Source: Candidatus Bathyarchaeota archaeon (GTDB taxonomy: Archaea > Thermoproteota > Bathyarchaeia > Bathyarchaeales > SOJC01). From it: 64,000 bases of DNA. Made by a program: the position numbers and the translations under genes. Of the stretch, positions 1-64,000 are shown in pieces; position 1 is the first letter of the stretch, and every line of letters begins with the position of its first letter. Location: contig JAOUKM010000002.1 in assembly GCA_029882535.1 (NCBI GenBank), positions 1 to 64,000 of the forward strand, given 5' to 3'. The notes under the pieces were generated by a model, which had not been told where the DNA came from, ran no database searches, and saw nothing but the letters and a program-made list of their open reading frames with translations.

Positions 1-1
1 C

Positions 2-127
2 GGCTCCGTCTTGACAATAATTGTTATAGGCTTCTTGCTTATCTGGGTTGCTTTGATACTTCTGACAGTGGCATTCTTCCAGATTAGGGCAGAACCCACT
101 CAGCCACCTCCAATGACGCCTTCATAA
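2..127 (+). CDS. C-terminal end of a membrane protein (partial)
   Basis: The frame is open from the first bases of the window to a TAA at 125-127, giving 41 residues. It consists of one strongly hydrophobic segment (about 25 residues rich in Ile, Leu, Val and Phe) followed by a short proline-rich tail ending PPPMTPS. This is what is left of a longer membrane protein whose start lies before the window. The pattern resembles the last helix of small archaeal multi-pass proteins such as the DUF996 family, but too little is visible to assign a family. It lies 95 bp upstream of the AIM24 remnant on the same strand. Confidence 0.5.
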   Translation, partial: GSVLTIIVIGFLLIWVALILLTVAFFQIRAEPTQPPPMTPS

Positions 128-222
128 AATTTACTCTAAATCACCCAAACGCGCGCGCTTCCACTTCATGCATGCCAAAAGGCTTAAAATCACTATATCT
201 GAATCGTATAGAGGAGTTCAAA

Positions 223-330
223 ATGGAATACGAAATAAAGTATAAACCGTCTTATTCAATGCTGGTCGTCAATTTAGAGCAAGATGAAATAATAACTGCG
301 GAATCTGGCTCCATGACATTATTGTTTTAG
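223..330 (+). pseudogene. N-terminal remnant of an AIM24-family (TIGR00266/DUF124) gene
   Basis: An ATG at 223, with a GAGGAG ribosome binding site at 211-216, opens a 35-residue frame beginning MEYEIKYKPSYSMLVVNLE and ending at a TAG at 328-330. The first residues and the later ITAESGSM stretch match the conserved start of AIM24/TIGR00266 beta-sandwich proteins, which normally run to about 220-250 residues. Nothing resembling the rest of the family follows; the next gene starts 25 bp later and is unrelated. The preserved start signals with a lost body suggest a decayed gene. A short genuine peptide is possible but less likely. Confidence 0.55.
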
Positions 331-355
331 ATTTGAAAGGAAGAGGAAATGTAAG

Positions 356-928
356 ATGGCAGAAACTGGGTCAGAAAATGGTTCCGAGATCTGGAAAAAA
401 TTCCTGAGAAAGCATTGGAACATGCTTGTTTTATTTGTAGTAGGAGCTATTTTGGCATCGATCGGTGCAATTCTGGTCTATTTATGGTTTGTAGGAGATG
501 CTCAATCAACTGGTCTGGTTCCTACGACTTTACGTCTATGGACGATGGGACATTTAGTGACTTTCTTATTACGTCTGATTCTCTGGGAAGTTCTCTTCAT
601 CGGAATCCCGGTAATTATAGCAGCAGTAGCAGGTTGGCTATGGTGGAAAAAATTACCTGATGAGGAAAAGAAAGAATATCATTTCTTTGGCACTCGCTCG
701 CGCGCGACAAGCGAGGGGGGAGGATCAATATCGCTATTGGTTTTAATTGCGTTCTGCATCAAGGTTTTCACTGATGGAAACTGGAATGTTGCTTTTGCAA
801 CTTGGACATTTGACTATCTCGTGTATTCCTTGCTTTGGGCATTTATCTGGATTTTAATCATCTTCGGGATTCCTATAGCTATAGGAATCATCTGGTGGAT
901 AAACCATGAGATGAAAAAGAAGCCCTAG
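356..928 (+). CDS. multi-pass membrane protein of unknown function
   Basis: The 190-residue protein has a short charged N-terminus and about four hydrophobic segments, near residues 22-45, 67-93, 124-142 and 150-182. The linker between the second and third carries a Gly/Ser-rich stretch around residues 112-124, and the C-terminus is a short lysine tail (EMKKKP), which suggests a cytoplasmic end. I see no catalytic motif. Small membrane proteins of this type are common in uncultured archaea but have no assigned role. A GAGG ribosome binding site lies about 13 bp upstream. A T-run just after the stop (near 930-936) could end transcription. Confidence 0.7.
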   Translation: MAETGSENGSEIWKKFLRKHWNMLVLFVVGAILASIGAILVYLWFVGDAQSTGLVPTTLRLWTMGHLVTFLLRLILWEVLFIGIPVIIAAVAGWLWWKKLPDEEKKEYHFFGTRSRATSEGGGSISLLVLIAFCIKVFTDGNWNVAFATWTFDYLVYSLLWAFIWILIIFGIPIAIGIIWWINHEMKKKP

Positions 929-1014
929 AATCTTTTTTGCGAGCGCTTCACTTACACTCTCCTAGTCTCTTCTCAATGTGTGCGCGCGCCAATTCCCCAC
1001 ACCTTTATAAAGAG

Positions 1015-1566
1015 CTAAGGAATGCGTTCCCAAGCCCTATGGAAAAAACGTTTTTGGGGAGTCCCTAGAAGAACAACCACGAACCACGCTAAGGTATTAT
1101 AGAAATAAAAGATGACATTAGTTTTATGTTTTTTCCTTAAGATGAAAGACCATCTTTTTTCTTTCGTTTTAGCGAAGCCAAGCTTCCCGTAAAACGCAGC
1201 GTAGGGATATTCACCCTTAAAACTGAAAGTTCCAGCCATTCTTTGCCCAGTTGCTTAGCCAATTTATGAGCATAGTCTAACATGTATGTGGCTATTCCAA
1301 GTCTTCTGAATTCAGGGGCAACAACTAAGCTACTGACATACAAAATATCAGGCTTTTCACGGATGACAAATATGCCAACCATATGGTTCTTCAATTAGCA
1401 AAATACCGTTTTCCCCAGAAAGAATAACCTCCATTGCCAGAATATATGGTATAACCGTTAAGGGGGACAACGGTTGAGGGCTCTCAAAAAATAAACGATT
1501 TCCACCGTCACTATTTTTTAAAAAAAAGTTGAACAGATTGAAGGAGAAATGCTTATTCCTCTTTAC
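1015..1566 (-). pseudogene. GNAT-family N-acetyltransferase, broken by two frameshifts
   Basis: Three minus-strand frames join into one GNAT acetyltransferase. The middle piece (about 1394 to 1195) carries the acetyl-CoA loop motif VVAPEFRRLGIATYMLDYA. The C-terminal piece continues in another frame with FYGKLGFAKTKEKRW, the usual end of the fold. The N-terminal piece (about 1566 to 1387) reads as an acidic/hydrophobic GNAT-like start without a clear start codon. One missing base in the A-run at 1191-1194 and one near 1386 would restore a single frame. Two independent lesions favour a true pseudogene, although both are single-base losses and could be assembly errors. A second, intact GNAT gene lies at 6929-7369. 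Confidence 0.6.
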
Positions 1567-1638
1567 GGGTTAACTTGAAGGAACCGGCAAATATCTTGCA
1601 ATGTGACAACTTCCATTCAGAATTTTTGCTACGTAAAG

Positions 1639-1648
1639 TTATTTAAAC
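1639..1648 (+). promoter_or_regulatory. candidate TATA box for the CBS gene cluster
   Basis: The box TTATTTAAAC is preceded by a purine-rich stretch that could act as the TFB-recognition element. It lies 80 bp before the GTG start at 1729. A closer AT-rich alternative is at 1692-1703, so the choice between them is open. Confidence 0.3.
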
Positions 1649-1728
1649 CTACACACGCAAAATTGAAATTTAATAGATGGTGAGGGTTTAACAACATTTT
1701 AATAAATCTTCCATTTATTCTCGTATGT

Positions 1729-2319
1729 GTGGGAATAGCAGTGGCTGAATTCGGTTTAAGAACCCGAATGCTCGTCAAAGACGTCATGTCTAGCCCCGTC
1801 GTTACAGTTGACGAAGACGAGACGGTGGATAAAGTAGCTCAGTTTATGGATGTGCAACGGTTAGGCTGCATAATTGTAACTGACGAGGAAGGAAGACCTT
1901 TGGGAATAATTACTGAAAGAGATCTTGTAACACGAGTTCTAGCCAAGAACAAACTATCTAGCAAGCTTATTGCAAAAGACGTTATGACGTCGCCTTTGAT
2001 CACTATAAACCCTGATGAAACTCTCAGTAACGCAGCAAGGTATATGAGCAGGCTAAACGTGCGGAGACTCGGCGTAGTTTACAAGGGCAACCTCGTAGGT
2101 ATTATTTCAAGCAAAGATGTTTTAGCCATCACACCCGAACTCATAGAAACCATTCAAGAAAAAACTCGCATTGAAAGCGGAAACATGGAAGAAACGCTGG
2201 AAAGCTCTCCGATGGCTGGATACTGCGACCGCTGTGCACAATGGTCAAGTAGACTGAAGGAAGTAGAAGGCGAATTTCTCTGTGAGGACTGCTTCACCGA
2301 CAGTGGAGGCGAGTATTAG
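1729..2319 (+). CDS. CBS-domain pair protein with C-terminal zinc ribbon
   Basis: This 196-residue protein has two CBS domains forming one Bateman module (about residues 14-70 and 78-135). The typical VKDVMSSPVVTVDEDETV and AKDVMTSPLITINPDETL starts are visible. A C-terminal zinc-ribbon follows, with CDRC near residue 166 and CEDC near 187. CBS modules bind adenosine nucleotides and usually regulate a partner; the zinc ribbon suggests a nucleic-acid or protein partner. No enzyme domain is attached. The start is a GTG at 1729, with an alternative GTG at 1741. The end overlaps the next CBS gene, so the two are probably co-transcribed and translationally coupled. Confidence 0.85.
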   Translation: MGIAVAEFGLRTRMLVKDVMSSPVVTVDEDETVDKVAQFMDVQRLGCIIVTDEEGRPLGIITERDLVTRVLAKNKLSSKLIAKDVMTSPLITINPDETLSNAARYMSRLNVRRLGVVYKGNLVGIISSKDVLAITPELIETIQEKTRIESGNMEETLESSPMAGYCDRCAQWSSRLKEVEGEFLCEDCFTDSGGEY

Positions 2320-3115
2320 AAGGGCTGATTGTTTGCTCGTTAAGGAACTAATGAACCACAGCTATCCCTCACTCTATGCAGGCGAGCTTGCAACAAAAGC
2401 AAGAGCGGCCCTCCGTAACCGAGACTTGAGAGTTCTACCAATAATTGACGAGAAAAAACGCCTAGTCGGCACTCTTTCACACCGCAACATCATGACCGTG
2501 ACCTCCTCCATCTCACCTATACACAATAAAGGAATTATGACCATACCACTCTTCGTTGCCACTATGGATATGGACGCTCTGCAAGCTTTGAGAGAAATGA
2601 ATCGCCTTGACAAATGGTACATTGCCGTGGTTAAAACTTCACAAGACAAAACTTACATGGGAATGTTAGGACTAGAAAACTTTATCGCTGCCTTTTTGAA
2701 AAAAGAGTCTCCAAAACTTTCGGCACCTGTCTTTGAAATTATGTCAAGGAAAATAGTTACTTGCTCGCCAGAAGACGAAATTGACAATGTCTGGCGTGGG
2801 ATGCTGGAACGCAAATTTTCCAGCTGCCCAATTGTGAGGAAAAAAAGGTTGATGGGCATCGTCACTCAAGCTGACATGCTTGACAGCGGTTCATTCTTCC
2901 CCGCGTTCGAGGCAAAGAAAGGCAGATTCAAAAAATCTTCAAAGGTTTCCTCTGTCATGAAAACATCTGTATTTTCTCTTAAACCCACGACGACGGTGAG
3001 AGAGGCTGCTGAACTCTTGCTTAAGAAGAACGTTGGACAGCTGCCTGTTGTTGACGAGAAAGGCGAGCTTGTAGGCATAGTTGATCGAGAAGATGTAGTA
3101 AAATCACTTGTTTGA
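2282..3115 (+). CDS. four-CBS-domain protein
   Basis: The 277-residue frame holds four CBS-like units, near residues 20-75, 82-140, 148-205 and 220-277. The third and fourth are the clearest (FEIMSRKIVTCSPEDE and SSVMKTSVFSLKPTTTV). The first two are diverged and may form a degenerate Bateman pair. Such stand-alone CBS proteins sense AMP/ATP or SAM-like ligands and act on partners. The listed start overlaps the upstream CBS gene by 38 bp. A GTG at 2303, still inside the overlap, gives a start closer to the first domain and is at least as plausible. Confidence 0.82.
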   Translation: MRTASPTVEASIRRADCLLVKELMNHSYPSLYAGELATKARAALRNRDLRVLPIIDEKKRLVGTLSHRNIMTVTSSISPIHNKGIMTIPLFVATMDMDALQALREMNRLDKWYIAVVKTSQDKTYMGMLGLENFIAAFLKKESPKLSAPVFEIMSRKIVTCSPEDEIDNVWRGMLERKFSSCPIVRKKRLMGIVTQADMLDSGSFFPAFEAKKGRFKKSSKVSSVMKTSVFSLKPTTTVREAAELLLKKNVGQLPVVDEKGELVGIVDREDVVKSLV

Positions 3116-3130
3116 GGTTCGGTTTTAGAT

Positions 3131-4057
3131 TTGACACCAAGTAGTAGAAAAAGTGAAAGCTTCAGGCGAACACTGCGAGAGGGGGGACCAGTAAAATTGA
3201 GGACTCACTCCTCTAAGCCCCGTGAAGGAGAAATCATGACAATAGCGAATAGCTCAGTTGTCACGGCATCGCTTACAACTTCTGTTTACGATGTTGTTCA
3301 TATTATGGCAAAGGCAGGATTCCGCCGCATACCCATCGTAGATCCAGGAACGAAGAGACTTCAAGGAATAGTTACGAGCACCGATATGGTCAGCTATCTA
3401 GGTGGAGGCGAAAAATTTCAGATAATTCAACAAAAATTCAAAGGGTCTTTCTTCAAAGCAATAAATGAACCAATTAAGTCGATTATCCAGCCAAACCCAC
3501 CATCAATAAGAACCACAGCTACCATAGGCGACGCGATTAGACTTATGAAACTACACGGAGTAGGCGGCTTACCCGTAGTAGACAACGCAAACAGGGTGTG
3601 GGCGATTGTTACCGAAAGAGACATATTAAGCATTTTCAAGGGAAAAATCAGCGGAGTAAAAGTTGTAGATTTGATGACGAAAAACGTGGTCACAGCAACT
3701 ACTAAAACTACAATTTTCGAAGCTGGAAGAACAATGGTGGAAAAGAGTTTTCGCCGTCTACCTCTTGTGTCTGACAGCAAACTTGCCGGCATAGTAACTA
3801 CTATGGACATAGTTAGATTCTTCGGGTCTGGCGAAGTGTTTCAACATTTGCGCTCCGGAACTATCCTTCAAGTTCTCCAAACCCCCGCTTTGAAAATAGG
3901 CGCCAAAAACCTAATCACCATCGCTCCAAGTGAAGATTTAGGCGAAGCAGCAAGAATTATGAATGAAAAGAACATTGGTGCATTACTTGTTGTTGACGGC
4001 AAGTGGCTGGTCGGCATAATTACCGAACGCGACTTCTTCAAACTCATTAGCAAATAA
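3131..4057 (+). CDS. four-CBS-domain protein
   Basis: The 308-residue protein has a basic N-terminal extension of about 30 residues and then four CBS domains (about residues 33-92, 112-170, 178-232 and 250-306). Conserved features include FRRIPIVD, GVGGLPVVD and the closing IITERDFFKLI. It starts with a TTG 15 bp after the previous CBS gene and closes a run of three CBS genes totalling ten CBS units. A later start at the ATG near 3236 would drop the basic extension. Role: probable nucleotide-sensing regulator; no partner is encoded in the run. Confidence 0.82.
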   Translation: MTPSSRKSESFRRTLREGGPVKLRTHSSKPREGEIMTIANSSVVTASLTTSVYDVVHIMAKAGFRRIPIVDPGTKRLQGIVTSTDMVSYLGGGEKFQIIQQKFKGSFFKAINEPIKSIIQPNPPSIRTTATIGDAIRLMKLHGVGGLPVVDNANRVWAIVTERDILSIFKGKISGVKVVDLMTKNVVTATTKTTIFEAGRTMVEKSFRRLPLVSDSKLAGIVTTMDIVRFFGSGEVFQHLRSGTILQVLQTPALKIGAKNLITIAPSEDLGEAARIMNEKNIGALLVVDGKWLVGIITERDFFKLISK

Positions 4058-4096
4058 AAAAATAACGGCCGCTTAGAAATATCAAAGCCACCCAGC

Positions 4097-4106
4097 CTTT
4101 ATATCG
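4097..4106 (+). promoter_or_regulatory. candidate TATA box
   Basis: CTTTATATCG closely resembles the archaeal TATA consensus and lies 62 bp upstream of the ATG at 4168, leaving room for a short leader. Confidence 0.4.
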
Positions 4107-4167
4107 TTAGTACGTGCACACAAAAACTCTAAATTTTCTATAGACTAAATACTAAGAGGAATGCTTT

Positions 4168-4734
4168 ATGCCTATAAGCAAAAAAGATTTTAAAAACGGA
4201 AAATTTCACAGCAAAGTAGAAGAAGAAATAATTTCATTTCTGAATGAACGAAAGGAACGGGCTTACACGTCCCAAGAAATAATGGGAGGAATCCATTACC
4301 ACACCGAATTCAGCACTCCTGAAATTACTAAAATGTCAACTTTCGCCATAGCAGACTTTATCACACTTCTTTATGATTTAGTAAAAAAAAGAAAAGTCGA
4401 GATGAAAATCGTTAGGGGCCGAATGTATTTTACGACAAGAGGAAACGGCGTTGCTAAATGCCCCAAATGTGGATTAGAAATTACTGAGCCGAAAAAGATG
4501 TGGAAAATGGCTGGGCGTCCAGACAAAAAAGGCACGAGACTACAAATGCACATAGGACTTTTTGAATGCCCAAAGCATGGAACCTTCAGAGTAGTTTTAG
4601 ACAAACAAAAGATTTCTACGCGTGTACAAACAAACCGCCAAACAAGGCAAAAGAAAAAACGAGTTGGAAGAAAAAAAAGCACAAAGAAGAAAAAGAAGAG
4701 AAAACCGAAATCAGACGCTTGGTCACTTCTATAG
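4168..4734 (+). CDS. winged-helix plus Cren7-like/zinc-ribbon DNA-binding protein
   Basis: The 188-residue protein has three parts. Residues 1-90 look like a winged-helix fold, with a recognition-like segment around TSQEIMGGIHY and a basic wing at RGRMYFTT. Residues about 95-150 begin with CPKC and contain the order 'W-basic loop-IGLFECPKHGTFRVVL'. This resembles the SH3-like chromatin protein Cren7 (KVW...GRKGVKIGLFK in that family) with a CxxC...CxxH metal site added. The last 40 residues are almost all Lys/Arg, a histone-tail-like extension. I infer a nucleoid-associated or transcription protein. The alternative is a plain zinc-ribbon regulator without true Cren7 ancestry. Confidence 0.6.
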   Translation: MPISKKDFKNGKFHSKVEEEIISFLNERKERAYTSQEIMGGIHYHTEFSTPEITKMSTFAIADFITLLYDLVKKRKVEMKIVRGRMYFTTRGNGVAKCPKCGLEITEPKKMWKMAGRPDKKGTRLQMHIGLFECPKHGTFRVVLDKQKISTRVQTNRQTRQKKKRVGRKKSTKKKKKRKPKSDAWSLL

Positions 4735-4821
4735 GAATTTACCACGCGCAAAACTGTTGTTTCGATTCATAATACCTTTAAGGATGCTAATCAAAGACAT
4801 CATCAAACCAACCATAATAAT

Positions 4822-5238
4822 ATGGGGACCAAGTTGAAGAGAACAATTCGACGGCATAAACTGGGCTACGCCCTTAGCGCAACATTATGCTTCATAGGAG
4901 TTACTGCACTATTCGTAGTGATGCGGGAAACTTGGCCAGAAGTAGCTTCTAATCCAAACCCCGTATCTGCTTTTTGGTCGCTCCTCTGGACAAAACAGTT
5001 TAGTCCGATTCCCGGAGTCGAATTCAAGCTAATGTATCTCATAATCTTAGCAGTGGCGACACTGATTTCAGGAGCTGCAGTATTTGCATTTAGTCGACAA
5101 CAGTTCTCTCTACCTGGGAAGACAATGAGGTTTCAATGTCCTTTCTGCAAGAAGTATTGGAGGGCAAGTCACGACAGAGGGCAAGTAGTATGTCCCCATT
5201 GTTATCATCTGGTTCATCCAAAAATGGATGAAAAATAA
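4822..5238 (+). CDS. two-pass membrane protein with C-terminal zinc ribbon
   Basis: This 138-residue protein has a basic N-terminus (KLKRTIRRHK), a membrane helix near residues 17-33 and a second near 72-92. A cytoplasmic zinc-ribbon at the C-terminus is formed by CPFC near residue 109 and CPHC near 132. I do not recognise the family. It follows the Cren7-like gene by 87 bp. Zinc-ribbon membrane proteins of this size in archaea are often called hypothetical; the ribbon suggests a nucleic-acid or protein contact near the membrane. Confidence 0.7.
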   Translation: MGTKLKRTIRRHKLGYALSATLCFIGVTALFVVMRETWPEVASNPNPVSAFWSLLWTKQFSPIPGVEFKLMYLIILAVATLISGAAVFAFSRQQFSLPGKTMRFQCPFCKKYWRASHDRGQVVCPHCYHLVHPKMDEK

Positions 5239-5571
5239 AACAAGCTTTGCAATTACGTCATTTCACCGATTATCCAAATTTCTAAAGATCGGTTTCGGTG
5301 CCAACAACGACGAGATTAGTTGATTCAGAAACATGTAGTATGCGACAAGTTCAAACCGAAAGCAATAGACCGATAAGAAAGCAACCTACAATAGAAAAGG
5401 CTCGCGACCCACCGCGTTTGTGAAGGGAGAGCTGATGTAATCAGACGTTCTTCCACGCATTCAACAAGATTCATTAATGAACCGCAAGCCAAAAGAAGGA
5501 TTTGTGGTTTATATTTAATTAATGTTAAGCAAAGTATTCCACAGAATGGGAAGGACGGGTGAAAGAAAACT
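5239..5571 (+). promoter_or_regulatory. intergenic region with dihydroorotase promoter
   Basis: No convincing gene is visible in this 333-bp stretch. A TATA-like box (GTTTATATTT) at 5507-5516 lies about 56 bp before the TTG start of the dihydroorotase gene. A GGTGA ribosome binding site sits at 5559-5563. I see no clear RNA structure in the rest. Confidence 0.4.
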
Positions 5572-6921
5572 TTGACAGTTGAAATGGTTCTCCACAACGC
5601 GAAGGTCTACGTTAAAGGCGAAATTGTAGATGCTGGAATTGCAGTTGACGAGGGTAGGATAGTTAAGGTTGCAAAGGAAACAAATTTACCTTCTGCATCT
5701 GACAAAATTAACTTAGATAGATGTTTGGCGCTTCCTGGCTTGATTGATGTACATGTTCATCTCCGTGGTCAACTGCAAGCGTATGGGGAAGACTTCTTCA
5801 CTGGAACCGCAGCTGCTGCTGCAGGCGGTTTCGCGTCGGTTCTTGATATGCCTAACAACGAGCCAGTTACTATGAATTCTGCCTCTCTTAGAGAACGGGC
5901 TAGGGTGGCTGAGCGCAGCATAGTGGCAAACGTGGGTTTCATTTCTGCATTTCCCCCAAGCCTAAAAGAGATTAGTAGAGTGGTTAAAGAAGGGGCGATA
6001 GCTTTCAAACTGTACCTCACCGCGCAGATAGGTGGGCTTGACGTTGATGACGACGAAGCCTTATTAGACGCTTTCAGCAAAGTTGGTGAACTTGGGGTGC
6101 CTGTGGCAGTTCACGCCGAAGACAGAAAAGCGGTAGAGGCTGTTGCAGGAGCAGAACAGAGGTTTGGACATGAGGGTGTAGAAGCGTATCTTAAAGCTCA
6201 CACGCCTGAAGTGGAGGATAAAGCGGTTGAAAGAATTCTCAGACTCGCCCGCAAGTCTGATGTGCAAATTCATTTCTGTCACATAAGCTCTAAAAAAGTA
6301 GTCGTCGTCGTTAATGACGCAAGAAAAAACGGGCTGAAAGTTAGCTGTGAAGCTACGCCCCACCACATTTTGTTGACAGCTGAAGACTTGAAGCGACAAG
6401 GAACAATGTTGCTAACCACTCCTCCAGTGAGAAACAGAAACATTGTAGGGGCGCTTTGGAGCGCCGTGAAAAACGGTCAAATTGACATCGTAGCGTCCGA
6501 CCATGCGCCACACTTGATAACCGAGAAAACGGCGGATTCTGTCTGGGACGTGAAACCAGGTATTCCCGGGCTTGAAACGTCTTTGCCGTTGCTTTTAACA
6601 AAGGTGAATGAAGGGCAACTTACCATACACGATTTAGTGAGGTTGACTGCGGAAAAGCCGGCGGAAATTTTTCACCTTAATGGACATGGTTTCTTGGAAG
6701 AGAGTTACGACGCCAACATCACAGTTGTTGATTTGCATCGTCGAGGTAAGATTGATGCGAGCAAATTTTATTCGAAGGCGAAGTATTCTCCTTTTGATGG
6801 GTGGCGGGTGAGGGGTATGCCTGTGAAAACTTTTGTGGGTGGACGGTTGGTTATGGACAACGGAGAAGTTGTTGCTGAGGCTGGAGTTGGCAGAATCTTG
6901 CGCAGCAGAGCTTTAAGATAA
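5572..6921 (+). CDS. pyrC: dihydroorotase (amidohydrolase family)
   Basis: The 449-residue protein is a metal-dependent cyclic amidohydrolase, most likely dihydroorotase, which interconverts carbamoyl-aspartate and dihydroorotate in pyrimidine synthesis. Visible active-site features in order are the DVHVHLRG metal motif near residue 65, GFASVLDMPN, a FKLYL lysine motif that would carry the bridging carboxylate, VHAED, HFCHISS and ASDHAPH near residue 310. Length and motif order fit the class I dihydroorotase/allantoinase group. Allantoinase cannot be fully excluded, but archaeal context favours pyrC. The TTG start at 5572 is preferred because it has a GGTGA site 8 bp upstream; an ATG at 5584 is the alternative. 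No other pyr gene is adjacent. Confidence 0.88.
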   Translation: MTVEMVLHNAKVYVKGEIVDAGIAVDEGRIVKVAKETNLPSASDKINLDRCLALPGLIDVHVHLRGQLQAYGEDFFTGTAAAAAGGFASVLDMPNNEPVTMNSASLRERARVAERSIVANVGFISAFPPSLKEISRVVKEGAIAFKLYLTAQIGGLDVDDDEALLDAFSKVGELGVPVAVHAEDRKAVEAVAGAEQRFGHEGVEAYLKAHTPEVEDKAVERILRLARKSDVQIHFCHISSKKVVVVVNDARKNGLKVSCEATPHHILLTAEDLKRQGTMLLTTPPVRNRNIVGALWSAVKNGQIDIVASDHAPHLITEKTADSVWDVKPGIPGLETSLPLLLTKVNEGQLTIHDLVRLTAEKPAEIFHLNGHGFLEESYDANITVVDLHRRGKIDASKFYSKAKYSPFDGWRVRGMPVKTFVGGRLVMDNGEVVAEAGVGRILRSRALR

Positions 6922-6928
6922 AATGTTT

Positions 6929-7369
6929 TCAGATATCTTCGCTTTTCCGTTTGGAAATATAGAGAATACCCTTGTGAGCTTTATATCCCATTTTTTGAAA
7001 CGTACCGAGTGATTCTTCGTTCGGGACTTCAATCAGCGCACAAAAAATTGCGACGCCGCGTTTTTCTAAGGCTTTCTCTATAGTGTTAATAAGCTGCTGG
7101 GCGATTCCTCTTCGTCTATATTTAGGATCTACTGCCAGACGGTTTATCCATCCCTTCATTCTCTCTTCGTAACTGCCAATCACAACTCCCACAAGCTTTT
7201 CGTCGTGGAATGCGCCGATGAAAAACTCTGGGAAAGCATTCATCTGCTTCTCCATCATCTGCTTGCTATCTCTGCCTTTTGGCTTAAATGGTAAGCCTGC
7301 TCGTTTCCAAAGCTCAACTATGGCGTCGTAATCTTCTAACGTTAGCGTTTGAATTTTTATTCGTTTCAA
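6929..7369 (-). CDS. GNAT-family N-acetyltransferase
   Basis: This complete 146-residue GNAT acetyltransferase transfers an acetyl group from acetyl-CoA to an unknown amine. It begins with an RIKIQTLTLEDYDAIVELW start typical of the fold. The acetyl-CoA loop LAVDPKYRRRGIAQQLINT follows near residues 78-97, and the protein ends with the beta-bulge segment around GYKAHKGILYISK. The closest well-known pattern is RimI-like protein or small-molecule acetyltransferases; the substrate cannot be read from the sequence. It converges with dihydroorotase, 7 bp apart. An AT-rich box at 7419-7429 (read on the minus strand) may be its promoter. Confidence 0.85.
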   Translation of the reverse strand: MKRIKIQTLTLEDYDAIVELWKRAGLPFKPKGRDSKQMMEKQMNAFPEFFIGAFHDEKLVGVVIGSYEERMKGWINRLAVDPKYRRRGIAQQLINTIEKALEKRGVAIFCALIEVPNEESLGTFQKMGYKAHKGILYISKRKSEDI

Positions 7370-7523
7370 TTCTCAGCCTCTGTAGTCAATAGATGTCTTT
7401 CTTCGCATAGGGTGGACATGGTTTTAAATAGCTTTAACTGTCCTTAGTAAACACTTGTTTGTTTGTACACCTGACAAATGTTATTAAAACCTAATACAAC
7501 AGGTAATTCGAGGGACACAGAGG

Positions 7524-7949
7524 ATGAGCCAATATGAGAAAGAAAGTGAACTTGTTGCTTATTGTGGTATTTATTGTCGTTTATGTGATTACTACACTGG
7601 AAGAATCAGAGATTCTGTTGAAAATCTACTGGAGATTTTTAAAAGTCATGCCGAATTGAAACTTTTTTCTGATACCGCAAAGGCTTTTGACTTTGAGAAT
7701 TTTGTTAAGGGTTTAGAATGGCTTTCTAACGAGATCTCTCCTTGCGTTGGCGGTTGCCGGGGCGGAGGAGGTTGGGAAGACTGCCCTTTACGTAAATGTT
7801 GTATTGAAAGAGGTGTTAAGCTCTGTTATGAGTGTAATGATTTTCCTTGTGAGACGTTGAAGAAATTTCCCAAACGTGTTAAGGAGCTAAATGAAATTAG
7901 GAATATGGGGCTAGAAAGCTGGATTAAAAGAACGTTGGAGCAAACTTGA
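7524..7949 (+). CDS. DUF3795 cysteine-rich protein
   Basis: The 141-residue protein has the DUF3795 signature: an N-terminal AYCGIYCRLCDYY near residue 13 and a central glycine/cysteine cluster CVGGCRGGGGWEDCPLRKCC near residues 73-92. A later CYECNDFPCETLKKFP completes the pattern. The eight or more conserved cysteines suggest metal binding (zinc or an iron-sulfur cluster). The biochemical role of the family is not established. An AT-rich box near 7481-7490 (ATTAAAACCT) is a possible promoter, about 35 bp before the start. Confidence 0.85.
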   Translation: MSQYEKESELVAYCGIYCRLCDYYTGRIRDSVENLLEIFKSHAELKLFSDTAKAFDFENFVKGLEWLSNEISPCVGGCRGGGGWEDCPLRKCCIERGVKLCYECNDFPCETLKKFPKRVKELNEIRNMGLESWIKRTLEQT

Positions 7950-8012
7950 CAGGCGCGCGGGCTCCTCTTACGCTTTTAAGGCTCTTATGATTTCATTATT
8001 AGATGCTTTGAA

Positions 8013-8771
8013 ATGAGAATATCATTTGACTCTGCTGCAGAAATCTATGACAAAACGAGAGGTCCGCCTAGGCAAATCATGAACCAACTAGTTAAGACGC
8101 TAATCAGCGAATTGTCCTGCTACGAAACCATTTTGGACATAGGCGTTGGAACTGGAAGATTCACAAAGCCTTTGCAAGACAACGGATTTGAGGTTGTTGG
8201 GGCAGATATTGCTAAGAAAATGATTAGCAAAGCAGTAAAAAAGGGTGCACACAACCTGCTTCAGGGCGACGCTTGCTTCCTTCCCTTCAAAGACAACTCC
8301 TTCGAAGTTGCGCTTTCTGTACATCTTCTTCATCTAATTAGCGAGTGGAAGATGGCTCTTCAGGAGATTTGCAGGGTAACTCGGAGAGTCATGGTTTCAA
8401 TGACTTATGTAGGTGCGGATCTTGTTTGGGAAACCTATGATTGTCTGCTTAAGGGCTGTGGGTGTGAGAGTCATAGGGTTGGGAAAGGAGAATGGGAACT
8501 AGAAAGCTTAGTCAAGCCTGCTAAGTCTGTGTTTGTGGCTTCTTATAGTAGAAGCGCGGATAGACGTCTTACTCATATGAGTCAAAGAGCCTATTCGAGT
8601 CAGTGGCAAGTCCCAGAGGATGTAAACAAGGAAGTTGTGGATGAGTTAAAAAGGCAGTTTGGTGGAAAAGCGTTTCGTAAAGAGCTGCGCATCTTAGTGT
8701 GGGACATAAACGACTTGGAAGCCTACTGTAGCAGTTCTATATCAAATGGTTTTCACTCAAGAGTTGTCTAG
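8013..8771 (+). CDS. class I SAM-dependent methyltransferase
   Basis: This 252-residue protein has a Rossmann-type methyltransferase core. It begins FDSAAEIYDKTRGPP, carries the SAM-binding motif ILDIGVGTGRFTKPL near residues 43-57, and continues with GADIAKKMI and a motif IV-like region FKDNSFEVALSVHLLHLI. It methylates an unknown substrate; the pattern is the UbiE/Methyltransf_11 type. The C-terminal 100 residues are less conserved. It lies 63 bp after the DUF3795 gene, with an AT-rich box at about 7971-7980 that could give it its own promoter. Confidence 0.85.
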   Translation: MRISFDSAAEIYDKTRGPPRQIMNQLVKTLISELSCYETILDIGVGTGRFTKPLQDNGFEVVGADIAKKMISKAVKKGAHNLLQGDACFLPFKDNSFEVALSVHLLHLISEWKMALQEICRVTRRVMVSMTYVGADLVWETYDCLLKGCGCESHRVGKGEWELESLVKPAKSVFVASYSRSADRRLTHMSQRAYSSQWQVPEDVNKEVVDELKRQFGGKAFRKELRILVWDINDLEAYCSSSISNGFHSRVV

Positions 8772-8791
8772 GCGTTACTAAAGCGTGAAGA

Positions 8792-8801
8792 AAAATTTAA
8801 A
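8792..8801 (+). promoter_or_regulatory. candidate TATA box for the Mut7-C gene
   Basis: AAATTTAAAA lies 28 bp before the ATG at 8830, a spacing expected for a leaderless or nearly leaderless archaeal transcript. Confidence 0.4.
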
Positions 8802-8829
8802 AAATGTTTTATGAAGGAATCGAGATACA

Positions 8830-9330
8830 ATGATAGCCAGAGACAGTGAACATGTTTTGAAGTTCGTTACAGATGGCATGCTTGGAAAACTAACCCGTTG
8901 GCTCCGCATGCTAGGCCACAACGTAAAATACGCCAATAACATAGACGACAGACTACTCATAAAAATCGCAAAAACCGAAAAACGCACCCTCCTAACAAGA
9001 GACGTAGAACTATACCAACAAGCAACAACCAAAAACACAGAAACCTTTCTCGTCGAAGGAAAAAACGAAGCAGAACGACTCGCAAACCTATCAAAACGAT
9101 TCAACCTAAAACTCGAACTCAATCCCGACAACTCGCGCTGCCCCAAATGCAACACCAAAATAAAACTCGCAAAAAAAACCGAAATCGCCGACAAGATCCC
9201 CCTCTCCACAAAGATTTTCTACGAAGAGTTCTGGGAATGCCCAAAATGCGGAAAAATCTATTGGCAAGGAGCCCACTGGAAAAAAATCAACAAAACACTG
9301 AAAGAAGCAAAAAGATTACTAGCAAAATAA
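8830..9330 (+). CDS. Mut7-C RNase-domain protein (PIN-like, DUF82)
   Basis: The 166-residue protein has the Mut7-C architecture. An N-terminal PIN-like nuclease region begins FVTDGMLGKLTRWLRMLG near residue 12, whose aspartate is a probable metal ligand, and includes LLTRDVELYQQA near residue 55. A C-terminal zinc ribbon has CPKC near residue 102 and CPKC near residue 138. The family is predicted to act on RNA; the substrate is unknown. It converges with rpo6, with 12 bp between them. Confidence 0.88.
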   Translation: MIARDSEHVLKFVTDGMLGKLTRWLRMLGHNVKYANNIDDRLLIKIAKTEKRTLLTRDVELYQQATTKNTETFLVEGKNEAERLANLSKRFNLKLELNPDNSRCPKCNTKIKLAKKTEIADKIPLSTKIFYEEFWECPKCGKIYWQGAHWKKINKTLKEAKRLLAK

Positions 9331-9342
9331 AATGAAGCAGGC

Positions 9343-9591
9343 TTATTCTTTTTGAAGAAGCCATTTAAGCGGTATGTCTTGAAACGTTCCATCCGGTAAC
9401 TCTCTACGAATAGTCATGGGAAGAACGCCACTTTCAAGTTCGCTCAACGCAATATCAATGGGGTTAGAAAAAGTTGAAGGCTCTACTAGCAGAGGTGCAC
9501 CCATAGCTACTTGAAGCGCCCTAGCACCCACTATCCGAGCCTTTTCGTAACGGGTTAACTTAGGAGGACCTACTTTGATTTTATTGTGCAA
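9343..9591 (-). CDS. rpoK: DNA-directed RNA polymerase subunit Rpo6 (RpoK)
   Basis: The product is the small omega/Rpb6-like subunit that helps assemble RNA polymerase around the beta-prime-like subunit. The hallmark segments [40 protein letters not shown] and the terminal QDIPLKWLL are all present. I place the start at the TTG at 9591-9589, which has a GGGAG ribosome binding site 6 bp upstream and gives 82 residues, normal for the family. The frame stays open further upstream but then overlaps the thermosome gene. It follows the thermosome gene by 10 bp, so the two form an operon. Confidence 0.93.
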
Positions 9592-9601
9592 AGACGTCTC
9601 C

Positions 9602-11269
<1,668 letters not shown>

Positions 11270-11313
11270 ACACCTTTTGCTATTTATTATGCGGAACAAC
11301 AGAAACAGCTTTG

Positions 11314-11322
11314 TAATATAAG
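11314..11322 (-). promoter_or_regulatory. candidate TATA box for the thermosome-rpo6 operon
   Basis: Read on the minus strand the box is CTTATATTA, about 45 bp upstream of the thermosome ATG. Confidence 0.45.
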
Positions 11323-11452
11323 TTTTTCTAAAGCCTTTCGCTGACAACATGACACTAATCTTTCTGTTAAGCGCTGAAGGTTAATTTACAAAGATTAAGG
11401 GCAAACCACGCACACACATATATTTCGAGAAGCGCTGAAATAAGAGCCAACT

Positions 11453-11460
11453 AATTTAAA
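11453..11460 (+). promoter_or_regulatory. candidate TATA box
   Basis: AATTTAAA lies about 27 bp before the ATG at 11487, consistent with leaderless transcription of the methyltransferase gene. Confidence 0.4.
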
Positions 11461-11486
11461 TCTCGAATTTTTCCTTAAATGGTTCT

Positions 11487-12170
11487 ATGCACAAAGGTAC
11501 ATATTACAAAAAGAAGCTTTCAGCTAATAAACTCCTAAAATGCTATGAAATAGCCACTCCGAGGATCAAACAATATCTTAACGCGGAAATCCAGTTCGTC
11601 ATTTCCAATTTTCACGATACAGATTTGGTTCTCGAACTTGGATGTGGGTACGGTAGAGTTATGAAATCGGTATCACAGTTTGTTTCACGGATTATTGGAA
11701 ATGACATTTCAAAAGAAAGCTTAGAACTTGCAATGTCATACATGGAAGATTGTCAAAACTGTAGTGTATTTCTGATGGATGCATCTCAGATGTCATTTCG
11801 TTCATGTATTTTTGACATTGTGTTTTGCATTCAAAATGGCATATCCGCGTTTGGGGTCAACAAAAAACATCTCATCACAGAATCCATAAGGGTGACAAAA
11901 GACAATGGAATGATTCTATTTTCCAGTTATTCTCCGAAAATATGGGATGCTCGTCTTAAATGGTTTAGAAAACAATCGCAGTTTGGTCTTATAGGAGAGA
12001 TAGATGAGAAGAAGACTTGTGATGGAACAATTGTGTGTAAGAACGGTTTTAGAGCCACTACTGTCAATAGTGACCAAATCGTTGAGTTGTTCGATGAATT
12101 CGGATTGAATGCCTCTATCATTGAAGTGGACGAATCCAGTATTTTCTGCAAAGCCGTCAAAGAAAAATAG
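11487..12170 (+). CDS. class I SAM-dependent methyltransferase
   Basis: This 227-residue Rossmann methyltransferase has the SAM motif LVLELGCGYGRVMKSVS near residue 48 and IIGNDISKESLELA as motif II. A region at IFDIVFCIQNGISAFGV follows in the place of motif IV. The segment after it is variable and should set the substrate, which I cannot infer. It is unrelated in detail to the methyltransferase at 8013. It stands alone between the divergent thermosome operon and the nitroreductase gene. Confidence 0.84.
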   Translation: MHKGTYYKKKLSANKLLKCYEIATPRIKQYLNAEIQFVISNFHDTDLVLELGCGYGRVMKSVSQFVSRIIGNDISKESLELAMSYMEDCQNCSVFLMDASQMSFRSCIFDIVFCIQNGISAFGVNKKHLITESIRVTKDNGMILFSSYSPKIWDARLKWFRKQSQFGLIGEIDEKKTCDGTIVCKNGFRATTVNSDQIVELFDEFGLNASIIEVDESSIFCKAVKEK

Positions 12171-12296
12171 TTTGTCGCTAAGATTGCGCACAACGCGCAT
12201 GTTCGTTTTTTATGAACGGTAATTCTCTTTTCCAAAAAATATATGCGTGGGAGAATCTTGAATATATCCGACATTGCTTAGTAGGAAGAAAATGCC

Positions 12297-13070
12297 ATGA
12301 AGAACAATCCTGTTATTCAAACCATGCTTGATCACAAGTCAATCCGGAAATACACAGATGAAATGCCCCCTGATGAAGTGATAGAGACAATTGTCAGAGC
12401 AGGTCAACAGGCACCTTTTGCTTCTCAATATTACAGCGTACTACTGTCGCGAAACAAAGAGCAAAACCCTTGGAAAGCACCGCTCTTGTTTACGATATGT
12501 GTTGATTCGCATAAATTTGAACTCATCATGGCGAAAAGGAATTGGAAGTTAGTCACAAACGATTTTACACTAATGCTTTTTGGAATTCAAGATGCAGCCT
12601 TGATGGCGGAGAATATGGTCGTTGCAGGAAGAAGTCTGGGGCTCGGAAGCTGCTTCCTTGGAAGTGCACCATTTAGAGCCGACAAAATTGCAGAAAAGTA
12701 CGACTTGCCTGAGAGAGTGTTCCCTCTAGTACAATTGGTAATGGGCTATCCAGCAGAAAACCCGCCACCACGACCACGATATCCCTTGAAATTCACTCTA
12801 TTTGAAGATAAATATCCCAAATTAAACAAAGATGCAATTTTAAAAGCAATGAAGACAATGGATAACGGATATCTTGCCCAAGACTACTACCGTAAAAACA
12901 ACGCAAAAATACCGCTAAAAGGCAACCGTAAAGAAACATTCACCTACGACAACTATAGCTGGACGGAACACATATGCAGAAAATGGGGCCAGTGGTACCC
13001 AGACCCGAAGAATCTTCACGAACAATTAGAAAAACGCGGTTTCTATATCACCAAAAAAAGACCGAAATGA
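12297..13070 (+). CDS. nitroreductase-family flavoprotein
   Basis: The 257-residue protein has the nitroreductase fold. It begins with the flavin-binding HKSIRKYTDEMPPDEVIETI and includes GLGSCFLGSAPF near residue 118 and LVQLVMGYPAENPPPRPR near residue 145. Family members bind FMN and use NAD(P)H to reduce nitro or enone compounds, or act in cofactor chemistry. The C-terminal 70 residues, with an aromatic-rich stretch around YDNYSWTEHICRKWGQW, extend beyond the core. That resembles the longer nitroreductases found in anaerobes. The substrate is unknown. Confidence 0.82.
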   Translation: MKNNPVIQTMLDHKSIRKYTDEMPPDEVIETIVRAGQQAPFASQYYSVLLSRNKEQNPWKAPLLFTICVDSHKFELIMAKRNWKLVTNDFTLMLFGIQDAALMAENMVVAGRSLGLGSCFLGSAPFRADKIAEKYDLPERVFPLVQLVMGYPAENPPPRPRYPLKFTLFEDKYPKLNKDAILKAMKTMDNGYLAQDYYRKNNAKIPLKGNRKETFTYDNYSWTEHICRKWGQWYPDPKNLHEQLEKRGFYITKKRPK

Positions 13071-13129
13071 ATACACCGCTCACAATGCTAAGAAAAATGC
13101 ACGCTGAATAATTACTATTTAGATACCTA

Positions 13130-13145
13130 GCTTGTTTTAACAAGC
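13130..13145. terminator. hairpin between convergent genes
   Basis: GCTTGT and ACAAGC form a perfect 6-bp stem around a four-base loop in the gap between the nitroreductase and malic enzyme genes, which converge. No long T-run follows, so termination activity is uncertain. Confidence 0.3.
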
Positions 13146-13227
13146 AAGGTCTCGCCGTATCTTTTGAACTCTTCTCTCTAAGCCATTTCTAAACATAGCC
13201 GCCCAAATTAAAAAAAGAGAGGGGGTA

Positions 13228-14610
13228 CTATGGACCGGTGGTTAGTATGTCTTCTTCTGGGGGTGGCGGTTTGATTAGCCCCTGCTTCATGAGAAGGTGA
13301 GTCGATTCTCTGGCGTTTTTGATTACGGCGACGGCTCTTTCCCACAGCTCTTGTCTAGATGGTTTGATGCGGGCGACACCCTCTTTTATGCTTTGCAGCG
13401 CGCAGGCGACTGCTTCACGAGGATAGACTTCCCATTCTTCCATGTGTGGAGCTACGTCGTTTTCGTTTATGCCTCTTTCTTCGGCAAAGCGGGCTAGCTC
13501 ATTAGCTGCGGCTACGCACATGTCGTCTGTGACTGTTTTGGCTTTAACGTCTAGAACGCCGCGGAATATGGCCGGAAAGCCCAAGCTGTTATTGATTTGG
13601 TTCGGGAAGTCGCTACGTCCCGTGCCTATTATTCGTGCGCCGGCTTCCTTTGCTTCCCAAGGCCAGATTTCTGGGATGGGGTTGGCGCAGGCGAAAACAA
13701 TGCTGTTTGTGGCCATTTGGCTAATCCATTCCTTTTTGATTGTGCCGGGACCGGGCTTACTGGCGGCTACGACGGCGTCTGCGCCTTTGAGAGATGCTGC
13801 TGTGTCGCCCGTTCTGCCTTCGGCGTTGGTTTTTTGGGTTAGTTCGTATTTCCACGGGTTGGTTTCTTTGATTTTTTCTAGGTCTGGTCTTCCTGCGTGG
13901 AGGATGCCTTTGCTGTCGACGAGGGTGATGTTGCCAGGCTTAAATCCGGCGCGGAAGAGGACATAAGCTGTACGAGTGTTGGCTGAACCGACGCCTACGA
14001 GGGTGATTAGGGCTTCAGAGGGTTTTTTGCCTACGATTTTTAGCGAGTTTAGCAAGCCTGCTAGGATGACCGTTGCGGTTCCCTGTTGGTCATCATGCCA
14101 GACAGGTATGTTGAGTTTTTCGCGTGCTTTGTCTAGCACGTAGAAGCATTTGGGCTTGCTGATGTCTTCGAGGTTAATGCCGCCGAATGTGGGCTCGATG
14201 AGTTCGCAGGTACGGACGATTTCGTCGGGGTCTTTTGTGTTGAGGCAGATTGGAAACGCGTCGACGCCGCCTAAGTATTTGAAGAGCAATGCCTTGCCTT
14301 CCATAACGGGTAGGCCTGCTTCGGGTCCTATGTCGCCTAGTCCGAGGACGCGGGTGCCATCGGAGACTACGGCTACGTAGTTGGATCGGTTGGTTTGGGT
14401 CCAGACTTCGTCTGGGTTTTCTTTTATTTTGCGGCAACTCGCTGCCACACCAGGGGTGTACCAGATGGCGAAGTCGGCTGGGCTGCGGATGGCGCATTTG
14501 GGCATGATTTGGGCTTTGCCTAGGTAAAAGGAGTGGTAGGCTAGGGCTAGTTTTGCGGGGCGTTTGGCTTTTTCGAGTAATTGTTCCACTGTAACTTTTT
14601 TTTGGGTCAT
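13228..14610 (-). CDS. malic enzyme (NAD(P)-dependent, decarboxylating)
   Basis: The 460-residue protein catalyses oxidative decarboxylation of malate to pyruvate. It shows the malic-enzyme N-terminal domain with IWYTPGVAASCRKI near residue 48 and VVSDGTRVLGLGDIGPEAGLP near residue 81. The signature FGGINLEDISKPKCF near residue 140, the HDDQQGTATVILAGL segment near 170 and the NAD-binding GVGSANTRTAY near 206 follow. It is the short bacterial/archaeal form without a phosphotransacetylase tail. A ribosome binding site AAGGAG lies about 12 bp upstream, and a TATA-like box (TGTTTAAATG on the minus strand) at 14662-14672. Confidence 0.93.
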   Translation of the reverse strand: MTQKKVTVEQLLEKAKRPAKLALAYHSFYLGKAQIMPKCAIRSPADFAIWYTPGVAASCRKIKENPDEVWTQTNRSNYVAVVSDGTRVLGLGDIGPEAGLPVMEGKALLFKYLGGVDAFPICLNTKDPDEIVRTCELIEPTFGGINLEDISKPKCFYVLDKAREKLNIPVWHDDQQGTATVILAGLLNSLKIVGKKPSEALITLVGVGSANTRTAYVLFRAGFKPGNITLVDSKGILHAGRPDLEKIKETNPWKYELTQKTNAEGRTGDTAASLKGADAVVAASKPGPGTIKKEWISQMATNSIVFACANPIPEIWPWEAKEAGARIIGTGRSDFPNQINNSLGFPAIFRGVLDVKAKTVTDDMCVAAANELARFAEERGINENDVAPHMEEWEVYPREAVACALQSIKEGVARIKPSRQELWERAVAVIKNARESTHLLMKQGLIKPPPPEEDILTTGP

Positions 14611-14946
14611 TTGTTGTTAATTCTCCTTGCTTAGCGGAGAGATAGTGGCTTAACACATAAAACATTTAAACATTATGGAAAGCTCGTTCTTTCCTTCTAT
14701 AGTTATTCCGCATGCTTCTGCTAGTGTTCTACCCTTTAGAGATTGATGTTTTCTCACATAATTGTAGTGAACAAACCAACTCAGCACGCCTCCAATCCTA
14801 GCCAACTACAAACTAAACGAAAAAACCTTAAAGAATGCAGAGAACTTGGGAAAAAAGTCGCCAAAACTCTTCTGTAAGCCAAAACGATGCGAAGAGAATA
14901 AAAACAAAAACGCAGTAAATACTTAGTACACGGAGAAAGCAATGGA
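14611..14946. promoter_or_regulatory. divergent promoter region
   Basis: This 336-bp gap lies between the malic enzyme gene (minus) and an unknown gene (plus). It holds the malic enzyme ribosome binding site (14621-14627) and TATA-like box (14662-14672). I see no gene or stable RNA in the remainder. Confidence 0.4.
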
Positions 14947-15309
14947 ATGAACGAACTCACAATAAAATACGAACCCTTCAAAGAAATCATAGTTATGCAA
15001 TGCACCAAATTTGCCACCCCAGACGATTTGGCACGATTTACAAGCGTTATAGCAGGAGGAAAAACAGCAGGCATATACTGGGCTCAAGGCGTGGCATTTC
15101 TCTACTTCCCCTTATCCGCAAACACCGAAACAGCCGCAAAAGAACTCATAGAAAAAGGAAGAGTTTACTGGGCCTTCCTAAGCTACACTTCCATGCCAAC
15201 TTACAAACCCCTCATCGAAACAAAAGAAAAAATAATCGTCCCAGTCCTCGATATGTCAACCAGCCCCCTGTTCCAAAAAGCAGCCGAATGGTTAAAAAAG
15301 CAAAAATAA
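14947..15309 (+). CDS. conserved-looking protein of unknown function
   Basis: This 120-residue soluble protein has an even mix of hydrophobic and charged residues and no signal peptide or membrane helix. I do not recognise a family. The order of predicted strands and helices (TIKYEPFKEIIVMQC, then a helical DDLARFTSVI, then a GVAFLYFPLS strand) suggests a compact alpha/beta fold. It lies 52 bp upstream of the riboflavin kinase gene on the same strand and may share its transcript. The plus-strand reading is preferred because overlapping frames have poor composition. Confidence 0.65.
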   Translation: MNELTIKYEPFKEIIVMQCTKFATPDDLARFTSVIAGGKTAGIYWAQGVAFLYFPLSANTETAAKELIEKGRVYWAFLSYTSMPTYKPLIETKEKIIVPVLDMSTSPLFQKAAEWLKKQK

Positions 15310-15361
15310 GCAACTATACACGTAAACTGACAATGTAGTCTTTCTTATTGAAGGTAGGTAG

Positions 15362-15772
15362 ATGAATTCTGTCAAAGTGAAAGGAGTAGTATTCAGCGGT
15401 GAAAAGGTTGGAAGCCGATTTATCGGAATTGCCTGGGCAAAAAAGCAGATTAGAAAAAAACTAGGCTTTGACCCTTATGTCGGTACATTAAATATCCGCC
15501 TTCCAGAAAGAGAAGCAAAACTTCTGAGAGAGACTCTTCAAGACTTTGAAGGCATCGAAATTACCCCTGCAAAAGGTTTCTTTCAAGCGCGCTGCTTCAA
15601 TATACTAATAATGAATAAAATCAAAGGAGCTATCGTTATCCCTGAAAAACCTGATTATCCATCCAACGTTCTGGAAATTATTGCACCAACTTGTCTACGC
15701 AAAGCATTATCACTCACAGACAGCAACGAAGTTGAAATAACTGTCTTCTTAGAAGTCGACATCAAGGCTTAA
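15362..15772 (+). CDS. ribK: CTP-dependent riboflavin kinase
   Basis: The 136-residue protein is the archaeal riboflavin kinase of the DUF120 family. It uses CTP rather than ATP to phosphorylate riboflavin to FMN. The family's features are present: GVVFSGEKVGSRFIGIAWAK, then GFDPYVGTLNIRLP near residue 37, a central CFNILIMNKIKGAIVIPEK and the ending HxxxE-like EVEITVFLEVDI. Length is typical of the stand-alone enzyme without a DNA-binding domain. Its last 24 bp overlap the 3' end of the acyl-CoA synthetase gene on the opposite strand. Confidence 0.93.
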   Translation: MNSVKVKGVVFSGEKVGSRFIGIAWAKKQIRKKLGFDPYVGTLNIRLPEREAKLLRETLQDFEGIEITPAKGFFQARCFNILIMNKIKGAIVIPEKPDYPSNVLEIIAPTCLRKALSLTDSNEVEITVFLEVDIKA

Positions 15773-17260
15773 CGCGTGTCTTTTCGCATAAATTTCCAAA
15801 TAATCATCAAAACAGTTATTTTTCTTCAGATATTTGCCATAATAGACCAAGGCAGCCATCGCTCGGGCAGCGTCCTCAGGTGAAGAGTAAGCGGGGATTC
15901 CCAGTTTTTCGAACCTTGAGCGTATGAACAACGCCATCTCGGTTTCTCCAATGTCACAGACGACAACAGGTTTTGTACAGTGCTTCACCAGATTTGCTAT
16001 TAGGTCCACAAAGTCTTCCTGCAAAGCAGGAGTATGATGCAAACCTAGCAAAATTAAACCGTTGACTTCTGGTGCATCTAACAGAATTTTTGCTGAACGT
16101 TCAAACATTTCGGAAGTTGCAGATCCCGTGATGTCCACTGGATTTAGGTTTGTGGCAAACTTGGGCAGTTTTCCCACTTGTTTTAAGTTCTCAAACTTTG
16201 ATAGAACTTCATCAGAGAACCTTTTAACGGTTAAGCCTAGAGACACGCATTCGTCGACAGCCATTACACTAGGTCCACCAGCATCGGTGAGAACTCCAAT
16301 GTTATTTCCAGTTGTTGGTGGTTGAAAAGCAAAGGCTTTGCCAACGTCGAAAAACTCTTCCATGTCTTTAACGCGGAGGACGCCGACTTGGGCAAAAGCC
16401 GCATCATAAATCTTGTCGGATCCTGCGATGGCTCCTGTGTGAGAGGCAGCGGCTCTGGCACCAGCCTTAGTTTTTCCGCTTTTGAAGGCAACTATCGGTT
16501 TTCTTTTTGTAGCTTTTTCCGCAGCTTTCATGAATTCCCTCCCAGCTTCTATAGCTTCGGCGTAGAGGAGTATTACCCATGTTTTGGGGTCTTGTAGAAA
16601 ATATTCAAGCATTTCGGCTTCAGCTACGTCACATTTGTTTCCGAAGCTTACGAATTTGCTCACTCCCATCTGCCTTCCAGTTAGGTAGTCAAGGGCGGCG
16701 ACGCCGAAGGCTCCGCTTTGGGTAATCATTGCAATATGTCCCGCCATGGGGCGTGGAGTTGCGACAAATTCGTCTCCAGTTATTAGCACTTTTGTTTCTG
16801 GCAGGAACAGCATGTCGACTCCGGTGCTTATATCGTAAACGCCGAGGCAGTTAGGTCCTAGAATTCGAATGTTGGCTTCTTTTGCAACAGAAACTATAGC
16901 GTTTTCAAGTTCGGTGTTGCCAATTTCGCTGAATCCTGCGGTAATTATCGCAGCTACTTTGACGCCTTTTGCGGCGGCATCTTTCATAACTCTGAGAACA
17001 GCGGCGGCCGGCACAACGATTACCACCAGCTCGATTTCTCCAAGTATTTTAGATAGCGAAGGATAACTTTTGTATCCCAAAATGTAGTCTTCATGCGGGT
17101 TGACTGGGTATAATTCTCCTTTGAACACGCCTCTTCGTTTGTTTTCTGCAAAATTCTTAAAAATAACATGCCCAGCTTTGTTGATTTTTTTGGAGGCGCC
17201 TACTACTGCAACCGATTTCGGGTTGAAAAACGTGTCCATCTGCTTAACTATTGTGCTCAT
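15749..17260 (-). CDS. acdA: ADP-forming acyl-CoA synthetase, alpha subunit
   Basis: The 503-residue protein matches the alpha subunit of the ADP-forming acetyl-CoA (acyl-CoA) synthetase, which converts acyl-CoA, ADP and phosphate into acid, CoA and ATP. It has a CoA-binding N-terminal domain (FNPKSVAVVGASKKINKAG), ILGPNCLGVYD near residue 135 and a succinyl-CoA-synthetase-like flavodoxin region. The phosphohistidine segment RAAASHTGAIAGSD lies near residue 270. The beta (ATP-grasp) subunit candidate is not adjacent but lies at 41971-42666. It is last in a minus-strand run after PfkB and CofE-like genes, 49 bp behind the latter. Confidence 0.9.
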   Translation of the reverse strand: MSTIVKQMDTFFNPKSVAVVGASKKINKAGHVIFKNFAENKRRGVFKGELYPVNPHEDYILGYKSYPSLSKILGEIELVVIVVPAAAVLRVMKDAAAKGVKVAAIITAGFSEIGNTELENAIVSVAKEANIRILGPNCLGVYDISTGVDMLFLPETKVLITGDEFVATPRPMAGHIAMITQSGAFGVAALDYLTGRQMGVSKFVSFGNKCDVAEAEMLEYFLQDPKTWVILLYAEAIEAGREFMKAAEKATKRKPIVAFKSGKTKAGARAAASHTGAIAGSDKIYDAAFAQVGVLRVKDMEEFFDVGKAFAFQPPTTGNNIGVLTDAGGPSVMAVDECVSLGLTVKRFSDEVLSKFENLKQVGKLPKFATNLNPVDITGSATSEMFERSAKILLDAPEVNGLILLGLHHTPALQEDFVDLIANLVKHCTKPVVVCDIGETEMALFIRSRFEKLGIPAYSSPEDAARAMAALVYYGKYLKKNNCFDDYLEIYAKRHALSLDVDF

Positions 17261-17309
17261 CTTAGTTTCTCCAGTTTAAGAGTCAACAGTACTTCAAGTA
17301 TTTTTTGTC

Positions 17310-18152
17310 TCAGTATATGGACTTTACGATAACAATAGGCTTATGTTCTGTTTGTTCCAGCATTTTCCAAGAAACACCCGTTAAAGAGACGTTAAAGGTT
17401 TTAGCCATGTCCCAAACCGTTTTTCCAGCACCAAAGCCTCTAGCATTATCAGCCAACTCTGCAACATCCAAAGCTTCTTCAACACTTATCTTTACACCTG
17501 CAACTGCCAGTGGAGTGGCTCTTTTCTTTAGTTTGAAGACCCGCCCGATGATATAGGCGATAAACCCGCTTACAGACCGTATTCCCTCAATGGAGTCTGG
17601 TCTTGCTGTGAAGTGAAAGTTTCTCCAAGAATACGTTTTATCCGTATCCACAATTGTGACAATCACGTTTTTGCCTAATTCTGCTTTTATTCCGTCACGG
17701 ACTGTTTCCGCTATGCGATAAGTGTTGTGCAGCGGCAAACTAACATACGAGTGTGGAAGGTTGCTGCCGTCAATTCCGCCTTCAGAGTCTGGCATTAATG
17801 CTTGTAAAAACCCGCAGTATTGCAAGGCTACTTGCTTATGGGCGCTGCCTTCTTGGGTGGGGTAATTTTTGAAGTGAGAGATTTTTGTCTTCTTAGAATG
17901 GCACAGTGGTCCGAGGACATATGTCCAAACATATCGCATCCAATATTTGGCTAGAAACTGCGCTGTTAAGCTTGGCTTCACCGCAGCTTCATCTATGATA
18001 TTTCCAGTTGCCGTTGAAATTGCCTTTTCAGAAACTACTACAATATCACCTTCTTGCACTCTGCCTCTCAAAGCCGTAACCATCTTGGCAATATAATCTT
18101 CATTTGGCTTCCAGTACCGCGTTGTAACGGCTAAAGCTTTGTAGCTCTTCAC
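17310..18152 (-). CDS. CofE-like (F420-0:gamma-glutamyl ligase family) protein
   Basis: The 280-residue protein belongs to the coenzyme F420 gamma-glutamyl ligase superfamily. It shows the early EGDIVVVSEKAISTATGNII motif near residue 35 and a metal/GTP region at DSEGGIDGSNLPHSYVSLPL near 122. The closing ADNARGFGAGKTVWDMAKTF near 240 resembles the family C-terminus. Canonical CofE adds glutamates to F420-0. This copy is longer than minimal CofE and sits with a sugar-kinase-like gene and an acyl-CoA synthetase gene rather than F420 genes, so another amide-forming reaction is possible. It follows the PfkB gene by 25 bp. Confidence 0.75.
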   Translation of the reverse strand: MKSYKALAVTTRYWKPNEDYIAKMVTALRGRVQEGDIVVVSEKAISTATGNIIDEAAVKPSLTAQFLAKYWMRYVWTYVLGPLCHSKKTKISHFKNYPTQEGSAHKQVALQYCGFLQALMPDSEGGIDGSNLPHSYVSLPLHNTYRIAETVRDGIKAELGKNVIVTIVDTDKTYSWRNFHFTARPDSIEGIRSVSGFIAYIIGRVFKLKKRATPLAVAGVKISVEEALDVAELADNARGFGAGKTVWDMAKTFNVSLTGVSWKMLEQTEHKPIVIVKSIY

Positions 18153-18177
18153 GTTTTATCACAGCGTGGTGGAACTG

Positions 18178-19350
18178 TCACCGATAGCTCTTGCTCAGCG
18201 CTTTTTTAAGGAACTTGCGAAGCTGATGGAGTCGGGGGTGTTCACCCGTTGGGCTGCTAAGGTAATAGGCTGCAACAGCATTTGAAAACGCGAGTCTCAA
18301 GTCAACCGGGAAATCGTTTGCGTCTGCATATATGTTACCTGCATTCCAAGCGTCGCCAGCGCCTGTTGCCCGCAGAGCTTTGACCTTGAAAACAGGAACT
18401 ATGGTGTTATCATTTTTTGTAAAGGTTGCTGAGTAAGTTGTGGTGTGGAGGTCTATGCGGCTGGTGAGCTTCCTGGCTAGAATTTTCGTGCATTCTTTCG
18501 CAGCAACTGTCATTGATTTGTGCTGTTGTTGGAGTTTACTCGTTTGTTTGGGAGCTACTTGTTTAGCGTAAGTGATGGCTTCATTTTCATTTAGACTTAG
18601 AACATCTATCAAGTTGCAGCGAAGCAAGACTTCTTTGACCATACTAGGAATTTCTGGTTTATTTGGGAGTGGGTCGGCTGTGTCGTAGTAGGTTTTGCCT
18701 TTACCTTTTGTTTTTGCATGGTGAAAAACTGTTTTTGCAAGTTCTGTGCCATGTCTTCGAGTGCCAGCCCAGTTGAAAACGCAAACATAGTCAGTCTTCT
18801 CTAAAAGTGCAAAGTCTTTTTCTGTAAGGTTGTCTGGACCGAAAATTTCTAAAGAGCCGAGGTCACGCAACATTACATTTCTCTTCTCTCCACCATGTGT
18901 AAATTCTAAGGCGGTGGTAATGGACGCGTTGCCATCTATCTTCACGTGTGAAAGGTCAACGTTTAATGGTTGAAGGTGTAGCTTGAGTAAGTTAAGCCCA
19001 AGCGTACTCGTGTAAACTATGGGAAAGACGTTTACGCCTAGAACAGCTAACGCTGCTGCCGTGTTAACAGCGTTGCCACCTCTAAACTCCACATGCGCCA
19101 CGTTGTCTATGCTTCCGCCTTTGCGATTTACAACTTCAAATATGCTTCTGGAAAACTGTTTCACGTCGCCATTCCACGAGACGAAGCGGTCTAAAAAGAA
19201 GTCAGGCATCACGACCACACTGAATGATCTTGGTTTCAGCCTGCTTAGGTGGCTTAGCAGCTCCTCCACTTTTCGAGAAAGAACCTTCAAAGACAAAGCC
19301 TCTCTGAAAACGCATAGACCTTTCAGACAGATAACTTTTACATTTTGCAC
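18178..19350 (-). CDS. PfkB-family carbohydrate/nucleoside kinase
   Basis: The 390-residue protein has the ribokinase (PfkB) fold. An N-terminal substrate motif FRGGNAVNTAAALAVLGVN lies near residue 107. The catalytic ATGAGDAWNAGNIYA motif near residue 330 supplies the base aspartate. An N-terminal extension of about 55 residues precedes the core and may include mis-assigned start residues. It phosphorylates a sugar, nucleoside or similar alcohol; the substrate is not evident. It leads a minus-strand run with the CofE-like and acyl-CoA synthetase alpha genes, so a shared pathway is plausible. Confidence 0.82.
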   Translation of the reverse strand: MQNVKVICLKGLCVFREALSLKVLSRKVEELLSHLSRLKPRSFSVVVMPDFFLDRFVSWNGDVKQFSRSIFEVVNRKGGSIDNVAHVEFRGGNAVNTAAALAVLGVNVFPIVYTSTLGLNLLKLHLQPLNVDLSHVKIDGNASITTALEFTHGGEKRNVMLRDLGSLEIFGPDNLTEKDFALLEKTDYVCVFNWAGTRRHGTELAKTVFHHAKTKGKGKTYYDTADPLPNKPEIPSMVKEVLLRCNLIDVLSLNENEAITYAKQVAPKQTSKLQQQHKSMTVAAKECTKILARKLTSRIDLHTTTYSATFTKNDNTIVPVFKVKALRATGAGDAWNAGNIYADANDFPVDLRLAFSNAVAAYYLSSPTGEHPRLHQLRKFLKKALSKSYR

Positions 19351-19461
19351 ACGCGTGTGCAGAAAGTATTTAGCGCCTACTCACAAGACACCCAAATATT
19401 CACTAAGAAACAATAATGTTAACTCTTTCAGAGAACACTAGAATACAACAAAATTTAGACT

Positions 19462-21159
19462 GTGGTGAAACCGAAGTTGACGAACCCACAAGACTTGAGC
19501 TCTCTTGAAAAAGAAAAGGAGAAGTGGAAAAAGGAGACCGTGGAGAAAAGCCTAATACATCTTCAAGAAAAAAAGAGTAAGTTTCTAACCAGCTCAGACA
19601 TTCCAATTGAAAGAATCTATACTCCCCTCGAAGTGAAAAATCTAGACTACATTCAAGATTTAGGCTTTCCAGGCGAATACCCCTACACCCGCGGCGTTTA
19701 CCCAACAATGTATCGTGCCCGATTATGGACTATGCGACAATATGCAGGCTTTGGCACAGCGGAGCAGACAAACCAGCGTTTTAAATACTTGCTTCAGCAG
19801 GGCCAGACTGGCTTAAGTGTGGCTTTTGACTTTCCTACACAGATTGGACTCGACTGCAACCATCCTTTAGCGTTAGGTGAAGTGGGAAAAGTAGGGGTAA
19901 GCGTTGGCATCTTAAAAGAAATGGAACTTCTGTTTAATCGAATTCCCCTCGACAAAGTAACTACGAGCATGACGATAAACGCGCCTACCACGGTGCTTCT
20001 AGCAATGTACGTCGCCATAGCCCAAAAACAGGGTATTACCCAGTCGATTCTGGGCGGCACCGTGCAAAACGACATTCTCAAAGAATATGTAGCTCGCGGT
20101 ATGTACATCTACCCGCCCCAACCGAGCATGAAACTTGTTACGGACGTCTTCGAATACTGTGGCAAAAACATGCCCCGCTGGAACACAATAAGCATAAGCG
20201 GCTATCACATCCGCGAAGCAGGCGCAACAGCAGTGCAGGAAGTTGCCTTCACCCTCGCTAACGGCATCGCCTACGTGCAAGCAGCAATTGACCGCGGCTT
20301 AAACGTAGACAACTTTGCTAGAAGACTATCTTTCTTCTTTGCCTGCCACGACAACTTTCTGGAAGAAATAGCCAAATTTCGAGCCGCCCGACGACTGTGG
20401 GCCCGCATAATGCGAGAAAAGTTTGAAGCTAAAAAGCCTTCGTCTTGGCAACTACGTTTCCACACACAAACTAGCGGAGTAGCGTTAACTGCACAACAAC
20501 CCCACAACAACATCGTCCGCGTTGCACTTCAAGCCCTTGCTGCAGTGCTTGGAGGGACGCAAAGCTTGCACACAAACAGCTTCGATGAAGCTTATGCATT
20601 GCCGAGTCAAAAGGCTGTGACGATAGCATTGCGCACACAGCAAATTATCGCTTATGAAAGCGGTGTCGCAGACACGATTGACCCCACTGCCGGAAGCTAC
20701 TGCATTGAAGCTTTAACAAATCAGATTGAGGAAGACGCTATGGGCTACATTGAGGAAATCGATCGACAGGGAGGGGCAGTGAACGCCATAGAAAAGGGTT
20801 ACATACAGCGTGAAATCATTGAAAGCGCCTACAAATACCAAAGAGAAGTGGAGAGAGAAGAGCGCATAATTGTGGGTGTAAACGAGTTTGAAGCCGAGGA
20901 AGGAGCGCCTATCAAAATTTTGCGAGTTGACCCCACTGTTGAAAAGAAGGTAGTTGAACGGTTGAAACATGTAAAAAAGGAGAGAAACAACAGAAAAGTT
21001 GAGGAGACTCTCGATAAACTGCGTCATGCGGCTGAAGAGGGAACAGAAAACCTTGTGCTACCCATTTTGGACGCTGTTAAAGAATATGCTACAGTGGGCG
21101 AAATCTGCAACGTTTTACGGGAAATCTATGGCGAATACAAACCATTAACCATCTTTTAG
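19462..21159 (+). CDS. mcmA: methylmalonyl-CoA mutase, catalytic (large) subunit
   Basis: This 565-residue protein is the substrate-binding chain of B12-dependent methylmalonyl-CoA mutase, which interconverts methylmalonyl-CoA and succinyl-CoA. It shows [20 protein letters not shown] near residue 74, where the YTRG and R residues contact the CoA ester. [11 protein letters not shown] near 120, [17 protein letters not shown] near 240 and the late [18 protein letters not shown] near 395 also match. The separate cobalamin-binding subunit and the epimerase are not visible in this window, which is the usual split archaeal arrangement. The start is GTG at 19462 or 19465. Confidence 0.94.
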
Positions 21160-21178
21160 CCATCTTTTCTAAAAAGGT

Positions 21179-21216
21179 CGTTGCGCCACTCTTTTTGGCA
21201 ACGGGTTTTTCTTTTC
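21179..21216 (+). terminator. hairpin with T-rich tail
   Basis: CGTTGC (21179-21184) pairs with GCAACG (21198-21203), followed at once by GGTTTTTCTTTTC. It lies just after the mutase stop, between convergent genes, as expected for a terminator. Confidence 0.45.
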
Positions 21217-21303
21217 TTGGTGCATGTAAAGGGAATATTACGAAGAAATCTTGTCATTCATGCTTGCATTTGTTAGTTACTAAATGAGAATTGAAAAAAA
21301 AGT

Positions 21304-22476
21304 TTAGAGAGTTTGAAGCGCTTCCCTTATTCGTGTTAAGGCTTTTTCTATGTTAGGAATAGAGTTAGCAAATGAGAATCGCATGTAGCCTTTGCCATAG
21401 TCGCCAAAAGCAGTGCCAGACAATGTAGCTACGCCTGCTTTGTTGAGCAGAAAATCCGGTAGTTTTTGGCTGTCCATGTTTACGCTTTTCACATTTGGAA
21501 AGACATAGAACGTGGCTTGGGGTCTCTTGCAAGCTATGCCCTCTATCTTGTTTAAGCCAGAAACTATGACTTCGCGTCTTTGTTTGAACTCTTCCACCAT
21601 CCTTTTTGCTTCGTCTTGTGGCCCACGTAAAGCTTCGACACCTGCCATCTGCGAAAACGCACAAGTGCAAGAGTTAGAGTTTATCATGAGCTGCGTGATT
21701 TTTTCAGCTAAGTTTTTTCGCATAACTCCGTAACCCAGTCTCCACCCTGTCATAGCGTAGGTTTTCGAGAACCCGTCTATTATCACTGTTTTCTCTTTCA
21801 TTCCGGGAAGCGAAGCAATGCTTCTGTGCTCACCTTCGTAAATCATCTGGCTGTACATTTCATCTGAAACTATGATTAAATCGTCTCTGCCTTTAACTTT
21901 GTCAGCGATAGCTTCTAAGTTTTCTTTTGTCAATACGCCACCTGTGGGGTTTTCCGGAAAGTTCAGAATAATCATTTTGGTTTTATCGGAGATTTTTTCT
22001 ACAGTGTCTTCGGTGTCTATTGCAAAATCGTTTTCTTCTTTCAGCGGCATGGGCACTGGTTTCGCGCCGATGAACTTTATCAGAGACTCATAGATCGGGA
22101 ACCCCGGGTTTGGATACATCACCTCGTCACCTACTTCGACGCAAGCTAGTATGCTGAAAAATATTATCGGCTTGGCGCCAGGTGTTACAACAACTTCTTC
22201 AGGGTTTACAGGAATGCGCCTTGTTTTTGAAATGTATTCCGCTATGGCTTCCCTAAGCTCAGGGATCCCCGCGGCAGGAACATAATGCGTGTACCCGGCG
22301 TTCATGGCTTTTGTTGCTGCATCTCTGATATTTTTAGGAGTGTCAAAATCTGGCTCGCCAATTTCTAGGTGAACTATTTCGCGACCTTGTTTTTCTAAGG
22401 CTTTAGCTTTTGCAAGCATCTCAAAAGCGGTTTCTGTGCCTAAATCTTGCATTCTTCTCGCAAATATTGATGACAT
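21304..22476 (-). CDS. class I/II pyridoxal-phosphate aminotransferase (aspartate-type)
   Basis: The 390-residue protein is a fold-type I PLP aminotransferase of the archaeal aspartate aminotransferase group. The substrate loop HLEIGEPDFDTPKNI lies near residue 36. TPGAKPIIFFSIL is at 96, NFPENPTGG at 172, and the PLP lysine motif DGFSKTYAMTGWRLGY near 233. A C-terminal MRFSFANS with the substrate-binding arginine closes the fold. It moves amino groups between aspartate or other amino acids and 2-oxoacids; exact specificity cannot be read. A TTCTCTCTCC stretch upstream (GGAGAGA on the minus strand) is the ribosome binding site. Confidence 0.92.
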   Translation of the reverse strand: MSSIFARRMQDLGTETAFEMLAKAKALEKQGREIVHLEIGEPDFDTPKNIRDAATKAMNAGYTHYVPAAGIPELREAIAEYISKTRRIPVNPEEVVVTPGAKPIIFFSILACVEVGDEVMYPNPGFPIYESLIKFIGAKPVPMPLKEENDFAIDTEDTVEKISDKTKMIILNFPENPTGGVLTKENLEAIADKVKGRDDLIIVSDEMYSQMIYEGEHRSIASLPGMKEKTVIIDGFSKTYAMTGWRLGYGVMRKNLAEKITQLMINSNSCTCAFSQMAGVEALRGPQDEAKRMVEEFKQRREVIVSGLNKIEGIACKRPQATFYVFPNVKSVNMDSQKLPDFLLNKAGVATLSGTAFGDYGKGYMRFSFANSIPNIEKALTRIREALQTL

Positions 22477-22832
22477 GACTGTTCTCTCTCCAGAAACAAC
22501 TACTAAAAGAAAACAAACTATATTATACTTTCCATACCGAAAACAAACCTCTAAGCGGTAGTTCTTCTGGAGTGGAAACCGTTTTCACCTTTTTTATGCG
22601 TTGCTCATTACGCAACTTCGAGCTTGTTCTTATATGAATCCCATAAAAGGGGGGACACTGGGGTGATCGCCTTTACACGTAGAGTTTGATACATTCGATG
22701 AAGAAGATGGAATAGATATGCATGTTAAAACCAATAATCTTATTAATGTTGGTTGTGTTACTATAATATTGTTTTATTGTTCTAAATTTAAGTGTGGAAA
22801 TGAGTAAACTGAAATTAAGAGGGGAGATGTAG
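22477..22832. promoter_or_regulatory. divergent intergenic region
   Basis: This 356-bp gap contains a TATA-like CTAAATTTAA at 22782-22791, about 41 bp before the TTG of the secreted PPC-domain gene. A GGGGAG ribosome binding site lies near 22821. The aminotransferase ribosome binding site lies at the left end. I see no gene inside. Confidence 0.4.
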
Positions 22833-23828
22833 TTGCAGAGGGGTCGTCAGAAATGGGTATTAGGGGTATCTGTTCTGGCAGTGATTGTTCCTGTAAGCTT
22901 GGTTGTGCTTTCTTTGAACGGGTTTTTTTCGCATCAGCCGTTGGTTGAGGAAGTGGTTGCTGAAACAGTTGCGTGGGAAATTGAAAGGCCGTCGGAGCTG
23001 TTGAGTATTGATCAAGTTACTGAGAATATTTACGAGAATGAGGAAGCATTTTCTAACCTGACTGTTCATATTTATAATTACTGTGAGGAAGATTGGGAGT
23101 ATGGCAGCTGCGATACTTTGGGTATGGGTGTTTCCGTGGATGCCAACGTCGAAGCTGGCTTTGTAGAAAATGTCAACGTGACTTTCTATGATGATATACA
23201 GCCGTCTAAGGTGTATTGGTTTGAACTTGAGGAAAGGGGTTGGTTTGACAATCTCTCTGTTGTGGACTATAGTCATTGCAGAGCTTCTGAGGAGCATGTG
23301 GAAGCTTCTGTATACATGAACGGAGTGAACCAGCCAAGACATACCCACTTCAAAGCTTCTTTAACCTGGAAGTTAAAAACTGCTAATAATGAGTCGCACC
23401 AGATAACGGTGTCTTCTGAAATCACGTATTATAACGGAACGGCTTACAGGAAGGTGGTGTTGCCTATATTCCTGCGAGTTATTGCTGATGCTGGTGGCAG
23501 CTTTGAAACTGCGAGAACAATTGGCTTTGGAAGCCACACAGCATTTATCCATATTATTGATGATCCTGAAGACTGGTATAGGATGTGGTTTGATGTTGGA
23601 CAGACGGTTAGTATACAGCTTTCCATTCAAGAACCTAGTCAAGGGCTTTACCTAGATTTATACTTGTACAATCCTGATGGAACTCTAGTTGCAAACTCCT
23701 CTTCCAGAGAACCTAACAACATAGAGCAAATCACACACACAATTAACCAATCAGGCAACTGGTACATTCGAGTGCTAGATCCTTACGCAGGATATACCCT
23801 ATATACCCTCTCAATAAAGGAGGAATAG
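22833..23828 (+). CDS. secreted protein with C-terminal PPC-like domain
   Basis: The 331-residue protein starts with a basic stretch and a hydrophobic segment (residues 9-28), a signal peptide or N-terminal anchor. The middle part, about residues 45-215, is beta-rich with many NxS/T sequons and is of unknown family. The last 110 residues resemble a bacterial pre-peptidase C-terminal (PPC) domain: DDPEDWYRMWFDVGQTVSIQ, then LYLYNPDGTLVANSS and GNWYIRVLDPYAGYTLYTLS. PPC domains are extracellular modules on secreted enzymes or surface proteins. It starts with TTG after a GGGGAG site. A shorter related gene follows 11 bp later. Confidence 0.75.
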   Translation: MQRGRQKWVLGVSVLAVIVPVSLVVLSLNGFFSHQPLVEEVVAETVAWEIERPSELLSIDQVTENIYENEEAFSNLTVHIYNYCEEDWEYGSCDTLGMGVSVDANVEAGFVENVNVTFYDDIQPSKVYWFELEERGWFDNLSVVDYSHCRASEEHVEASVYMNGVNQPRHTHFKASLTWKLKTANNESHQITVSSEITYYNGTAYRKVVLPIFLRVIADAGGSFETARTIGFGSHTAFIHIIDDPEDWYRMWFDVGQTVSIQLSIQEPSQGLYLDLYLYNPDGTLVANSSSREPNNIEQITHTINQSGNWYIRVLDPYAGYTLYTLSIKEE

Positions 23829-23839
23829 TTATAAAGAAA

Positions 23840-24124
23840 ATGTTAGCAGGCATTATGACGACAGTCGTATTATTGTCACTGACACTTCCCTTAGCTTATG
23901 CGTGGCAAATCGAGAGACCTTATCGTACTCAGATCATAAACGGTCTGGTTGAAAACAACAATACGGAAGATGCAGCCTCTGTTGGCTTGGGCGTTAACGT
24001 CAACCAATACAACGAAGGCCCGTTCAACTATGAAAATGACGATTTTATTGGCATGAACGTTACTATGACTGCAAATTCTAGGATGGATATCGAATATGAA
24101 GCGTGTTGGGAAGATCTACGGTGA
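23840..24124 (+). CDS. short secreted protein related to the preceding gene, probably truncated
   Basis: This 94-residue frame has a signal-peptide-like start (residues 1-21). It then shares the AWQIERP junction and an acidic NxS/T-rich beta region with the upstream protein (AWEIERP there), including a similar VGLGVNVNQYN versus MGVSVDANVEA segment. It stops at a TGA after EACWEDLR, with no PPC domain. The same frame continues past the stop for about 30 residues, so this may be a degraded paralogue. The GGAGG site near 23818 is 17 bp from the ATG. An in-frame ATA at 23831 sits at a better distance, leaving the true start unclear. Confidence 0.5.
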   Translation: MLAGIMTTVVLLSLTLPLAYAWQIERPYRTQIINGLVENNNTEDAASVGLGVNVNQYNEGPFNYENDDFIGMNVTMTANSRMDIEYEACWEDLR

Positions 24125-24373
24125 TTTGACGAAGAAAACTATATTGCTGATTATTACAATCAATCCTTTCTTCTTAACGCGCGCGTTTTTCTTCTTTCGT
24201 TTCGCTCATTTTTACGATAGAATTTTGTAAAGGCGAAAACTTGCTTGTGCGCTAGTTTTGGCACTGTGCGGTTTCAAATATCAACAAGAAGGATCTAGGC
24301 ATTACACACAGTTCCTGCCTCACTTCAAACGAAACGCATAAATCATGTAAATTAGTTTCATTATCTCCTAGGT

Positions 24374-24540
24374 CGGGCGGTAGCTCAGCTTGGTAGAGCT
24401 TCCGAGTCTGCCAGCAAGCCTAGCAGACGGAGACGCTGTAGACGCCTACCAGCAAGGTGGGTATCACTCAGCCTATCAAGCGTACAGCCAATTTGGCAGA
24501 AACCGGAGTGTCGCAGGTTCAAATCCCGCCCGCCCGACCA
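24374..24540 (+). tRNA. intron-containing tRNA-like gene, candidate tRNA-Gln(CUG)
   Basis: A 7-bp acceptor stem (CGGGCGG at 24374-24380 with CCGCCCG at 24530-24536) is followed by A and an encoded CCA. The D-arm GCTC/GAGC is perfect, and the T-arm has the TTCAAAT loop. An intervening sequence of about 90 nt interrupts the anticodon loop (roughly 24411/24412 to 24500/24501); exon-intron pairing TCTGCC/GGCAGA would form the splicing helix. If spliced at the usual 37/38 site the anticodon reads CUG (Gln). The D-arm is not typical of tRNA-Gln, and the anticodon and T stems each hold one A-C mismatch, so identity is uncertain and a decayed or multiply interrupted gene is possible. Confidence 0.65.
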
Positions 24541-24623
24541 AGAAATAACTGCAGGCGCATCTTTGACCCAAACATCATAGGAATCAACTTTATGAAACTG
24601 TCTGATGAAAGAGAAGAGTCGAG

Positions 24624-26078
24624 ATGAACAAGAAAATCCTTTTAACAGTACTTGCGTCTGTACTCTTGTTATCATCGATACTTACTACGCAACTCGTAAC
24701 AACCGTAATAGCATCAACTACATATCATGTTTACCCCAGTCAGTCAATTCAAGAAGCAATAAATTCAGCTCAGCCTGGAGATACAATATTTGTTCATTCA
24801 GGAACATACCGCGAGAACCTAATTGTAGACAGGTTTCTAACTCTTCTTGGAGAAAGCGAAGAGACCACCATCGTAGATGGAAGTGGAGAGAACCGAACAG
24901 TTATCGAGGTAACTGCCAATAACGTTTTCATTAGTGGGTTTACTGTACAAAACAGCTCACGCGCAGCAGGCACTTCATATGCAGGCATTAAGATTTCAGC
25001 ACATGCATGTAACATTACTGGTAATCATGTAACAAGAAATAAGATCGGTATCTTTGTGACTTCGCAGAAAAGCAGAATCATGGAGAATGTTGTTACAAGA
25101 AATGGGCAGGGCATAGCACTATATGATTCCTCTGAAGTAATGGTTGAAGCAAACAACCTCTCCGCCAATACAGTGGGCATTTCATTAGCCTTTTCCTCTA
25201 ACAACACAATTGTGGACAATAGAGCTGCGAACAGTTCCTATGGGGGACACGGCATTTACCTATCATCAAATTCCTTCAACAACACGGTTCTCAGTAACGA
25301 TCTTATGAACAACTACCATGGTATATGGCTGTCAAGTTCGTCTAATAACTCAATTGTGGAAAACACCATAGCAAACAACGAACTACTGGGCATCGAACTG
25401 GCCAGTTCTCCCGACAATACCTTTTATCACAACAACTTTATCAACAATCCAAAGCATGTTGTTATTGATACCAAATCAATAAGCATTTGGGATAATGGCT
25501 ATCCTTCTGGAGGAAACTACTGGTACAAGTACATCGATGTCGATGAGAAGAGTGGCCCTAATCAAGACCAACCCAGCAGCGACGGAATATGGGACAATCC
25601 ATATCCTATAAATGAGAACAATCAAGACAGATATCCATCCGTGAAACCTTACGGTGAAATTCCCGATTTAATACTGGACAAAACAAAACCAACTGCAAAT
25701 GCAGGTCCAGATAGAACGGCCAATGTAGGAACACCCATCGCCTTTAATGCAAGCAAATCCACCGACAATGTAGGCATTGTTAGTTATCTTTGGGACTTTG
25801 GTGATGGCACAAACGCCTCAGGCGCTGTCGTAACTCATGACTACGCTATCGATGGAACTTACACCGTGACTTTGACCGTCAAGGATGCGGCAGGAAACTC
25901 TAATACTGACCTAATAAACATAACAGTTGTTACAGTTAAATCACCTCCAGGCTGGATCATAGCAGTAGCTGTGGTGATAGGGACAGCTATCGTAGCCACG
26001 CTATTTTGGAAACATAGTATAGCAAAGACTACCAAAAAGAAAAAGTTGAAAAAGATGCGGTCTCGCAAGCATCGTTGA
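24624..26078 (+). CDS. surface beta-helix (NosD-like) protein with PKD domain and C-terminal anchor
   Basis: The 484-residue protein has a signal peptide (residues 1-31). A right-handed parallel beta-helix of the NosD/PbH1 type follows at about 35-335, visible as repeated G-xx-I-xx-S/N-xx-N steps such as NKIGIFVTSQKSRIMENVV. A single PKD domain at about 355-440 has the signature SYLWDFGDGTNASG. A membrane helix near 445-465 and a strongly basic tail (KKKKLKKMRSRKHR) anchor it with the bulk outside the cell. Beta-helix proteins of this type bind or process carbohydrate or display surface structure. The PKD unit is closely similar to the repeats of the giant protein that follows. Confidence 0.85.
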   Translation: MNKKILLTVLASVLLLSSILTTQLVTTVIASTTYHVYPSQSIQEAINSAQPGDTIFVHSGTYRENLIVDRFLTLLGESEETTIVDGSGENRTVIEVTANNVFISGFTVQNSSRAAGTSYAGIKISAHACNITGNHVTRNKIGIFVTSQKSRIMENVVTRNGQGIALYDSSEVMVEANNLSANTVGISLAFSSNNTIVDNRAANSSYGGHGIYLSSNSFNNTVLSNDLMNNYHGIWLSSSSNNSIVENTIANNELLGIELASSPDNTFYHNNFINNPKHVVIDTKSISIWDNGYPSGGNYWYKYIDVDEKSGPNQDQPSSDGIWDNPYPINENNQDRYPSVKPYGEIPDLILDKTKPTANAGPDRTANVGTPIAFNASKSTDNVGIVSYLWDFGDGTNASGAVVTHDYAIDGTYTVTLTVKDAAGNSNTDLINITVVTVKSPPGWIIAVAVVIGTAIVATLFWKHSIAKTTKKKKLKKMRSRKHR

Positions 26079-26554
26079 TCCAAAAACACTTTTCATCAAT
26101 GTTTAGAAAGTCCATATCTTCCCGAAGTTTTTGACTATTAATACCAGCCTTTTATGCCAATCTCATCGTCTTTTGTTACTATTGCCATTGGACTTCATTC
26201 ACACATGCCTCAGGTAAGAAAGCGAGTGTCGGAAGACATGACATTTCCTAAATCTTAATATTCTTTGCATTGAAGTACACCTTAAACCGTTTTCCAACTC
26301 TAGAAACAGTAGGTTGACATGGACATTCTGGTAAATGTTGACATTCATAGGCATATAGAAGATAAATCCAAAACTCTTTTTACTTTGTATAAGAAGAGTT
26401 TTAGTGCTGAAAGGAGAAAGGAGATTCGTCTGAATGAAAAGAGTAGTGAGGATTTTCGAGAAGCAAATTTTCCGTCCGTATCAGCTGTTCGAAGCACGCC
26501 AGCACTGTCTCCGTCAAAACCCGTATCTTGTAAAAAGAAAGGAGGAGAAGCACC
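26079..26554 (+). promoter_or_regulatory. long leader/intergenic region before the giant PKD gene
   Basis: This 476-bp stretch has a short open frame but no convincing gene. It ends in a strong GGAGGAG ribosome binding site at 26541-26547, placed 7 bp before the TTG start at 26555. I could not identify one clear TATA box. Confidence 0.35.
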
Positions 26555-29500
26555 TTGCATAAGAGAACGCGCATTATGCTCTTTCTAACTGTGCTATTTT
26601 TCTTATTATGGATACCATTGTTGTTCCCTGCCTTGGCATCTCCAGATGCACAAGAATATGATTATGTCGATAACAACACAAGTAACGTAGACGGAGTCGC
26701 AGACCTAGGTACACACTCCAACTTTACAGCTCAACAATACGGTCCAGACTCGATTTATGACACAGTTACAGAAGAAAACACAGGTGGTGGGGGAGTTTCA
26801 ATAGTTCTTGAATCATATTCAATTTATGAAAGCACTGTTGGAGCAACTTCCCATACTGTAGATAAACCGTCAGGTGTCGTTGAAGGCGATTTACTTATTG
26901 CTGTCATGAGCACCGATGGTTCAGGCGAAGACCATACTGCCCCCTTAGGTTGGACAACAATTTTTGAAGATTTCAACACTGGTAGTAGCACCTTCAGTGT
27001 ATGGTATAAAATAGCAGCAACCGAACCAGACAGTTATACATTTACAATTGGGTCATCTGAGTCATGCATTCTCTCTATTTTAAGAATCTCTGGTCATGAC
27101 CCAACCAATCCGATAAACGTGTATGGGAGTCCAGACTCAAATAACAACAACGCTCCTACATGCTCCTCAGTAACCACAACCGTGGATAACTGTCTCATTC
27201 TCCGCATTTTCGGCGCAGACGACGACGACGTAATAGAAGACTCTGGCTATCCATCTGGTCATACTGGTGTTTTTATTAGAGGGTCAGAAGAAGGATGGGG
27301 TGAAACAAGTGCGGGAGTAGCTTATACAAAACAAGCCACAGCAGGAGAAACTGGCATCGCTAGCTTCAGCCTAACCTCCAACGAGCAATGGGGTGCAGTT
27401 ACAATAGCAATTAAACCAACAGCACAAGTAAACTATGAGTTTGATTTAGAAGTGCAGTGGACAAACGCTAATTACACACTGCCAAACGAGGAACTTTGCA
27501 TATTCGGAGGAACGTTGGGGTCAGAAGACATTCAGGTAGACGTTTGGAACGGATCTACATGGCACAATCTTTTCATCGATCTGTCAAGTGGGTGGAACAA
27601 CGTTTCGGTTACCGATTATCTAGTTAGCTCTACGTTCAGCATCAGGTTTATGGGAGGAACAGAAACAGGGGACACTTCTCAGGATAGTTGGGAAATAGAC
27701 TGTACGTTACTACACACATGGGGAGTCCCACCAATAGCTAGTTTCTTCTATGCCCCCGATAACCCTTACACAGGCGAAACAATAACTTTCAATGCTTCGG
27801 GCAGCTATGACCCCGACGGCACTATTGTGAATTATCTTTGGAGCTTTGGAGATGGAACAAACGGTACAGACATGGTCACAACCCACACCTACGCTGACGA
27901 CGGAACATACACAGTGATACTAACTGTAACTGATAACAACGAATTATCCAACACAACAGCTGCAAACGTCACAGTGCTCAATCGGTCTCCAATAGCAATC
28001 TTCACAGAGTCAGCTGAAAATGCATATATTGGTGAGCCGATCACACTCAACGCATCTGATAGTTACGATTTAGATGGCACTATTGCTAGCTACTATTGGG
28101 ACTTTGGTGATGGCACAAACGCCACCGGCGTTGTCGTTAACCATGTTTATGCTACTAATGGAACTTACACCGTGACGCTAACCGTTACAGATGATGATGG
28201 CGCAATAAATTCAGCAAATTCAACAAAGACAATCCTTAAGAATGAGCAACCAGTAGCTTCGTTCTCAGAATCTGCTGAGACGGTTTATACGGATGAAACT
28301 ATAATATTCAACGCGTCCAGTAGCTACGACCCAGATGGCATAATAGTTAGCTATTTCTGGGACTTCGGGGACGGAACTAACGGTACCGGTGTTACGGTTA
28401 ACCATGTATACACAGACGATGGAAACTACACAGTCACACTAACAGTCACGGACAACCGAGGGGCAACTGATTCCACAAACGCCACGAAGACGATTTTAAA
28501 CAGGTCGCCTCTTGCAGGCTTCACCGAGTCAGCCGAAACTGCTTATACAAGTGATGCGATTACCTTCAACGCTTCTTTAAGCTACGATCCTGACGGCTAC
28601 ATCGTTAGCTACTTCTGGGACTTCGGCGACGGCAGCAACGCAACAGAAGCTATTGTAGAACACGCTTATATCGAAAACGGAACCTACATTGTTACATTAA
28701 CCGTTACTGATGATGACGGAGCAACTAACAGTGCCGCTTCAACCAAGACTGTTTGGAATAGACCTCCTATTGCTTTCTTCATAGAATCCACTGAAACTGC
28801 ATACACCAACGAGATAATCATCTTCAACGCATCAGACAGCTATGATCCTGACGGCACTGTAGTTTCATATTTCTGGGATTTCGGAGACGGCACAAACGCT
28901 ACAGGAGTTGTTGTTGACCATGCATACGCCGAGGATGGAAACTACACAGTAAGCCTACTCATAACAGATGACGATGAAGCAACAGCATCAACTAGCGCCA
29001 CCAAAACTGTTTTGAACACCCCTCCTGTAGCTTCATTCACAGAATCCGCAGAGATTGTCTATACAAGCGAGACTATCGCCTTTAACGCTAGCAATAGTTA
29101 CGATTCGGACGGAGCCATCGTTAGTTATTTCTGGGATTTTGGCGATGGAACTAATATCACAGGTGTTGTAGTTGGACATGCCTTTGTTGATAATGGAAAC
29201 TACACCGTGACGCTAACCATAACCGACGATGATGGTGCTACTGGAACTGTTGCCGCAGTTAAGACTGTTTTGAATCGCCCTCCTATTGCCTCGTTCACCG
29301 AGTCTGTTGAAACTGTTGATACTGGCGAGTTTATCATGTTCAATGCGAGTGATAGTTATGATCCAGATGGCTCGATCGTTAGTTATTTCTGGGATTTTGG
29401 CGATGGAAACAATGCCACCGGCGTAATCGTGGAACATGCATACGCTGACGATGGAACCTATGTTGTAACCTTGACAGTTACCGACGACGACGGAACAACA

Positions 29501-32500
29501 GACACAACCACATCAATTAAGACCGCCTTGAATAGACTTCCTGTTACATCTTTTTCAGAGACTGCTGAAACGGTTTACACTGGTGAAACCATAACGTTCA
29601 ACGCTTCTTCAAGCTATGACCCAGATGGAACTATTGTTAGTTACTTCTGGAGTTTCGGAGACGGAACCAACGCCACAGGCGAGATAGTAGAGCACGCATA
29701 TGAAAACGATGGAAACTACACAGTAACCCTGACTGCTACTGATGACGACGGAGCAACAGATAGCACCACTTCAACTAAGACTGTCTTGAATAGACCACCA
29801 GTGGCTTTATTCACCGAATCTGCTGAGACGGTTTATGCTGGCGAGATCATCACGTTTAATGCTTCCAACAGTTATGATTCTGATGGTACTCTAGTTAGTT
29901 ATTTCTGGGATTTTGGCGATGGAAAAAACGGAACTAGCAACGTCATAAATCATGTATACGCTGACGATGGAATCTACACAGTAACTTTAAAAGTCACCGA
30001 TGATGATGGTGGCACAGATTCGAGTAGCGCTACTAAAACAGTTTTGAATAGACCTCCTATTGCAACCTTTACCGAATCAGCAGCAACGGTCTATAAAGGT
30101 GAAATAATCTACTTTAACGCCTCAGACAGTTATGACCCTGATGGATCTATAATTAGTTATTTCTGGGACTTCGGTGACGGCGCAAATGCCACTGGTGTAA
30201 CTGTTGAGCATACTTATGCTAACGATGGGAGCTATACGGTAACTCTGACCGTAACAGACAATGATGGCGCCACTGACACTACCAGCGCAACCAAAACTAT
30301 TTTGAATAGACTTCCCGTTGCCATCTTCACCGAATCCACAGAAACCGCCTATATTGGAGAGATTATAACATTCAACGCATCTGACAGCTATGACCCAGAT
30401 GGCTACATTGTCACTTACTTTTGGGATTTCGGCGATGGAACCAACACTACCGGAATCATTGCAGACCACATCTATTCTACAAATGGAACCTACATTGTAA
30501 CCTTAACTGTAAATGACGATGACGGAGCATCAGACTCGATAGCCTCTACAAAAACAATTCTGCGGAATGAACCCCCTGCTGCAATATACACTGAATCCGC
30601 AGAAACAGTATATACAGCCGAAATAATTTATTTTAACGCCTCTGATAGTTACGATTCTGATGGTTATATTGTTAGTTACTTTTGGGACTTCGGAGATACT
30701 GTTAATGCAACGGGCATAACTGTAAACCATGCCTACGTTGATGACGGTATCTATACAGTAACTTTGACAGTTACTGACAACAGAGGTGCAGCTTCATCAA
30801 CCAACGCCACTAAGACCATTTTAAATAGAGCTGCAATAGCATTGTTCACAGAGTCTGCAGAAACTGTATACACTAGCGAAGCTATCACGTTTAATGCAAC
30901 TGAAAGCTATGATCCAGACGGAACCATACTTGAATACTTCTGGGACTTCGGAGATGGAACAAATGGGACAGGCATAATTGTCGAACACTCCTATACTGAT
31001 AATGGTAGCTACATGGTTACGTTGACGATAACAGATGATGATAGTGCAACCAGCACCGCCACAGCAACCAAGACTGTCTTGAATAGGCCCCCAGTCGCAT
31101 CTTTCACAGAGTCTGCAGAAACTTTGTATACGGGAGAATTCATCACGTTTAACGCCAGTGAAAGCTATGATCCGGATGGATCTATAGCTAGTCACTTCTG
31201 GGATTTTGGCGACGGAACAAACGCTACAGGAGTTGTTGTTGACCATGCATACGCCGAGGATATTATTTATACAGTGACCCTGACTGTTACAGACGATGAT
31301 GGAGCAACGGACTCTGCCTTCAGCACCAAGACTATATTAAACCGTTCTCCAGTGGCTTCTTTCATTGAATCCGCAGAAACAGTATACAACGGTGAAATCA
31401 TAACATTTAATGCTTCCGTGAGCTATGATGCTGACGGCTACATCGTTAGCTACTTTTGGGATTTCGGGGACGGTACAAATGCTACAGGAGTCGTTGTGGA
31501 GCATGCCTATGTGGATCATGGGAATTACACGGTCACTCTAATCGTAACAGATGATGATGGCGCCTTTGCATCTGCAACTGCTACTAAGACTGTCTTGAAT
31601 AGACCGCCAGTGGCATCTTTCACTGAGTCAGCAGAAACCGCCTATACTGGTGAAGTCGTTCTTTTTAATGCTTCAAACAGCTACGACCAAGATGGTATTA
31701 TCGTTAGCTACTTCTGGGATTTTGGGAATGGCAACAATGTCACGGGTGTTGTTGTTGAATATGCTTATGCTGATGATGGGGATTACACGGTAACGCTGAT
31801 CGTCACAGATGATGATGGAGCAACAGGAACCGCTACAGCAACCAAACATATTCTGAATAGATCACCTGTAGCATCCTTCACTGAATCGGCAGAAACAGTA
31901 TACACCTACGAAGTAATCACATTCAATACATCAAGCAGCTATGATCCCGACGGCACTATTGTTAGTTGTTTTTGGGACTTCGGTGACGGAACAAACGCTA
32001 CAGGAGTGGTAGTACAACATGCTTACGCAAATAATGGAAACTACACAGTAACTCTAATAGTTACTGATGATGATGGCACTACAGATTCAACATCGGCTAT
32101 TAAAGCTGTCTTAAACCGACTACCAGTAGCTTCATTTACTGAATCCTCTGAAACTGCATACACCAATGAAATAATCTACTTTAATGCTTCTGATAGTTAT
32201 GATTCTGATGGCACTATTGTTGGGTACTTCTGGGATTTTGGTGATGACACAAACGCTACAGGAACAGTGGTTGAGCATGCTTATGTGGAAGATAGCGTTT
32301 ATACTGTCGTTCTTACTGTAACAGATGATGACGGAGCATCTTCATCAACATCATCCACTAAGACTGTCTTGAATAGACCGCCAGTGGCATCCTTCACCGA
32401 GTCAGCAGAAACAGTTTATACCCACGAGATAATTACTTTCAACGCCTCTGATAGCTACGATCCTGACGGCTACATCGTTGATTATTTCTGGGATTTAGGC

Positions 32501-32782
32501 GACGGCGCTAATGCCACAGGGATGGCCGTAAGCCATGCTTACACTGATGAAGGTGTTTATTCAGTTACTTTAACAGTTACTGACAGCGATGGAGCAACAG
32601 CGTTAGCAAATGCCACTAAGGCTGTCTTAAATAGGCCCCCAGTGGCTTTGTTCACAGAGTCAGCGGAAATTGTGCTTACAGGCGAAACTATACATTTAAT
32701 GCATCAGGCAGTTATGATTCTGACGGCTACATCGTTGATTATTTCTGGGATTTCGGAGACGAAACAAACGCAACTGGTATGA
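26555..32782 (+). CDS. giant PKD-repeat surface protein, N-terminal part (frame broken at 3' end)
   Basis: The frame encodes 2075 residues. A signal peptide (residues 1-26) is followed by an extracellular region of unknown fold to about residue 390, and then PKD repeats of about 86 residues. I count 19 complete repeats by their SYDPDG...WDFGDGTN signatures, joined by conserved TKTVLNRPPVASFTESAE linkers. The reading is disrupted inside repeat 20: near 32,692 the expected ATAACATTTAAT reads ATACATTTAAT, one A short, after which the true continuation is the next frame. Together with 32779-40089 it would encode one protein of about 4,500 residues. PKD domains are extracellular beta-sandwich modules in adhesive, enzyme-linked or S-layer-like proteins. 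The start is TTG with a strong ribosome binding site. Confidence 0.85.
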   Translation: MHKRTRIMLFLTVLFFLLWIPLLFPALASPDAQEYDYVDNNTSNVDGVADLGTHSNFTAQQYGPDSIYDTVTEENTGGGGVSIVLESYSIYESTVGATSHTVDKPSGVVEGDLLIAVMSTDGSGEDHTAPLGWTTIFEDFNTGSSTFSVWYKIAATEPDSYTFTIGSSESCILSILRISGHDPTNPINVYGSPDSNNNNAPTCSSVTTTVDNCLILRIFGADDDDVIEDSGYPSGHTGVFIRGSEEGWGETSAGVAYTKQATAGETGIASFSLTSNEQWGAVTIAIKPTAQVNYEFDLEVQWTNANYTLPNEELCIFGGTLGSEDIQVDVWNGSTWHNLFIDLSSGWNNVSVTDYLVSSTFSIRFMGGTETGDTSQDSWEIDCTLLHTWGVPPIASFFYAPDNPYTGETITFNASGSYDPDGTIVNYLWSFGDGTNGTDMVTTHTYADDGTYTVILTVTDNNELSNTTAANVTVLNRSPIAIFTESAENAYIGEPITLNASDSYDLDGTIASYYWDFGDGTNATGVVVNHVYATNGTYTVTLTVTDDDGAINSANSTKTILKNEQPVASFSESAETVYTDETIIFNASSSYDPDGIIVSYFWDFGDGTNGTGVTVNHVYTDDGNYTVTLTVTDNRGATDSTNATKTILNRSPLAGFTESAETAYTSDAITFNASLSYDPDGYIVSYFWDFGDGSNATEAIVEHAYIENGTYIVTLTVTDDDGATNSAASTKTVWNRPPIAFFIESTETAYTNEIIIFNASDSYDPDGTVVSYFWDFGDGTNATGVVVDHAYAEDGNYTVSLLITDDDEATASTSATKTVLNTPPVASFTESAEIVYTSETIAFNASNSYDSDGAIVSYFWDFGDGTNITGVVVGHAFVDNGNYTVTLTITDDDGATGTVAAVKTVLNRPPIASFTESVETVDTGEFIMFNASDSYDPDGSIVSYFWDFGDGNNATGVIVEHAYADDGTYVVTLTVTDDDGTTDTTTSIKTALNRLPVTSFSETAETVYTGETITFNASSSYDPDGTIVSYFWSFGDGTNATGEIVEHAYENDGNYTVTLTATDDDGATDSTTSTKTVLNRPPVALFTESAETVYAGEIITFNASNSYDSDGTLVSYFWDFGDGKNGTSNVINHVYADDGIYTVTLKVTDDDGGTDSSSATKTVLNRPPIATFTESAATVYKGEIIYFNASDSYDPDGSIISYFWDFGDGANATGVTVEHTYANDGSYTVTLTVTDNDGATDTTSATKTILNRLPVAIFTESTETAYIGEIITFNASDSYDPDGYIVTYFWDFGDGTNTTGIIADHIYSTNGTYIVTLTVNDDDGASDSIASTKTILRNEPPAAIYTESAETVYTAEIIYFNASDSYDSDGYIVSYFWDFGDTVNATGITVNHAYVDDGIYTVTLTVTDNRGAASSTNATKTILNRAAIALFTESAETVYTSEAITFNATESYDPDGTILEYFWDFGDGTNGTGIIVEHSYTDNGSYMVTLTITDDDSATSTATATKTVLNRPPVASFTESAETLYTGEFITFNASESYDPDGSIASHFWDFGDGTNATGVVVDHAYAEDIIYTVTLTVTDDDGATDSAFSTKTILNRSPVASFIESAETVYNGEIITFNASVSYDADGYIVSYFWDFGDGTNATGVVVEHAYVDHGNYTVTLIVTDDDGAFASATATKTVLNRPPVASFTESAETAYTGEVVLFNASNSYDQDGIIVSYFWDFGNGNNVTGVVVEYAYADDGDYTVTLIVTDDDGATGTATATKHILNRSPVASFTESAETVYTYEVITFNTSSSYDPDGTIVSCFWDFGDGTNATGVVVQHAYANNGNYTVTLIVTDDDGTTDSTSAIKAVLNRLPVASFTESSETAYTNEIIYFNASDSYDSDGTIVGYFWDFGDDTNATGTVVEHAYVEDSVYTVVLTVTDDDGASSSTSSTKTVLNRPPVASFTESAETVYTHEIITFNASDSYDPDGYIVDYFWDLGDGANATGMAVSHAYTDEGVYSVTLTVTDSDGATALANATKAVLNRPPVALFTESAEIVLTGETIHLMHQAVMILTATSLIISGISETKQTQLV

Positions 32783-35700
32783 TAACGATGCGTTCTTACG
32801 TGGACGATGGAACGTACACAGTTACATTGACTGTTACAGACGACGACGGAGCGTCAATCTCAACATCGTCCACAAAAACGGTCTTAAACCGACCGCCTGT
32901 ACCATCCTTCGACGAATCTGCTGAGACGGTTTATACTGGCGAGATAATTGCTTTCAACGCCTCTGATAGCTATGATCCTGATGGCTACATCGTTAGCTAC
33001 TTCTGGGACTTTGGCGACGAAACCAACACTAGTGGCATTATAGTGGAACACGCATATGCCAATGATGGAATCTACACAGTAGTTCTAACCGTAACAGATG
33101 ATGATGGAACAACAGATACTGCAACATCAACTAAAACGGTTTTGAACAGAGCGCCTGTGGCAAGTTTCGCGGAATCCGCAGAAACTGTGTACACTGGTGA
33201 GGTTATTACGTTAAATGCAAGCGGTAGCTACGACCCTGACGGATCAATCGTCAGCTACTTCTGGGACTTTGGCGACGGAACCAACGCAGCTGGCGTGATT
33301 GTGGACCACTCGTATGTAGATAACGGTACTTATACAGTCGCCGTGACGGTGACCGATGATGACGGAGTAACCGACACAACTATCTCAACCAAGACTGTGC
33401 TAAACATGCCTCCAGTGGCTTTATTCACCGAATCCGCAGAAACGGTCTATACAAGCGAAGTCATTGCGTTTAATGCTTCAAATAGCTATGACCTCGATGG
33501 CCTCATAGTCATCTATTTCTGGGACTTTGGAGATGGCACCAACGCTACAGGAACAGTGGTTGAGCATGCTTATGAGGAAGATGGCGTCTATACAGTTACT
33601 CTCTCGGTAACCGACAACGATGGAGCAATATCTTCAACATCAGCTATTAAAACTGTTTTGAACAAGCCCCCAGTGGCATCCTTCACCGAATCTGCAGAAA
33701 CCGTGCTTACGGGCGAAATTATCACTTTTGACGCTTTTGATAGTTATGATCCTGACGGCACTATCGTACTCTATTTCTGGAATTTTGGCGACGGAACAAA
33801 TACTACAGGCTTAACTATAGGTCATTCTTATGCAGATGATGGTAACTACACCATAATTCTAACAGTCACTGACAATGATGGAACAACTGCCATTGCTACA
33901 GCTATTAAGACTGTCTTGAATCGCTCCCCTGTCGCAATTTTCACACCGTCTGCAACAGCTGTATATACAAGTCAAATTATTCATTTTGACGGCTCAGGCA
34001 GTTATGATTCTGATGGTGTTATTGCTGAATATTTCTGGAATTTTGGTGATGGTGAAAATGCAACTGGAGTTGTTGTTGAACACACATATGCAGATGACGG
34101 AATTTACATTGTCACTTTAACCGTCACCGATGACGATGGAGCAATAGGAGTAGCTACTGCAACCATACAGGTCTTTAACAGAATCCCCATTGCATCCTTT
34201 ACTGAGTCTGCCGAAACAGTCTACACTAGTGAAACCATAACGTTCAACGCTTCTTTAAGCTACGATCCTGATGGCTACATCGTTAGCTACTTCTGGGACT
34301 TTGGCGACGGAACCAACACTAGTGGCATTATAGTGGAACACGCATATGCCGATGATGGAATCTACACAGTAACTTTAACCATCACTGACAACGACGGAGC
34401 AACAGACACCACAACGGAGACTAAAACCGTCTTGAATAGGCCCCCAGTGGCATCCTTCACCGAATCTGCAGAAACAGTGCTTATCGATGAAGTCATCCGC
34501 TTTAACGCTTCCAACAGCTATGACCCCGACGGCACTATAGCATCCTACTTCTGGAACTTCGGAGATGGAACAAACGCCACAGGCGTTACCACCCAACATG
34601 CGTATTCAAGTAGCGGCGTTTACATAGTTACACTTACGGTTACGGATGTTGATGGTGCAATAGCTACCGCAACAGGAATTAAGACAGTGGAAGTAACGCC
34701 TCCTGTCGCATTATTCACCGAGTCTGCTGAAACAGTCCAAACAGAGGAGATTATTACTTTTAATGCTTCTGACAGCTATGACCCAGATGGGACTATTGTT
34801 AGTTACTTCTGGAACTTCGGAGATGTAACAAACGCTACGGGGGTTACTACCAGCCACTCTTATGCCGACAACGGAAACTACACAGTAACTTTAACCATCA
34901 CCGACGACGACGGAGCAACAGCCACAGCTACTTCAACTAAGACTGTCTTGAATAGACCGCCAGTGGCTTTATTCACCGAATCTGCTGAAACAGTCCAAAC
35001 AGGTGAGATCATATACTTCAATGCTTCTGGCAGCTACGATCCTGACGGCTACATCATTAGCTATTTCTGGGATTTTGGAGATAGTGCCAACGCTACAGGG
35101 GTAACAGTTGAGTATGCCTATGGTGAGAGTGGCACTTACATCGTAACCATGACTGTTACAGACGACGACGGAGCAAACAATATCGTGATGGCCACTAAGC
35201 ATGTGGGAAACACTCCTCCAGTGGCGTCATTCACCGAGTCTGCGGAAATCGTGTATACGGGTGAAACTATCAGTTTTGATGCCAGTGATAGCAATGATCC
35301 CGACGGCACTATTGTTAGTTACTTCTGGGGCTTTGGAGATGGAACAAACGCTACGGGGGTTACTACCAGCCACTCTTATGCCGACAACGGAAACTACACA
35401 GTAACTTTAACCATCACCGACGACGACGGAGCAACAGCCACAGCCTCTGCAGTAAAGACTGTGCTAAACCGAGCTCCCATAGCCAAGTTCACCCAATCTG
35501 CAACGCTGGTGTATACAGGCACGCCGATCTATTTCAATGCCAGTGACAGCTACGACCGTGATGGTATTATTATTGAGTATTTCTGGAATTTTGGTGATGG
35601 TTCTAACGCTACTGGCATAGTGGTAGGTCATGCTTATACTAATGATGGGAATTATACTGTGACTTTAACGGTTACCGACGACGACGGAGCTATGGGTATG

Positions 35701-38700
35701 GCTAGCGGAACCACGAGAGTTTTGAATCGCGCTCCTATCGCAATATTCACCGAGTCCGTCGAAACCGTCTACACCAATGAAATAATTTACTTCAATGCTT
35801 CTGGCAGCTACGATCCTGACGGCTACATCATTAGCTATTTCTGGAATCTTGGCGATGGAACCAATGCTACTGGAATAACCATCGGACACATATACAGTGA
35901 AAATGGAAACTATACTGTTACATTAACGGTTACCGACAATGACGGTGCAACAGGCTCCACTGCCTCTACCAAAGTTGTGCTAAATCGTGCTCCTATCGCA
36001 TCATTCACTGAGTCCGTCGAAACCATCTACACTGGTGAATCCATTACCTTTAACGCTTCGGACAGTTATGATGTCGACGGTACTGTTATCGAGTATTTCT
36101 GGGATTTCGGAGACGGCACAAACGCAACTGGTGTTGTGGTTAGCCATTCATACATTGATAATGGCAACTTCACAGTTACTTTGATAGTCACTGATGATGA
36201 TGACGCTACCAACTCTGCCTCTGCTATCAAGACTGTTTTGAATCGTGCTCCTGTCGCACTATTCACCGAATCTGCTGAATCAGTCCACACAGAGGAGATT
36301 ATTACTTTTAATGCTTCTGACAGCTATGACCCAGATGGGACTATTGTTAGTTACTTCTGGAACTTCGGAGATGGAACAAACGCCACAGGTATGATAGTTG
36401 GCCATGCACACACTGAAGATGGAAACTACACAGTGACATTAACGGTTACTGATGACGACGGTGCAGCTGACAACGCAACGTCGACCAAGACAGTGTTGAA
36501 CAAGCCTCCAGTGGCATCGTTTACCGAGTCTTCCGAGACCGTTTACATTGGCCAGCCTATCATCTTTAACGCCAGTGACAGCTATGACCTAGATGGCACC
36601 ATTATAAGTTACTTCTGGGACTTCGGCGACGGCACAAATGCTACAAGTATTGTCGTAGAACATACCTATTTCATAAACGGAACCTACACGGTTACTCTAA
36701 CAGTCTCAGATGATGATGACGCTTCGGACGCAACTTCAGCCACCAAGACCATTCTTTGGAATGAACAACCTGTAGCTTTATTCACCGAATCTGCAGAAAC
36801 CGTGTATACTGATGAGATCATCTATTTCAATGCCTCAGATAGCTATGACTCCGATGGCAACATAGCTAGTTACTTCTGGGATTTCGGAGACGGCAGCAAT
36901 GCAACGGGTGTTGTTGCTGAACACGCTTATACCGAGGATGGAAACTACACGCTAACACTAACTGTCACAGATAATAAAGGAGCAACAAACACTGCCACTG
37001 CAACCAAAGCGGTGCTGAACAAGTCACCAGTCGCATCATTCACAGAATCGGCAGAAATAGTGTATACCAGCGAGGTTATAGATTTCAACGCTACGGATAG
37101 TTATGATCCAGATGGCTACATTGTAGAGTACTTCTGGGATTTTGGTGATGGCACAAACGCCACCGGCCTTACTATAAGCCATTCCTACAAAGATAACGGA
37201 ACGTATATAGTGATCCTAACTGTTACCGACGATGACGACGCTTATAACTCGACGACTGCCACTAAGACAGCTTTGAATAGCCCCCCTGTTGCAGCCTTCT
37301 CTGAATCTGCAGAAACCACTTACACTAGTCAGCCTATCACATTCAACGCTAGTAACAGTTACGACCCGGATGGCTACATTGCCAGTTATTTCTGGGATTT
37401 CGGAGACGGCACAAACGCAACTGGAATAGTTGCCGAACACGCCTATTCTACAAGCGGAAACTTTACAGTAATGTTAAACGTAACAGATAATGAGGGTAAT
37501 TTTGGTGTATCTACCGCAACCAAGACTATTCTTTGGAACGAGCCCCCTGTTGCATTATTCACAGAATCCGCAGAAACCTTCTATCAAGGCGAAACCATCA
37601 TCTTTAACGCCAGTGACAGCTATGACCTAGATGGCACAATTGTAAGTTACTTCTGGGACTTCGGAGATGGCAGTAATGCAACGGATATGATTGTTGAACA
37701 TATCTATTTAGATCATGGAAACTACACCGTAATGCTCATTGTTACGGATGACATAGGGGCAACAAATACTGCCAATGCAACTAAAACGGTTCTAAACAAG
37801 ATTCCTGTCGTGACGTTTACAGAGTCTACTGAAGCTGTTTATACTGATGAAGTTATTACTTTTAATGCTTCGGCTAGTTATGACCCCGATGGCTTCATTG
37901 TCAGTTACTTCTGGGACTTCGGAGATGGAATGAACGCTGTTGGAGTTATAGTTGAACACGCATATGCTGAAGACGGATCCTATACGGTCACCTTAACCAT
38001 GACTGACGATGATGGAGCAACAAACTCGGCAAGTGCTACTAAAACAGTTTTAAACAGATCTCCAGTGGCGATTTTCTCAATGTCGACTGAAACTGTTTAT
38101 ACTGGTGAAACCATCACATTTAATGCCTCAGATAGCTACGATCCTGACGGCTTCATCGTCATTTACTTCTGGGATTTCGGAGATGGTGACACTGCATCTG
38201 GTTTGATCGTAAATCATGCCTATTCAGATAATGGACGCTACGTTGTGGCTTTAACTGTAACGGATAATGACGCGGCAAAGGACACTGCAACGGCGACCTT
38301 TTTAGTTAGGAACCGGTCTCCAATAGCTAGTTTCGTTGAATCTGCAGAAACCACTTTTGTTGGCATACCCATTGAGTTTGACGCTTCAAGTAGTTATGAC
38401 TCTGATGGCTATGTTGTTAGTTATTTCTGGGATTTCGGAGATGGTGCCAACGCTACTGGAATAGTTGCCGAACACGCCTATTCTGTTAACGGAACTTTCA
38501 CGGTCACGTTGACTGTAACAGACGATAGTGGAGCATTAAATTCCGCACAAGCTGTCAAAACAATCTTGGAAAACGACCTACCGATCGCATCTTTTACAGA
38601 GTCGGCGGAGACAGTTTATGCGAGCGAACCTATCGTCTTTGACGCTTCAAGTAGTTATGACCCTGACGGATCAATCGTCAGCTACTTCTGGGACTTCGGA

Positions 38701-39090
38701 GATGGGACTGGTGCTACAGACATCATCACAAGTCATTCATATGTGGACAATGGAAATTATACAGTGACTTTGATGGTCTTGGACGACAGGGGAGCAAGTG
38801 GTTTCACAACAACTGTTAAGAGTGTTTTGAATAGACCGCCTATTGCATCGTTTACTGAGTCAGCGGAGACTGTATATGCTGGTGAGTCAATTAGTTTTGA
38901 CGCTTCAAGTAGTTATGACCCTGACGGATCAATCGTCAGCTACTTCTGGGACTTCGGAGATGAATTTACTACCTCTGGTGTCATTGTGAACCACGTCTAT
39001 TCCACTAACGGAACCTTCATTGTTACCTTAACGGTAGTGGACGATGATGGAGCCTCTGGTCTAACACAGGCAACTAAGAATCTCCTTCCA
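27720..39090 (+). repeat. tandem array of 44 PKD-coding units (about 258 bp each)
   Basis: The repeat array spans about 11.4 kb. Peptide identity between units is high while codons differ, but a few blocks are nearly identical in DNA. Examples are 34804-34927 against 35320-35445, 32960-33055 against 34270-34370, and 38641-38700 against 38900-38960. This points to recent duplication or gene conversion between units. Confidence 0.85.
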
Positions 39091-40089
39091 GGGGGGATGC
39101 ATGATGTAGCTGTGATCAATGTTACTCCTGCTGCTTCCGACGTTTACAAGGGTCGAATTCTCAACACCACGGTCACCGCCCTCAACCAAGGAACAGTGCC
39201 TGAAACCTTTAACGTCACCCTATACTACTCAGAAATCCGCGGTTGGCACTTAGTTGAGACAGATGGGCGTCTCGTGTGGTATTCCGATGTTGACGCCTCT
39301 GCAAACTTCCTTTTGCTAACTTCAGTCAACATACCTAGCGGTAATTCTGTGTTAGCTTTTGACACGAAATATGACATCGAATTCCTTTGGGATTTTGGCT
39401 TCGTTCAAGTATCTAGGGACGAAGGCATAACATGGGTCTCCTTAGAAAATGCATATACAACATACGACCACGAGTCTAGTGCCGACCAAGACATAATCAC
39501 AAACCTTCCAGGGCTCACTGGAACAAGTCCAAACTGGCCGGAATGGATGACAATGACGTTCAACCTAACAGACTACGCCGGAGAAACAGTATTGTTAGGA
39601 TTCCGCTACATGACTGACGCGGCAACCCTTGGAGAGGGTTGGTACATCGACAACATCAGAGTTAATGGCGATACCATCTCAGATCAAGATTTCGAACAAT
39701 CCAACCCGCTGCCCACTAATGCCATTCAAACACTAACCGTCACCAATCTAGCTCCTGACGGTCAAACGACTTTAATCTTCAGCTGGAACACAACGGGTAT
39801 ACTCAGCGGAAAATATGCCTTAAGCGCAACAGCTGACGCCGTCGCAGGCGAAGTAGACACATCTGATAACACTTATGTTAATAGTATAGTTGAAGTGAAG
39901 AGAAATCCTGATGTCAACGGAGATGGACTTGTAGACATTTACGATGTCGTCGCTGTTACTGGGATCTACGGTTGTCGGGAAGGAGAGGCTGGCTGGAACC
40001 CGAAAGCCGATGTGGTGCAAGATGGAGTAATCAACATCTATGATGTTGTTGCAGTTACAGGCCATTACGGCGAAACTATCCAATATTAG
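32779..40089 (+). CDS. giant PKD-repeat surface protein, C-terminal part with dockerin-like end
   Basis: This is the downstream part of the frame-broken giant gene (2436 residues as an open frame; its own ATG has no supporting start signal). It holds the end of repeat 20 and 24 more PKD repeats, giving 44 in the whole gene. After the repeats come a CARDB-like region (MHDVAVINVTPAASDVYKG), a jelly-roll-like segment around GEGWYIDNIRVNG as seen beside immune-inhibitor-type peptidases, and a second CARDB-like strand region. The C-terminus has two EF-hand-like dockerin repeats, VNGDGLVDIYDVVAVTGIYG and QDGVINIYDVVAVTGHYG. No membrane helix or sortase-type signal follows, so the dockerin-like module may attach the protein to a cohesin partner. 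Confidence 0.85.
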   Translation: MITMRSYVDDGTYTVTLTVTDDDGASISTSSTKTVLNRPPVPSFDESAETVYTGEIIAFNASDSYDPDGYIVSYFWDFGDETNTSGIIVEHAYANDGIYTVVLTVTDDDGTTDTATSTKTVLNRAPVASFAESAETVYTGEVITLNASGSYDPDGSIVSYFWDFGDGTNAAGVIVDHSYVDNGTYTVAVTVTDDDGVTDTTISTKTVLNMPPVALFTESAETVYTSEVIAFNASNSYDLDGLIVIYFWDFGDGTNATGTVVEHAYEEDGVYTVTLSVTDNDGAISSTSAIKTVLNKPPVASFTESAETVLTGEIITFDAFDSYDPDGTIVLYFWNFGDGTNTTGLTIGHSYADDGNYTIILTVTDNDGTTAIATAIKTVLNRSPVAIFTPSATAVYTSQIIHFDGSGSYDSDGVIAEYFWNFGDGENATGVVVEHTYADDGIYIVTLTVTDDDGAIGVATATIQVFNRIPIASFTESAETVYTSETITFNASLSYDPDGYIVSYFWDFGDGTNTSGIIVEHAYADDGIYTVTLTITDNDGATDTTTETKTVLNRPPVASFTESAETVLIDEVIRFNASNSYDPDGTIASYFWNFGDGTNATGVTTQHAYSSSGVYIVTLTVTDVDGAIATATGIKTVEVTPPVALFTESAETVQTEEIITFNASDSYDPDGTIVSYFWNFGDVTNATGVTTSHSYADNGNYTVTLTITDDDGATATATSTKTVLNRPPVALFTESAETVQTGEIIYFNASGSYDPDGYIISYFWDFGDSANATGVTVEYAYGESGTYIVTMTVTDDDGANNIVMATKHVGNTPPVASFTESAEIVYTGETISFDASDSNDPDGTIVSYFWGFGDGTNATGVTTSHSYADNGNYTVTLTITDDDGATATASAVKTVLNRAPIAKFTQSATLVYTGTPIYFNASDSYDRDGIIIEYFWNFGDGSNATGIVVGHAYTNDGNYTVTLTVTDDDGAMGMASGTTRVLNRAPIAIFTESVETVYTNEIIYFNASGSYDPDGYIISYFWNLGDGTNATGITIGHIYSENGNYTVTLTVTDNDGATGSTASTKVVLNRAPIASFTESVETIYTGESITFNASDSYDVDGTVIEYFWDFGDGTNATGVVVSHSYIDNGNFTVTLIVTDDDDATNSASAIKTVLNRAPVALFTESAESVHTEEIITFNASDSYDPDGTIVSYFWNFGDGTNATGMIVGHAHTEDGNYTVTLTVTDDDGAADNATSTKTVLNKPPVASFTESSETVYIGQPIIFNASDSYDLDGTIISYFWDFGDGTNATSIVVEHTYFINGTYTVTLTVSDDDDASDATSATKTILWNEQPVALFTESAETVYTDEIIYFNASDSYDSDGNIASYFWDFGDGSNATGVVAEHAYTEDGNYTLTLTVTDNKGATNTATATKAVLNKSPVASFTESAEIVYTSEVIDFNATDSYDPDGYIVEYFWDFGDGTNATGLTISHSYKDNGTYIVILTVTDDDDAYNSTTATKTALNSPPVAAFSESAETTYTSQPITFNASNSYDPDGYIASYFWDFGDGTNATGIVAEHAYSTSGNFTVMLNVTDNEGNFGVSTATKTILWNEPPVALFTESAETFYQGETIIFNASDSYDLDGTIVSYFWDFGDGSNATDMIVEHIYLDHGNYTVMLIVTDDIGATNTANATKTVLNKIPVVTFTESTEAVYTDEVITFNASASYDPDGFIVSYFWDFGDGMNAVGVIVEHAYAEDGSYTVTLTMTDDDGATNSASATKTVLNRSPVAIFSMSTETVYTGETITFNASDSYDPDGFIVIYFWDFGDGDTASGLIVNHAYSDNGRYVVALTVTDNDAAKDTATATFLVRNRSPIASFVESAETTFVGIPIEFDASSSYDSDGYVVSYFWDFGDGANATGIVAEHAYSVNGTFTVTLTVTDDSGALNSAQAVKTILENDLPIASFTESAETVYASEPIVFDASSSYDPDGSIVSYFWDFGDGTGATDIITSHSYVDNGNYTVTLMVLDDRGASGFTTTVKSVLNRPPIASFTESAETVYAGESISFDASSSYDPDGSIVSYFWDFGDEFTTSGVIVNHVYSTNGTFIVTLTVVDDDGASGLTQATKNLLPGGMHDVAVINVTPAASDVYKGRILNTTVTALNQGTVPETFNVTLYYSEIRGWHLVETDGRLVWYSDVDASANFLLLTSVNIPSGNSVLAFDTKYDIEFLWDFGFVQVSRDEGITWVSLENAYTTYDHESSADQDIITNLPGLTGTSPNWPEWMTMTFNLTDYAGETVLLGFRYMTDAATLGEGWYIDNIRVNGDTISDQDFEQSNPLPTNAIQTLTVTNLAPDGQTTLIFSWNTTGILSGKYALSATADAVAGEVDTSDNTYVNSIVEVKRNPDVNGDGLVDIYDVVAVTGIYGCREGEAGWNPKADVVQDGVINIYDVVAVTGHYGETIQY

Positions 40090-40507
40090 ACTCAATTCTG
40101 AGCGAATTCTATCCACCAATTCGCTTGAGACATTGATAGCTTCCAATATCGTACTGGAGATTCACACTTTCAAAAGCGCCTCGCTTATATAGTCAAATGA
40201 AACAAGATGTTTTTTGCCAATCATGGATTGCAAACATATCTATTATGCGCGCTCAAGCTGGCTGTGCCTACTGTTGATTCTGTGCTTCGTAGGGCTTCAC
40301 ATATTTTGGAATGGTATATTTGTCATTTCCCAAGCAGAATCTATTAAAAACCAACTTAGAACAAGGATAAGATAATTTCTTGAGTGAAAGAGAATTGATC
40401 TCTTATTTTTTTCAGTTATTTGCTCGGGCTAACAAACTCTTCCTTTTAGACGAGGGAAAGTTTCATTAAACGTGCTAATACTTGGATTCTAGGCTTATGG
40501 TGAATTT
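40090..40507. other. intergenic region between convergent genes
   Basis: Apart from the terminator-like hairpin at 40388-40412, I see no gene or structured element in this 418-bp gap. Confidence 0.4.
40388..40412 (+). terminator. hairpin followed by T7
   Basis: AAGAGA and TCTCTT pair around an ATTGA loop, followed by A and seven T. It reads as a plus-strand terminator about 300 bp after the giant PKD gene. Confidence 0.4.
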
Positions 40508-41767
40508 TCACCTAAAACTTATGTTAACATTTCTTTCTAAGATGTTATATATTGATCTCTCTAGCATTTTCTTTTGTTTTTTGGCCTTCTCCAGTAGTTG
40601 ATCATGCTCCTTTTTCGAAGCGTCAAGCTTAACAGTAGCCGTTTTTTTCCGTTTTCGCAATTCCTTAAGCCTCTCTCGCAATTGTTTAATCTTTCTCTGT
40701 GCCACTTGCGTTTCTTCTGAAGACAGTAGTTGCTGATTTAAAGAGAAAGCATGTGCACAATTTTGGTGTAGATCATCCAACGTATTCTCGTTTAGAATTG
40801 CGTTGATTTCCTCTCGCCCTTTTCTCAAACGGCTACTTTTCAGTTTAAGTTTTCCCTCATCCATCGCACGTTTTATCTTTTTCAGTATGCTTTTAAGTGT
40901 CGGGTAACCAGGCTCCTCAGTAGCGAAAGCGATAAACGGATCGTCCAAGTACTGGCTAAGCTTTTCTGCCTCTTCAGATTTAAGAGTGTACCCGGGACCT
41001 CTTGTCAAATTCGCAAACTTCAGAAAAGGTTTTCTAAAATGCCTAAAATCATAGTTCACCTGTTTCCTTAGCTGCTGAACCCTTCGGTTCATCTCAGCGA
41101 GATCGCCAAGTTCTACACTGTCCTTAATAGATTCGATGGTTTGTTCGTTTTCTTCTATCTTCTTCTGAAAAGATTGCATCTTCTCTTTAATTCCCGCCTT
41201 ACGCCCTTCAACTTTACTTAGTTCATTCAGTAACCTCATCGTTTCATCAGTCTCTAAAAACAGCTCTTCTACGACTCGTGCTTTTGAATAATCGCCTGAC
41301 AGAAAAACGCTTAACTCGGAGATTGAACCTGCCAGTCTGCTGAATGCGAAGTCAACTCTCTTTCGCGCTATAATAAACAGAGGTGAGATTCGGGGAAACC
41401 AAGCATTCCTTTCTCTCGCAATGGAAGAAAACATTTTCTCTAAATCTTTATGCAGCTTGTCTAATTTATTGAAAGACATTTCTTCTGGAAAAACAATTTT
41501 GTCGATCTGTTTTAGAAAATACTTGGAAAGTTTTTCCGTCACTTTAGCTTTGCGAACTGCCTTCCCACTTTCTATTCCTTTTTTTCCTTCTTCTGCCAAT
41601 TTTTCACAAATCTCACGGGCATCGTCTAGTCTCTCCTTGATTTTATCAACCAATTTCTTATGTTCTTCGTTAAGGGGCTGCAGAATGCTGGGTGTTTCTC
41701 TTTTAAGCCACGGCTTAAGTTCTTTGATTTGTATCTCAAGGTTTGTGGAAATTATTGTCACCTCCAT
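40508..41767 (-). CDS. long coiled-coil protein of unknown function
   Basis: The 419-residue protein is almost entirely charged helix. Coiled-coil stretches are clearest at about residues 45-120, 185-245 and 340-410, separated by a segment near 245-275 (FRKPFLKFANLTRGPGYTL) that could be a folded hinge. There is no signal peptide, membrane helix or ATPase motif. I do not recognise a family beyond similarity to archaeal coiled-coil proteins. An AT-rich box at 41785-41798 lies about 20-30 bp upstream of the ATG, suggesting a leaderless transcript. Other coiled-coil and membrane-linked genes lie nearby (42760, 50721). Confidence 0.75.
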   Translation of the reverse strand: MEVTIISTNLEIQIKELKPWLKRETPSILQPLNEEHKKLVDKIKERLDDAREICEKLAEEGKKGIESGKAVRKAKVTEKLSKYFLKQIDKIVFPEEMSFNKLDKLHKDLEKMFSSIARERNAWFPRISPLFIIARKRVDFAFSRLAGSISELSVFLSGDYSKARVVEELFLETDETMRLLNELSKVEGRKAGIKEKMQSFQKKIEENEQTIESIKDSVELGDLAEMNRRVQQLRKQVNYDFRHFRKPFLKFANLTRGPGYTLKSEEAEKLSQYLDDPFIAFATEEPGYPTLKSILKKIKRAMDEGKLKLKSSRLRKGREEINAILNENTLDDLHQNCAHAFSLNQQLLSSEETQVAQRKIKQLRERLKELRKRKKTATVKLDASKKEHDQLLEKAKKQKKMLERSIYNILERNVNISFR

Positions 41768-41784
41768 GTCTAGGGTGATGGAAC

Positions 41785-41798
41785 AATTTAAAAATAGG
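41785..41798 (-). promoter_or_regulatory. candidate TATA box
   Basis: Read on the minus strand the box is CTATTTTTAAATTG, about 18-31 bp upstream of the ATG at 41767. Confidence 0.4.
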
Positions 41799-41970
41799 CA
41801 AAGTTGCTATTTAGAGGTTCCCACAAAAAGGCACCTAAGGCATTGTTATTGAAGGCTATAGCAATCCTGTTTCTTACTCTCGGCAACCCAAAAGTTTACA
41901 ATCTAGGCAACAATTAAGGCTAAAATATCCGAAACCTCTTGCTTCTAAAGGAGCAAAGGAAAGTTGGATT

Positions 41971-42666
41971 ATGAAGAGAGTCTCAGAAATCCTTGCTAAT
42001 GTACGTATAGAAAACAGGAAAAACCTGTTGGAACCCGAAGCCAAGGCTATATGCCAAGAATATAACATTTCAGTCACAAGGTTTAAAGTGGCTAAAAAAG
42101 AGGGAGAAGTCGTCAAATTTGCTGAAGAAATCGGCTTTCCAGTTGTGCTTAAAATTGTTTCACTCGGCATTATCCACAAATCAGATGTAGGTGGTGTTAT
42201 GCTGAACTTGAAAACTGCTAATGAAGTAGAGCAAGCTTACAGAACGATTCTCACTAACGCGAAGAAACATCAGCCAAACGTAGAAATATCGGGGGTCCTT
42301 GTGCAAGAAATGGCTCCGCAGTCAACTGAAGTCATAGTGGGTGCTATCAAAGACGATCAGTTTGGGCCATCAGTAATGTTCGGTCTAGGCGGAATTTTTG
42401 TAGAAATTCTAAAAGACGTGGTCTTTCGCGTCGCCCCTGTGTCAAAGCAAGAAGCCGAGTTGATGATTACTGAGATAAAGGCTTATCCAGTTTTAAGGGG
42501 ATATCGGAACCAGCCGCCTCTCGATACCAACGCCATAGCAGATGTAATAGTTAACACGTCAAAACTTGTAATGGATTACCAAGAGATAAAGGAGTTAGAC
42601 TTAAACCCTGTGATGGTCTACGAAAAAGGAGCTAAAACGGTTGATGCAAGAATCATACTTGAATAA
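41971..42666 (+). CDS. acdB: ADP-forming acyl-CoA synthetase, beta subunit (ATP-grasp)
   Basis: The 231-residue protein is the ATP-grasp beta subunit that pairs with the alpha subunit to make ATP from acyl-CoA. Typical elements are EAKAICQEYNISVTRFKVA at the start, EEIGFPVVLKIVSLGIIHKSDVGGV near residue 50, QEMAPQSTEVIVGAIKDDQFGP near 112 and MFGLGGIFVEILKDVVFRVAP near 135. The length matches the small split beta subunit. The matching alpha-subunit gene is at 15749-17260, some 25 kb away, so the two must be expressed from separate promoters. An AAAGGAG site lies about 20 bp upstream, with GGAAAG nearer the start. Confidence 0.9.
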   Translation: MKRVSEILANVRIENRKNLLEPEAKAICQEYNISVTRFKVAKKEGEVVKFAEEIGFPVVLKIVSLGIIHKSDVGGVMLNLKTANEVEQAYRTILTNAKKHQPNVEISGVLVQEMAPQSTEVIVGAIKDDQFGPSVMFGLGGIFVEILKDVVFRVAPVSKQEAELMITEIKAYPVLRGYRNQPPLDTNAIADVIVNTSKLVMDYQEIKELDLNPVMVYEKGAKTVDARIILE

Positions 42667-42759
42667 AGTTGTTTTAAACTCGTCGAAAAGCGAAATTCTC
42701 TCAAAGCTTCAAATTCTATCAGCAATGCCTCTTTTCGAAGGTTAGACGGGGCAGAAAAA

Positions 42760-43623
42760 TTGTCTAACGAAATAACGCAAAAAATCAGAAAACTAAGCCA
42801 AGAACTCAAATCTCTTAGAGAGAAACGGGACTCTTTCAATAAAGAGGCGAAACAATGGGCTGAAAAAAGAGATACAATTCACAAACAAATTAAGGATTTG
42901 CGATTGGAAGCTACAAATATTAGAGAACGACGAGATGCAATGAATGCAAAAGTAAAAGATTTAAAGTCTCAAAGAGATCAAACGATAGCTCTTATAAAAG
43001 AGGAAATCGAAGAAACCAAGCAATTAAAGGAAAGGTTACGCCTTCTAACCGCAAAGAAACCAAAGCGAGCTGCAAACGCTATAAGAAGAGAAAAAGAAGA
43101 AATTGAATGGGAGATTCAAACAACCTCCTTAACACTTCAAGAAGAAAAACCCCTCATCGAAAAAGCAAATCAACTCGAAATCAAACTTAACATTTACCAA
43201 CAAATAAACGATGCAAAAGAAAAAATCACGGAGTTACAAAACGAAATAAAGATAATGGACGAAGAAGCGAGACTTTTCCACACACAACTTTCAGAACTAG
43301 CCCAACTAAGCCAAGAACACCACAATAAAATGATGGAAACCATAAATAAGGCAAAAACGTTACAAACCGAAGCAGACAACCATCATCAAATTTTCCTTCA
43401 AAATAAGCAAAAATCCCAGAAGATTCACGCAAAATATGCTGAAGTTGAAAAGAAAATTAAAGCACTAAAAAAAGATTTGGCAGAAACAGAAGAAAAAAGA
43501 AAAATGCTGCAGCAAGAAGAAACACGAAAGAAGTTAAAGGCAAAAGCGTTAAAGAAACTAAAACAAGGCGAAAAACTTACGTTAGAAGAATTCAGGCTCT
43601 TAGCGGGAGAAGAAACGACTTAA
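42760..43623 (+). CDS. archaeal coiled-coil protein (COG1340 type)
   Basis: The 287-residue protein is a continuous coiled coil rich in the repeated pattern EKRDxxNKxxKxxxEKRDxIHKQI, as in the archaeal COG1340 group (often mis-named as phosphoserine phosphatase). The only non-coil part is the last 25 residues, with KLKQGEKLTLEEFRLLAGEE. That resembles a small C-terminal helical motif seen at the end of these proteins. The role is unknown; a ribosome- or membrane-associated scaffold has been suggested for related proteins, but nothing here tests that. It starts at a TTG. It lies upstream of the DUF373 gene on the same strand. Confidence 0.8.
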   Translation: MSNEITQKIRKLSQELKSLREKRDSFNKEAKQWAEKRDTIHKQIKDLRLEATNIRERRDAMNAKVKDLKSQRDQTIALIKEEIEETKQLKERLRLLTAKKPKRAANAIRREKEEIEWEIQTTSLTLQEEKPLIEKANQLEIKLNIYQQINDAKEKITELQNEIKIMDEEARLFHTQLSELAQLSQEHHNKMMETINKAKTLQTEADNHHQIFLQNKQKSQKIHAKYAEVEKKIKALKKDLAETEEKRKMLQQEETRKKLKAKALKKLKQGEKLTLEEFRLLAGEETT

Positions 43624-43719
43624 TTTTCAAGTTAAATACTTATACTACACACGAAGTTTCTTATTAATAGAACATAAAGTTAAAGTTGCAACAGTCTGAA
43701 AGAAAAGTGGAAGCTTTCA

Positions 43720-44907
43720 ATGGCGTCAAAAGAAAAAGAAGAAAGGCTACTGATTTTATGCGTTGACCGAGATGGCGACATAGACGCTAAGACTGGAGAA
43801 AAAACTCCTATATTAAGCAGAGAGAGAAACCTCGATGCAGCAGTGTCTTTAGCCTTGAAAGACCCTGAAGAACCAGACGCTAACGCCATGTTTGAAGCTG
43901 TGAGAGTCTACGACCAACTTAAGAAACAAGGGCAACCTCACGAGAATTTCCAAATTGCTACAATCTCCGGCTCGCAGTTACTTGGTGTTGAAGCCGACAG
44001 GAAGCTGGTCAGAGAATTGAATGAAGTTTTAGAGACTTTTCCAGCTAACAGCGTAATACTTGTAACCGATGGCTACTCAGATGAGGCAGTTTTACCACTG
44101 ATTGAATCGAGAGTACCTGTCACATCCGTTCGGAGAATAATCATCAAACACAGTAAATCCATCGAAGAAACTGCGGCATTGTTCAGTAAATATCTGAAGA
44201 TGCTCACCGAAACCCCACGCTACTCAAGAATCGCCCTCGGAGTCCCTGGGCTCCTTCTAATAATATTAGTTGCAATGTATTTGGGTGCAGGTGCACTCTG
44301 GATATATTATACATGGATATTTTTTCTGATAGTTCTGGGAGCCATTCTTCTCGTAAAGGGATTTGGTATTGACAAAGCAACTATGCATTTCATTCGATGG
44401 ATTAGAGAATATGAACCACCTCCACTTCCCGTTCAAATTGCAGGTTTTGCTTTCGCTGCGGGAATCATCGCCGCCACTGTCGGAGTATTTCTAGGAATAA
44501 ACGGAGCAGCAGAATTGGTTGGCACACCACCAGCAAATCTGGAGCAATGGCTGGGTTTGCTGCCAAGTCTTACAGGTGAATTTATTGAACAAGGCATATA
44601 CCTAATAGTCATTGGCATTTGCGTCGTATTATCTGGAAGAACCATCCGTTGGTATTTTGAACGGGATATTCGGCTTCTACGCACCTTAGTCATCATCGTT
44701 GTGATTGCTTGGTCTTCACAAATATTTAGTCAAGTTTCATGCATTCTTATCGATCCTACGGTGGCATGGGCTGAACTTGTCTTCACCATATTCATTGGCA
44801 TATTGTTAGCCATCGCCACATCTCTCGTGGCTCTTGTAATAAACATAAAGTATGGTAGCTTCTTCAAGAAGAGGAAGAAGAAAGTTGAAGAATTTGAGCA
44901 AAGCTAG
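43720..44907 (+). CDS. DUF373 membrane protein
   Basis: The 395-residue protein has the DUF373 plan. A soluble N-terminal domain begins LLILCVDRDGDIDAKTGEKTP and includes the segment ILVTDGYSDEAVLPLIESR near residue 110. Six or seven membrane helices from about residue 165 to 380 follow, and then a basic tail (KKRKKKVEEFEQS). The family is widespread in archaea and its function is not known. The aspartates in the N-terminal segment suggest metal or nucleotide binding. Its end overlaps the open frame of the phosphorylase gene; they probably share a transcript. Confidence 0.88.
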   Translation: MASKEKEERLLILCVDRDGDIDAKTGEKTPILSRERNLDAAVSLALKDPEEPDANAMFEAVRVYDQLKKQGQPHENFQIATISGSQLLGVEADRKLVRELNEVLETFPANSVILVTDGYSDEAVLPLIESRVPVTSVRRIIIKHSKSIEETAALFSKYLKMLTETPRYSRIALGVPGLLLIILVAMYLGAGALWIYYTWIFFLIVLGAILLVKGFGIDKATMHFIRWIREYEPPPLPVQIAGFAFAAGIIAATVGVFLGINGAAELVGTPPANLEQWLGLLPSLTGEFIEQGIYLIVIGICVVLSGRTIRWYFERDIRLLRTLVIIVVIAWSSQIFSQVSCILIDPTVAWAELVFTIFIGILLAIATSLVALVINIKYGSFFKKRKKKVEEFEQS

Positions 44908-45673
44908 CGTAGCAGTTATTGGCGGTAGTGGCTTTGAGGGTTTTCTGAAAGAAGTTGAACATGTTCGAGTTGGAACTCCATACGGATTTCCCTCACCAGT
45001 TTCCATTCGAAAATTCGAGAGAAAAACTGTGGCTTTTCTTCCCCGCCACGGTTTAAATCATACAGTCCCCCCTCATCGCATAAATTATCGCGCTAACATC
45101 TTTGCTTTGCATATACTTGGAGTGAAGCGAGTTTTTGCGACTAATGCCGTAGGCGGCATCAATAGACGCTTAAAGCCAGGAGACTTTGTGGTTCCTCACG
45201 ATTTTGTGGATTTCACTAAGCATAGGAAAGGGACTTTTTATGACGATGCCCCTGTGACACATGTCGATATGTCTCAGCCGTATTGCTCCGAGATTCGCAG
45301 TGCTTTGATAGAGGCTGTGAAACATGTTGGAGAAAACGTTTGGGATAGGGCAGTTTTGGCCTGCACCGAAGGCCCACGATATGAAACGCCCGCAGAAGTT
45401 AAGATGCTTCGGAGTTTTGGATGCGATGTAGTAGGAATGACTGGCTTACCTGAAGCTGTTCTCGCGCGAGAGTTAGAGATGTGTTACGCTTCGCTTTGTT
45501 ATGTTTCTAATATGGCTGTTGGATTACAGAAATGTCAAACCGTCAGCGAACTTACTCGAATTGCAGAAAAAAAGAAGCTTATTATTGAGCAAGTTTTAAA
45601 AGAGGCAATTTCTTCTTTACCAAAGACGCATGGTTGCATTTGTGCTCGTGCCTTAGAGGACGCACAGCTTTGA
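44885..45673 (+). CDS. mtnP: S-methyl-5'-thioadenosine phosphorylase (PNP family)
   Basis: The enzyme cleaves methylthioadenosine with phosphate to adenine and methylthioribose-1-phosphate, salvaging purine and sulfur from SAM use. Features are the phosphate loop AVIGGSGFEGFLKEVEHVRV, RHGLNHTVPPHRINYRANIF near residue 55, FATNAVGGINRRLKPGDFVVP near 80, and CTEGPRYETPAEVKMLRSFG near 160. The substrate-site VVGMTGLPEAVLARELEMCY lies near 185. I place the start at a TTG at 44885, inside the end of the DUF373 gene; a TTG at 44894 or an upstream ATG at 44852 are alternatives. The related methylthioinosine enzyme cannot be excluded from motifs alone. Confidence 0.88.
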   Translation: MKNLSKASVAVIGGSGFEGFLKEVEHVRVGTPYGFPSPVSIRKFERKTVAFLPRHGLNHTVPPHRINYRANIFALHILGVKRVFATNAVGGINRRLKPGDFVVPHDFVDFTKHRKGTFYDDAPVTHVDMSQPYCSEIRSALIEAVKHVGENVWDRAVLACTEGPRYETPAEVKMLRSFGCDVVGMTGLPEAVLARELEMCYASLCYVSNMAVGLQKCQTVSELTRIAEKKKLIIEQVLKEAISSLPKTHGCICARALEDAQL

Positions 45674-45686
45674 GGTTTCGTCTATT

Positions 45687-46469
45687 ATGTTAAAAGGCTT
45701 GCTTTCGGCGATTGGTGCTTACAAGATTTACGAGCGATGGCTGTGGTACCAAGTTAAAGGCGGCAAGATGCCGGAGCATATTGCTATTATTTTGGATGGT
45801 AATAGGCGCTGGGCTTCTGAGCGATTGCTTGAGTCGTGGGTCGGTCATCAGTATGGAAGTGCACGAGTTAGTCAGCTGCTTGATTGGTGTTTGGATCTGG
45901 GAGTACGGTGCGTGACTTTATATTCGTTTTCTACTGAAAATTTTGCACGAGAGCCACAAGAGGTTGAAGAGATTTTTCGCATTGTTAAGGAGAAGTTGCA
46001 GGAGATTTTAACCGATGAGCGCATTCATAAGAATAAGGTTCGAGTGAAGATTATTGGACGAATTGAACTTTTACCTAAGAAACTGCAAGAACTGATTCGG
46101 GAAGCAGAGGAGGCTACGCAAACCTATGACAAGCAGTTTTTGACTGTGGCTTTAGCTTATGGAGGGCGAGCTGAGATAGTGGATGCCACTAAGAAGATTG
46201 CTGAGAAGGTAAAACAGGGAGAACTGCCTGTAGAGAAGATCGATGAAAAAGTGTTTGAGAAGTTTTTGTATACGGCTTATATGCCAAAGCCTGATCCCGA
46301 TTTGATCATTCGGACTAGTGGAGAGGAACGGTTGAGCGGATTTTTGCTGTGGCAGAGCGCCTACAGCGAGCTGTGCTTTTTGGATGCGTTTTGGCCTGAT
46401 TTTCGGCGAATTGATTTGTTGCGGGCAGTGAGAACTTATCAACAACGTAAACGCAGGTTTGGAAAGTAG
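45687..46469 (+). CDS. uppS: cis-prenyltransferase (undecaprenyl-diphosphate-synthase family)
   Basis: The 260-residue enzyme extends an allylic diphosphate with isopentenyl diphosphate in cis configuration. In archaea it makes the long polyprenyl lipid carrier for glycan transfer. The family signatures are complete: HIAIILDGNRRWASERL near residue 31 with the catalytic aspartate, VGHQYGSARV, TLYSFSTENFAREPQEVE near 84, and the C-terminal PDLIIRTSGEERLSGFLLWQ near 205. An N-terminal hydrophobic stretch could touch the membrane. It follows the phosphorylase gene by 13 bp, likely in one operon. Confidence 0.93.
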   Translation: MLKGLLSAIGAYKIYERWLWYQVKGGKMPEHIAIILDGNRRWASERLLESWVGHQYGSARVSQLLDWCLDLGVRCVTLYSFSTENFAREPQEVEEIFRIVKEKLQEILTDERIHKNKVRVKIIGRIELLPKKLQELIREAEEATQTYDKQFLTVALAYGGRAEIVDATKKIAEKVKQGELPVEKIDEKVFEKFLYTAYMPKPDPDLIIRTSGEERLSGFLLWQSAYSELCFLDAFWPDFRRIDLLRAVRTYQQRKRRFGK

Positions 46470-46476
46470 ACAATAT

Positions 46477-47838
46477 TCACGCTCTCGCCTTTCTTTCCTG
46501 CCGTGTTTTCTTTATCATCAGTTCTACCTGTTCGACAGCGGTTCCTAAATATTTCTGTGGGTTAAGGGCATCGCTAATCTCTGTTTTTGTTAAGAATTTC
46601 CGTATTTTTTTGTTCTTAACTAAAACTTCTTTGAAATGGCGGTTTTCTACTTCGCTCTTTATTGTTAGTTTTCTGAGAAGTTCATGGGCTTCTTGGCGGT
46701 TCATTCCCTTTTGCACAAGCGCGGTCATGACAGCCTCAGACATCATCCGCCCCCCTGTTATTGTCAAGTTCTGCCTCATCCGTTCTTCGTCAACTCGCAA
46801 GTCGGTTAAGATGTTGATCATCAGAAATAACATGTGATCAACTAGAATGCAAGCCTCTGGAATTACGAAGCGTTCAGCTGAGGATTGTGTTAAATCTCTC
46901 TCATGCCATGTTACAACGTTCTCAAGTGAAGGTATAATCAAGCCTCTCAGAACTTTCGCTAATCCACAAACTGTTTCACAAGTCTCGGGGTTATGTTTAT
47001 GCGACATTGTAGAGCTGCCCACCTGTTTCTTATATTCGAAAGCCTCGAACAGTTCCGCAATTTCCGGTCGTTGCAATTCCCGAATTTCGGTGGCAATGTT
47101 GTCTAAAGAGGAAGCAATTATGGCTAGAAGACAAACGAGTTCTGCGTGGAGGTCGCGCTGTACAATTTGTGTGGAAATGTCAGCGTGTTTTATGCTTAGT
47201 TTTTTCATTACAAGTTCTTGAATCTCAATGGCGTGTCGTCCCAACCCTGCTTGGGTCCCTACAGCACCAGTCATTTTCCCAACCAGCAAACGTTCACGAC
47301 ATTGCTTTAATCGTTGGATGTTTCGAGCGTTTTCTCGCATCCAAATCGCAAATTTGAAGCCTAAAGTTATTGGCAGAGCATGTTGACCATGTGTTCTGCC
47401 AGTTATAATTGTTCCTTTGTACTTGTTGGCTTTTTTCATCAAAATTTGTTCTAGAGCGTCTAATTTTTGCTCAACAAGTTTTACAGCATCCTTTAGCATA
47501 AGCGCCTTTGTGGTATCAACGATGTCGTAGCTTGTTGCACCTAGATGAACATAGGCACCGCTTGGGCCACTTTGCTCGGCTAAAGCTCTGACAATTGATG
47601 CCACGTCATGTTTAATCTCACGCTCGATAGCTTTGACACGTTCAAGCTTAACGTATCGCACCGAAGCTTTCTGCATAATTATTTCTGCGTCTTTTTGCGG
47701 GATATTCCCAACTTCGGCGTGTGCCCATGCGAGAGCAGCTTCAACGTCTAACATTCGCTGAAGCTTATTTTCTTCTTCGAAAATCTGTCTCATCTCTTTG
47801 GTTCCATAGCGACCAGTGTCAATAGGGAGAATCGGCAT
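46477..47838 (-). CDS. purB: adenylosuccinate lyase
   Basis: The 453-residue enzyme belongs to the fumarase/aspartase superfamily. It releases fumarate from adenylosuccinate and from SAICAR, serving two steps of purine synthesis. It begins PILPIDTGRYGTKEMRQIFEEE, shows the active-site TGRTHGQHALPITLGFKFAI near residue 140 and ends its core with the signature GSSTMSHKHNPETCE near 280. Length is normal. It converges with the prenyltransferase gene, 7 bp apart, and is divergent from the asparagine-synthetase-like gene. Confidence 0.95.
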   Translation of the reverse strand: MPILPIDTGRYGTKEMRQIFEEENKLQRMLDVEAALAWAHAEVGNIPQKDAEIIMQKASVRYVKLERVKAIEREIKHDVASIVRALAEQSGPSGAYVHLGATSYDIVDTTKALMLKDAVKLVEQKLDALEQILMKKANKYKGTIITGRTHGQHALPITLGFKFAIWMRENARNIQRLKQCRERLLVGKMTGAVGTQAGLGRHAIEIQELVMKKLSIKHADISTQIVQRDLHAELVCLLAIIASSLDNIATEIRELQRPEIAELFEAFEYKKQVGSSTMSHKHNPETCETVCGLAKVLRGLIIPSLENVVTWHERDLTQSSAERFVIPEACILVDHMLFLMINILTDLRVDEERMRQNLTITGGRMMSEAVMTALVQKGMNRQEAHELLRKLTIKSEVENRHFKEVLVKNKKIRKFLTKTEISDALNPQKYLGTAVEQVELMIKKTRQERKARA

Positions 47839-47927
47839 TCACCTACCCCTAAACATGTTAATACAATACTGCTTTAAAGATTAGGCTTTTTACTATTTGC
47901 TCTACACTTTACAGTGGAGAAAGACGA

Positions 47928-49379
47928 ATGGGTGCTTTAATTGCTGCTGTAGACAAAAAAGACTCAAACATCTCTGATGCAGCTATTACGATGCTCGAGA
48001 TGCTAAGCCACCGAGGTTCTGATGCCTTCGGAATTGCTTCGCCCCATAGAACTTCAATAAAAAGCACTGTAGAGGAGCTACAGAAAGAACACATAGACTC
48101 GAACGCTTTGATAGGTCACAATTTTGGCAAAACCCTGTCTAAAGATAAAGCTCAACCTGTCCAAAATCGAGATTTCACTCTTGTTTTTGAGGGACGCTTG
48201 TTTCCCGCTCCTGCAAAGAATGAAGCGGAATACGTGATTAATAAGCTCATTAATGTTGAGAACAAGGCAGTGTATCTCCTTCAAAATTTCAATGGTGCCT
48301 ACTGCTTTGCGATAGCAAAAGATGATGAAGCTGTAGTGGGGCGAGATACTGTTGGAACATGCCCACTTTATTTCGGTGAAAACGAAGACATTTGCGTTGT
48401 AGCTTCGGAACGCAAGGCCCTGTGGAAAATAGGTGTAATAGAGGCTAACTCGTTTCCGCCTGGAAAACTGGCTGTTATCAATAAGAAAGGATTCTGTTTT
48501 AAAACCGTTAAAACTATAACCCAGCCACCTTTGCAAAAAGTGGACATGAAAACTGCTGCACAACAGCTCAAACAAGTCTTGCTTAAATCAACGAAAGAAC
48601 GCGTTTCAGATGTTAAAGATGTCGCAGTGGCTTTTTCTGGAGGCATCGACAGTAGCATAATCGCCTTTCTGGCTAAGCTATGCCATGTTAATGTGCACCT
48701 AGTTTGCGTAGCGCTAGAAGGACAAAAAGAAACTGCCTTTGCGGAGCGTGCTGCAAGAACTTTAGGCTTACCTTTCCATTACGTAGCATACTCTATTGAC
48801 GATGTGAAAGAAACTCTTCCAAAAATTCTGTGGTTAATCGAAGAACCCAAACCTGTAAACGCAAGCATTGCGACACCCATTTTTTGGGTTGCTGAACAAT
48901 CAGCTAAACTTGGCTTTCGCGTTTTAATGGCAGGACAAGGAGGAGACGAACTTTTCGGCGGATACCACCGCTACCTCGAAGACTATGCGAGACACGGTTT
49001 AGTTGGCTTACAGAGAAGACTCTACCAAGATGTGGTTTCGTCCAATGAATCAAACTTTCAAAGAGACAACAAAGTATGCGCTTTTCATAAAGTGGAGTTA
49101 AGGCTGCCCTTCGCTGACTGGAAGGTAATTCAACTCGCCCTAAGCCTCCCTGCTGACTTGAAAATTGCCTCATCAAAAGATGCACTACGAAAAAGAGTTT
49201 TAAGACAGGCAGCAAGAAAACTTGGAATCCCAAAGTTCATAACAGATAAACCAAAAAAAGCCATCCAGTACACAACAGGCGTAAATCAGACAATGAGAAA
49301 ACTTGCTAAAAAGGAAGGCTTAACTCTGCGAAAATACGTAGAAAAGACCTTCTTGAAAACGTACAAAATGCTGGAATAA
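47928..49379 (+). CDS. asparagine synthetase-like protein lacking the glutaminase cysteine
   Basis: The 483-residue protein has the two-domain asparagine synthetase B plan. The N-terminal class II amidotransferase-like domain (residues 1-200) retains LSHRGSDAFGIASPH but begins MGALIAAVDKK. Glycine therefore stands where the catalytic cysteine of MCGI-type enzymes should be, so glutamine hydrolysis is not expected. The C-terminal adenylating domain has the PP-loop VAVAFSGGIDSSIIAF near residue 228 and AGQGGDELFGGYHRYLEDY near 335. It may use free ammonia, or make another amide or lactam. The start is well supported (GGAGA upstream). The next gene begins 3 bp after its stop. Confidence 0.85.
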   Translation: MGALIAAVDKKDSNISDAAITMLEMLSHRGSDAFGIASPHRTSIKSTVEELQKEHIDSNALIGHNFGKTLSKDKAQPVQNRDFTLVFEGRLFPAPAKNEAEYVINKLINVENKAVYLLQNFNGAYCFAIAKDDEAVVGRDTVGTCPLYFGENEDICVVASERKALWKIGVIEANSFPPGKLAVINKKGFCFKTVKTITQPPLQKVDMKTAAQQLKQVLLKSTKERVSDVKDVAVAFSGGIDSSIIAFLAKLCHVNVHLVCVALEGQKETAFAERAARTLGLPFHYVAYSIDDVKETLPKILWLIEEPKPVNASIATPIFWVAEQSAKLGFRVLMAGQGGDELFGGYHRYLEDYARHGLVGLQRRLYQDVVSSNESNFQRDNKVCAFHKVELRLPFADWKVIQLALSLPADLKIASSKDALRKRVLRQAARKLGIPKFITDKPKKAIQYTTGVNQTMRKLAKKEGLTLRKYVEKTFLKTYKMLE

Positions 49380-49382
49380 AAA

Positions 49383-50453
49383 ATGGCGAAAACAGCCATA
49401 ATCTTTACGCCTAAATATTATGAACACAACACTGGGTCCGATCATCCAGAAACTTCAAAACGGCTCAAAGTGATAATGAAAGAACTGGAAAAACTGAACC
49501 TATTTTCTACTGTGAGCAAATGTAAACTAGTTAAACCTGACATAGCCAGCATGGAAGATTTAAAACTCGTTCACACTCCAGAACACATCCAACTAGCAAA
49601 ACGTATCTGTGAACACGGTGGAGGCTTGCTTGACCTTGGCGACACCGTAGTTTCTTCAGAAAGCTTTGAAGTGGCACGCTACGCTGTTGGAGGAGCAATA
49701 AAAGCTGTAGACCTAGTTTTGAGCAAAAAGTTTAGGAACGCCTTTGTCTTGGTTCGTCCGCCTGGGCATCATGCAGGACCATATTATGCTGCGGGTTTCT
49801 GTGTGTTCAACAACATAGCTGTTGCAGCAACACACTTGGTTGGAAGGTTTAATTTTGAAAGGGTTCTAATTCTAGATATAGATGCTCACCACGGGAATGG
49901 AACACAAGAAATCTTTTACGATACAGATAAAGTTCTTTACATAAGCTTACATGAAGACCCTCGAGAATTTCCTGGAACTGGCTTTGTAGATGAAATTGGG
50001 GAAGGTGAAGGACTAGGATATAATGTTAACATTCCCTTTCCCTTCAGAGTCAGCGACAAAGCATATCAGAAGGCAGTTGACGAGATTGTAGTCCCCCTTG
50101 TACGGCAGTATGCGCCTCAGTTTATTTTGGCATCTGTTGGTTATGACGGCTACTACGGCGACCCTGTGGCGAAGCTAAGCCTTTCTGCAACCAGTTACGC
50201 CTCAACCTTTGAGAAAATCATTGATTTAGCGTCAACTCTTTGTGAAGACAGATTTGTGGCCATGTTAGAAGGTGGCTACAACCTTAGACAACTGGGAAAA
50301 CTTGTAGCGTTAACAATTTCAAAGATGGCGAGTTTCCCATACTCAATGAGGGATGAGAGTCCACCTGTAAGTTCAAGAGCCGAGAAACATGCAGAAAAGG
50401 TTTTAGAAGAAGTAAAGAAAGTACAGTCAGCTTTTTGGAGTTTAGAGCCGTAA
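49383..50453 (+). CDS. histone-deacetylase-fold protein (AcuC/APAH type)
   Basis: The 356-residue protein is a zinc-dependent deacetylase of the arginase fold. It shows ETSKRLKVIMKEL near residue 20 and VRPPGHHAGPYYAAGFCVFN near 122 with the catalytic His pair. The DIDAHHGNGTQEIFYDTDKV zinc motif lies near 160, SVGYDGYYGDP near 246 with the second zinc aspartate, and EGGYNL near 290. Substrates in archaea may be acetylated lysine, polyamine or other amides. Its ATG lies 3 bp after the asparagine-synthetase-like stop, so the two are co-translated. A link between amide formation and deacetylation is an inference. Confidence 0.88.
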   Translation: MAKTAIIFTPKYYEHNTGSDHPETSKRLKVIMKELEKLNLFSTVSKCKLVKPDIASMEDLKLVHTPEHIQLAKRICEHGGGLLDLGDTVVSSESFEVARYAVGGAIKAVDLVLSKKFRNAFVLVRPPGHHAGPYYAAGFCVFNNIAVAATHLVGRFNFERVLILDIDAHHGNGTQEIFYDTDKVLYISLHEDPREFPGTGFVDEIGEGEGLGYNVNIPFPFRVSDKAYQKAVDEIVVPLVRQYAPQFILASVGYDGYYGDPVAKLSLSATSYASTFEKIIDLASTLCEDRFVAMLEGGYNLRQLGKLVALTISKMASFPYSMRDESPPVSSRAEKHAEKVLEEVKKVQSAFWSLEP

Positions 50454-50456
50454 AGC

Positions 50457-50639
50457 CTATTCTACGATTTCGATTGCGCCATTTGGACACTGAACTTCGC
50501 AGGCTCTGCAGACCAAGCATTCCTCTTGCTTGACAGGTACAGATTTTTCGTCTTTTATTTCAAACACTTCCACGGGACAGACGTCAACGCATGTGCCGCA
50601 TCCATCACATTTCTCCGAATCTACTTGTACCTCAACCAT
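50457..50639 (-). CDS. two-[4Fe-4S] ferredoxin
   Basis: This 60-residue ferredoxin has two complete cluster motifs, CDGCGTCVDVCP (from residue 11) and CLVCRACEVQCP (from about residue 41), the classic eight-cysteine plan. It carries single electrons between redox enzymes in the cytoplasm. The gene converges with the deacetylase gene, 3 bp apart. No oxidoreductase is adjacent. It could serve the radical SAM protein nearby, but that is a guess. Confidence 0.95.
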   Translation of the reverse strand: MVEVQVDSEKCDGCGTCVDVCPVEVFEIKDEKSVPVKQEECLVCRACEVQCPNGAIEIVE

Positions 50640-50720
50640 TACTTGTCAACCCCTTAGTTTTAGAAGCTTAATGAAAGGACAGGTTTTTAATAAAAATGTT
50701 TGGGTCAGCGTTTGATGCTG

Positions 50721-52457
50721 CTATTCTCTAAGTCTCAAGATAAGCCCGTCTATTGTTATCCTTGCTTTCTCCCGTCTCTGCAAATCACCTTCAAGGAGTC
50801 GCCGATAGGTTTGAGCAGAAATTTCCCCACGTTTGAATCTGACTTCAATCCGCCTAATATCTGCCTCGATGTTGTCAAGCTCTGTTTCTGCAACTTCAAG
50901 CCGTCTCATCATGTCTGCATACTTCGCTCCACCGCTCATAATTCCCCGCTGCAAGTCTGCCAACTTTTTAGAAAGCGAGGAAAGCCGATTCTCTAGAGTA
51001 ATTTTTCGCACTTTGTACCGTCGCCTAGAAATCTTGCCTTTTCGTGCTTTCTGTTTTATTTGCTCAAGTTCAGAAAGAATCTTCTTCTTATCTTCATAAG
51101 TCTCAACAAATTCGTTCAATGTTTTGCGAGGAACCAAAACTACTGAAACAGATACGGGAGCTTTGGGTCTTTGCCAAGCAAAAGCGATGATGGAGCCAAT
51201 TATAACTAAGGCACTTGTCCAAAGCGTTGGTCGGAAAGACGCCCAAAAAATCGCGTAGCTGTAGGTGAAACTCCATTGTTCATTTTGTAGCCACGTGATG
51301 TTAAAGAGTGAGAGAAAAAGTGTTTCTTGAAAAACACCTCTTTGAATGCTAAATGTTCGCTGTGGGAAAGATTTAACTACAGCGCCTTCTGGGAAAATAA
51401 TCTTTACAGTGAAGGTTTGTGGTATCATCTGCAAGTTTTCAGAGAGGCTAAGTGTCAGCATGTAGCTTTGTGGGTCTTGCTGAACAAGATGGTTTTCTCC
51501 AAAAAGATCGTAGACAACTCTGAAGCTTCTCGACTGATTTTCCACTAAATTAAGCGAAATTTCGTAGGTATTGGTCTCGTTTTCAAGAAGTTCAGCGTTT
51601 AATTTTTTTCCTTGCTCGTCGAAAGCGGAAACATCGCTGCCATCCTTAAGAAGCTGTAGTCTTATGTTGCTAACCGTGAAGGCTGTTTGGCTTTTTAATA
51701 AGAACAGCTCAGATAAGGAAATATGTCCGTTCGTATCTATGGTTATTTCTCGACTCAGTTTACTCACTGAAAAACAAGCAAAATCATCTTTAGTTTTAGA
51801 AGTAAAATTGACCTTTGTGGACATTCGTGCAAAATTTTGAAGGGGGCTTTCCGTGTAATTTAAATAGTAACGTTCACTCTTTTGAGTGGTATTGAAAGGA
51901 AAATCGTTGTCAGTATAATTTGCGTTTTTAGGCAAGATAACAGTAACATTGCACGTAGAAGCATTTTGAGCGAGGCTTGGATATAAAGGAAAATCAACTG
52001 TAAACGTATATTCTGTAGAAGAATCAATTAGGTCTGAAAAAATGAATATCACCGTGAAAGTGTAAGGTTGCCCATTATAAAGCAGGTCACGTACTTCATT
52101 AGGGAAAACTACCGTTACGCCGTAATATCCTACAACTCCCAGACCTGCGTCTAAAATTACATCCAACTGTTCATTGAAGTCTTCAGCATTATAAGCCATA
52201 GAAAAACGAAGGTTTGTTTTGTACTTCAGCGGAAATCCTATTGAAAAGTTCTCTATTGTGGCGTTTTCAGTTGTTGGAGATATTTTTATTGTATCGTTAA
52301 TAAGGAGGATTCCACCATAGATCGGTGTTATTACGTGATCTATCCTGTCGACTTGGATTTGTGAAGGTGAGGTTGCATATGTAGTATGTGGAGAGAGTAA
52401 AAAAATTGAGCCAATTGAAAGGAAGAATATTAATAGGAATAGCGTTGCTTTTTTCAA
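50721..52457 (-). CDS. secreted/membrane-anchored protein with cytoplasmic coiled coil
   Basis: The 578-residue protein begins with a signal peptide (residues 1-28). Its ectodomain to about residue 400 is beta-rich with many NxS/T sequons. A single membrane helix lies near 415-433 (ALVIIGSIIAFAWQR), followed by a basic helical C-terminus of about 145 residues with coiled-coil character. Repeated segments such as RKGKISRRRYKVRKITLENR and KRGEISAQTYRRLLEGDLQR look like two copies of one short helical motif. The layout suggests a sensor or scaffold linking the outside to a cytoplasmic partner. I do not recognise a named family. Confidence 0.75.
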   Translation of the reverse strand: MKKATLFLLIFFLSIGSIFLLSPHTTYATSPSQIQVDRIDHVITPIYGGILLINDTIKISPTTENATIENFSIGFPLKYKTNLRFSMAYNAEDFNEQLDVILDAGLGVVGYYGVTVVFPNEVRDLLYNGQPYTFTVIFIFSDLIDSSTEYTFTVDFPLYPSLAQNASTCNVTVILPKNANYTDNDFPFNTTQKSERYYLNYTESPLQNFARMSTKVNFTSKTKDDFACFSVSKLSREITIDTNGHISLSELFLLKSQTAFTVSNIRLQLLKDGSDVSAFDEQGKKLNAELLENETNTYEISLNLVENQSRSFRVVYDLFGENHLVQQDPQSYMLTLSLSENLQMIPQTFTVKIIFPEGAVVKSFPQRTFSIQRGVFQETLFLSLFNITWLQNEQWSFTYSYAIFWASFRPTLWTSALVIIGSIIAFAWQRPKAPVSVSVVLVPRKTLNEFVETYEDKKKILSELEQIKQKARKGKISRRRYKVRKITLENRLSSLSKKLADLQRGIMSGGAKYADMMRRLEVAETELDNIEADIRRIEVRFKRGEISAQTYRRLLEGDLQRREKARITIDGLILRLRE

Positions 52458-52517
52458 GTTATATGCCTCTCATCAGGTCTTCCGTATCTATTGCGGACTA
52501 TCCTTATTTACTTTCCT

Positions 52518-53645
52518 TTATTTAGTTTTCAGAAAATCTGTTAATCTTCTGTCCTTCAAGTCTACATAATGGCTTATATGCCGGGTAAAATTTACGCCAA
52601 TAATTCGTTCGAGGTCTGATGAAAAACGGATCTTAGTGACTCTTCTGGTTTGAATTATTTTCTTAGCAGTTTTAGGACCGACACGAGGTATTCGCATCAT
52701 TTCACTATGGCTTGCGGTATTCAGGTCTATAGGGAAAAGGTCTAGATTTGCTTTCACAAATGCTAGTTTTGGGTCCATGTTTGGCAAGAAGCCTTCGTCG
52801 CTTACTACTGAAGCAAAATCGTCAGCTGTAAATTCGTAATCCCTTAACAGAAAGGATACTTGGTATAGACGGTATTCTCTTGAAGGCGGGCAGGCATTCT
52901 GTTTTTCTAAGGGTGTTTGAGGAACTGGTTCAAAGCCACTGTAGTACACTCTTTTTAGCTCCATTCTTTCGTATAGCCATTCTGTAGCTTGGATGTACTG
53001 CCAATCATTGTCATCTATTGCGTTAACAATCATTTGTGTATCGACACCAGACTTTACATAGCCGCAGGTTGGCTTGTAGGTTTTTGACCTTGCGTTTTTT
53101 GCTTCTGTAACTATCCATTCCATACGTTTCAAGATTGCTTCTTTGAAGCCGCCTTTATCCGAGCATAGTTCGCTGAAGACTTCTTTGTTTGGAGCTTCAA
53201 GGTTTATGCCAATTCGATCTGAAAGTTCTGCAGCTTGCTTTATCAGATGCTTGCTTGTACCAGGCATGATTCTTAGATGGATGTAACCAGTATATCCGTT
53301 GTTTCTGAGGATTTGGAGAGTCTCTAGTTGTTTTTCGGTTATGTAGTCAGGGTCTTTGGTTATAGAGCTTGTAAGAAAGAGACCGCAGATTTTTCTTTCT
53401 TTCCACAAATGCATGGTGACTTTAGCGAGTTTTTGTGGTTGCCACGTCATTCTTGTGCAGTTTCTTTGTGCACGAAAGATGCAGTATTTGCAGTTGTTTT
53501 GACAACTACTTGTATACAACGTCTTGAGCAATGGTGTACATTTTCCCCGGGCAGCCGCTTCGTATATGGGGATGGATGTGTGGTCGAATTCTGCGCCCAG
53601 TTTAAGCATGTGCCATTTGTCTCGTTTCTTAAAGGGGCTTGTCAC
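52518..53645 (-). CDS. radical SAM protein with C-terminal helix-hairpin-helix
   Basis: The 375-residue protein has the radical SAM cluster motif CQNNCKYC (Cys48, Cys52, Cys55), a TIM-barrel body with IHLRIMPGTSKHLIKQA and a GINLEAPNKE segment. A C-terminal helix-hairpin-helix follows near residue 308 (DLNTASHSEMMRIPRVGPKT). This matches the COG4277 group of putative DNA-modification or repair radical SAM proteins, which bacteria often encode next to uracil-DNA glycosylase. Here no glycosylase is adjacent; the divergent neighbour is an integrase. It probably acts on nucleic acid, but the reaction is unknown. A start at Met13 is also possible. Confidence 0.87.
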   Translation of the reverse strand: MTSPFKKRDKWHMLKLGAEFDHTSIPIYEAAARGKCTPLLKTLYTSSCQNNCKYCIFRAQRNCTRMTWQPQKLAKVTMHLWKERKICGLFLTSSITKDPDYITEKQLETLQILRNNGYTGYIHLRIMPGTSKHLIKQAAELSDRIGINLEAPNKEVFSELCSDKGGFKEAILKRMEWIVTEAKNARSKTYKPTCGYVKSGVDTQMIVNAIDDNDWQYIQATEWLYERMELKRVYYSGFEPVPQTPLEKQNACPPSREYRLYQVSFLLRDYEFTADDFASVVSDEGFLPNMDPKLAFVKANLDLFPIDLNTASHSEMMRIPRVGPKTAKKIIQTRRVTKIRFSSDLERIIGVNFTRHISHYVDLKDRRLTDFLKTK

Positions 53646-53822
53646 TGCTTTTACCGATTTAGTATGCGGATTCCTGAAGAAAATGGTTTTTCACAATGGT
53701 CTTGTTAATTTTTGAGAAAAACTATTGCTTGCTTACTTTAAAGTAGTATCCTTACGCTATACTCTTTGTAGAAAGAAGAAACCTTTAACGGATAGAATTG
53801 GCATAAAAGAGGTGAAAACTAC

Positions 53823-55103
53823 ATGAAAAGAAACATCGTTAAGAAAAGGCTTGAATGGGCATACAGTTTTGAAACAAGCAAGAAATGGCTTACAGCTATC
53901 CAAGTTGACAAAACTGGAAGCAAGCACACTCAGATAATGTATTCAAAAGGCTTATACCAATACTGTGAGTGGTTAGACAAGACTCCAGATCAGCTAATCG
54001 AAGAAAGAAAGGAACAGATAAAAAGCGAAGACAAACGCACACAGCATAAAGCAGAGGAAGAGTTAAGGGAATTTTGCGCATGGCTTGAAAAAGAGAAAGG
54101 AATTAAAAAATCCACTATTGCAAACCGTTACCACTCAGTTATCAAAAGCTTCTATGCTTACAACTATTATCCGTTAAGGCTTAAAATCCCAAAGTATGTC
54201 AGTAGAGAGATTCAACCGCACACAGCAGAAACCATAAAGAAAATGCTTGGCATGATCGACGTAAGAGAAAGAGCGATAATTTTAGCCTTAAAAGATAGTG
54301 GCATGAGCAGAGAAGACTTCGTAACTTTGAAGTATGGAGACATTAAAGAAGAATTAGAAAACGGAAAAGAGTTCATACATCTAAGAGTGATACGACAGAA
54401 AGAGGCTCTTGAATACGACACTTTCTTAGGCAAAAATGCGGTTGAACAACTTAAGGCTTACTTGGAATTGAGAAAGCAGAGAGGCGAAGAATTAACCAAA
54501 GACTCTCCATTATTCACAACTGAAAGAGCCTATGGAAAACCTATAACTCCTGAAAACCTATCTACAATCTTCGACAGAATCAGTAAACAAACTGGAACAA
54601 CAACAAGCCCTCATAGACTAAGAAAATTCTTTGAAACACACATGGGTTTAACCGCACCAAGCATGTTAGTCAAATACTGGATGGGACATTCGCTTGGTGT
54701 TGAAAAAAGCTACTTCATCCCTCCAGTTGAAAAACAGAGAGAGAAGTATGTTGAAGCTTACAAAGAGATCGATATATTCAAAACTGAAATCAGCGAAATT
54801 GAAAGAAGAAAACAGAACATCGTAGATAACCTCAAACTATTACCAAACATAACACCAGAAAAACTTGAATGGATAATAAATCAGCTAGGATACGCAACTA
54901 CACACGAAGAAATAGATAATGTTATAGATCAAGTCCAGAAACGAGAAAATCTTGACCGTTTTACAGTTGAAAAACGTTCCGTAACCGAGGAAGAGGATTG
55001 TCAGAAAATCGTAAGCGAAAAAGAGCTTGAAACGTGGCTTGCGAAAGGTTGGCATGTTGAAGCTGTGCTGCCTAGTGGCAAGATTGTGATAAGCAATGAG
55101 TAG
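53823..55103 (+). CDS. tyrosine recombinase (archaeal integrase)
   Basis: The 426-residue protein is a tyrosine-recombinase-type integrase. The N-terminal helical SAM-like region spans about 20-120. The catalytic domain shows Arg163 in GMSREDFVTLKYGDI, His264-x-x-Arg267 in SPHRLRKFF, His289 in WMGHSLG, and the nucleophile Tyr297 in VEKSYF. A C-terminal extension of 125 residues is charged and partly coiled. It should catalyse integration or excision of a mobile element. A GAGGTG ribosome binding site lies about 9 bp upstream of the ATG. It marks the left edge of the accessory region; the att sites are not identified with certainty. Confidence 0.88.
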   Translation: MKRNIVKKRLEWAYSFETSKKWLTAIQVDKTGSKHTQIMYSKGLYQYCEWLDKTPDQLIEERKEQIKSEDKRTQHKAEEELREFCAWLEKEKGIKKSTIANRYHSVIKSFYAYNYYPLRLKIPKYVSREIQPHTAETIKKMLGMIDVRERAIILALKDSGMSREDFVTLKYGDIKEELENGKEFIHLRVIRQKEALEYDTFLGKNAVEQLKAYLELRKQRGEELTKDSPLFTTERAYGKPITPENLSTIFDRISKQTGTTTSPHRLRKFFETHMGLTAPSMLVKYWMGHSLGVEKSYFIPPVEKQREKYVEAYKEIDIFKTEISEIERRKQNIVDNLKLLPNITPEKLEWIINQLGYATTHEEIDNVIDQVQKRENLDRFTVEKRSVTEEEDCQKIVSEKELETWLAKGWHVEAVLPSGKIVISNE

Positions 55104-55446
55104 AATAGTGTGGCAAAAGGGAAAAAAGATCACTTACAAGCATTTTCTCTTCTTTCTGACTTATGAGGAAGCTGACATAATCGGAAAAGAAAGAAGGTAT
55201 GGAAGAACAATAGTCATAGGTTTCCGATCTCCCTTTCTGAAACGCCTAATAAAAGCTGCAAACGATTGCATTAATGGAATGCGCTACCATTATCCTATTT
55301 GCTGTATTGTCAATTTCTGCATGGACAGAATATTGGATCGACCAAGCGCACAACTAAGATGGAGCCGCAGAACAGACTATGTTGAATGCGCATGGCATGT
55401 TAGGAGAAACGGCGGAAGAAAAAAGATTCCAGAGGATTTGTACTGA
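55096..55446 (+). CDS. unknown small basic protein following the integrase
   Basis: The 116-residue protein is basic, with scattered cysteines (CINGMRYHYPICCIVNFC near residue 58-75) and several arginines. It has no signal peptide or membrane helix. Its ATG overlaps the end of the integrase gene by 8 bp, a strong sign of translational coupling. That suggests an element-linked role, for example assisting recombination. I do not recognise a family. Confidence 0.6.
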   Translation: MSRIVWQKGKKITYKHFLFFLTYEEADIIGKERRYGRTIVIGFRSPFLKRLIKAANDCINGMRYHYPICCIVNFCMDRILDRPSAQLRWSRRTDYVECAWHVRRNGGRKKIPEDLY

Positions 55447-55539
55447 GGTAATTAACTAAACCGAAACATTGTTTCCTTTTCGAGGCGAACGAACGACAAC
55501 TATTAGAGTGGAATTGGAGAACTTAGTGCATAAGGTGAG

Positions 55540-55716
55540 ATGAGTTTGAAATTCGCATGTACTGGTTGTGGTGAACTACTCGATCCTAAAGATGTGATAG
55601 TGGCTTCTGGAAACATTCTTGCAGCTTGCGGAATTACGATTAGGTTCTACTGTAACGAATGCTACCAAAAGAACAAGGAAAAGACAATAGCAAAACTCAC
55701 AAGACTAGATAAGTGA
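55540..55716 (+). CDS. 58-residue zinc-ribbon protein
   Basis: The ATG at 55540 has a GGTGAG ribosome binding site immediately upstream. It opens a 58-residue frame with CxxC pairs at Cys7/Cys10 and Cys38/Cys41 and a lysine-rich helical tail. The layout is a compact treble-clef or zinc-ribbon domain, common among regulators of archaeal viruses and integrated elements. No partner is evident beyond the upstream integrase genes. Confidence 0.6.
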   Translation: MSLKFACTGCGELLDPKDVIVASGNILAACGITIRFYCNECYQKNKEKTIAKLTRLDK

Positions 55717-55718
55717 TG

Positions 55719-56023
55719 TCAAGTCCTCTCTCCGTCTTTTTCTATCGGCAGTAGATGAGGTGTGTTATAATGTGTTAGAAGGCGAGTGGAGGGGGGAGAT
55801 AGGAAAAATGCGCAAATGGCAATTTCCTGATATAGATAAATACATCTAAACCTCCAACTCGCCATTTTGAATAAGGGAAATGGCAAGTATTTATTCCTTC
55901 TTCTCAAACAAGAAATATTTACAGCATAATGCATGTAAAGGAATTAGACAAACTGTATATGTGATACGGTTCTACACAGCGACATACAAGCCCTCTTCCT
56001 CTTTTTCTGTCGGCATCTTATGA
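55719..56023. repeat. imperfect direct repeat of about 38 bp
   Basis: The first copy (55719-55758) and second copy (55986-56023) share a CAAGyCCTCT start, then TCTTTTTCT and a TCGGCA block, and end in ATGA. They are about 268 bp apart. They could be recombinase or regulator binding sites; this is not shown. Confidence 0.45.
55781..55863. repeat. inverted repeat with 58-bp spacer
   Basis: GGCGAGTGGAGG (55781-55792) is matched on the opposite strand by CCTCCAACTCGCC (55851-55863), with one extra base. The pair could form a long stem-loop in RNA or mark a paired protein site. Confidence 0.45.
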
Positions 56024-56080
56024 CGCATGTCATGTTGTTTTTGCTGTTCCATGTAGAAGACAGCTTAACTTAACTTATCC

Positions 56081-56247
56081 TGTCTTATGATGGATCAACC
56101 AAGCCGTATACACAAGCACACTACAGCGACAAGCAACCGACACGCCTCAAATACCAAAACAAGCCTACTCCTACCTTCTTTGACCCCCTACCCATCGAAT
56201 TTTACCCGAAAAACCACACATACAACCCACATTATACGTCTGAGACC
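56081..56247. repeat. left copy of the cassette-flanking repeat
   Basis: Two blocks, 56081-56102 (containing GTCTTATGAT) and 56178-56247 (containing CGAATTTTACC), match 61383-61404 and 61409-61478 in the same order and orientation. Here a 75-bp insertion separates the blocks. Confidence 0.55.
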
Positions 56248-56285
56248 GATACCTGTAATCTATAAGCTCGCTTGTAGTTCTTATA

Positions 56286-57731
56286 TTACTGACTATGTGC
56301 GTCAAACAGCATAGCGACAGGTTTCTTTTGCAAAGCCTCTAATTGCTCCCTTTTGCTGATAAAAGCTTTCACCATTTGCATCAGTGATCCACTTCCAATA
56401 ATAGTAGACGCAACGCTTGCAGCCAATGCGAGGGGAGGGTAAAGTGTAGAAATTACACCCAAGCTTCCTGAAACCACAACTGATGCTCGACCGATCGCAT
56501 ATCTGCGTTTGTATTTTTCATTCAATCCCTTGACTTCCGAATCATGTCTTTTGAATGCTTCTTCAAGGTTATATTTTACTTGTCGTCCCACTTCAACAAA
56601 TTCCTCATCGCTTACATTATGAATATTCTTAACATTTTGCCGAAGAAAATCTCTCATTTCTTGTAGTTCCCCTCTTTCCCTCATTTTCTTAAGCTTGTTA
56701 AGAGGAACATTACCTAACCACTTCAGCTCTTCCTGCTGAAGTGCGTTCAAAATCAACATATCCTTTGATAATGGTCTCTTTTCCAAGTGTTTAAACACAA
56801 GCTCGTTGTCATTCTTAGCTTGCCACAGAAAGTAATTCAGAACGCCTTTAAAGTCAGTAATGAAGTTGGGTGCGATTTTTCCATTGACAATAAGATCATA
56901 TGTCAACATAGCTTGCCGTCCTCTTAATAGGAGATAAAAAGAATCAAGCAAAGAAAATGCCGAGTTGTATTTACTCTCATAATATTCCCGTAAGCTTTGT
57001 AAGTAATTCTCGTCAACAGGGTCTCCTTCAGGAATAACAAGCAACTCAGGCTTTTTAGTAAGGGAAATAAATTCGTCAAAACTCTTGATGTGAGAGAGAA
57101 ATTCCATTAATTCTTGCAACGATCTAAATTCATGTTGAAAAATGTCTGATGCAAGTAGAGGGGTTACAGTTTCACGGAGAAAGCAATCAGTTGATTCGAG
57201 AATGCCCTCCTTTTCAAGAGAGAAAACATAGCTTGGCGCTAGAGTGCAGATGGGAGTATTTAGTTCTGAGCGAAATAAATCTTCTATCGCAAGAAGACGA
57301 TGAGCCCAGTGGGCAACAAGATGGAATGATGTTACCTCACCAGTTTGTCTTTTCTCGAAAGTGAGCGCTTCTGAAAGTATGGGATCGTTAAAAATGATGG
57401 TGTCAGAATACAAACCCATTTTCTTCAAATAGTCAAAGGTCTCAAGTGAGCTCCTCTTATATGCATAAACCTCTCCAAGATATGTTGCTTTCAACCCACC
57501 AAGTTTGGCTACGTTACTCGCTTGAGTGCTCCATCTTAGCTTGCTGAGTTCTTGAAACAAGGATTCTATAGTTGTTTTCATCATAGTCGGACTGTAAAGT
57601 GTATTAATGGCACGAGAAAGCTCCAGATCAGTGTATCTCTTTTTTGATGCCCACTTCTCCAAGTCGCTGAAGTAATCTTTCAGAATCGAGAAATATCGCT
57701 CAGTAGTAGTACTCAACCTATCTCTCCCCAT
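56286..57731 (-). CDS. large helical protein with C-terminal hydrophobic segment, unknown
   Basis: The 481-residue protein is mainly helical and charged. A hydrophobic, glycine-alanine-rich stretch at about residues 418-455 (VVVSGSLGVISTLYPPLALA and onward) could be one or two membrane helices. It has no ATPase, nuclease or signal motif I recognise. It is the last gene of the minus-strand cassette and lies just inside the left flanking repeat. In defence cassettes, proteins with C-terminal membrane segments sometimes act as membrane-attacking effectors, but no family evidence supports that here. Confidence 0.65.
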   Translation of the reverse strand: MGRDRLSTTTERYFSILKDYFSDLEKWASKKRYTDLELSRAINTLYSPTMMKTTIESLFQELSKLRWSTQASNVAKLGGLKATYLGEVYAYKRSSLETFDYLKKMGLYSDTIIFNDPILSEALTFEKRQTGEVTSFHLVAHWAHRLLAIEDLFRSELNTPICTLAPSYVFSLEKEGILESTDCFLRETVTPLLASDIFQHEFRSLQELMEFLSHIKSFDEFISLTKKPELLVIPEGDPVDENYLQSLREYYESKYNSAFSLLDSFYLLLRGRQAMLTYDLIVNGKIAPNFITDFKGVLNYFLWQAKNDNELVFKHLEKRPLSKDMLILNALQQEELKWLGNVPLNKLKKMRERGELQEMRDFLRQNVKNIHNVSDEEFVEVGRQVKYNLEEAFKRHDSEVKGLNEKYKRRYAIGRASVVVSGSLGVISTLYPPLALAASVASTIIGSGSLMQMVKAFISKREQLEALQKKPVAMLFDAHSQ

Positions 57732-57996
57732 CTTCTTTCATAGCTTTACATTACTCAACTATTCTAGAATAAATGTTGTCCTAACATGATGAGCGAACGC
57801 TTGAGTCAAAAACTATGGAATATACCTTCATCTTTACTAGTGGAAAAAAATGTAGCAAGTACTGAAATGTAGGTAAAAAGGGGTATGGGTGTAAGAGTGT
57901 GTAGTATGATGGAAAACTAGCTATTCATTCTCTCACTTTCTGGATTCTGATTAGTTCCTTTGTTTATGCTATAACTTTTCTGTATTTCCAACAAAT
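57732..57996. other. intergenic region inside the cassette
   Basis: I see no supported gene in this 265-bp stretch upstream of the 481-residue protein. It should hold that gene's promoter, but no single TATA box stands out. Confidence 0.35.
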
Positions 57997-58158
57997 TTAG
58001 GGAATACCAAGATAGTGACGAATCAAGACACTAATTATCTCTATTACTGGAACAGATATTACTGCAATAGGCAATAGAATTGTTGCATACTTTATCCATT
58101 TCATGAAACTTGATTGCTGTTTAATAACTTCTGCTTGTTGAGAAAGAGTTTGTCCCAA
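57997..58158 (-). CDS. small single-pass membrane protein, possibly frame-broken
   Basis: A minus-strand frame from a TTG at 58158 to the TAA at 57997 encodes 53 residues, with a membrane helix around YATILLPIAVISVPVIEIIS. The frame immediately upstream (about 58250 to 58160, read in another phase) is also hydrophobic (SLFILFGGFSPFVLNVG). Together they could be one small two-helix membrane protein split by a frameshift. There is no clear ribosome binding site. It follows the 244-residue membrane gene on the same strand. Confidence 0.35.
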   Translation of the reverse strand: MGQTLSQQAEVIKQQSSFMKWIKYATILLPIAVISVPVIEIISVLIRHYLGIP

Positions 58159-58274
58159 AACTGAGAAAAATGCATCCCGACATTAAGAACAAATGGACTG
58201 AAGCCACCGAAGAGGATAAACAAAGATTTCCAGAATATTATAGCAAATAAATCTAAAAACGTTCATGATTTAAT

Positions 58275-59009
58275 CTACCACTTCTTCACATAATCAATAG
58301 CCCATTCTGGAAACATTCTTTCTCCAAGTTCTTGATTTACTTTTTGACAATAATCCCTGAAGTCCTTCACAAAATAGTTGAACTTTTCCCTAAAAGCCTC
58401 AAAATTTGCCTCAATGCCTTTGACAATCGGTTTATTAGTCGTATACATAATCTCGTGCACAAATTCTTCAATGATTTTTAGATGTCTCGTATAGATGTTT
58501 AAGCAAAACTCAAAATTTCCCATTATAAGATAGAGGTCACGAAAAGACTTGTTAAATTCGTCTAATCTTGCTTTTATCTCGAAAAAGGCATTTCTAAGTT
58601 CTGACTCAGCGTGATTTTGTAAAACGTGCCTAACTAGAGAGCTTTTAATTTCATTTTTATAATGTGTTCTCAAACTTTCCTCGATGCTTCTTACGTCGGA
58701 ACTAAATCTAAAAGCAGTATCCACAAGATCTTTGAACTGTGAGAAATGCTTTCTCGAGACCTTGTTCCGTTGACTCTTCAATCTAAATTTCTTAATCCTT
58801 CTGGAAATAGGTCTGATAAAAATCGCAATTGGTATGGAAAAGGAAAGTGCAATTAAAACAATAAAGGAGAAATGGAACCACCACCAAGGAACATTTTCAA
58901 CACTACTCAATAAACTAGTTCCAGCTACTATAATTGCAACCATTAAGCCAACAATTGCAACAAGCTCTCTTATCCCTAAAGCTTTCTTCTCCACTCGTTC
59001 TTTTTCCAA
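58275..59009 (-). CDS. two-helix membrane protein with helical cytoplasmic domain
   Basis: The 244-residue protein has two membrane helices near residues 12-32 and 39-62. A basic stretch (RRIKKFRLKSQRNKVSRKHF) follows, and then a helical domain of about 160 residues. I do not recognise the family. The layout, a short membrane anchor with a large inner helical domain, recurs in defence and element-borne genes but is not specific. It sits in the minus-strand cassette between the zinc-ribbon portal-like gene and a small membrane ORF. Confidence 0.6.
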   Translation of the reverse strand: MEKERVEKKALGIRELVAIVGLMVAIIVAGTSLLSSVENVPWWWFHFSFIVLIALSFSIPIAIFIRPISRRIKKFRLKSQRNKVSRKHFSQFKDLVDTAFRFSSDVRSIEESLRTHYKNEIKSSLVRHVLQNHAESELRNAFFEIKARLDEFNKSFRDLYLIMGNFEFCLNIYTRHLKIIEEFVHEIMYTTNKPIVKGIEANFEAFREKFNYFVKDFRDYCQKVNQELGERMFPEWAIDYVKKW

Positions 59010-59101
59010 AGTCTTTGCTCCTATTCTTCTAATCTTGTTTCTGGTTTATAAGAAATTATTGAAATTATCGAAAATATCTATCTTTGAATTCTAATTAGTT
59101 C

Positions 59102-59983
59102 TTATGAAAAAACGAGTCGTGGGAAATTATCGTAATCATAATTCCGACCTAGTATTCTAGGAAATAATTGACGTTCCACAACTCTGCTTATCGTATTTCT
59201 TCTTCTCTCAATATCATGTTGAAATCTCTGTTGTTCTATCTTCATAATGCTTGGTGGTGTTTGCATCCAAGGAAATATTAGACTATGAGGTATTCCAGCA
59301 GCACCTAATACGCCCGATTCCTTAAAATCTCTAAACTCTTTTAGACTGGAATATTTTGCTCCTCGCATATCCAATAAAGGAACCATTTCGGGTAAATCCC
59401 GCAAGAAATACCAAGTAGTAAACCAAAATCCTAAGATTGATTCACCTATCGGTTCACATACGGTCAAACCTACTTTGAAATGCAAACAGTCATCGATGTC
59501 GTACTTTATAGAAGGATCGTCAAATCTTTTGATCTCAACAATCTTTTGAAAATAAGATCTTCTTGGTGGTTCTTGAACCCAATCAATTCTAAATATTAAT
59601 ACCTGAGGTTTCAATCTCTTCAACGTTAAGATCTGATCTTTAGGAATCATTTGCATGAAAGAGCTACCATATAAAATCATATCATGCAATATTAGTCTTA
59701 GTAAATCTCGGAAATTACTTTCTTTAAGAGTGCTCTCTATTTTTTCTTGTTCTTGTGCTTGGAAAGCCTCTATGTGGTAATTTGCGTAGGCATGATCAAC
59801 AGTGACGTTGACCATTCTTTCGCACAATGGAATCGTACTGTACAATGAATGGTAAACACCAAAGAGATTAAAATACTTGCCACACCCTTTGCATAGAGCG
59901 AAATTCAAGTTTTTAAATGCTTCAAACTCAACAGAGTTCTCATAGTTACAATGCACACAGTTAACTTTTATAGGGGAAGACAT
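59102..59983 (-). CDS. zinc-ribbon protein with possible phage-portal-like region
   Basis: The 293-residue protein starts with a zinc ribbon (Cys9/Cys12 and Cys31/Cys34). The body has a stretch that recalls viral portal proteins: an aspartate-rich YDIDDCLHFKVGL, then GESILGFWFTTWYFLRDLPE, and a late IERRRNTISRVVERQLFPRI helix. In portal proteins the segment 'D-hydrophobic-HFK...GxSxL' lies in the clip-wing region. Similarity is suggestive only, and the protein is short for a portal (usually above 400 residues). It may be a truncated or repurposed viral gene. Confidence 0.45.
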   Translation of the reverse strand: MSSPIKVNCVHCNYENSVEFEAFKNLNFALCKGCGKYFNLFGVYHSLYSTIPLCERMVNVTVDHAYANYHIEAFQAQEQEKIESTLKESNFRDLLRLILHDMILYGSSFMQMIPKDQILTLKRLKPQVLIFRIDWVQEPPRRSYFQKIVEIKRFDDPSIKYDIDDCLHFKVGLTVCEPIGESILGFWFTTWYFLRDLPEMVPLLDMRGAKYSSLKEFRDFKESGVLGAAGIPHSLIFPWMQTPPSIMKIEQQRFQHDIERRRNTISRVVERQLFPRILGRNYDYDNFPRLVFS

Positions 59984-60096
59984 CTTTTGAATGCATAAAT
60001 TAACTCATACAATTATTATATTTTGTGGTTTAATTCTTTCGGAGAAGAAATGGAAGATGATGGACGGATGCGTCTTAATTCTATTCAAGACAATGC

Positions 60097-60312
60097 TCAT
60101 TTCTGTATTTGTATTAGTTCTTTTGGTTCAGCTAAAACTTCTCCACATTTTTCACATTTAGAAACTTGCAGAGGCTCATACATTGGTATCATGACTTTGA
60201 CTTTAGCTTCTGGAGAAGGTTGTTCTACGAATATCTTGTTTACTGGAATTCGATTCCAATGACCACAAGAGGAACATTTCAGTTTTAAGCGTCTTTCCAT
60301 TCGATTGACCAC
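60097..60312 (-). CDS. 71-residue zinc-ribbon protein overlapping the TIR gene
   Basis: The protein has two zinc-knuckles, CSSCGHWNR (Cys13/Cys16) and KCEKCGEVL (near residue 54), the usual two-pair zinc-ribbon. It overlaps the 3' end of the TIR-like gene by 28 bp. A start at Met5 (60300) would shorten this overlap to 16 bp. Overlap implies translational coupling, so this protein is a good candidate partner of the TIR-like protein. It may bind nucleic acid or a ligand, but that is not established. Confidence 0.65.
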   Translation of the reverse strand: MVNRMERRLKLKCSSCGHWNRIPVNKIFVEQPSPEAKVKVMIPMYEPLQVSKCEKCGEVLAEPKELIQIQK

Positions 60313-61214
60313 TTCTTTGTCTCTTCACTGGTCTCTTTGATGTCGTAGCCAGCTTCTCTAAGTTCCTTGATTATCTTGTCCTTTACTTCGTTTACCGATT
60401 CTTTGAAAGGTACATAGACTATTCCATGCATGTCTGAAGGTAGTTCAATATCGCCTTTGTACAAACAACAAACTCGATCACGACCTAATAATCCTATAAA
60501 ATACCCAAACTCCAGAACGACATTCTGACGTGCTCTATTCGTGAAAAACTTCGAAAACAATTCTAATAGTTTGAACCTCATCTGCTTATTACGGGCAGTC
60601 ATGAAAAGTTCTTCTATCACTTGTGTCAATGGTCTCGTTGATTCAGTCACCTTATTCATAGATGTTCCTAAAACGTCCTCTGCTAAAGCCCCTATATCGT
60701 CAGAAGTTAAAATAACAAAGGCGTAGCCAACATCAGAGTATTTCTCAAGCTTCTCAACAACTGTTCTGCTTGCACTTGGTTGTTCATGAAGAACAATGGG
60801 ATTAAGTCCAAATTCAGAAAGCATTGCCTTAAGTTCTTTCATTGGTTTGTGATCTCTACCATGAACAATAAAAACACTTTTTTTAGAAGTAATTGTTGAA
60901 AATTTCTCTCTTTCTTTCTTTGGTCTTTTCAACAAGATTTCTGTAACATCAATTCCGTCTACAAAATCGACCAAACAAGTATCCGCTGAAGATGAGATTT
61001 TGAAGGGAGTTCTTTTAATCAGAAAATAAGATACATCCGAAGGTCTAAATATCTTATTTTGGAGTTTAAAAGATTCTCCTGATAAATATGGCTCTGTTAT
61101 CCCTTTGACTACGTAAGCTTTGTGAAGATTCAATTGGTCTATATGTTTGATTTCTCGTGGTTCCTTTGAAGCATAGTAGAATAATCGTATATGATAGTAA
61201 GACATTTGAATCAA
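60285..61214 (-). CDS. TIR-like (PF10137 nucleotide-binding) domain protein
   Basis: The 309-residue protein has a C-terminal TIR-like domain from about residue 112 to 290. KSVFIVHGRDHKPMKELKAM, the helix LHEQPSASRTVVEKLEKYSD, the strand YAFVILTSDDIGAL and the conserved NVVLEFGYFIGLLGRDRV (Glu235 is the presumed catalytic residue) are visible. This family includes TIR effectors of cyclic-nucleotide and other antiviral systems that degrade NAD+. The N-terminal 110 residues are of unknown fold and may sense a trigger. It leads the minus-strand cassette. A defence role is inferred from the family and the island context. Confidence 0.85.
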   Translation of the reverse strand: MIQMSYYHIRLFYYASKEPREIKHIDQLNLHKAYVVKGITEPYLSGESFKLQNKIFRPSDVSYFLIKRTPFKISSSADTCLVDFVDGIDVTEILLKRPKKEREKFSTITSKKSVFIVHGRDHKPMKELKAMLSEFGLNPIVLHEQPSASRTVVEKLEKYSDVGYAFVILTSDDIGALAEDVLGTSMNKVTESTRPLTQVIEELFMTARNKQMRFKLLELFSKFFTNRARQNVVLEFGYFIGLLGRDRVCCLYKGDIELPSDMHGIVYVPFKESVNEVKDKIIKELREAGYDIKETSEETKKWSIEWKDA

Positions 61215-61783
61215 TAGAGTTAGGAGTATTTCAACACAAAAACTTATCGAAGAATTCCTGTGATTCAGATCTGCAATTCAAAACTATCAAGTGTTGCCTA
61301 GTTGTTATACAGATAACGAAGATGTCTAAAATAGTGAAGAGAAGGAAATCAGCATAACGAAGAGAGATAATGCAAGATACCACGTCTTATGATTGAGCAA
61401 CAAACTAGCTTTGACCTCCTAGGGTGCGAATTTTACCGAAAACCAATGTATGCAAAACCCAGTATATACCTGAGGTTTAGAGTATTTATCTACAAACACA
61501 ACCATTAGAAGGAGACTCCTACGGAAGAGAAAGAAGTGTAGTTCTTGAGTGAAGCTATTTTCTGTGAGAAATGTGGCTAAAAATACTATAATTATAGTAA
61601 GAAACAATCACAAAAGACTTCTTAGATATATAAAGAATTGGAGTTTACTTGGAGGATTTCTTAGAAAAAAGAGAAGTTTATGCACGTGAGTGTCGTCGAA
61701 TCTGTCTTCTAGATTGTAGAGTTAGAGATTGATTTAAGAAGCACAAACTTCTTATCTTACTGTGAAGAAAAGCAAAGTTACGC
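61215..61783. promoter_or_regulatory. divergent intergenic region with flanking repeat copy
   Basis: This 569-bp gap separates the divergent TIR-like gene (minus) and unknown plus-strand gene. It holds the right copy of the flanking repeat (61383-61478). AT-rich boxes near 61570-61630 (such as TATAATTATAG and GATATATAAAG) could be promoter elements. No gene is supported. Confidence 0.4.
61383..61478. repeat. right copy of the cassette-flanking repeat
   Basis: 61383-61404 (containing CGTCTTATGAT) and 61409-61478 (containing GCGAATTTTACC and CCTGAGG) match the two blocks at 56081-56247. Here they are nearly contiguous. The copies bracket the 5-kb minus-strand cassette in the same orientation. 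Confidence 0.55.
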
Positions 61784-62947
61784 TTGGCGATAATATTGAC
61801 TTCAATTGAGAATTTTCAGAAATATACTCTTGATCAGTTTCTGGAAAATGCAACTGAACAAGTAAGGAAGAAGAAACATAGAGTTTATTGCGATATTCTG
61901 ATTTCGTATCCCAACGTCTTTGATTCGTTGCCAGTGATTCTTGGTTATTATAGCGATCGTAAAAGAAGCCGTTGGACAGTCAATATATCTCAGTGTGCAG
62001 AAGAGGATTTTTATCTCTTAAGCTTTTTTCCAAAAGAGGGAACTATTGAGGAGAACCCAGTTTTCTTTTTCTGGAAGATATTGCGAGATGACAAATACGC
62101 CACAATTCTTTCATTTTCTCTACAAAGCTCTGCTGAAATACATAGAAGCCTTGATTCGTTAGTGAAATTTGCAAAAGGTCTTTGGTTTGCTTGGCTCGGT
62201 TCACGTTTCTTAGAAACGCTCGATTTATTTGCAATAAGAGAACTTGGAGAAGATGCACAGGTTTTAGCAAGTTTTCAAACAGCCATAGAGAAAGACAAAT
62301 TTATGCCTAGAAAAGTGAGAGCTTACCCTTTACCTCCTAGAGAATTTGTTCCGCTAGAAGAAATTCGAAACTGGGCTAAAGAAAAATACACCAAAGAGGG
62401 AGAAATTAAGACTTTTTCAAATATGAGATATCGAGTAATATCTGAAGAAAAAAGCATGTATTTCACTTTTTCAATAACCGATCGCTCAAGGATAACCTTT
62501 GAAAGAGGAGATTTTACTCTTTTCGTAACATTATTGAAACCTTTGCTTGTTGAAACTAGAAGAATACTAGATGTACTAAGAAGAAACTCTTACACTACTA
62601 CGAGAGAATCTACAGTTCTTGGCAAAAGTATGAAAATAAGAAGTTTTGATATAATCGAATCGTTAGTATTCAGGAGATCTAAAGAAACGGAAAAATGGTA
62701 CGATAATATCATAAAGTTATTCAGTTCGGATATTCGAGAAGAGAAGCTCATTAATTTTACACTATTGTCAGGTAATCCTTACTTCCTTGTGCACATCGTT
62801 GATGTGGAAAATAGTTCATCTGTCTATCTATCTGCAACAAGCGAAGAACTGCAGATAGTTCCTGCGGAATCATCGACAAAAGAAGGAACAATAGCCAAGA
62901 TTATAAATTTACTTCAAACAAAAGTAGATCCATCAATTTCTGTATAG
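61784..62947 (+). CDS. unknown protein paired with a nuclease-like gene
   Basis: The 387-residue protein is soluble-looking, with mixed alpha/beta composition and no signal peptide, membrane helix, zinc site or nucleotide motif I can recognise. It starts with a TTG at 61784, or at 61796. The next gene begins 15 bp after its stop on the same strand, preceded by GTGAGG, so the two form an operon. The position beside a PD-(D/E)XK-type candidate and across from a TIR-like gene suggests a defence or element function. That is context only. Confidence 0.6.
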   Translation: MAIILTSIENFQKYTLDQFLENATEQVRKKKHRVYCDILISYPNVFDSLPVILGYYSDRKRSRWTVNISQCAEEDFYLLSFFPKEGTIEENPVFFFWKILRDDKYATILSFSLQSSAEIHRSLDSLVKFAKGLWFAWLGSRFLETLDLFAIRELGEDAQVLASFQTAIEKDKFMPRKVRAYPLPPREFVPLEEIRNWAKEKYTKEGEIKTFSNMRYRVISEEKSMYFTFSITDRSRITFERGDFTLFVTLLKPLLVETRRILDVLRRNSYTTTRESTVLGKSMKIRSFDIIESLVFRRSKETEKWYDNIIKLFSSDIREEKLINFTLLSGNPYFLVHIVDVENSSSVYLSATSEELQIVPAESSTKEGTIAKIINLLQTKVDPSISV

Positions 62948-62962
62948 TGAGGGCTAGACTCA

Positions 62963-64000
62963 ATGGGTAAGATGACCCCTCATGAATTCTTAATAAATAT
63001 AGTAGGATCTACTGTTTTGAATATAGTCCCTTTCCCTTCTGCTCCAATAGCTCCTTCGGGAGTTTTAGTGAAAGAATATGGCTATGAAATTAGACTCCCA
63101 ACATTTGGAGAAACTGTCAGAGAACTTATGAAAAATAGGGGAGCAAAAGTCCCTGATCTACTTCTGGTTAATGAAGCAATGAAATTACTTATATGTGTAG
63201 AATGCAAGAGCGATTTCACTTTTAAAATAGAAGAAAAACTTTTGAAGCAAATCGAATTTTTCTCATCAGATGAATTTAAGAAAATATGGAAAGAAATGTT
63301 CCCAGAACTAGATGATCTTGAAATATGGACAGTTTGCTATAGGAATCTTGGAAAGAAAATAGCAAGTTTTGTGAAACAGCAACAGAAGACAAAAGACCTT
63401 GCTAACATAGTTGTTTGTGAGATTGAGTTGGGAAAGACAAGGGAAGAAGCTCACATCCATAAGGTTTGCGGAAGCCACCTAGACAAAAAACTGAATGCTC
63501 AAATGGAAGGTGAAGGACTTATTTGCTCATTACCAAGAATTCACCTTTTGATTGATCCTACTTTAGCATATGGCGAGAGAGTTTTCATAATAGGTAGAAG
63601 GATCTTGTCATTCTTGGCTTCAGCCTACTTAACTGAGAAAGATCGGCTGATAACCATTGATAATTTTAAAGAAAGATATCCTGATGCTGATGCAATTATG
63701 ACAGATGCCGAACTGAAAAAGTGTTTACGGTATTTGCTGAAGCTTGTTCCTGAAATTGGACAACTTAACTCAGCAACAGGGGAACTAATGTTAGCAAAAA
63801 GACCTTCTTTGGATAAGATTAAGAGAAAGCTTAAAAAAATACAAGAGATGATTGAAGAAGAAATCAAAATTGAGCTAGCGAAAATAAGCAAAAAAGGAGT
63901 TAAGCTAGCTTTTAAACGTCCAAGACCACAGAAGACAAAACTTGATAAATGGCTTCCAAAGAAAAATCGTTCGATGGCTTCAGATACCTCTTCTTTTGTT
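62963..64000 (+). CDS. PD-(D/E)XK nuclease-like protein (partial, runs off window)
   Basis: The ATG at 62963 opens a frame of 346 codons with no stop before the window ends. The first 100 residues show the restriction-endonuclease-like arrangement: Asp65 in KVPDLLLVNE and, on the next strand, Glu80-x-Lys82 in LICVECKSDFTF. This is the D...E-x-K metal site of PD-(D/E)XK enzymes. A following helix-rich region and a highly basic C-terminus (KLAFKRPRPQKTKLDKWLPK) would suit DNA binding. It may be a restriction or defence nuclease working with the upstream gene. Function and full length are unknown. Confidence 0.7.
   Translation, partial: MGKMTPHEFLINIVGSTVLNIVPFPSAPIAPSGVLVKEYGYEIRLPTFGETVRELMKNRGAKVPDLLLVNEAMKLLICVECKSDFTFKIEEKLLKQIEFFSSDEFKKIWKEMFPELDDLEIWTVCYRNLGKKIASFVKQQQKTKDLANIVVCEIELGKTREEAHIHKVCGSHLDKKLNAQMEGEGLICSLPRIHLLIDPTLAYGERVFIIGRRILSFLASAYLTEKDRLITIDNFKERYPDADAIMTDAELKKCLRYLLKLVPEIGQLNSATGELMLAKRPSLDKIKRKLKKIQEMIEEEIKIELAKISKKGVKLAFKRPRPQKTKLDKWLPKKNRSMASDTSSFV

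Follow-up and report, generated by a model that had tools for sequence, protein, structure and literature searches.

A giant PKD-repeat protein with a type II-like dockerin, a probable stalk client of a cohesin-dockerin system in a Bathyarchaeota archaeon

The giant gene and its broken frame

The window analysed here, a 64,000-nucleotide stretch of a Candidatus Bathyarchaeota genome (1.73 Mb in 83 contigs, 97% complete; genome-wide counts were obtained by searching the contigs), carries at 26555-40089 on the forward strand a single gene interrupted by a one-base deletion. Its features are listed in Table 1 together with those of related genes. An earlier note, made from the sequence of the window alone, had proposed one gene of about 4,500 residues broken by a single frameshift, and this is what repeat spacing and unit alignment support. 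In a DNA-level repeat search, 44 copies of the PKD core were found at a spacing of 258 nt (261 nt at a few junctions), and the array has a sole step of 257 nt, from the copy at 32434 to that at 32691, which locates the loss of one base to about 32690, in unit 20. Alignment of units 19-21 put the missing base at the same place. Past the frame change the repeat sequence is fully preserved in the other frame, and the lesion is therefore either recent or an assembly error.

ORF 1 and ORF 2 overlap by ATGA. Programmed -1 frameshifting was dropped as the default explanation because no slippery heptamer occurs where the two frames overlap. A reading as two genes was rejected, since hydropathy finds no signal-like hydrophobic segment in the second half and intact giants occur in relatives. 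The broken frame is not unique in the genome, as two beta-helix-dockerin genes (Table 1) also lie in several frames, through decay or assembly errors. One base is missing, the ATGA overlap would permit reinitiation and these two further dockerin genes are fragmented, so that the frameshift could be real and the giant a decaying pseudogene or two proteins, of which the dockerin half, having no signal peptide, would never be exported. We regard this as unlikely, because the repeat sequence is intact in both halves and any lesion must be recent, because there is no slippery site, because intact giants exist elsewhere in the order, and because the contigs of relatives are broken in this array too, which in an 83-contig draft suggests a problem of sequencing or assembly.

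The gene immediately upstream of the giant (24624-26078, forward strand) encodes a NosD-type beta-helix protein with one PKD domain and no dockerin, whose C-terminus may hold a membrane segment, to judge from a weak Pfam match. Farther downstream (50721-52457, reverse strand) a coiled-coil protein gave a sub-threshold match to the gas-vesicle family GvpG (28.5 bits against a cut-off of 30.6) that is probably due to chance.

Table 1. Positions of the giant gene, its parts and related genes. Coordinates without a locus prefix are those of the window.
Feature	Position	Strand	Details and basis
Shine-Dalgarno-like AGGAGG	26540..26545	+	9 nt 5' of TTG start; sequence
Giant ORF 1	26555..32782	+	2075 aa until frame lost; TTG start
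Signal-peptide hydrophobic segment	26573..26629	+	residues 7-25; hydropathy
N-terminal region	26639..27721	+	~360 residues; no Pfam or PDB match
PKD stalk	27722..39090	+	44 tandem units of 86 residues; Pfam and DNA repeats
Single-base deletion breaking the frame	32690..32691	+	PKD unit 20
Giant ORF 2	32779..40089	+	2436 aa; frame open from 32635; stop TAG
CARDB, first half	39100..39231	+	own-genome CARDB profile
InhA-like MAM jelly-roll, inside CARDB	39259..39672	+	Pfam
CARDB, second half	39709..39900	+	Pfam and own-genome CARDB profile
Type II-like dockerin, two loop-helix repeats	39901..40086	+	profiles, AF2, Foldseek
Calcium loop 1, DVNGDGLVDIYD	39910..39945	+	canonical ligands at 1, 3, 5, 9, 12; positions 10-11 I-Y
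Calcium loop 2, DVVQDGVINIYD	40009..40044	+	V at 3 (ligand lost); 1, 5, 9, 12 kept; positions 10-11 I-Y
Beta-helix-dockerin gene in pieces (contig C5)	L056:3717-4268 with L025:405-596		
Beta-helix-dockerin gene in pieces (contig C12)	L057:3148-4016		
SBP_bac_5-type protein ending in dockerin (contig C11)	L058:1878-4127		
SBP_bac_5-type protein ending in dockerin (contig C29)	L059:2-2116		
SBP_bac_5-type protein ending in dockerin (contig C25)	L060:4447-6180		
Intact giant of relative G090	L157:1034-15919		4,961 aa, 48 PKD units and dockerin
Intact giant of relative G078	L164:319-14772		4,817 aa, 51 PKD units and dockerin

Organisation of the giant protein

Hydropathy supports the signal peptide that had been proposed for the giant. 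The N-terminal region that follows consists of a conserved 5' piece, an inserted beta-rich domain and a module of about 100 residues that occurs as tandem repeats in other proteins of the order. An AlphaFold2 (AF2) model of the N-terminal domain built from 7 sequences reached a pLDDT of 59, and a Foldseek search with this model gave no usable match (best TM about 0.2).

The 44 units of the stalk are PKD-type repeats, a fold marked by a WDFGDG core. Pfam reports PKD_4 in stretches of 19 and 25 (E reported as 0), with the split unit 20 falling within the second count, so the number of units read originally from the letters is upheld. The stalk is acidic (about 600 D/E vs 100 K/R) and contains about 120 N-glycosylation sequons. 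Could the number 44 be a product of assembly, with strain-variant units joined or collapsed? The assembly is a draft in 83 contigs, and in four relatives the array is interrupted, in three by the end of a contig and in the fourth by a run of N; still, the units differ by ~30 percent in DNA and would be well separated by assemblers, and giants with 48 and 51 units are found intact in other genomes. An artefact of this kind is very unlikely.

Beyond the stalk, the CARDB-like and jelly-roll-like regions of the earlier note both proved real, in a nested arrangement. An InhA-like_MAM jelly-roll (E=1.6e-18 in Pfam) splits the CARDB domain, whose Pfam score is weak because the insertion cuts it in two; a profile built from the genome's own CARDB proteins recovered the two pieces as residues 2108-2151 and 2311-2374 of ORF 2.

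The C-terminal dockerin

In the last 63 residues of the giant lie two F-hand repeats in tandem, each a calcium loop and helix of about 22 residues, DVNGDGLVDIYDVVAVTGIYG and DVVQDGVINIYDVVAVTGHYG. Alone, the tail scored 20.3 bits against Pfam Dockerin_1, just below the cut-off of 22.9. With a leave-one-out profile made from ten of the genome's dockerins, the giant being excluded, it scored 93.9 bits, while the best of 200 shuffled tails reached 11.3. A nine-sequence own-genome profile, which includes the giant itself, matched dockerins in the PDB (5k39, E=2.6e-8; also 2y3n and 2b59). The AF2 model, built with 57 dockerins of this genome and its relatives, had a pLDDT of 96.4 and a pTM of 0.81 with helices at residues 13-20 and 46-53, and the best eleven Foldseek matches in the PDB were all type II dockerin chains (TMq 0.73-0.83, rmsd 1.2-1.8 A). 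Judged by profile and modelled fold, the tail is a genuine type II-like dockerin. Modelling of the tail, which the earlier note had suggested as a check, thus agrees with its claim of two dockerin-type EF-hand repeats. Its other suggestion, to look for calcium-binding positions, gave a divided answer at the sequence level, since loop 1 is complete and loop 2 has lost a ligand at position 3.

That missing ligand, and the fact that archaea commonly have PKD-rich surface proteins that lack dockerins, would suit a vestigial dockerin on a giant that is a free matrix or S-layer-associated adhesin acting through its PKD units alone. We consider this highly improbable, because the recognition positions and helices are preserved and vary in step with the other dockerins of the genome, and because the tail has no membrane segment or other anchor.

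Cohesins, scaffoldin and dockerin clients of the genome

The earlier note had seen no cohesin gene. This is true within the 64-kb window, but the genome encodes ten cohesins by an own-genome profile, six of them over the Pfam cut-off, and the profile matches solved cohesins (3l8q, E=2e-10). The proposed genome-wide search also returned about 17 dockerin sites besides the giant. On contig C8 a scaffoldin of 636 aa combines three cohesins, a CARDB domain and a dockerin of its own, and lies beside cohesin proteins of 807, 1028 and 687 aa. A 356-aa cohesin-PKD protein is encoded on contig C20 and three more cohesin proteins on contig C5. Hydropathy places a hydrophobic segment followed by basic residues at the C-termini of the 807-, 687- and 356-aa proteins, which are putative membrane anchors, whereas in the dockerin clients checked the sole such segment is the N-terminal signal. 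Anchors and clients would be expected to divide the labour in this way.

Among the dockerin clients are a C25 gingipain-like peptidase with cohesin and CARDB, an M14 carboxypeptidase, a C13 peptidase, beta-helix proteins and oligopeptide-binding proteins of the SBP_bac_5 type. A CARDB-dockerin end is common to the giant, the peptidases and the scaffoldin. No carbohydrate-binding module, cellulase or hemicellulase was found among the dockerin and cohesin proteins of the genome scanned with Pfam. In relatives the clients include S8 subtilases, C25 and M14 peptidases, SBP_bac_5 proteins, arylsulfotransferases and beta-propellers. The C25 peptidase occurs in 17/101 relatives, most of which, though not all, have dockerins. 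It was for this reason dropped as an order-wide marker of the system, and the peptidase load is a family trait and not an order-wide rule.

Several details of the clients were observed in passing. Most carry one pair of dockerin repeats, but the legumain-like C13 peptidase (L027:3319-4746, contig C10) has a ladder of dockerin-type repeats. In the dockerins of the three SBP_bac_5-type proteins (Table 1) the calcium loops are degenerate and the IYD recognition motif is intact; the gene on contig C11 has two permease-like genes downstream, and such proteins also occur in relatives (L185, L196, L201). The starts of contigs C35 and C43 (L031, L032/L176) bear almost identical dockerin sequence and belong either to a single gene split between the contigs or to two nearly identical copies.

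Recurrence and co-variation in related genomes

The scaffoldin locus recurs with the same architecture in relatives G012 and G009. Cohesins and dockerins were found together in 35 of 101 related genomes, cohesins only in 12, dockerins only in 10 and neither in 44. The co-occurrence is significant (Fisher p=1.3e-8) and the counts of the two modules correlate (rho 0.77), with the reservation that genome relatedness inflates both significances. One partner only was therefore seen in 22/101 relatives at the threshold used. Both modules were present in 13/13 genomes of the family, and dockerins in 109/257 genomes across the class. A degenerate-pattern scan for cohesin relatives met an alignment too diverse for patterns, and a tail scan of the named genomes found no relative.

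In bacterial dockerins, loop positions 10-11 determine specificity. The giant's dockerin reads IYD in both loops, the motif present in 15/22 dockerin rows of the genome for repeat 1 and 14/22 for repeat 2 (the giant counted), while IFD is absent from repeat 1 and occurs once in repeat 2; the rows that depart from IYD come mostly from the C13 peptidase ladder. In relative G009, 21/24 dockerins carry IFD, as does the giant-tail ortholog. On the evidence of these motifs, the giant's dockerin has drifted along with the dockerin set of its genome.

Syntenic orthologs of the tail occur in G007, G012 and G001, where the contigs break in or near the PKD array, and the G009 ortholog is non-syntenic, behind an N gap. 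Two named relatives lack the giant at the syntenic position, and it is hence not a core part of the system. A neighbouring gene has its nearest named matches, at 72-76% identity, in three Candidatus Bathyarchaeota MAGs. The intact giants of G090 and G078 carry motifs that differ from IYD (VKD/IKD and IDD/VDD, respectively) and match other dockerins of their own genomes, which hints at genome-specific specificities.

Comparison with known systems

Archaeal cohesin-dockerin systems are already known from ANME archaea and Archaeoglobus. In ANME, scaffoldin-like proteins with a dockerin and up to five cohesins have been described and a surface assembly proposed, and dockerins are found on NikA/OppA and TroA substrate-binding proteins (PMC9012536, Chadwick et al. 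2022). With its scaffoldin-like proteins and dockerin-bearing OppA-type receptors, this and the Stygibacter complex described below are the systems closest to ours. The ANME system differs from the present case in the host, in the absence of PKD giants and secreted-peptidase clients from the sections of that account drawn on here, and in the emphasis laid on S-layer attachment and partner bacteria (PMC9012536). For Archaeoglobus fulgidus, which likewise has archaeal cohesin-dockerin pairs, the same source reports binding shown experimentally (Bayer 1999, Haimovitz 2008, per PMC9012536). It also relates that archaea with these domains were formerly thought to be without multi-cohesin scaffoldins; unlike that view, the Bathyarchaeota genome has one.

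Among bacteria, the portion of the Candidatus Stygibacter (Cloacimonadota) report used here describes dockerin-bearing S8 and C25 peptidases, a tandem-cohesin scaffoldin and inferred polypeptide degradation (PMC8542988), all of which resemble the present system. There, in contrast, the scaffoldin carries CBM2/CBM3, GH18 and GH57 enzymes are clients too, and that portion describes no PKD stalk giant (PMC8542988). Type II pairs of the clostridial cellulosome (PDB 5m0y, 2y3n, 2b59, 5k39) share the dockerin fold and cohesin family, and both systems have a scaffoldin with its own dockerin and anchored cohesins, anchoring being predicted here. Unlike in the cellulosome, the clients are peptidases and peptide receptors, the proteins scanned lack carbohydrate-binding modules and cellulases, and the putative anchors are C-terminal membrane segments. 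A cellulosome in the strict sense was rejected on account of these missing modules and enzymes, and for the same reason we say that the assembly works like, not that it is, a cellulosome.

A proposed surface assembly and its significance

The earlier note had suggested that a dockerin on so long a PKD stalk implies a cohesin-based surface assembly. The profile and fold of the dockerin, the cohesins of the same genome, the multi-cohesin scaffoldin, the C-terminal membrane segments of the predicted anchors and the several dockerin clients support this. Neither half of the refutation that the note had set out holds, since the tail matches dockerin profiles and cohesins are present in the genome. 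That these parts belong together is supported by the co-occurrence of the two modules, the recognition motif in common, the CARDB-dockerin end of giant, peptidases and scaffoldin, and the recurrence of the architecture in relatives; cohesin binding by the giant, its localisation, the length of its stalk and the function of its distal domain are what we infer. The giant is probably a secreted stalk client of the archaeon's own cohesin-dockerin surface system. Its signal peptide would export it, and its CARDB/MAM-dockerin end would plug into cohesins at the surface; the cohesins are borne by putatively membrane-anchored proteins and by the three-cohesin scaffoldin with its own dockerin. Since a PKD domain usually spans ~4 nm, 44 of them would form a stalk of about 150-180 nm if extended, holding the N-terminal domain far out, where it would probably catch substrate, a particle or a neighbour cell.

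With so long a stalk the giant might instead bridge to the cohesins of neighbouring cells, its dockerin fold being kept, and serve as a cell-cell or consortium tether and not as a member of a digestive complex; the recognition motif is common to close relatives, and cohesins and dockerins of ANME have been proposed to mediate cell contact (PMC9012536, PMC5244752). This seems to us quite unlikely, as the genome already has putatively anchored cohesins besides its other dockerin sites, many of these dockerins sit on enzymes or transport proteins with the same recognition motif, and the genome-specific drift of the motif (Y vs F) fits self-docking.

As a client of its own cell's cohesins, the giant would stand beside dockerin-bearing C25, M14 and C13 peptidases, which may cut proteins at the cell surface, and beside oligopeptide-binding proteins of ABC transporters that also carry dockerins and may gather the peptides for uptake. 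With peptidase and oligopeptide-binding clients in the same system, the assembly would work like a protein-directed cellulosome. More tentatively, and with somewhat less than even confidence, we propose that Bathyarchaeota place peptidases, oligopeptide receptors and PKD stalks of >100 nm on one cohesin scaffold, and so couple digestion, capture and uptake.

Bathyarchaeota, which rank among the most abundant archaea of sediments, are thought to live on proteins. How protein degradation starts was left open in a 2022 study, in which extracellular peptidases were seemingly absent (PMC9534799), and the deficiency of extracellular peptidases was repeated in a 2023 paper on a cultivated strain (PMC10477458). 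A literature search that was thin on subscription journals found no report that ties dockerins or cohesins to proteolysis in Bathyarchaeota, and no paper on a long stalk component of the PKD-giant type. The PKD giants would add such a component to the cohesin-dockerin system, and the dockerin-bearing secreted peptidases, the cohesins and the dockerin-tagged peptide receptors together suggest a testable answer to how protein degradation starts, at least for this family.
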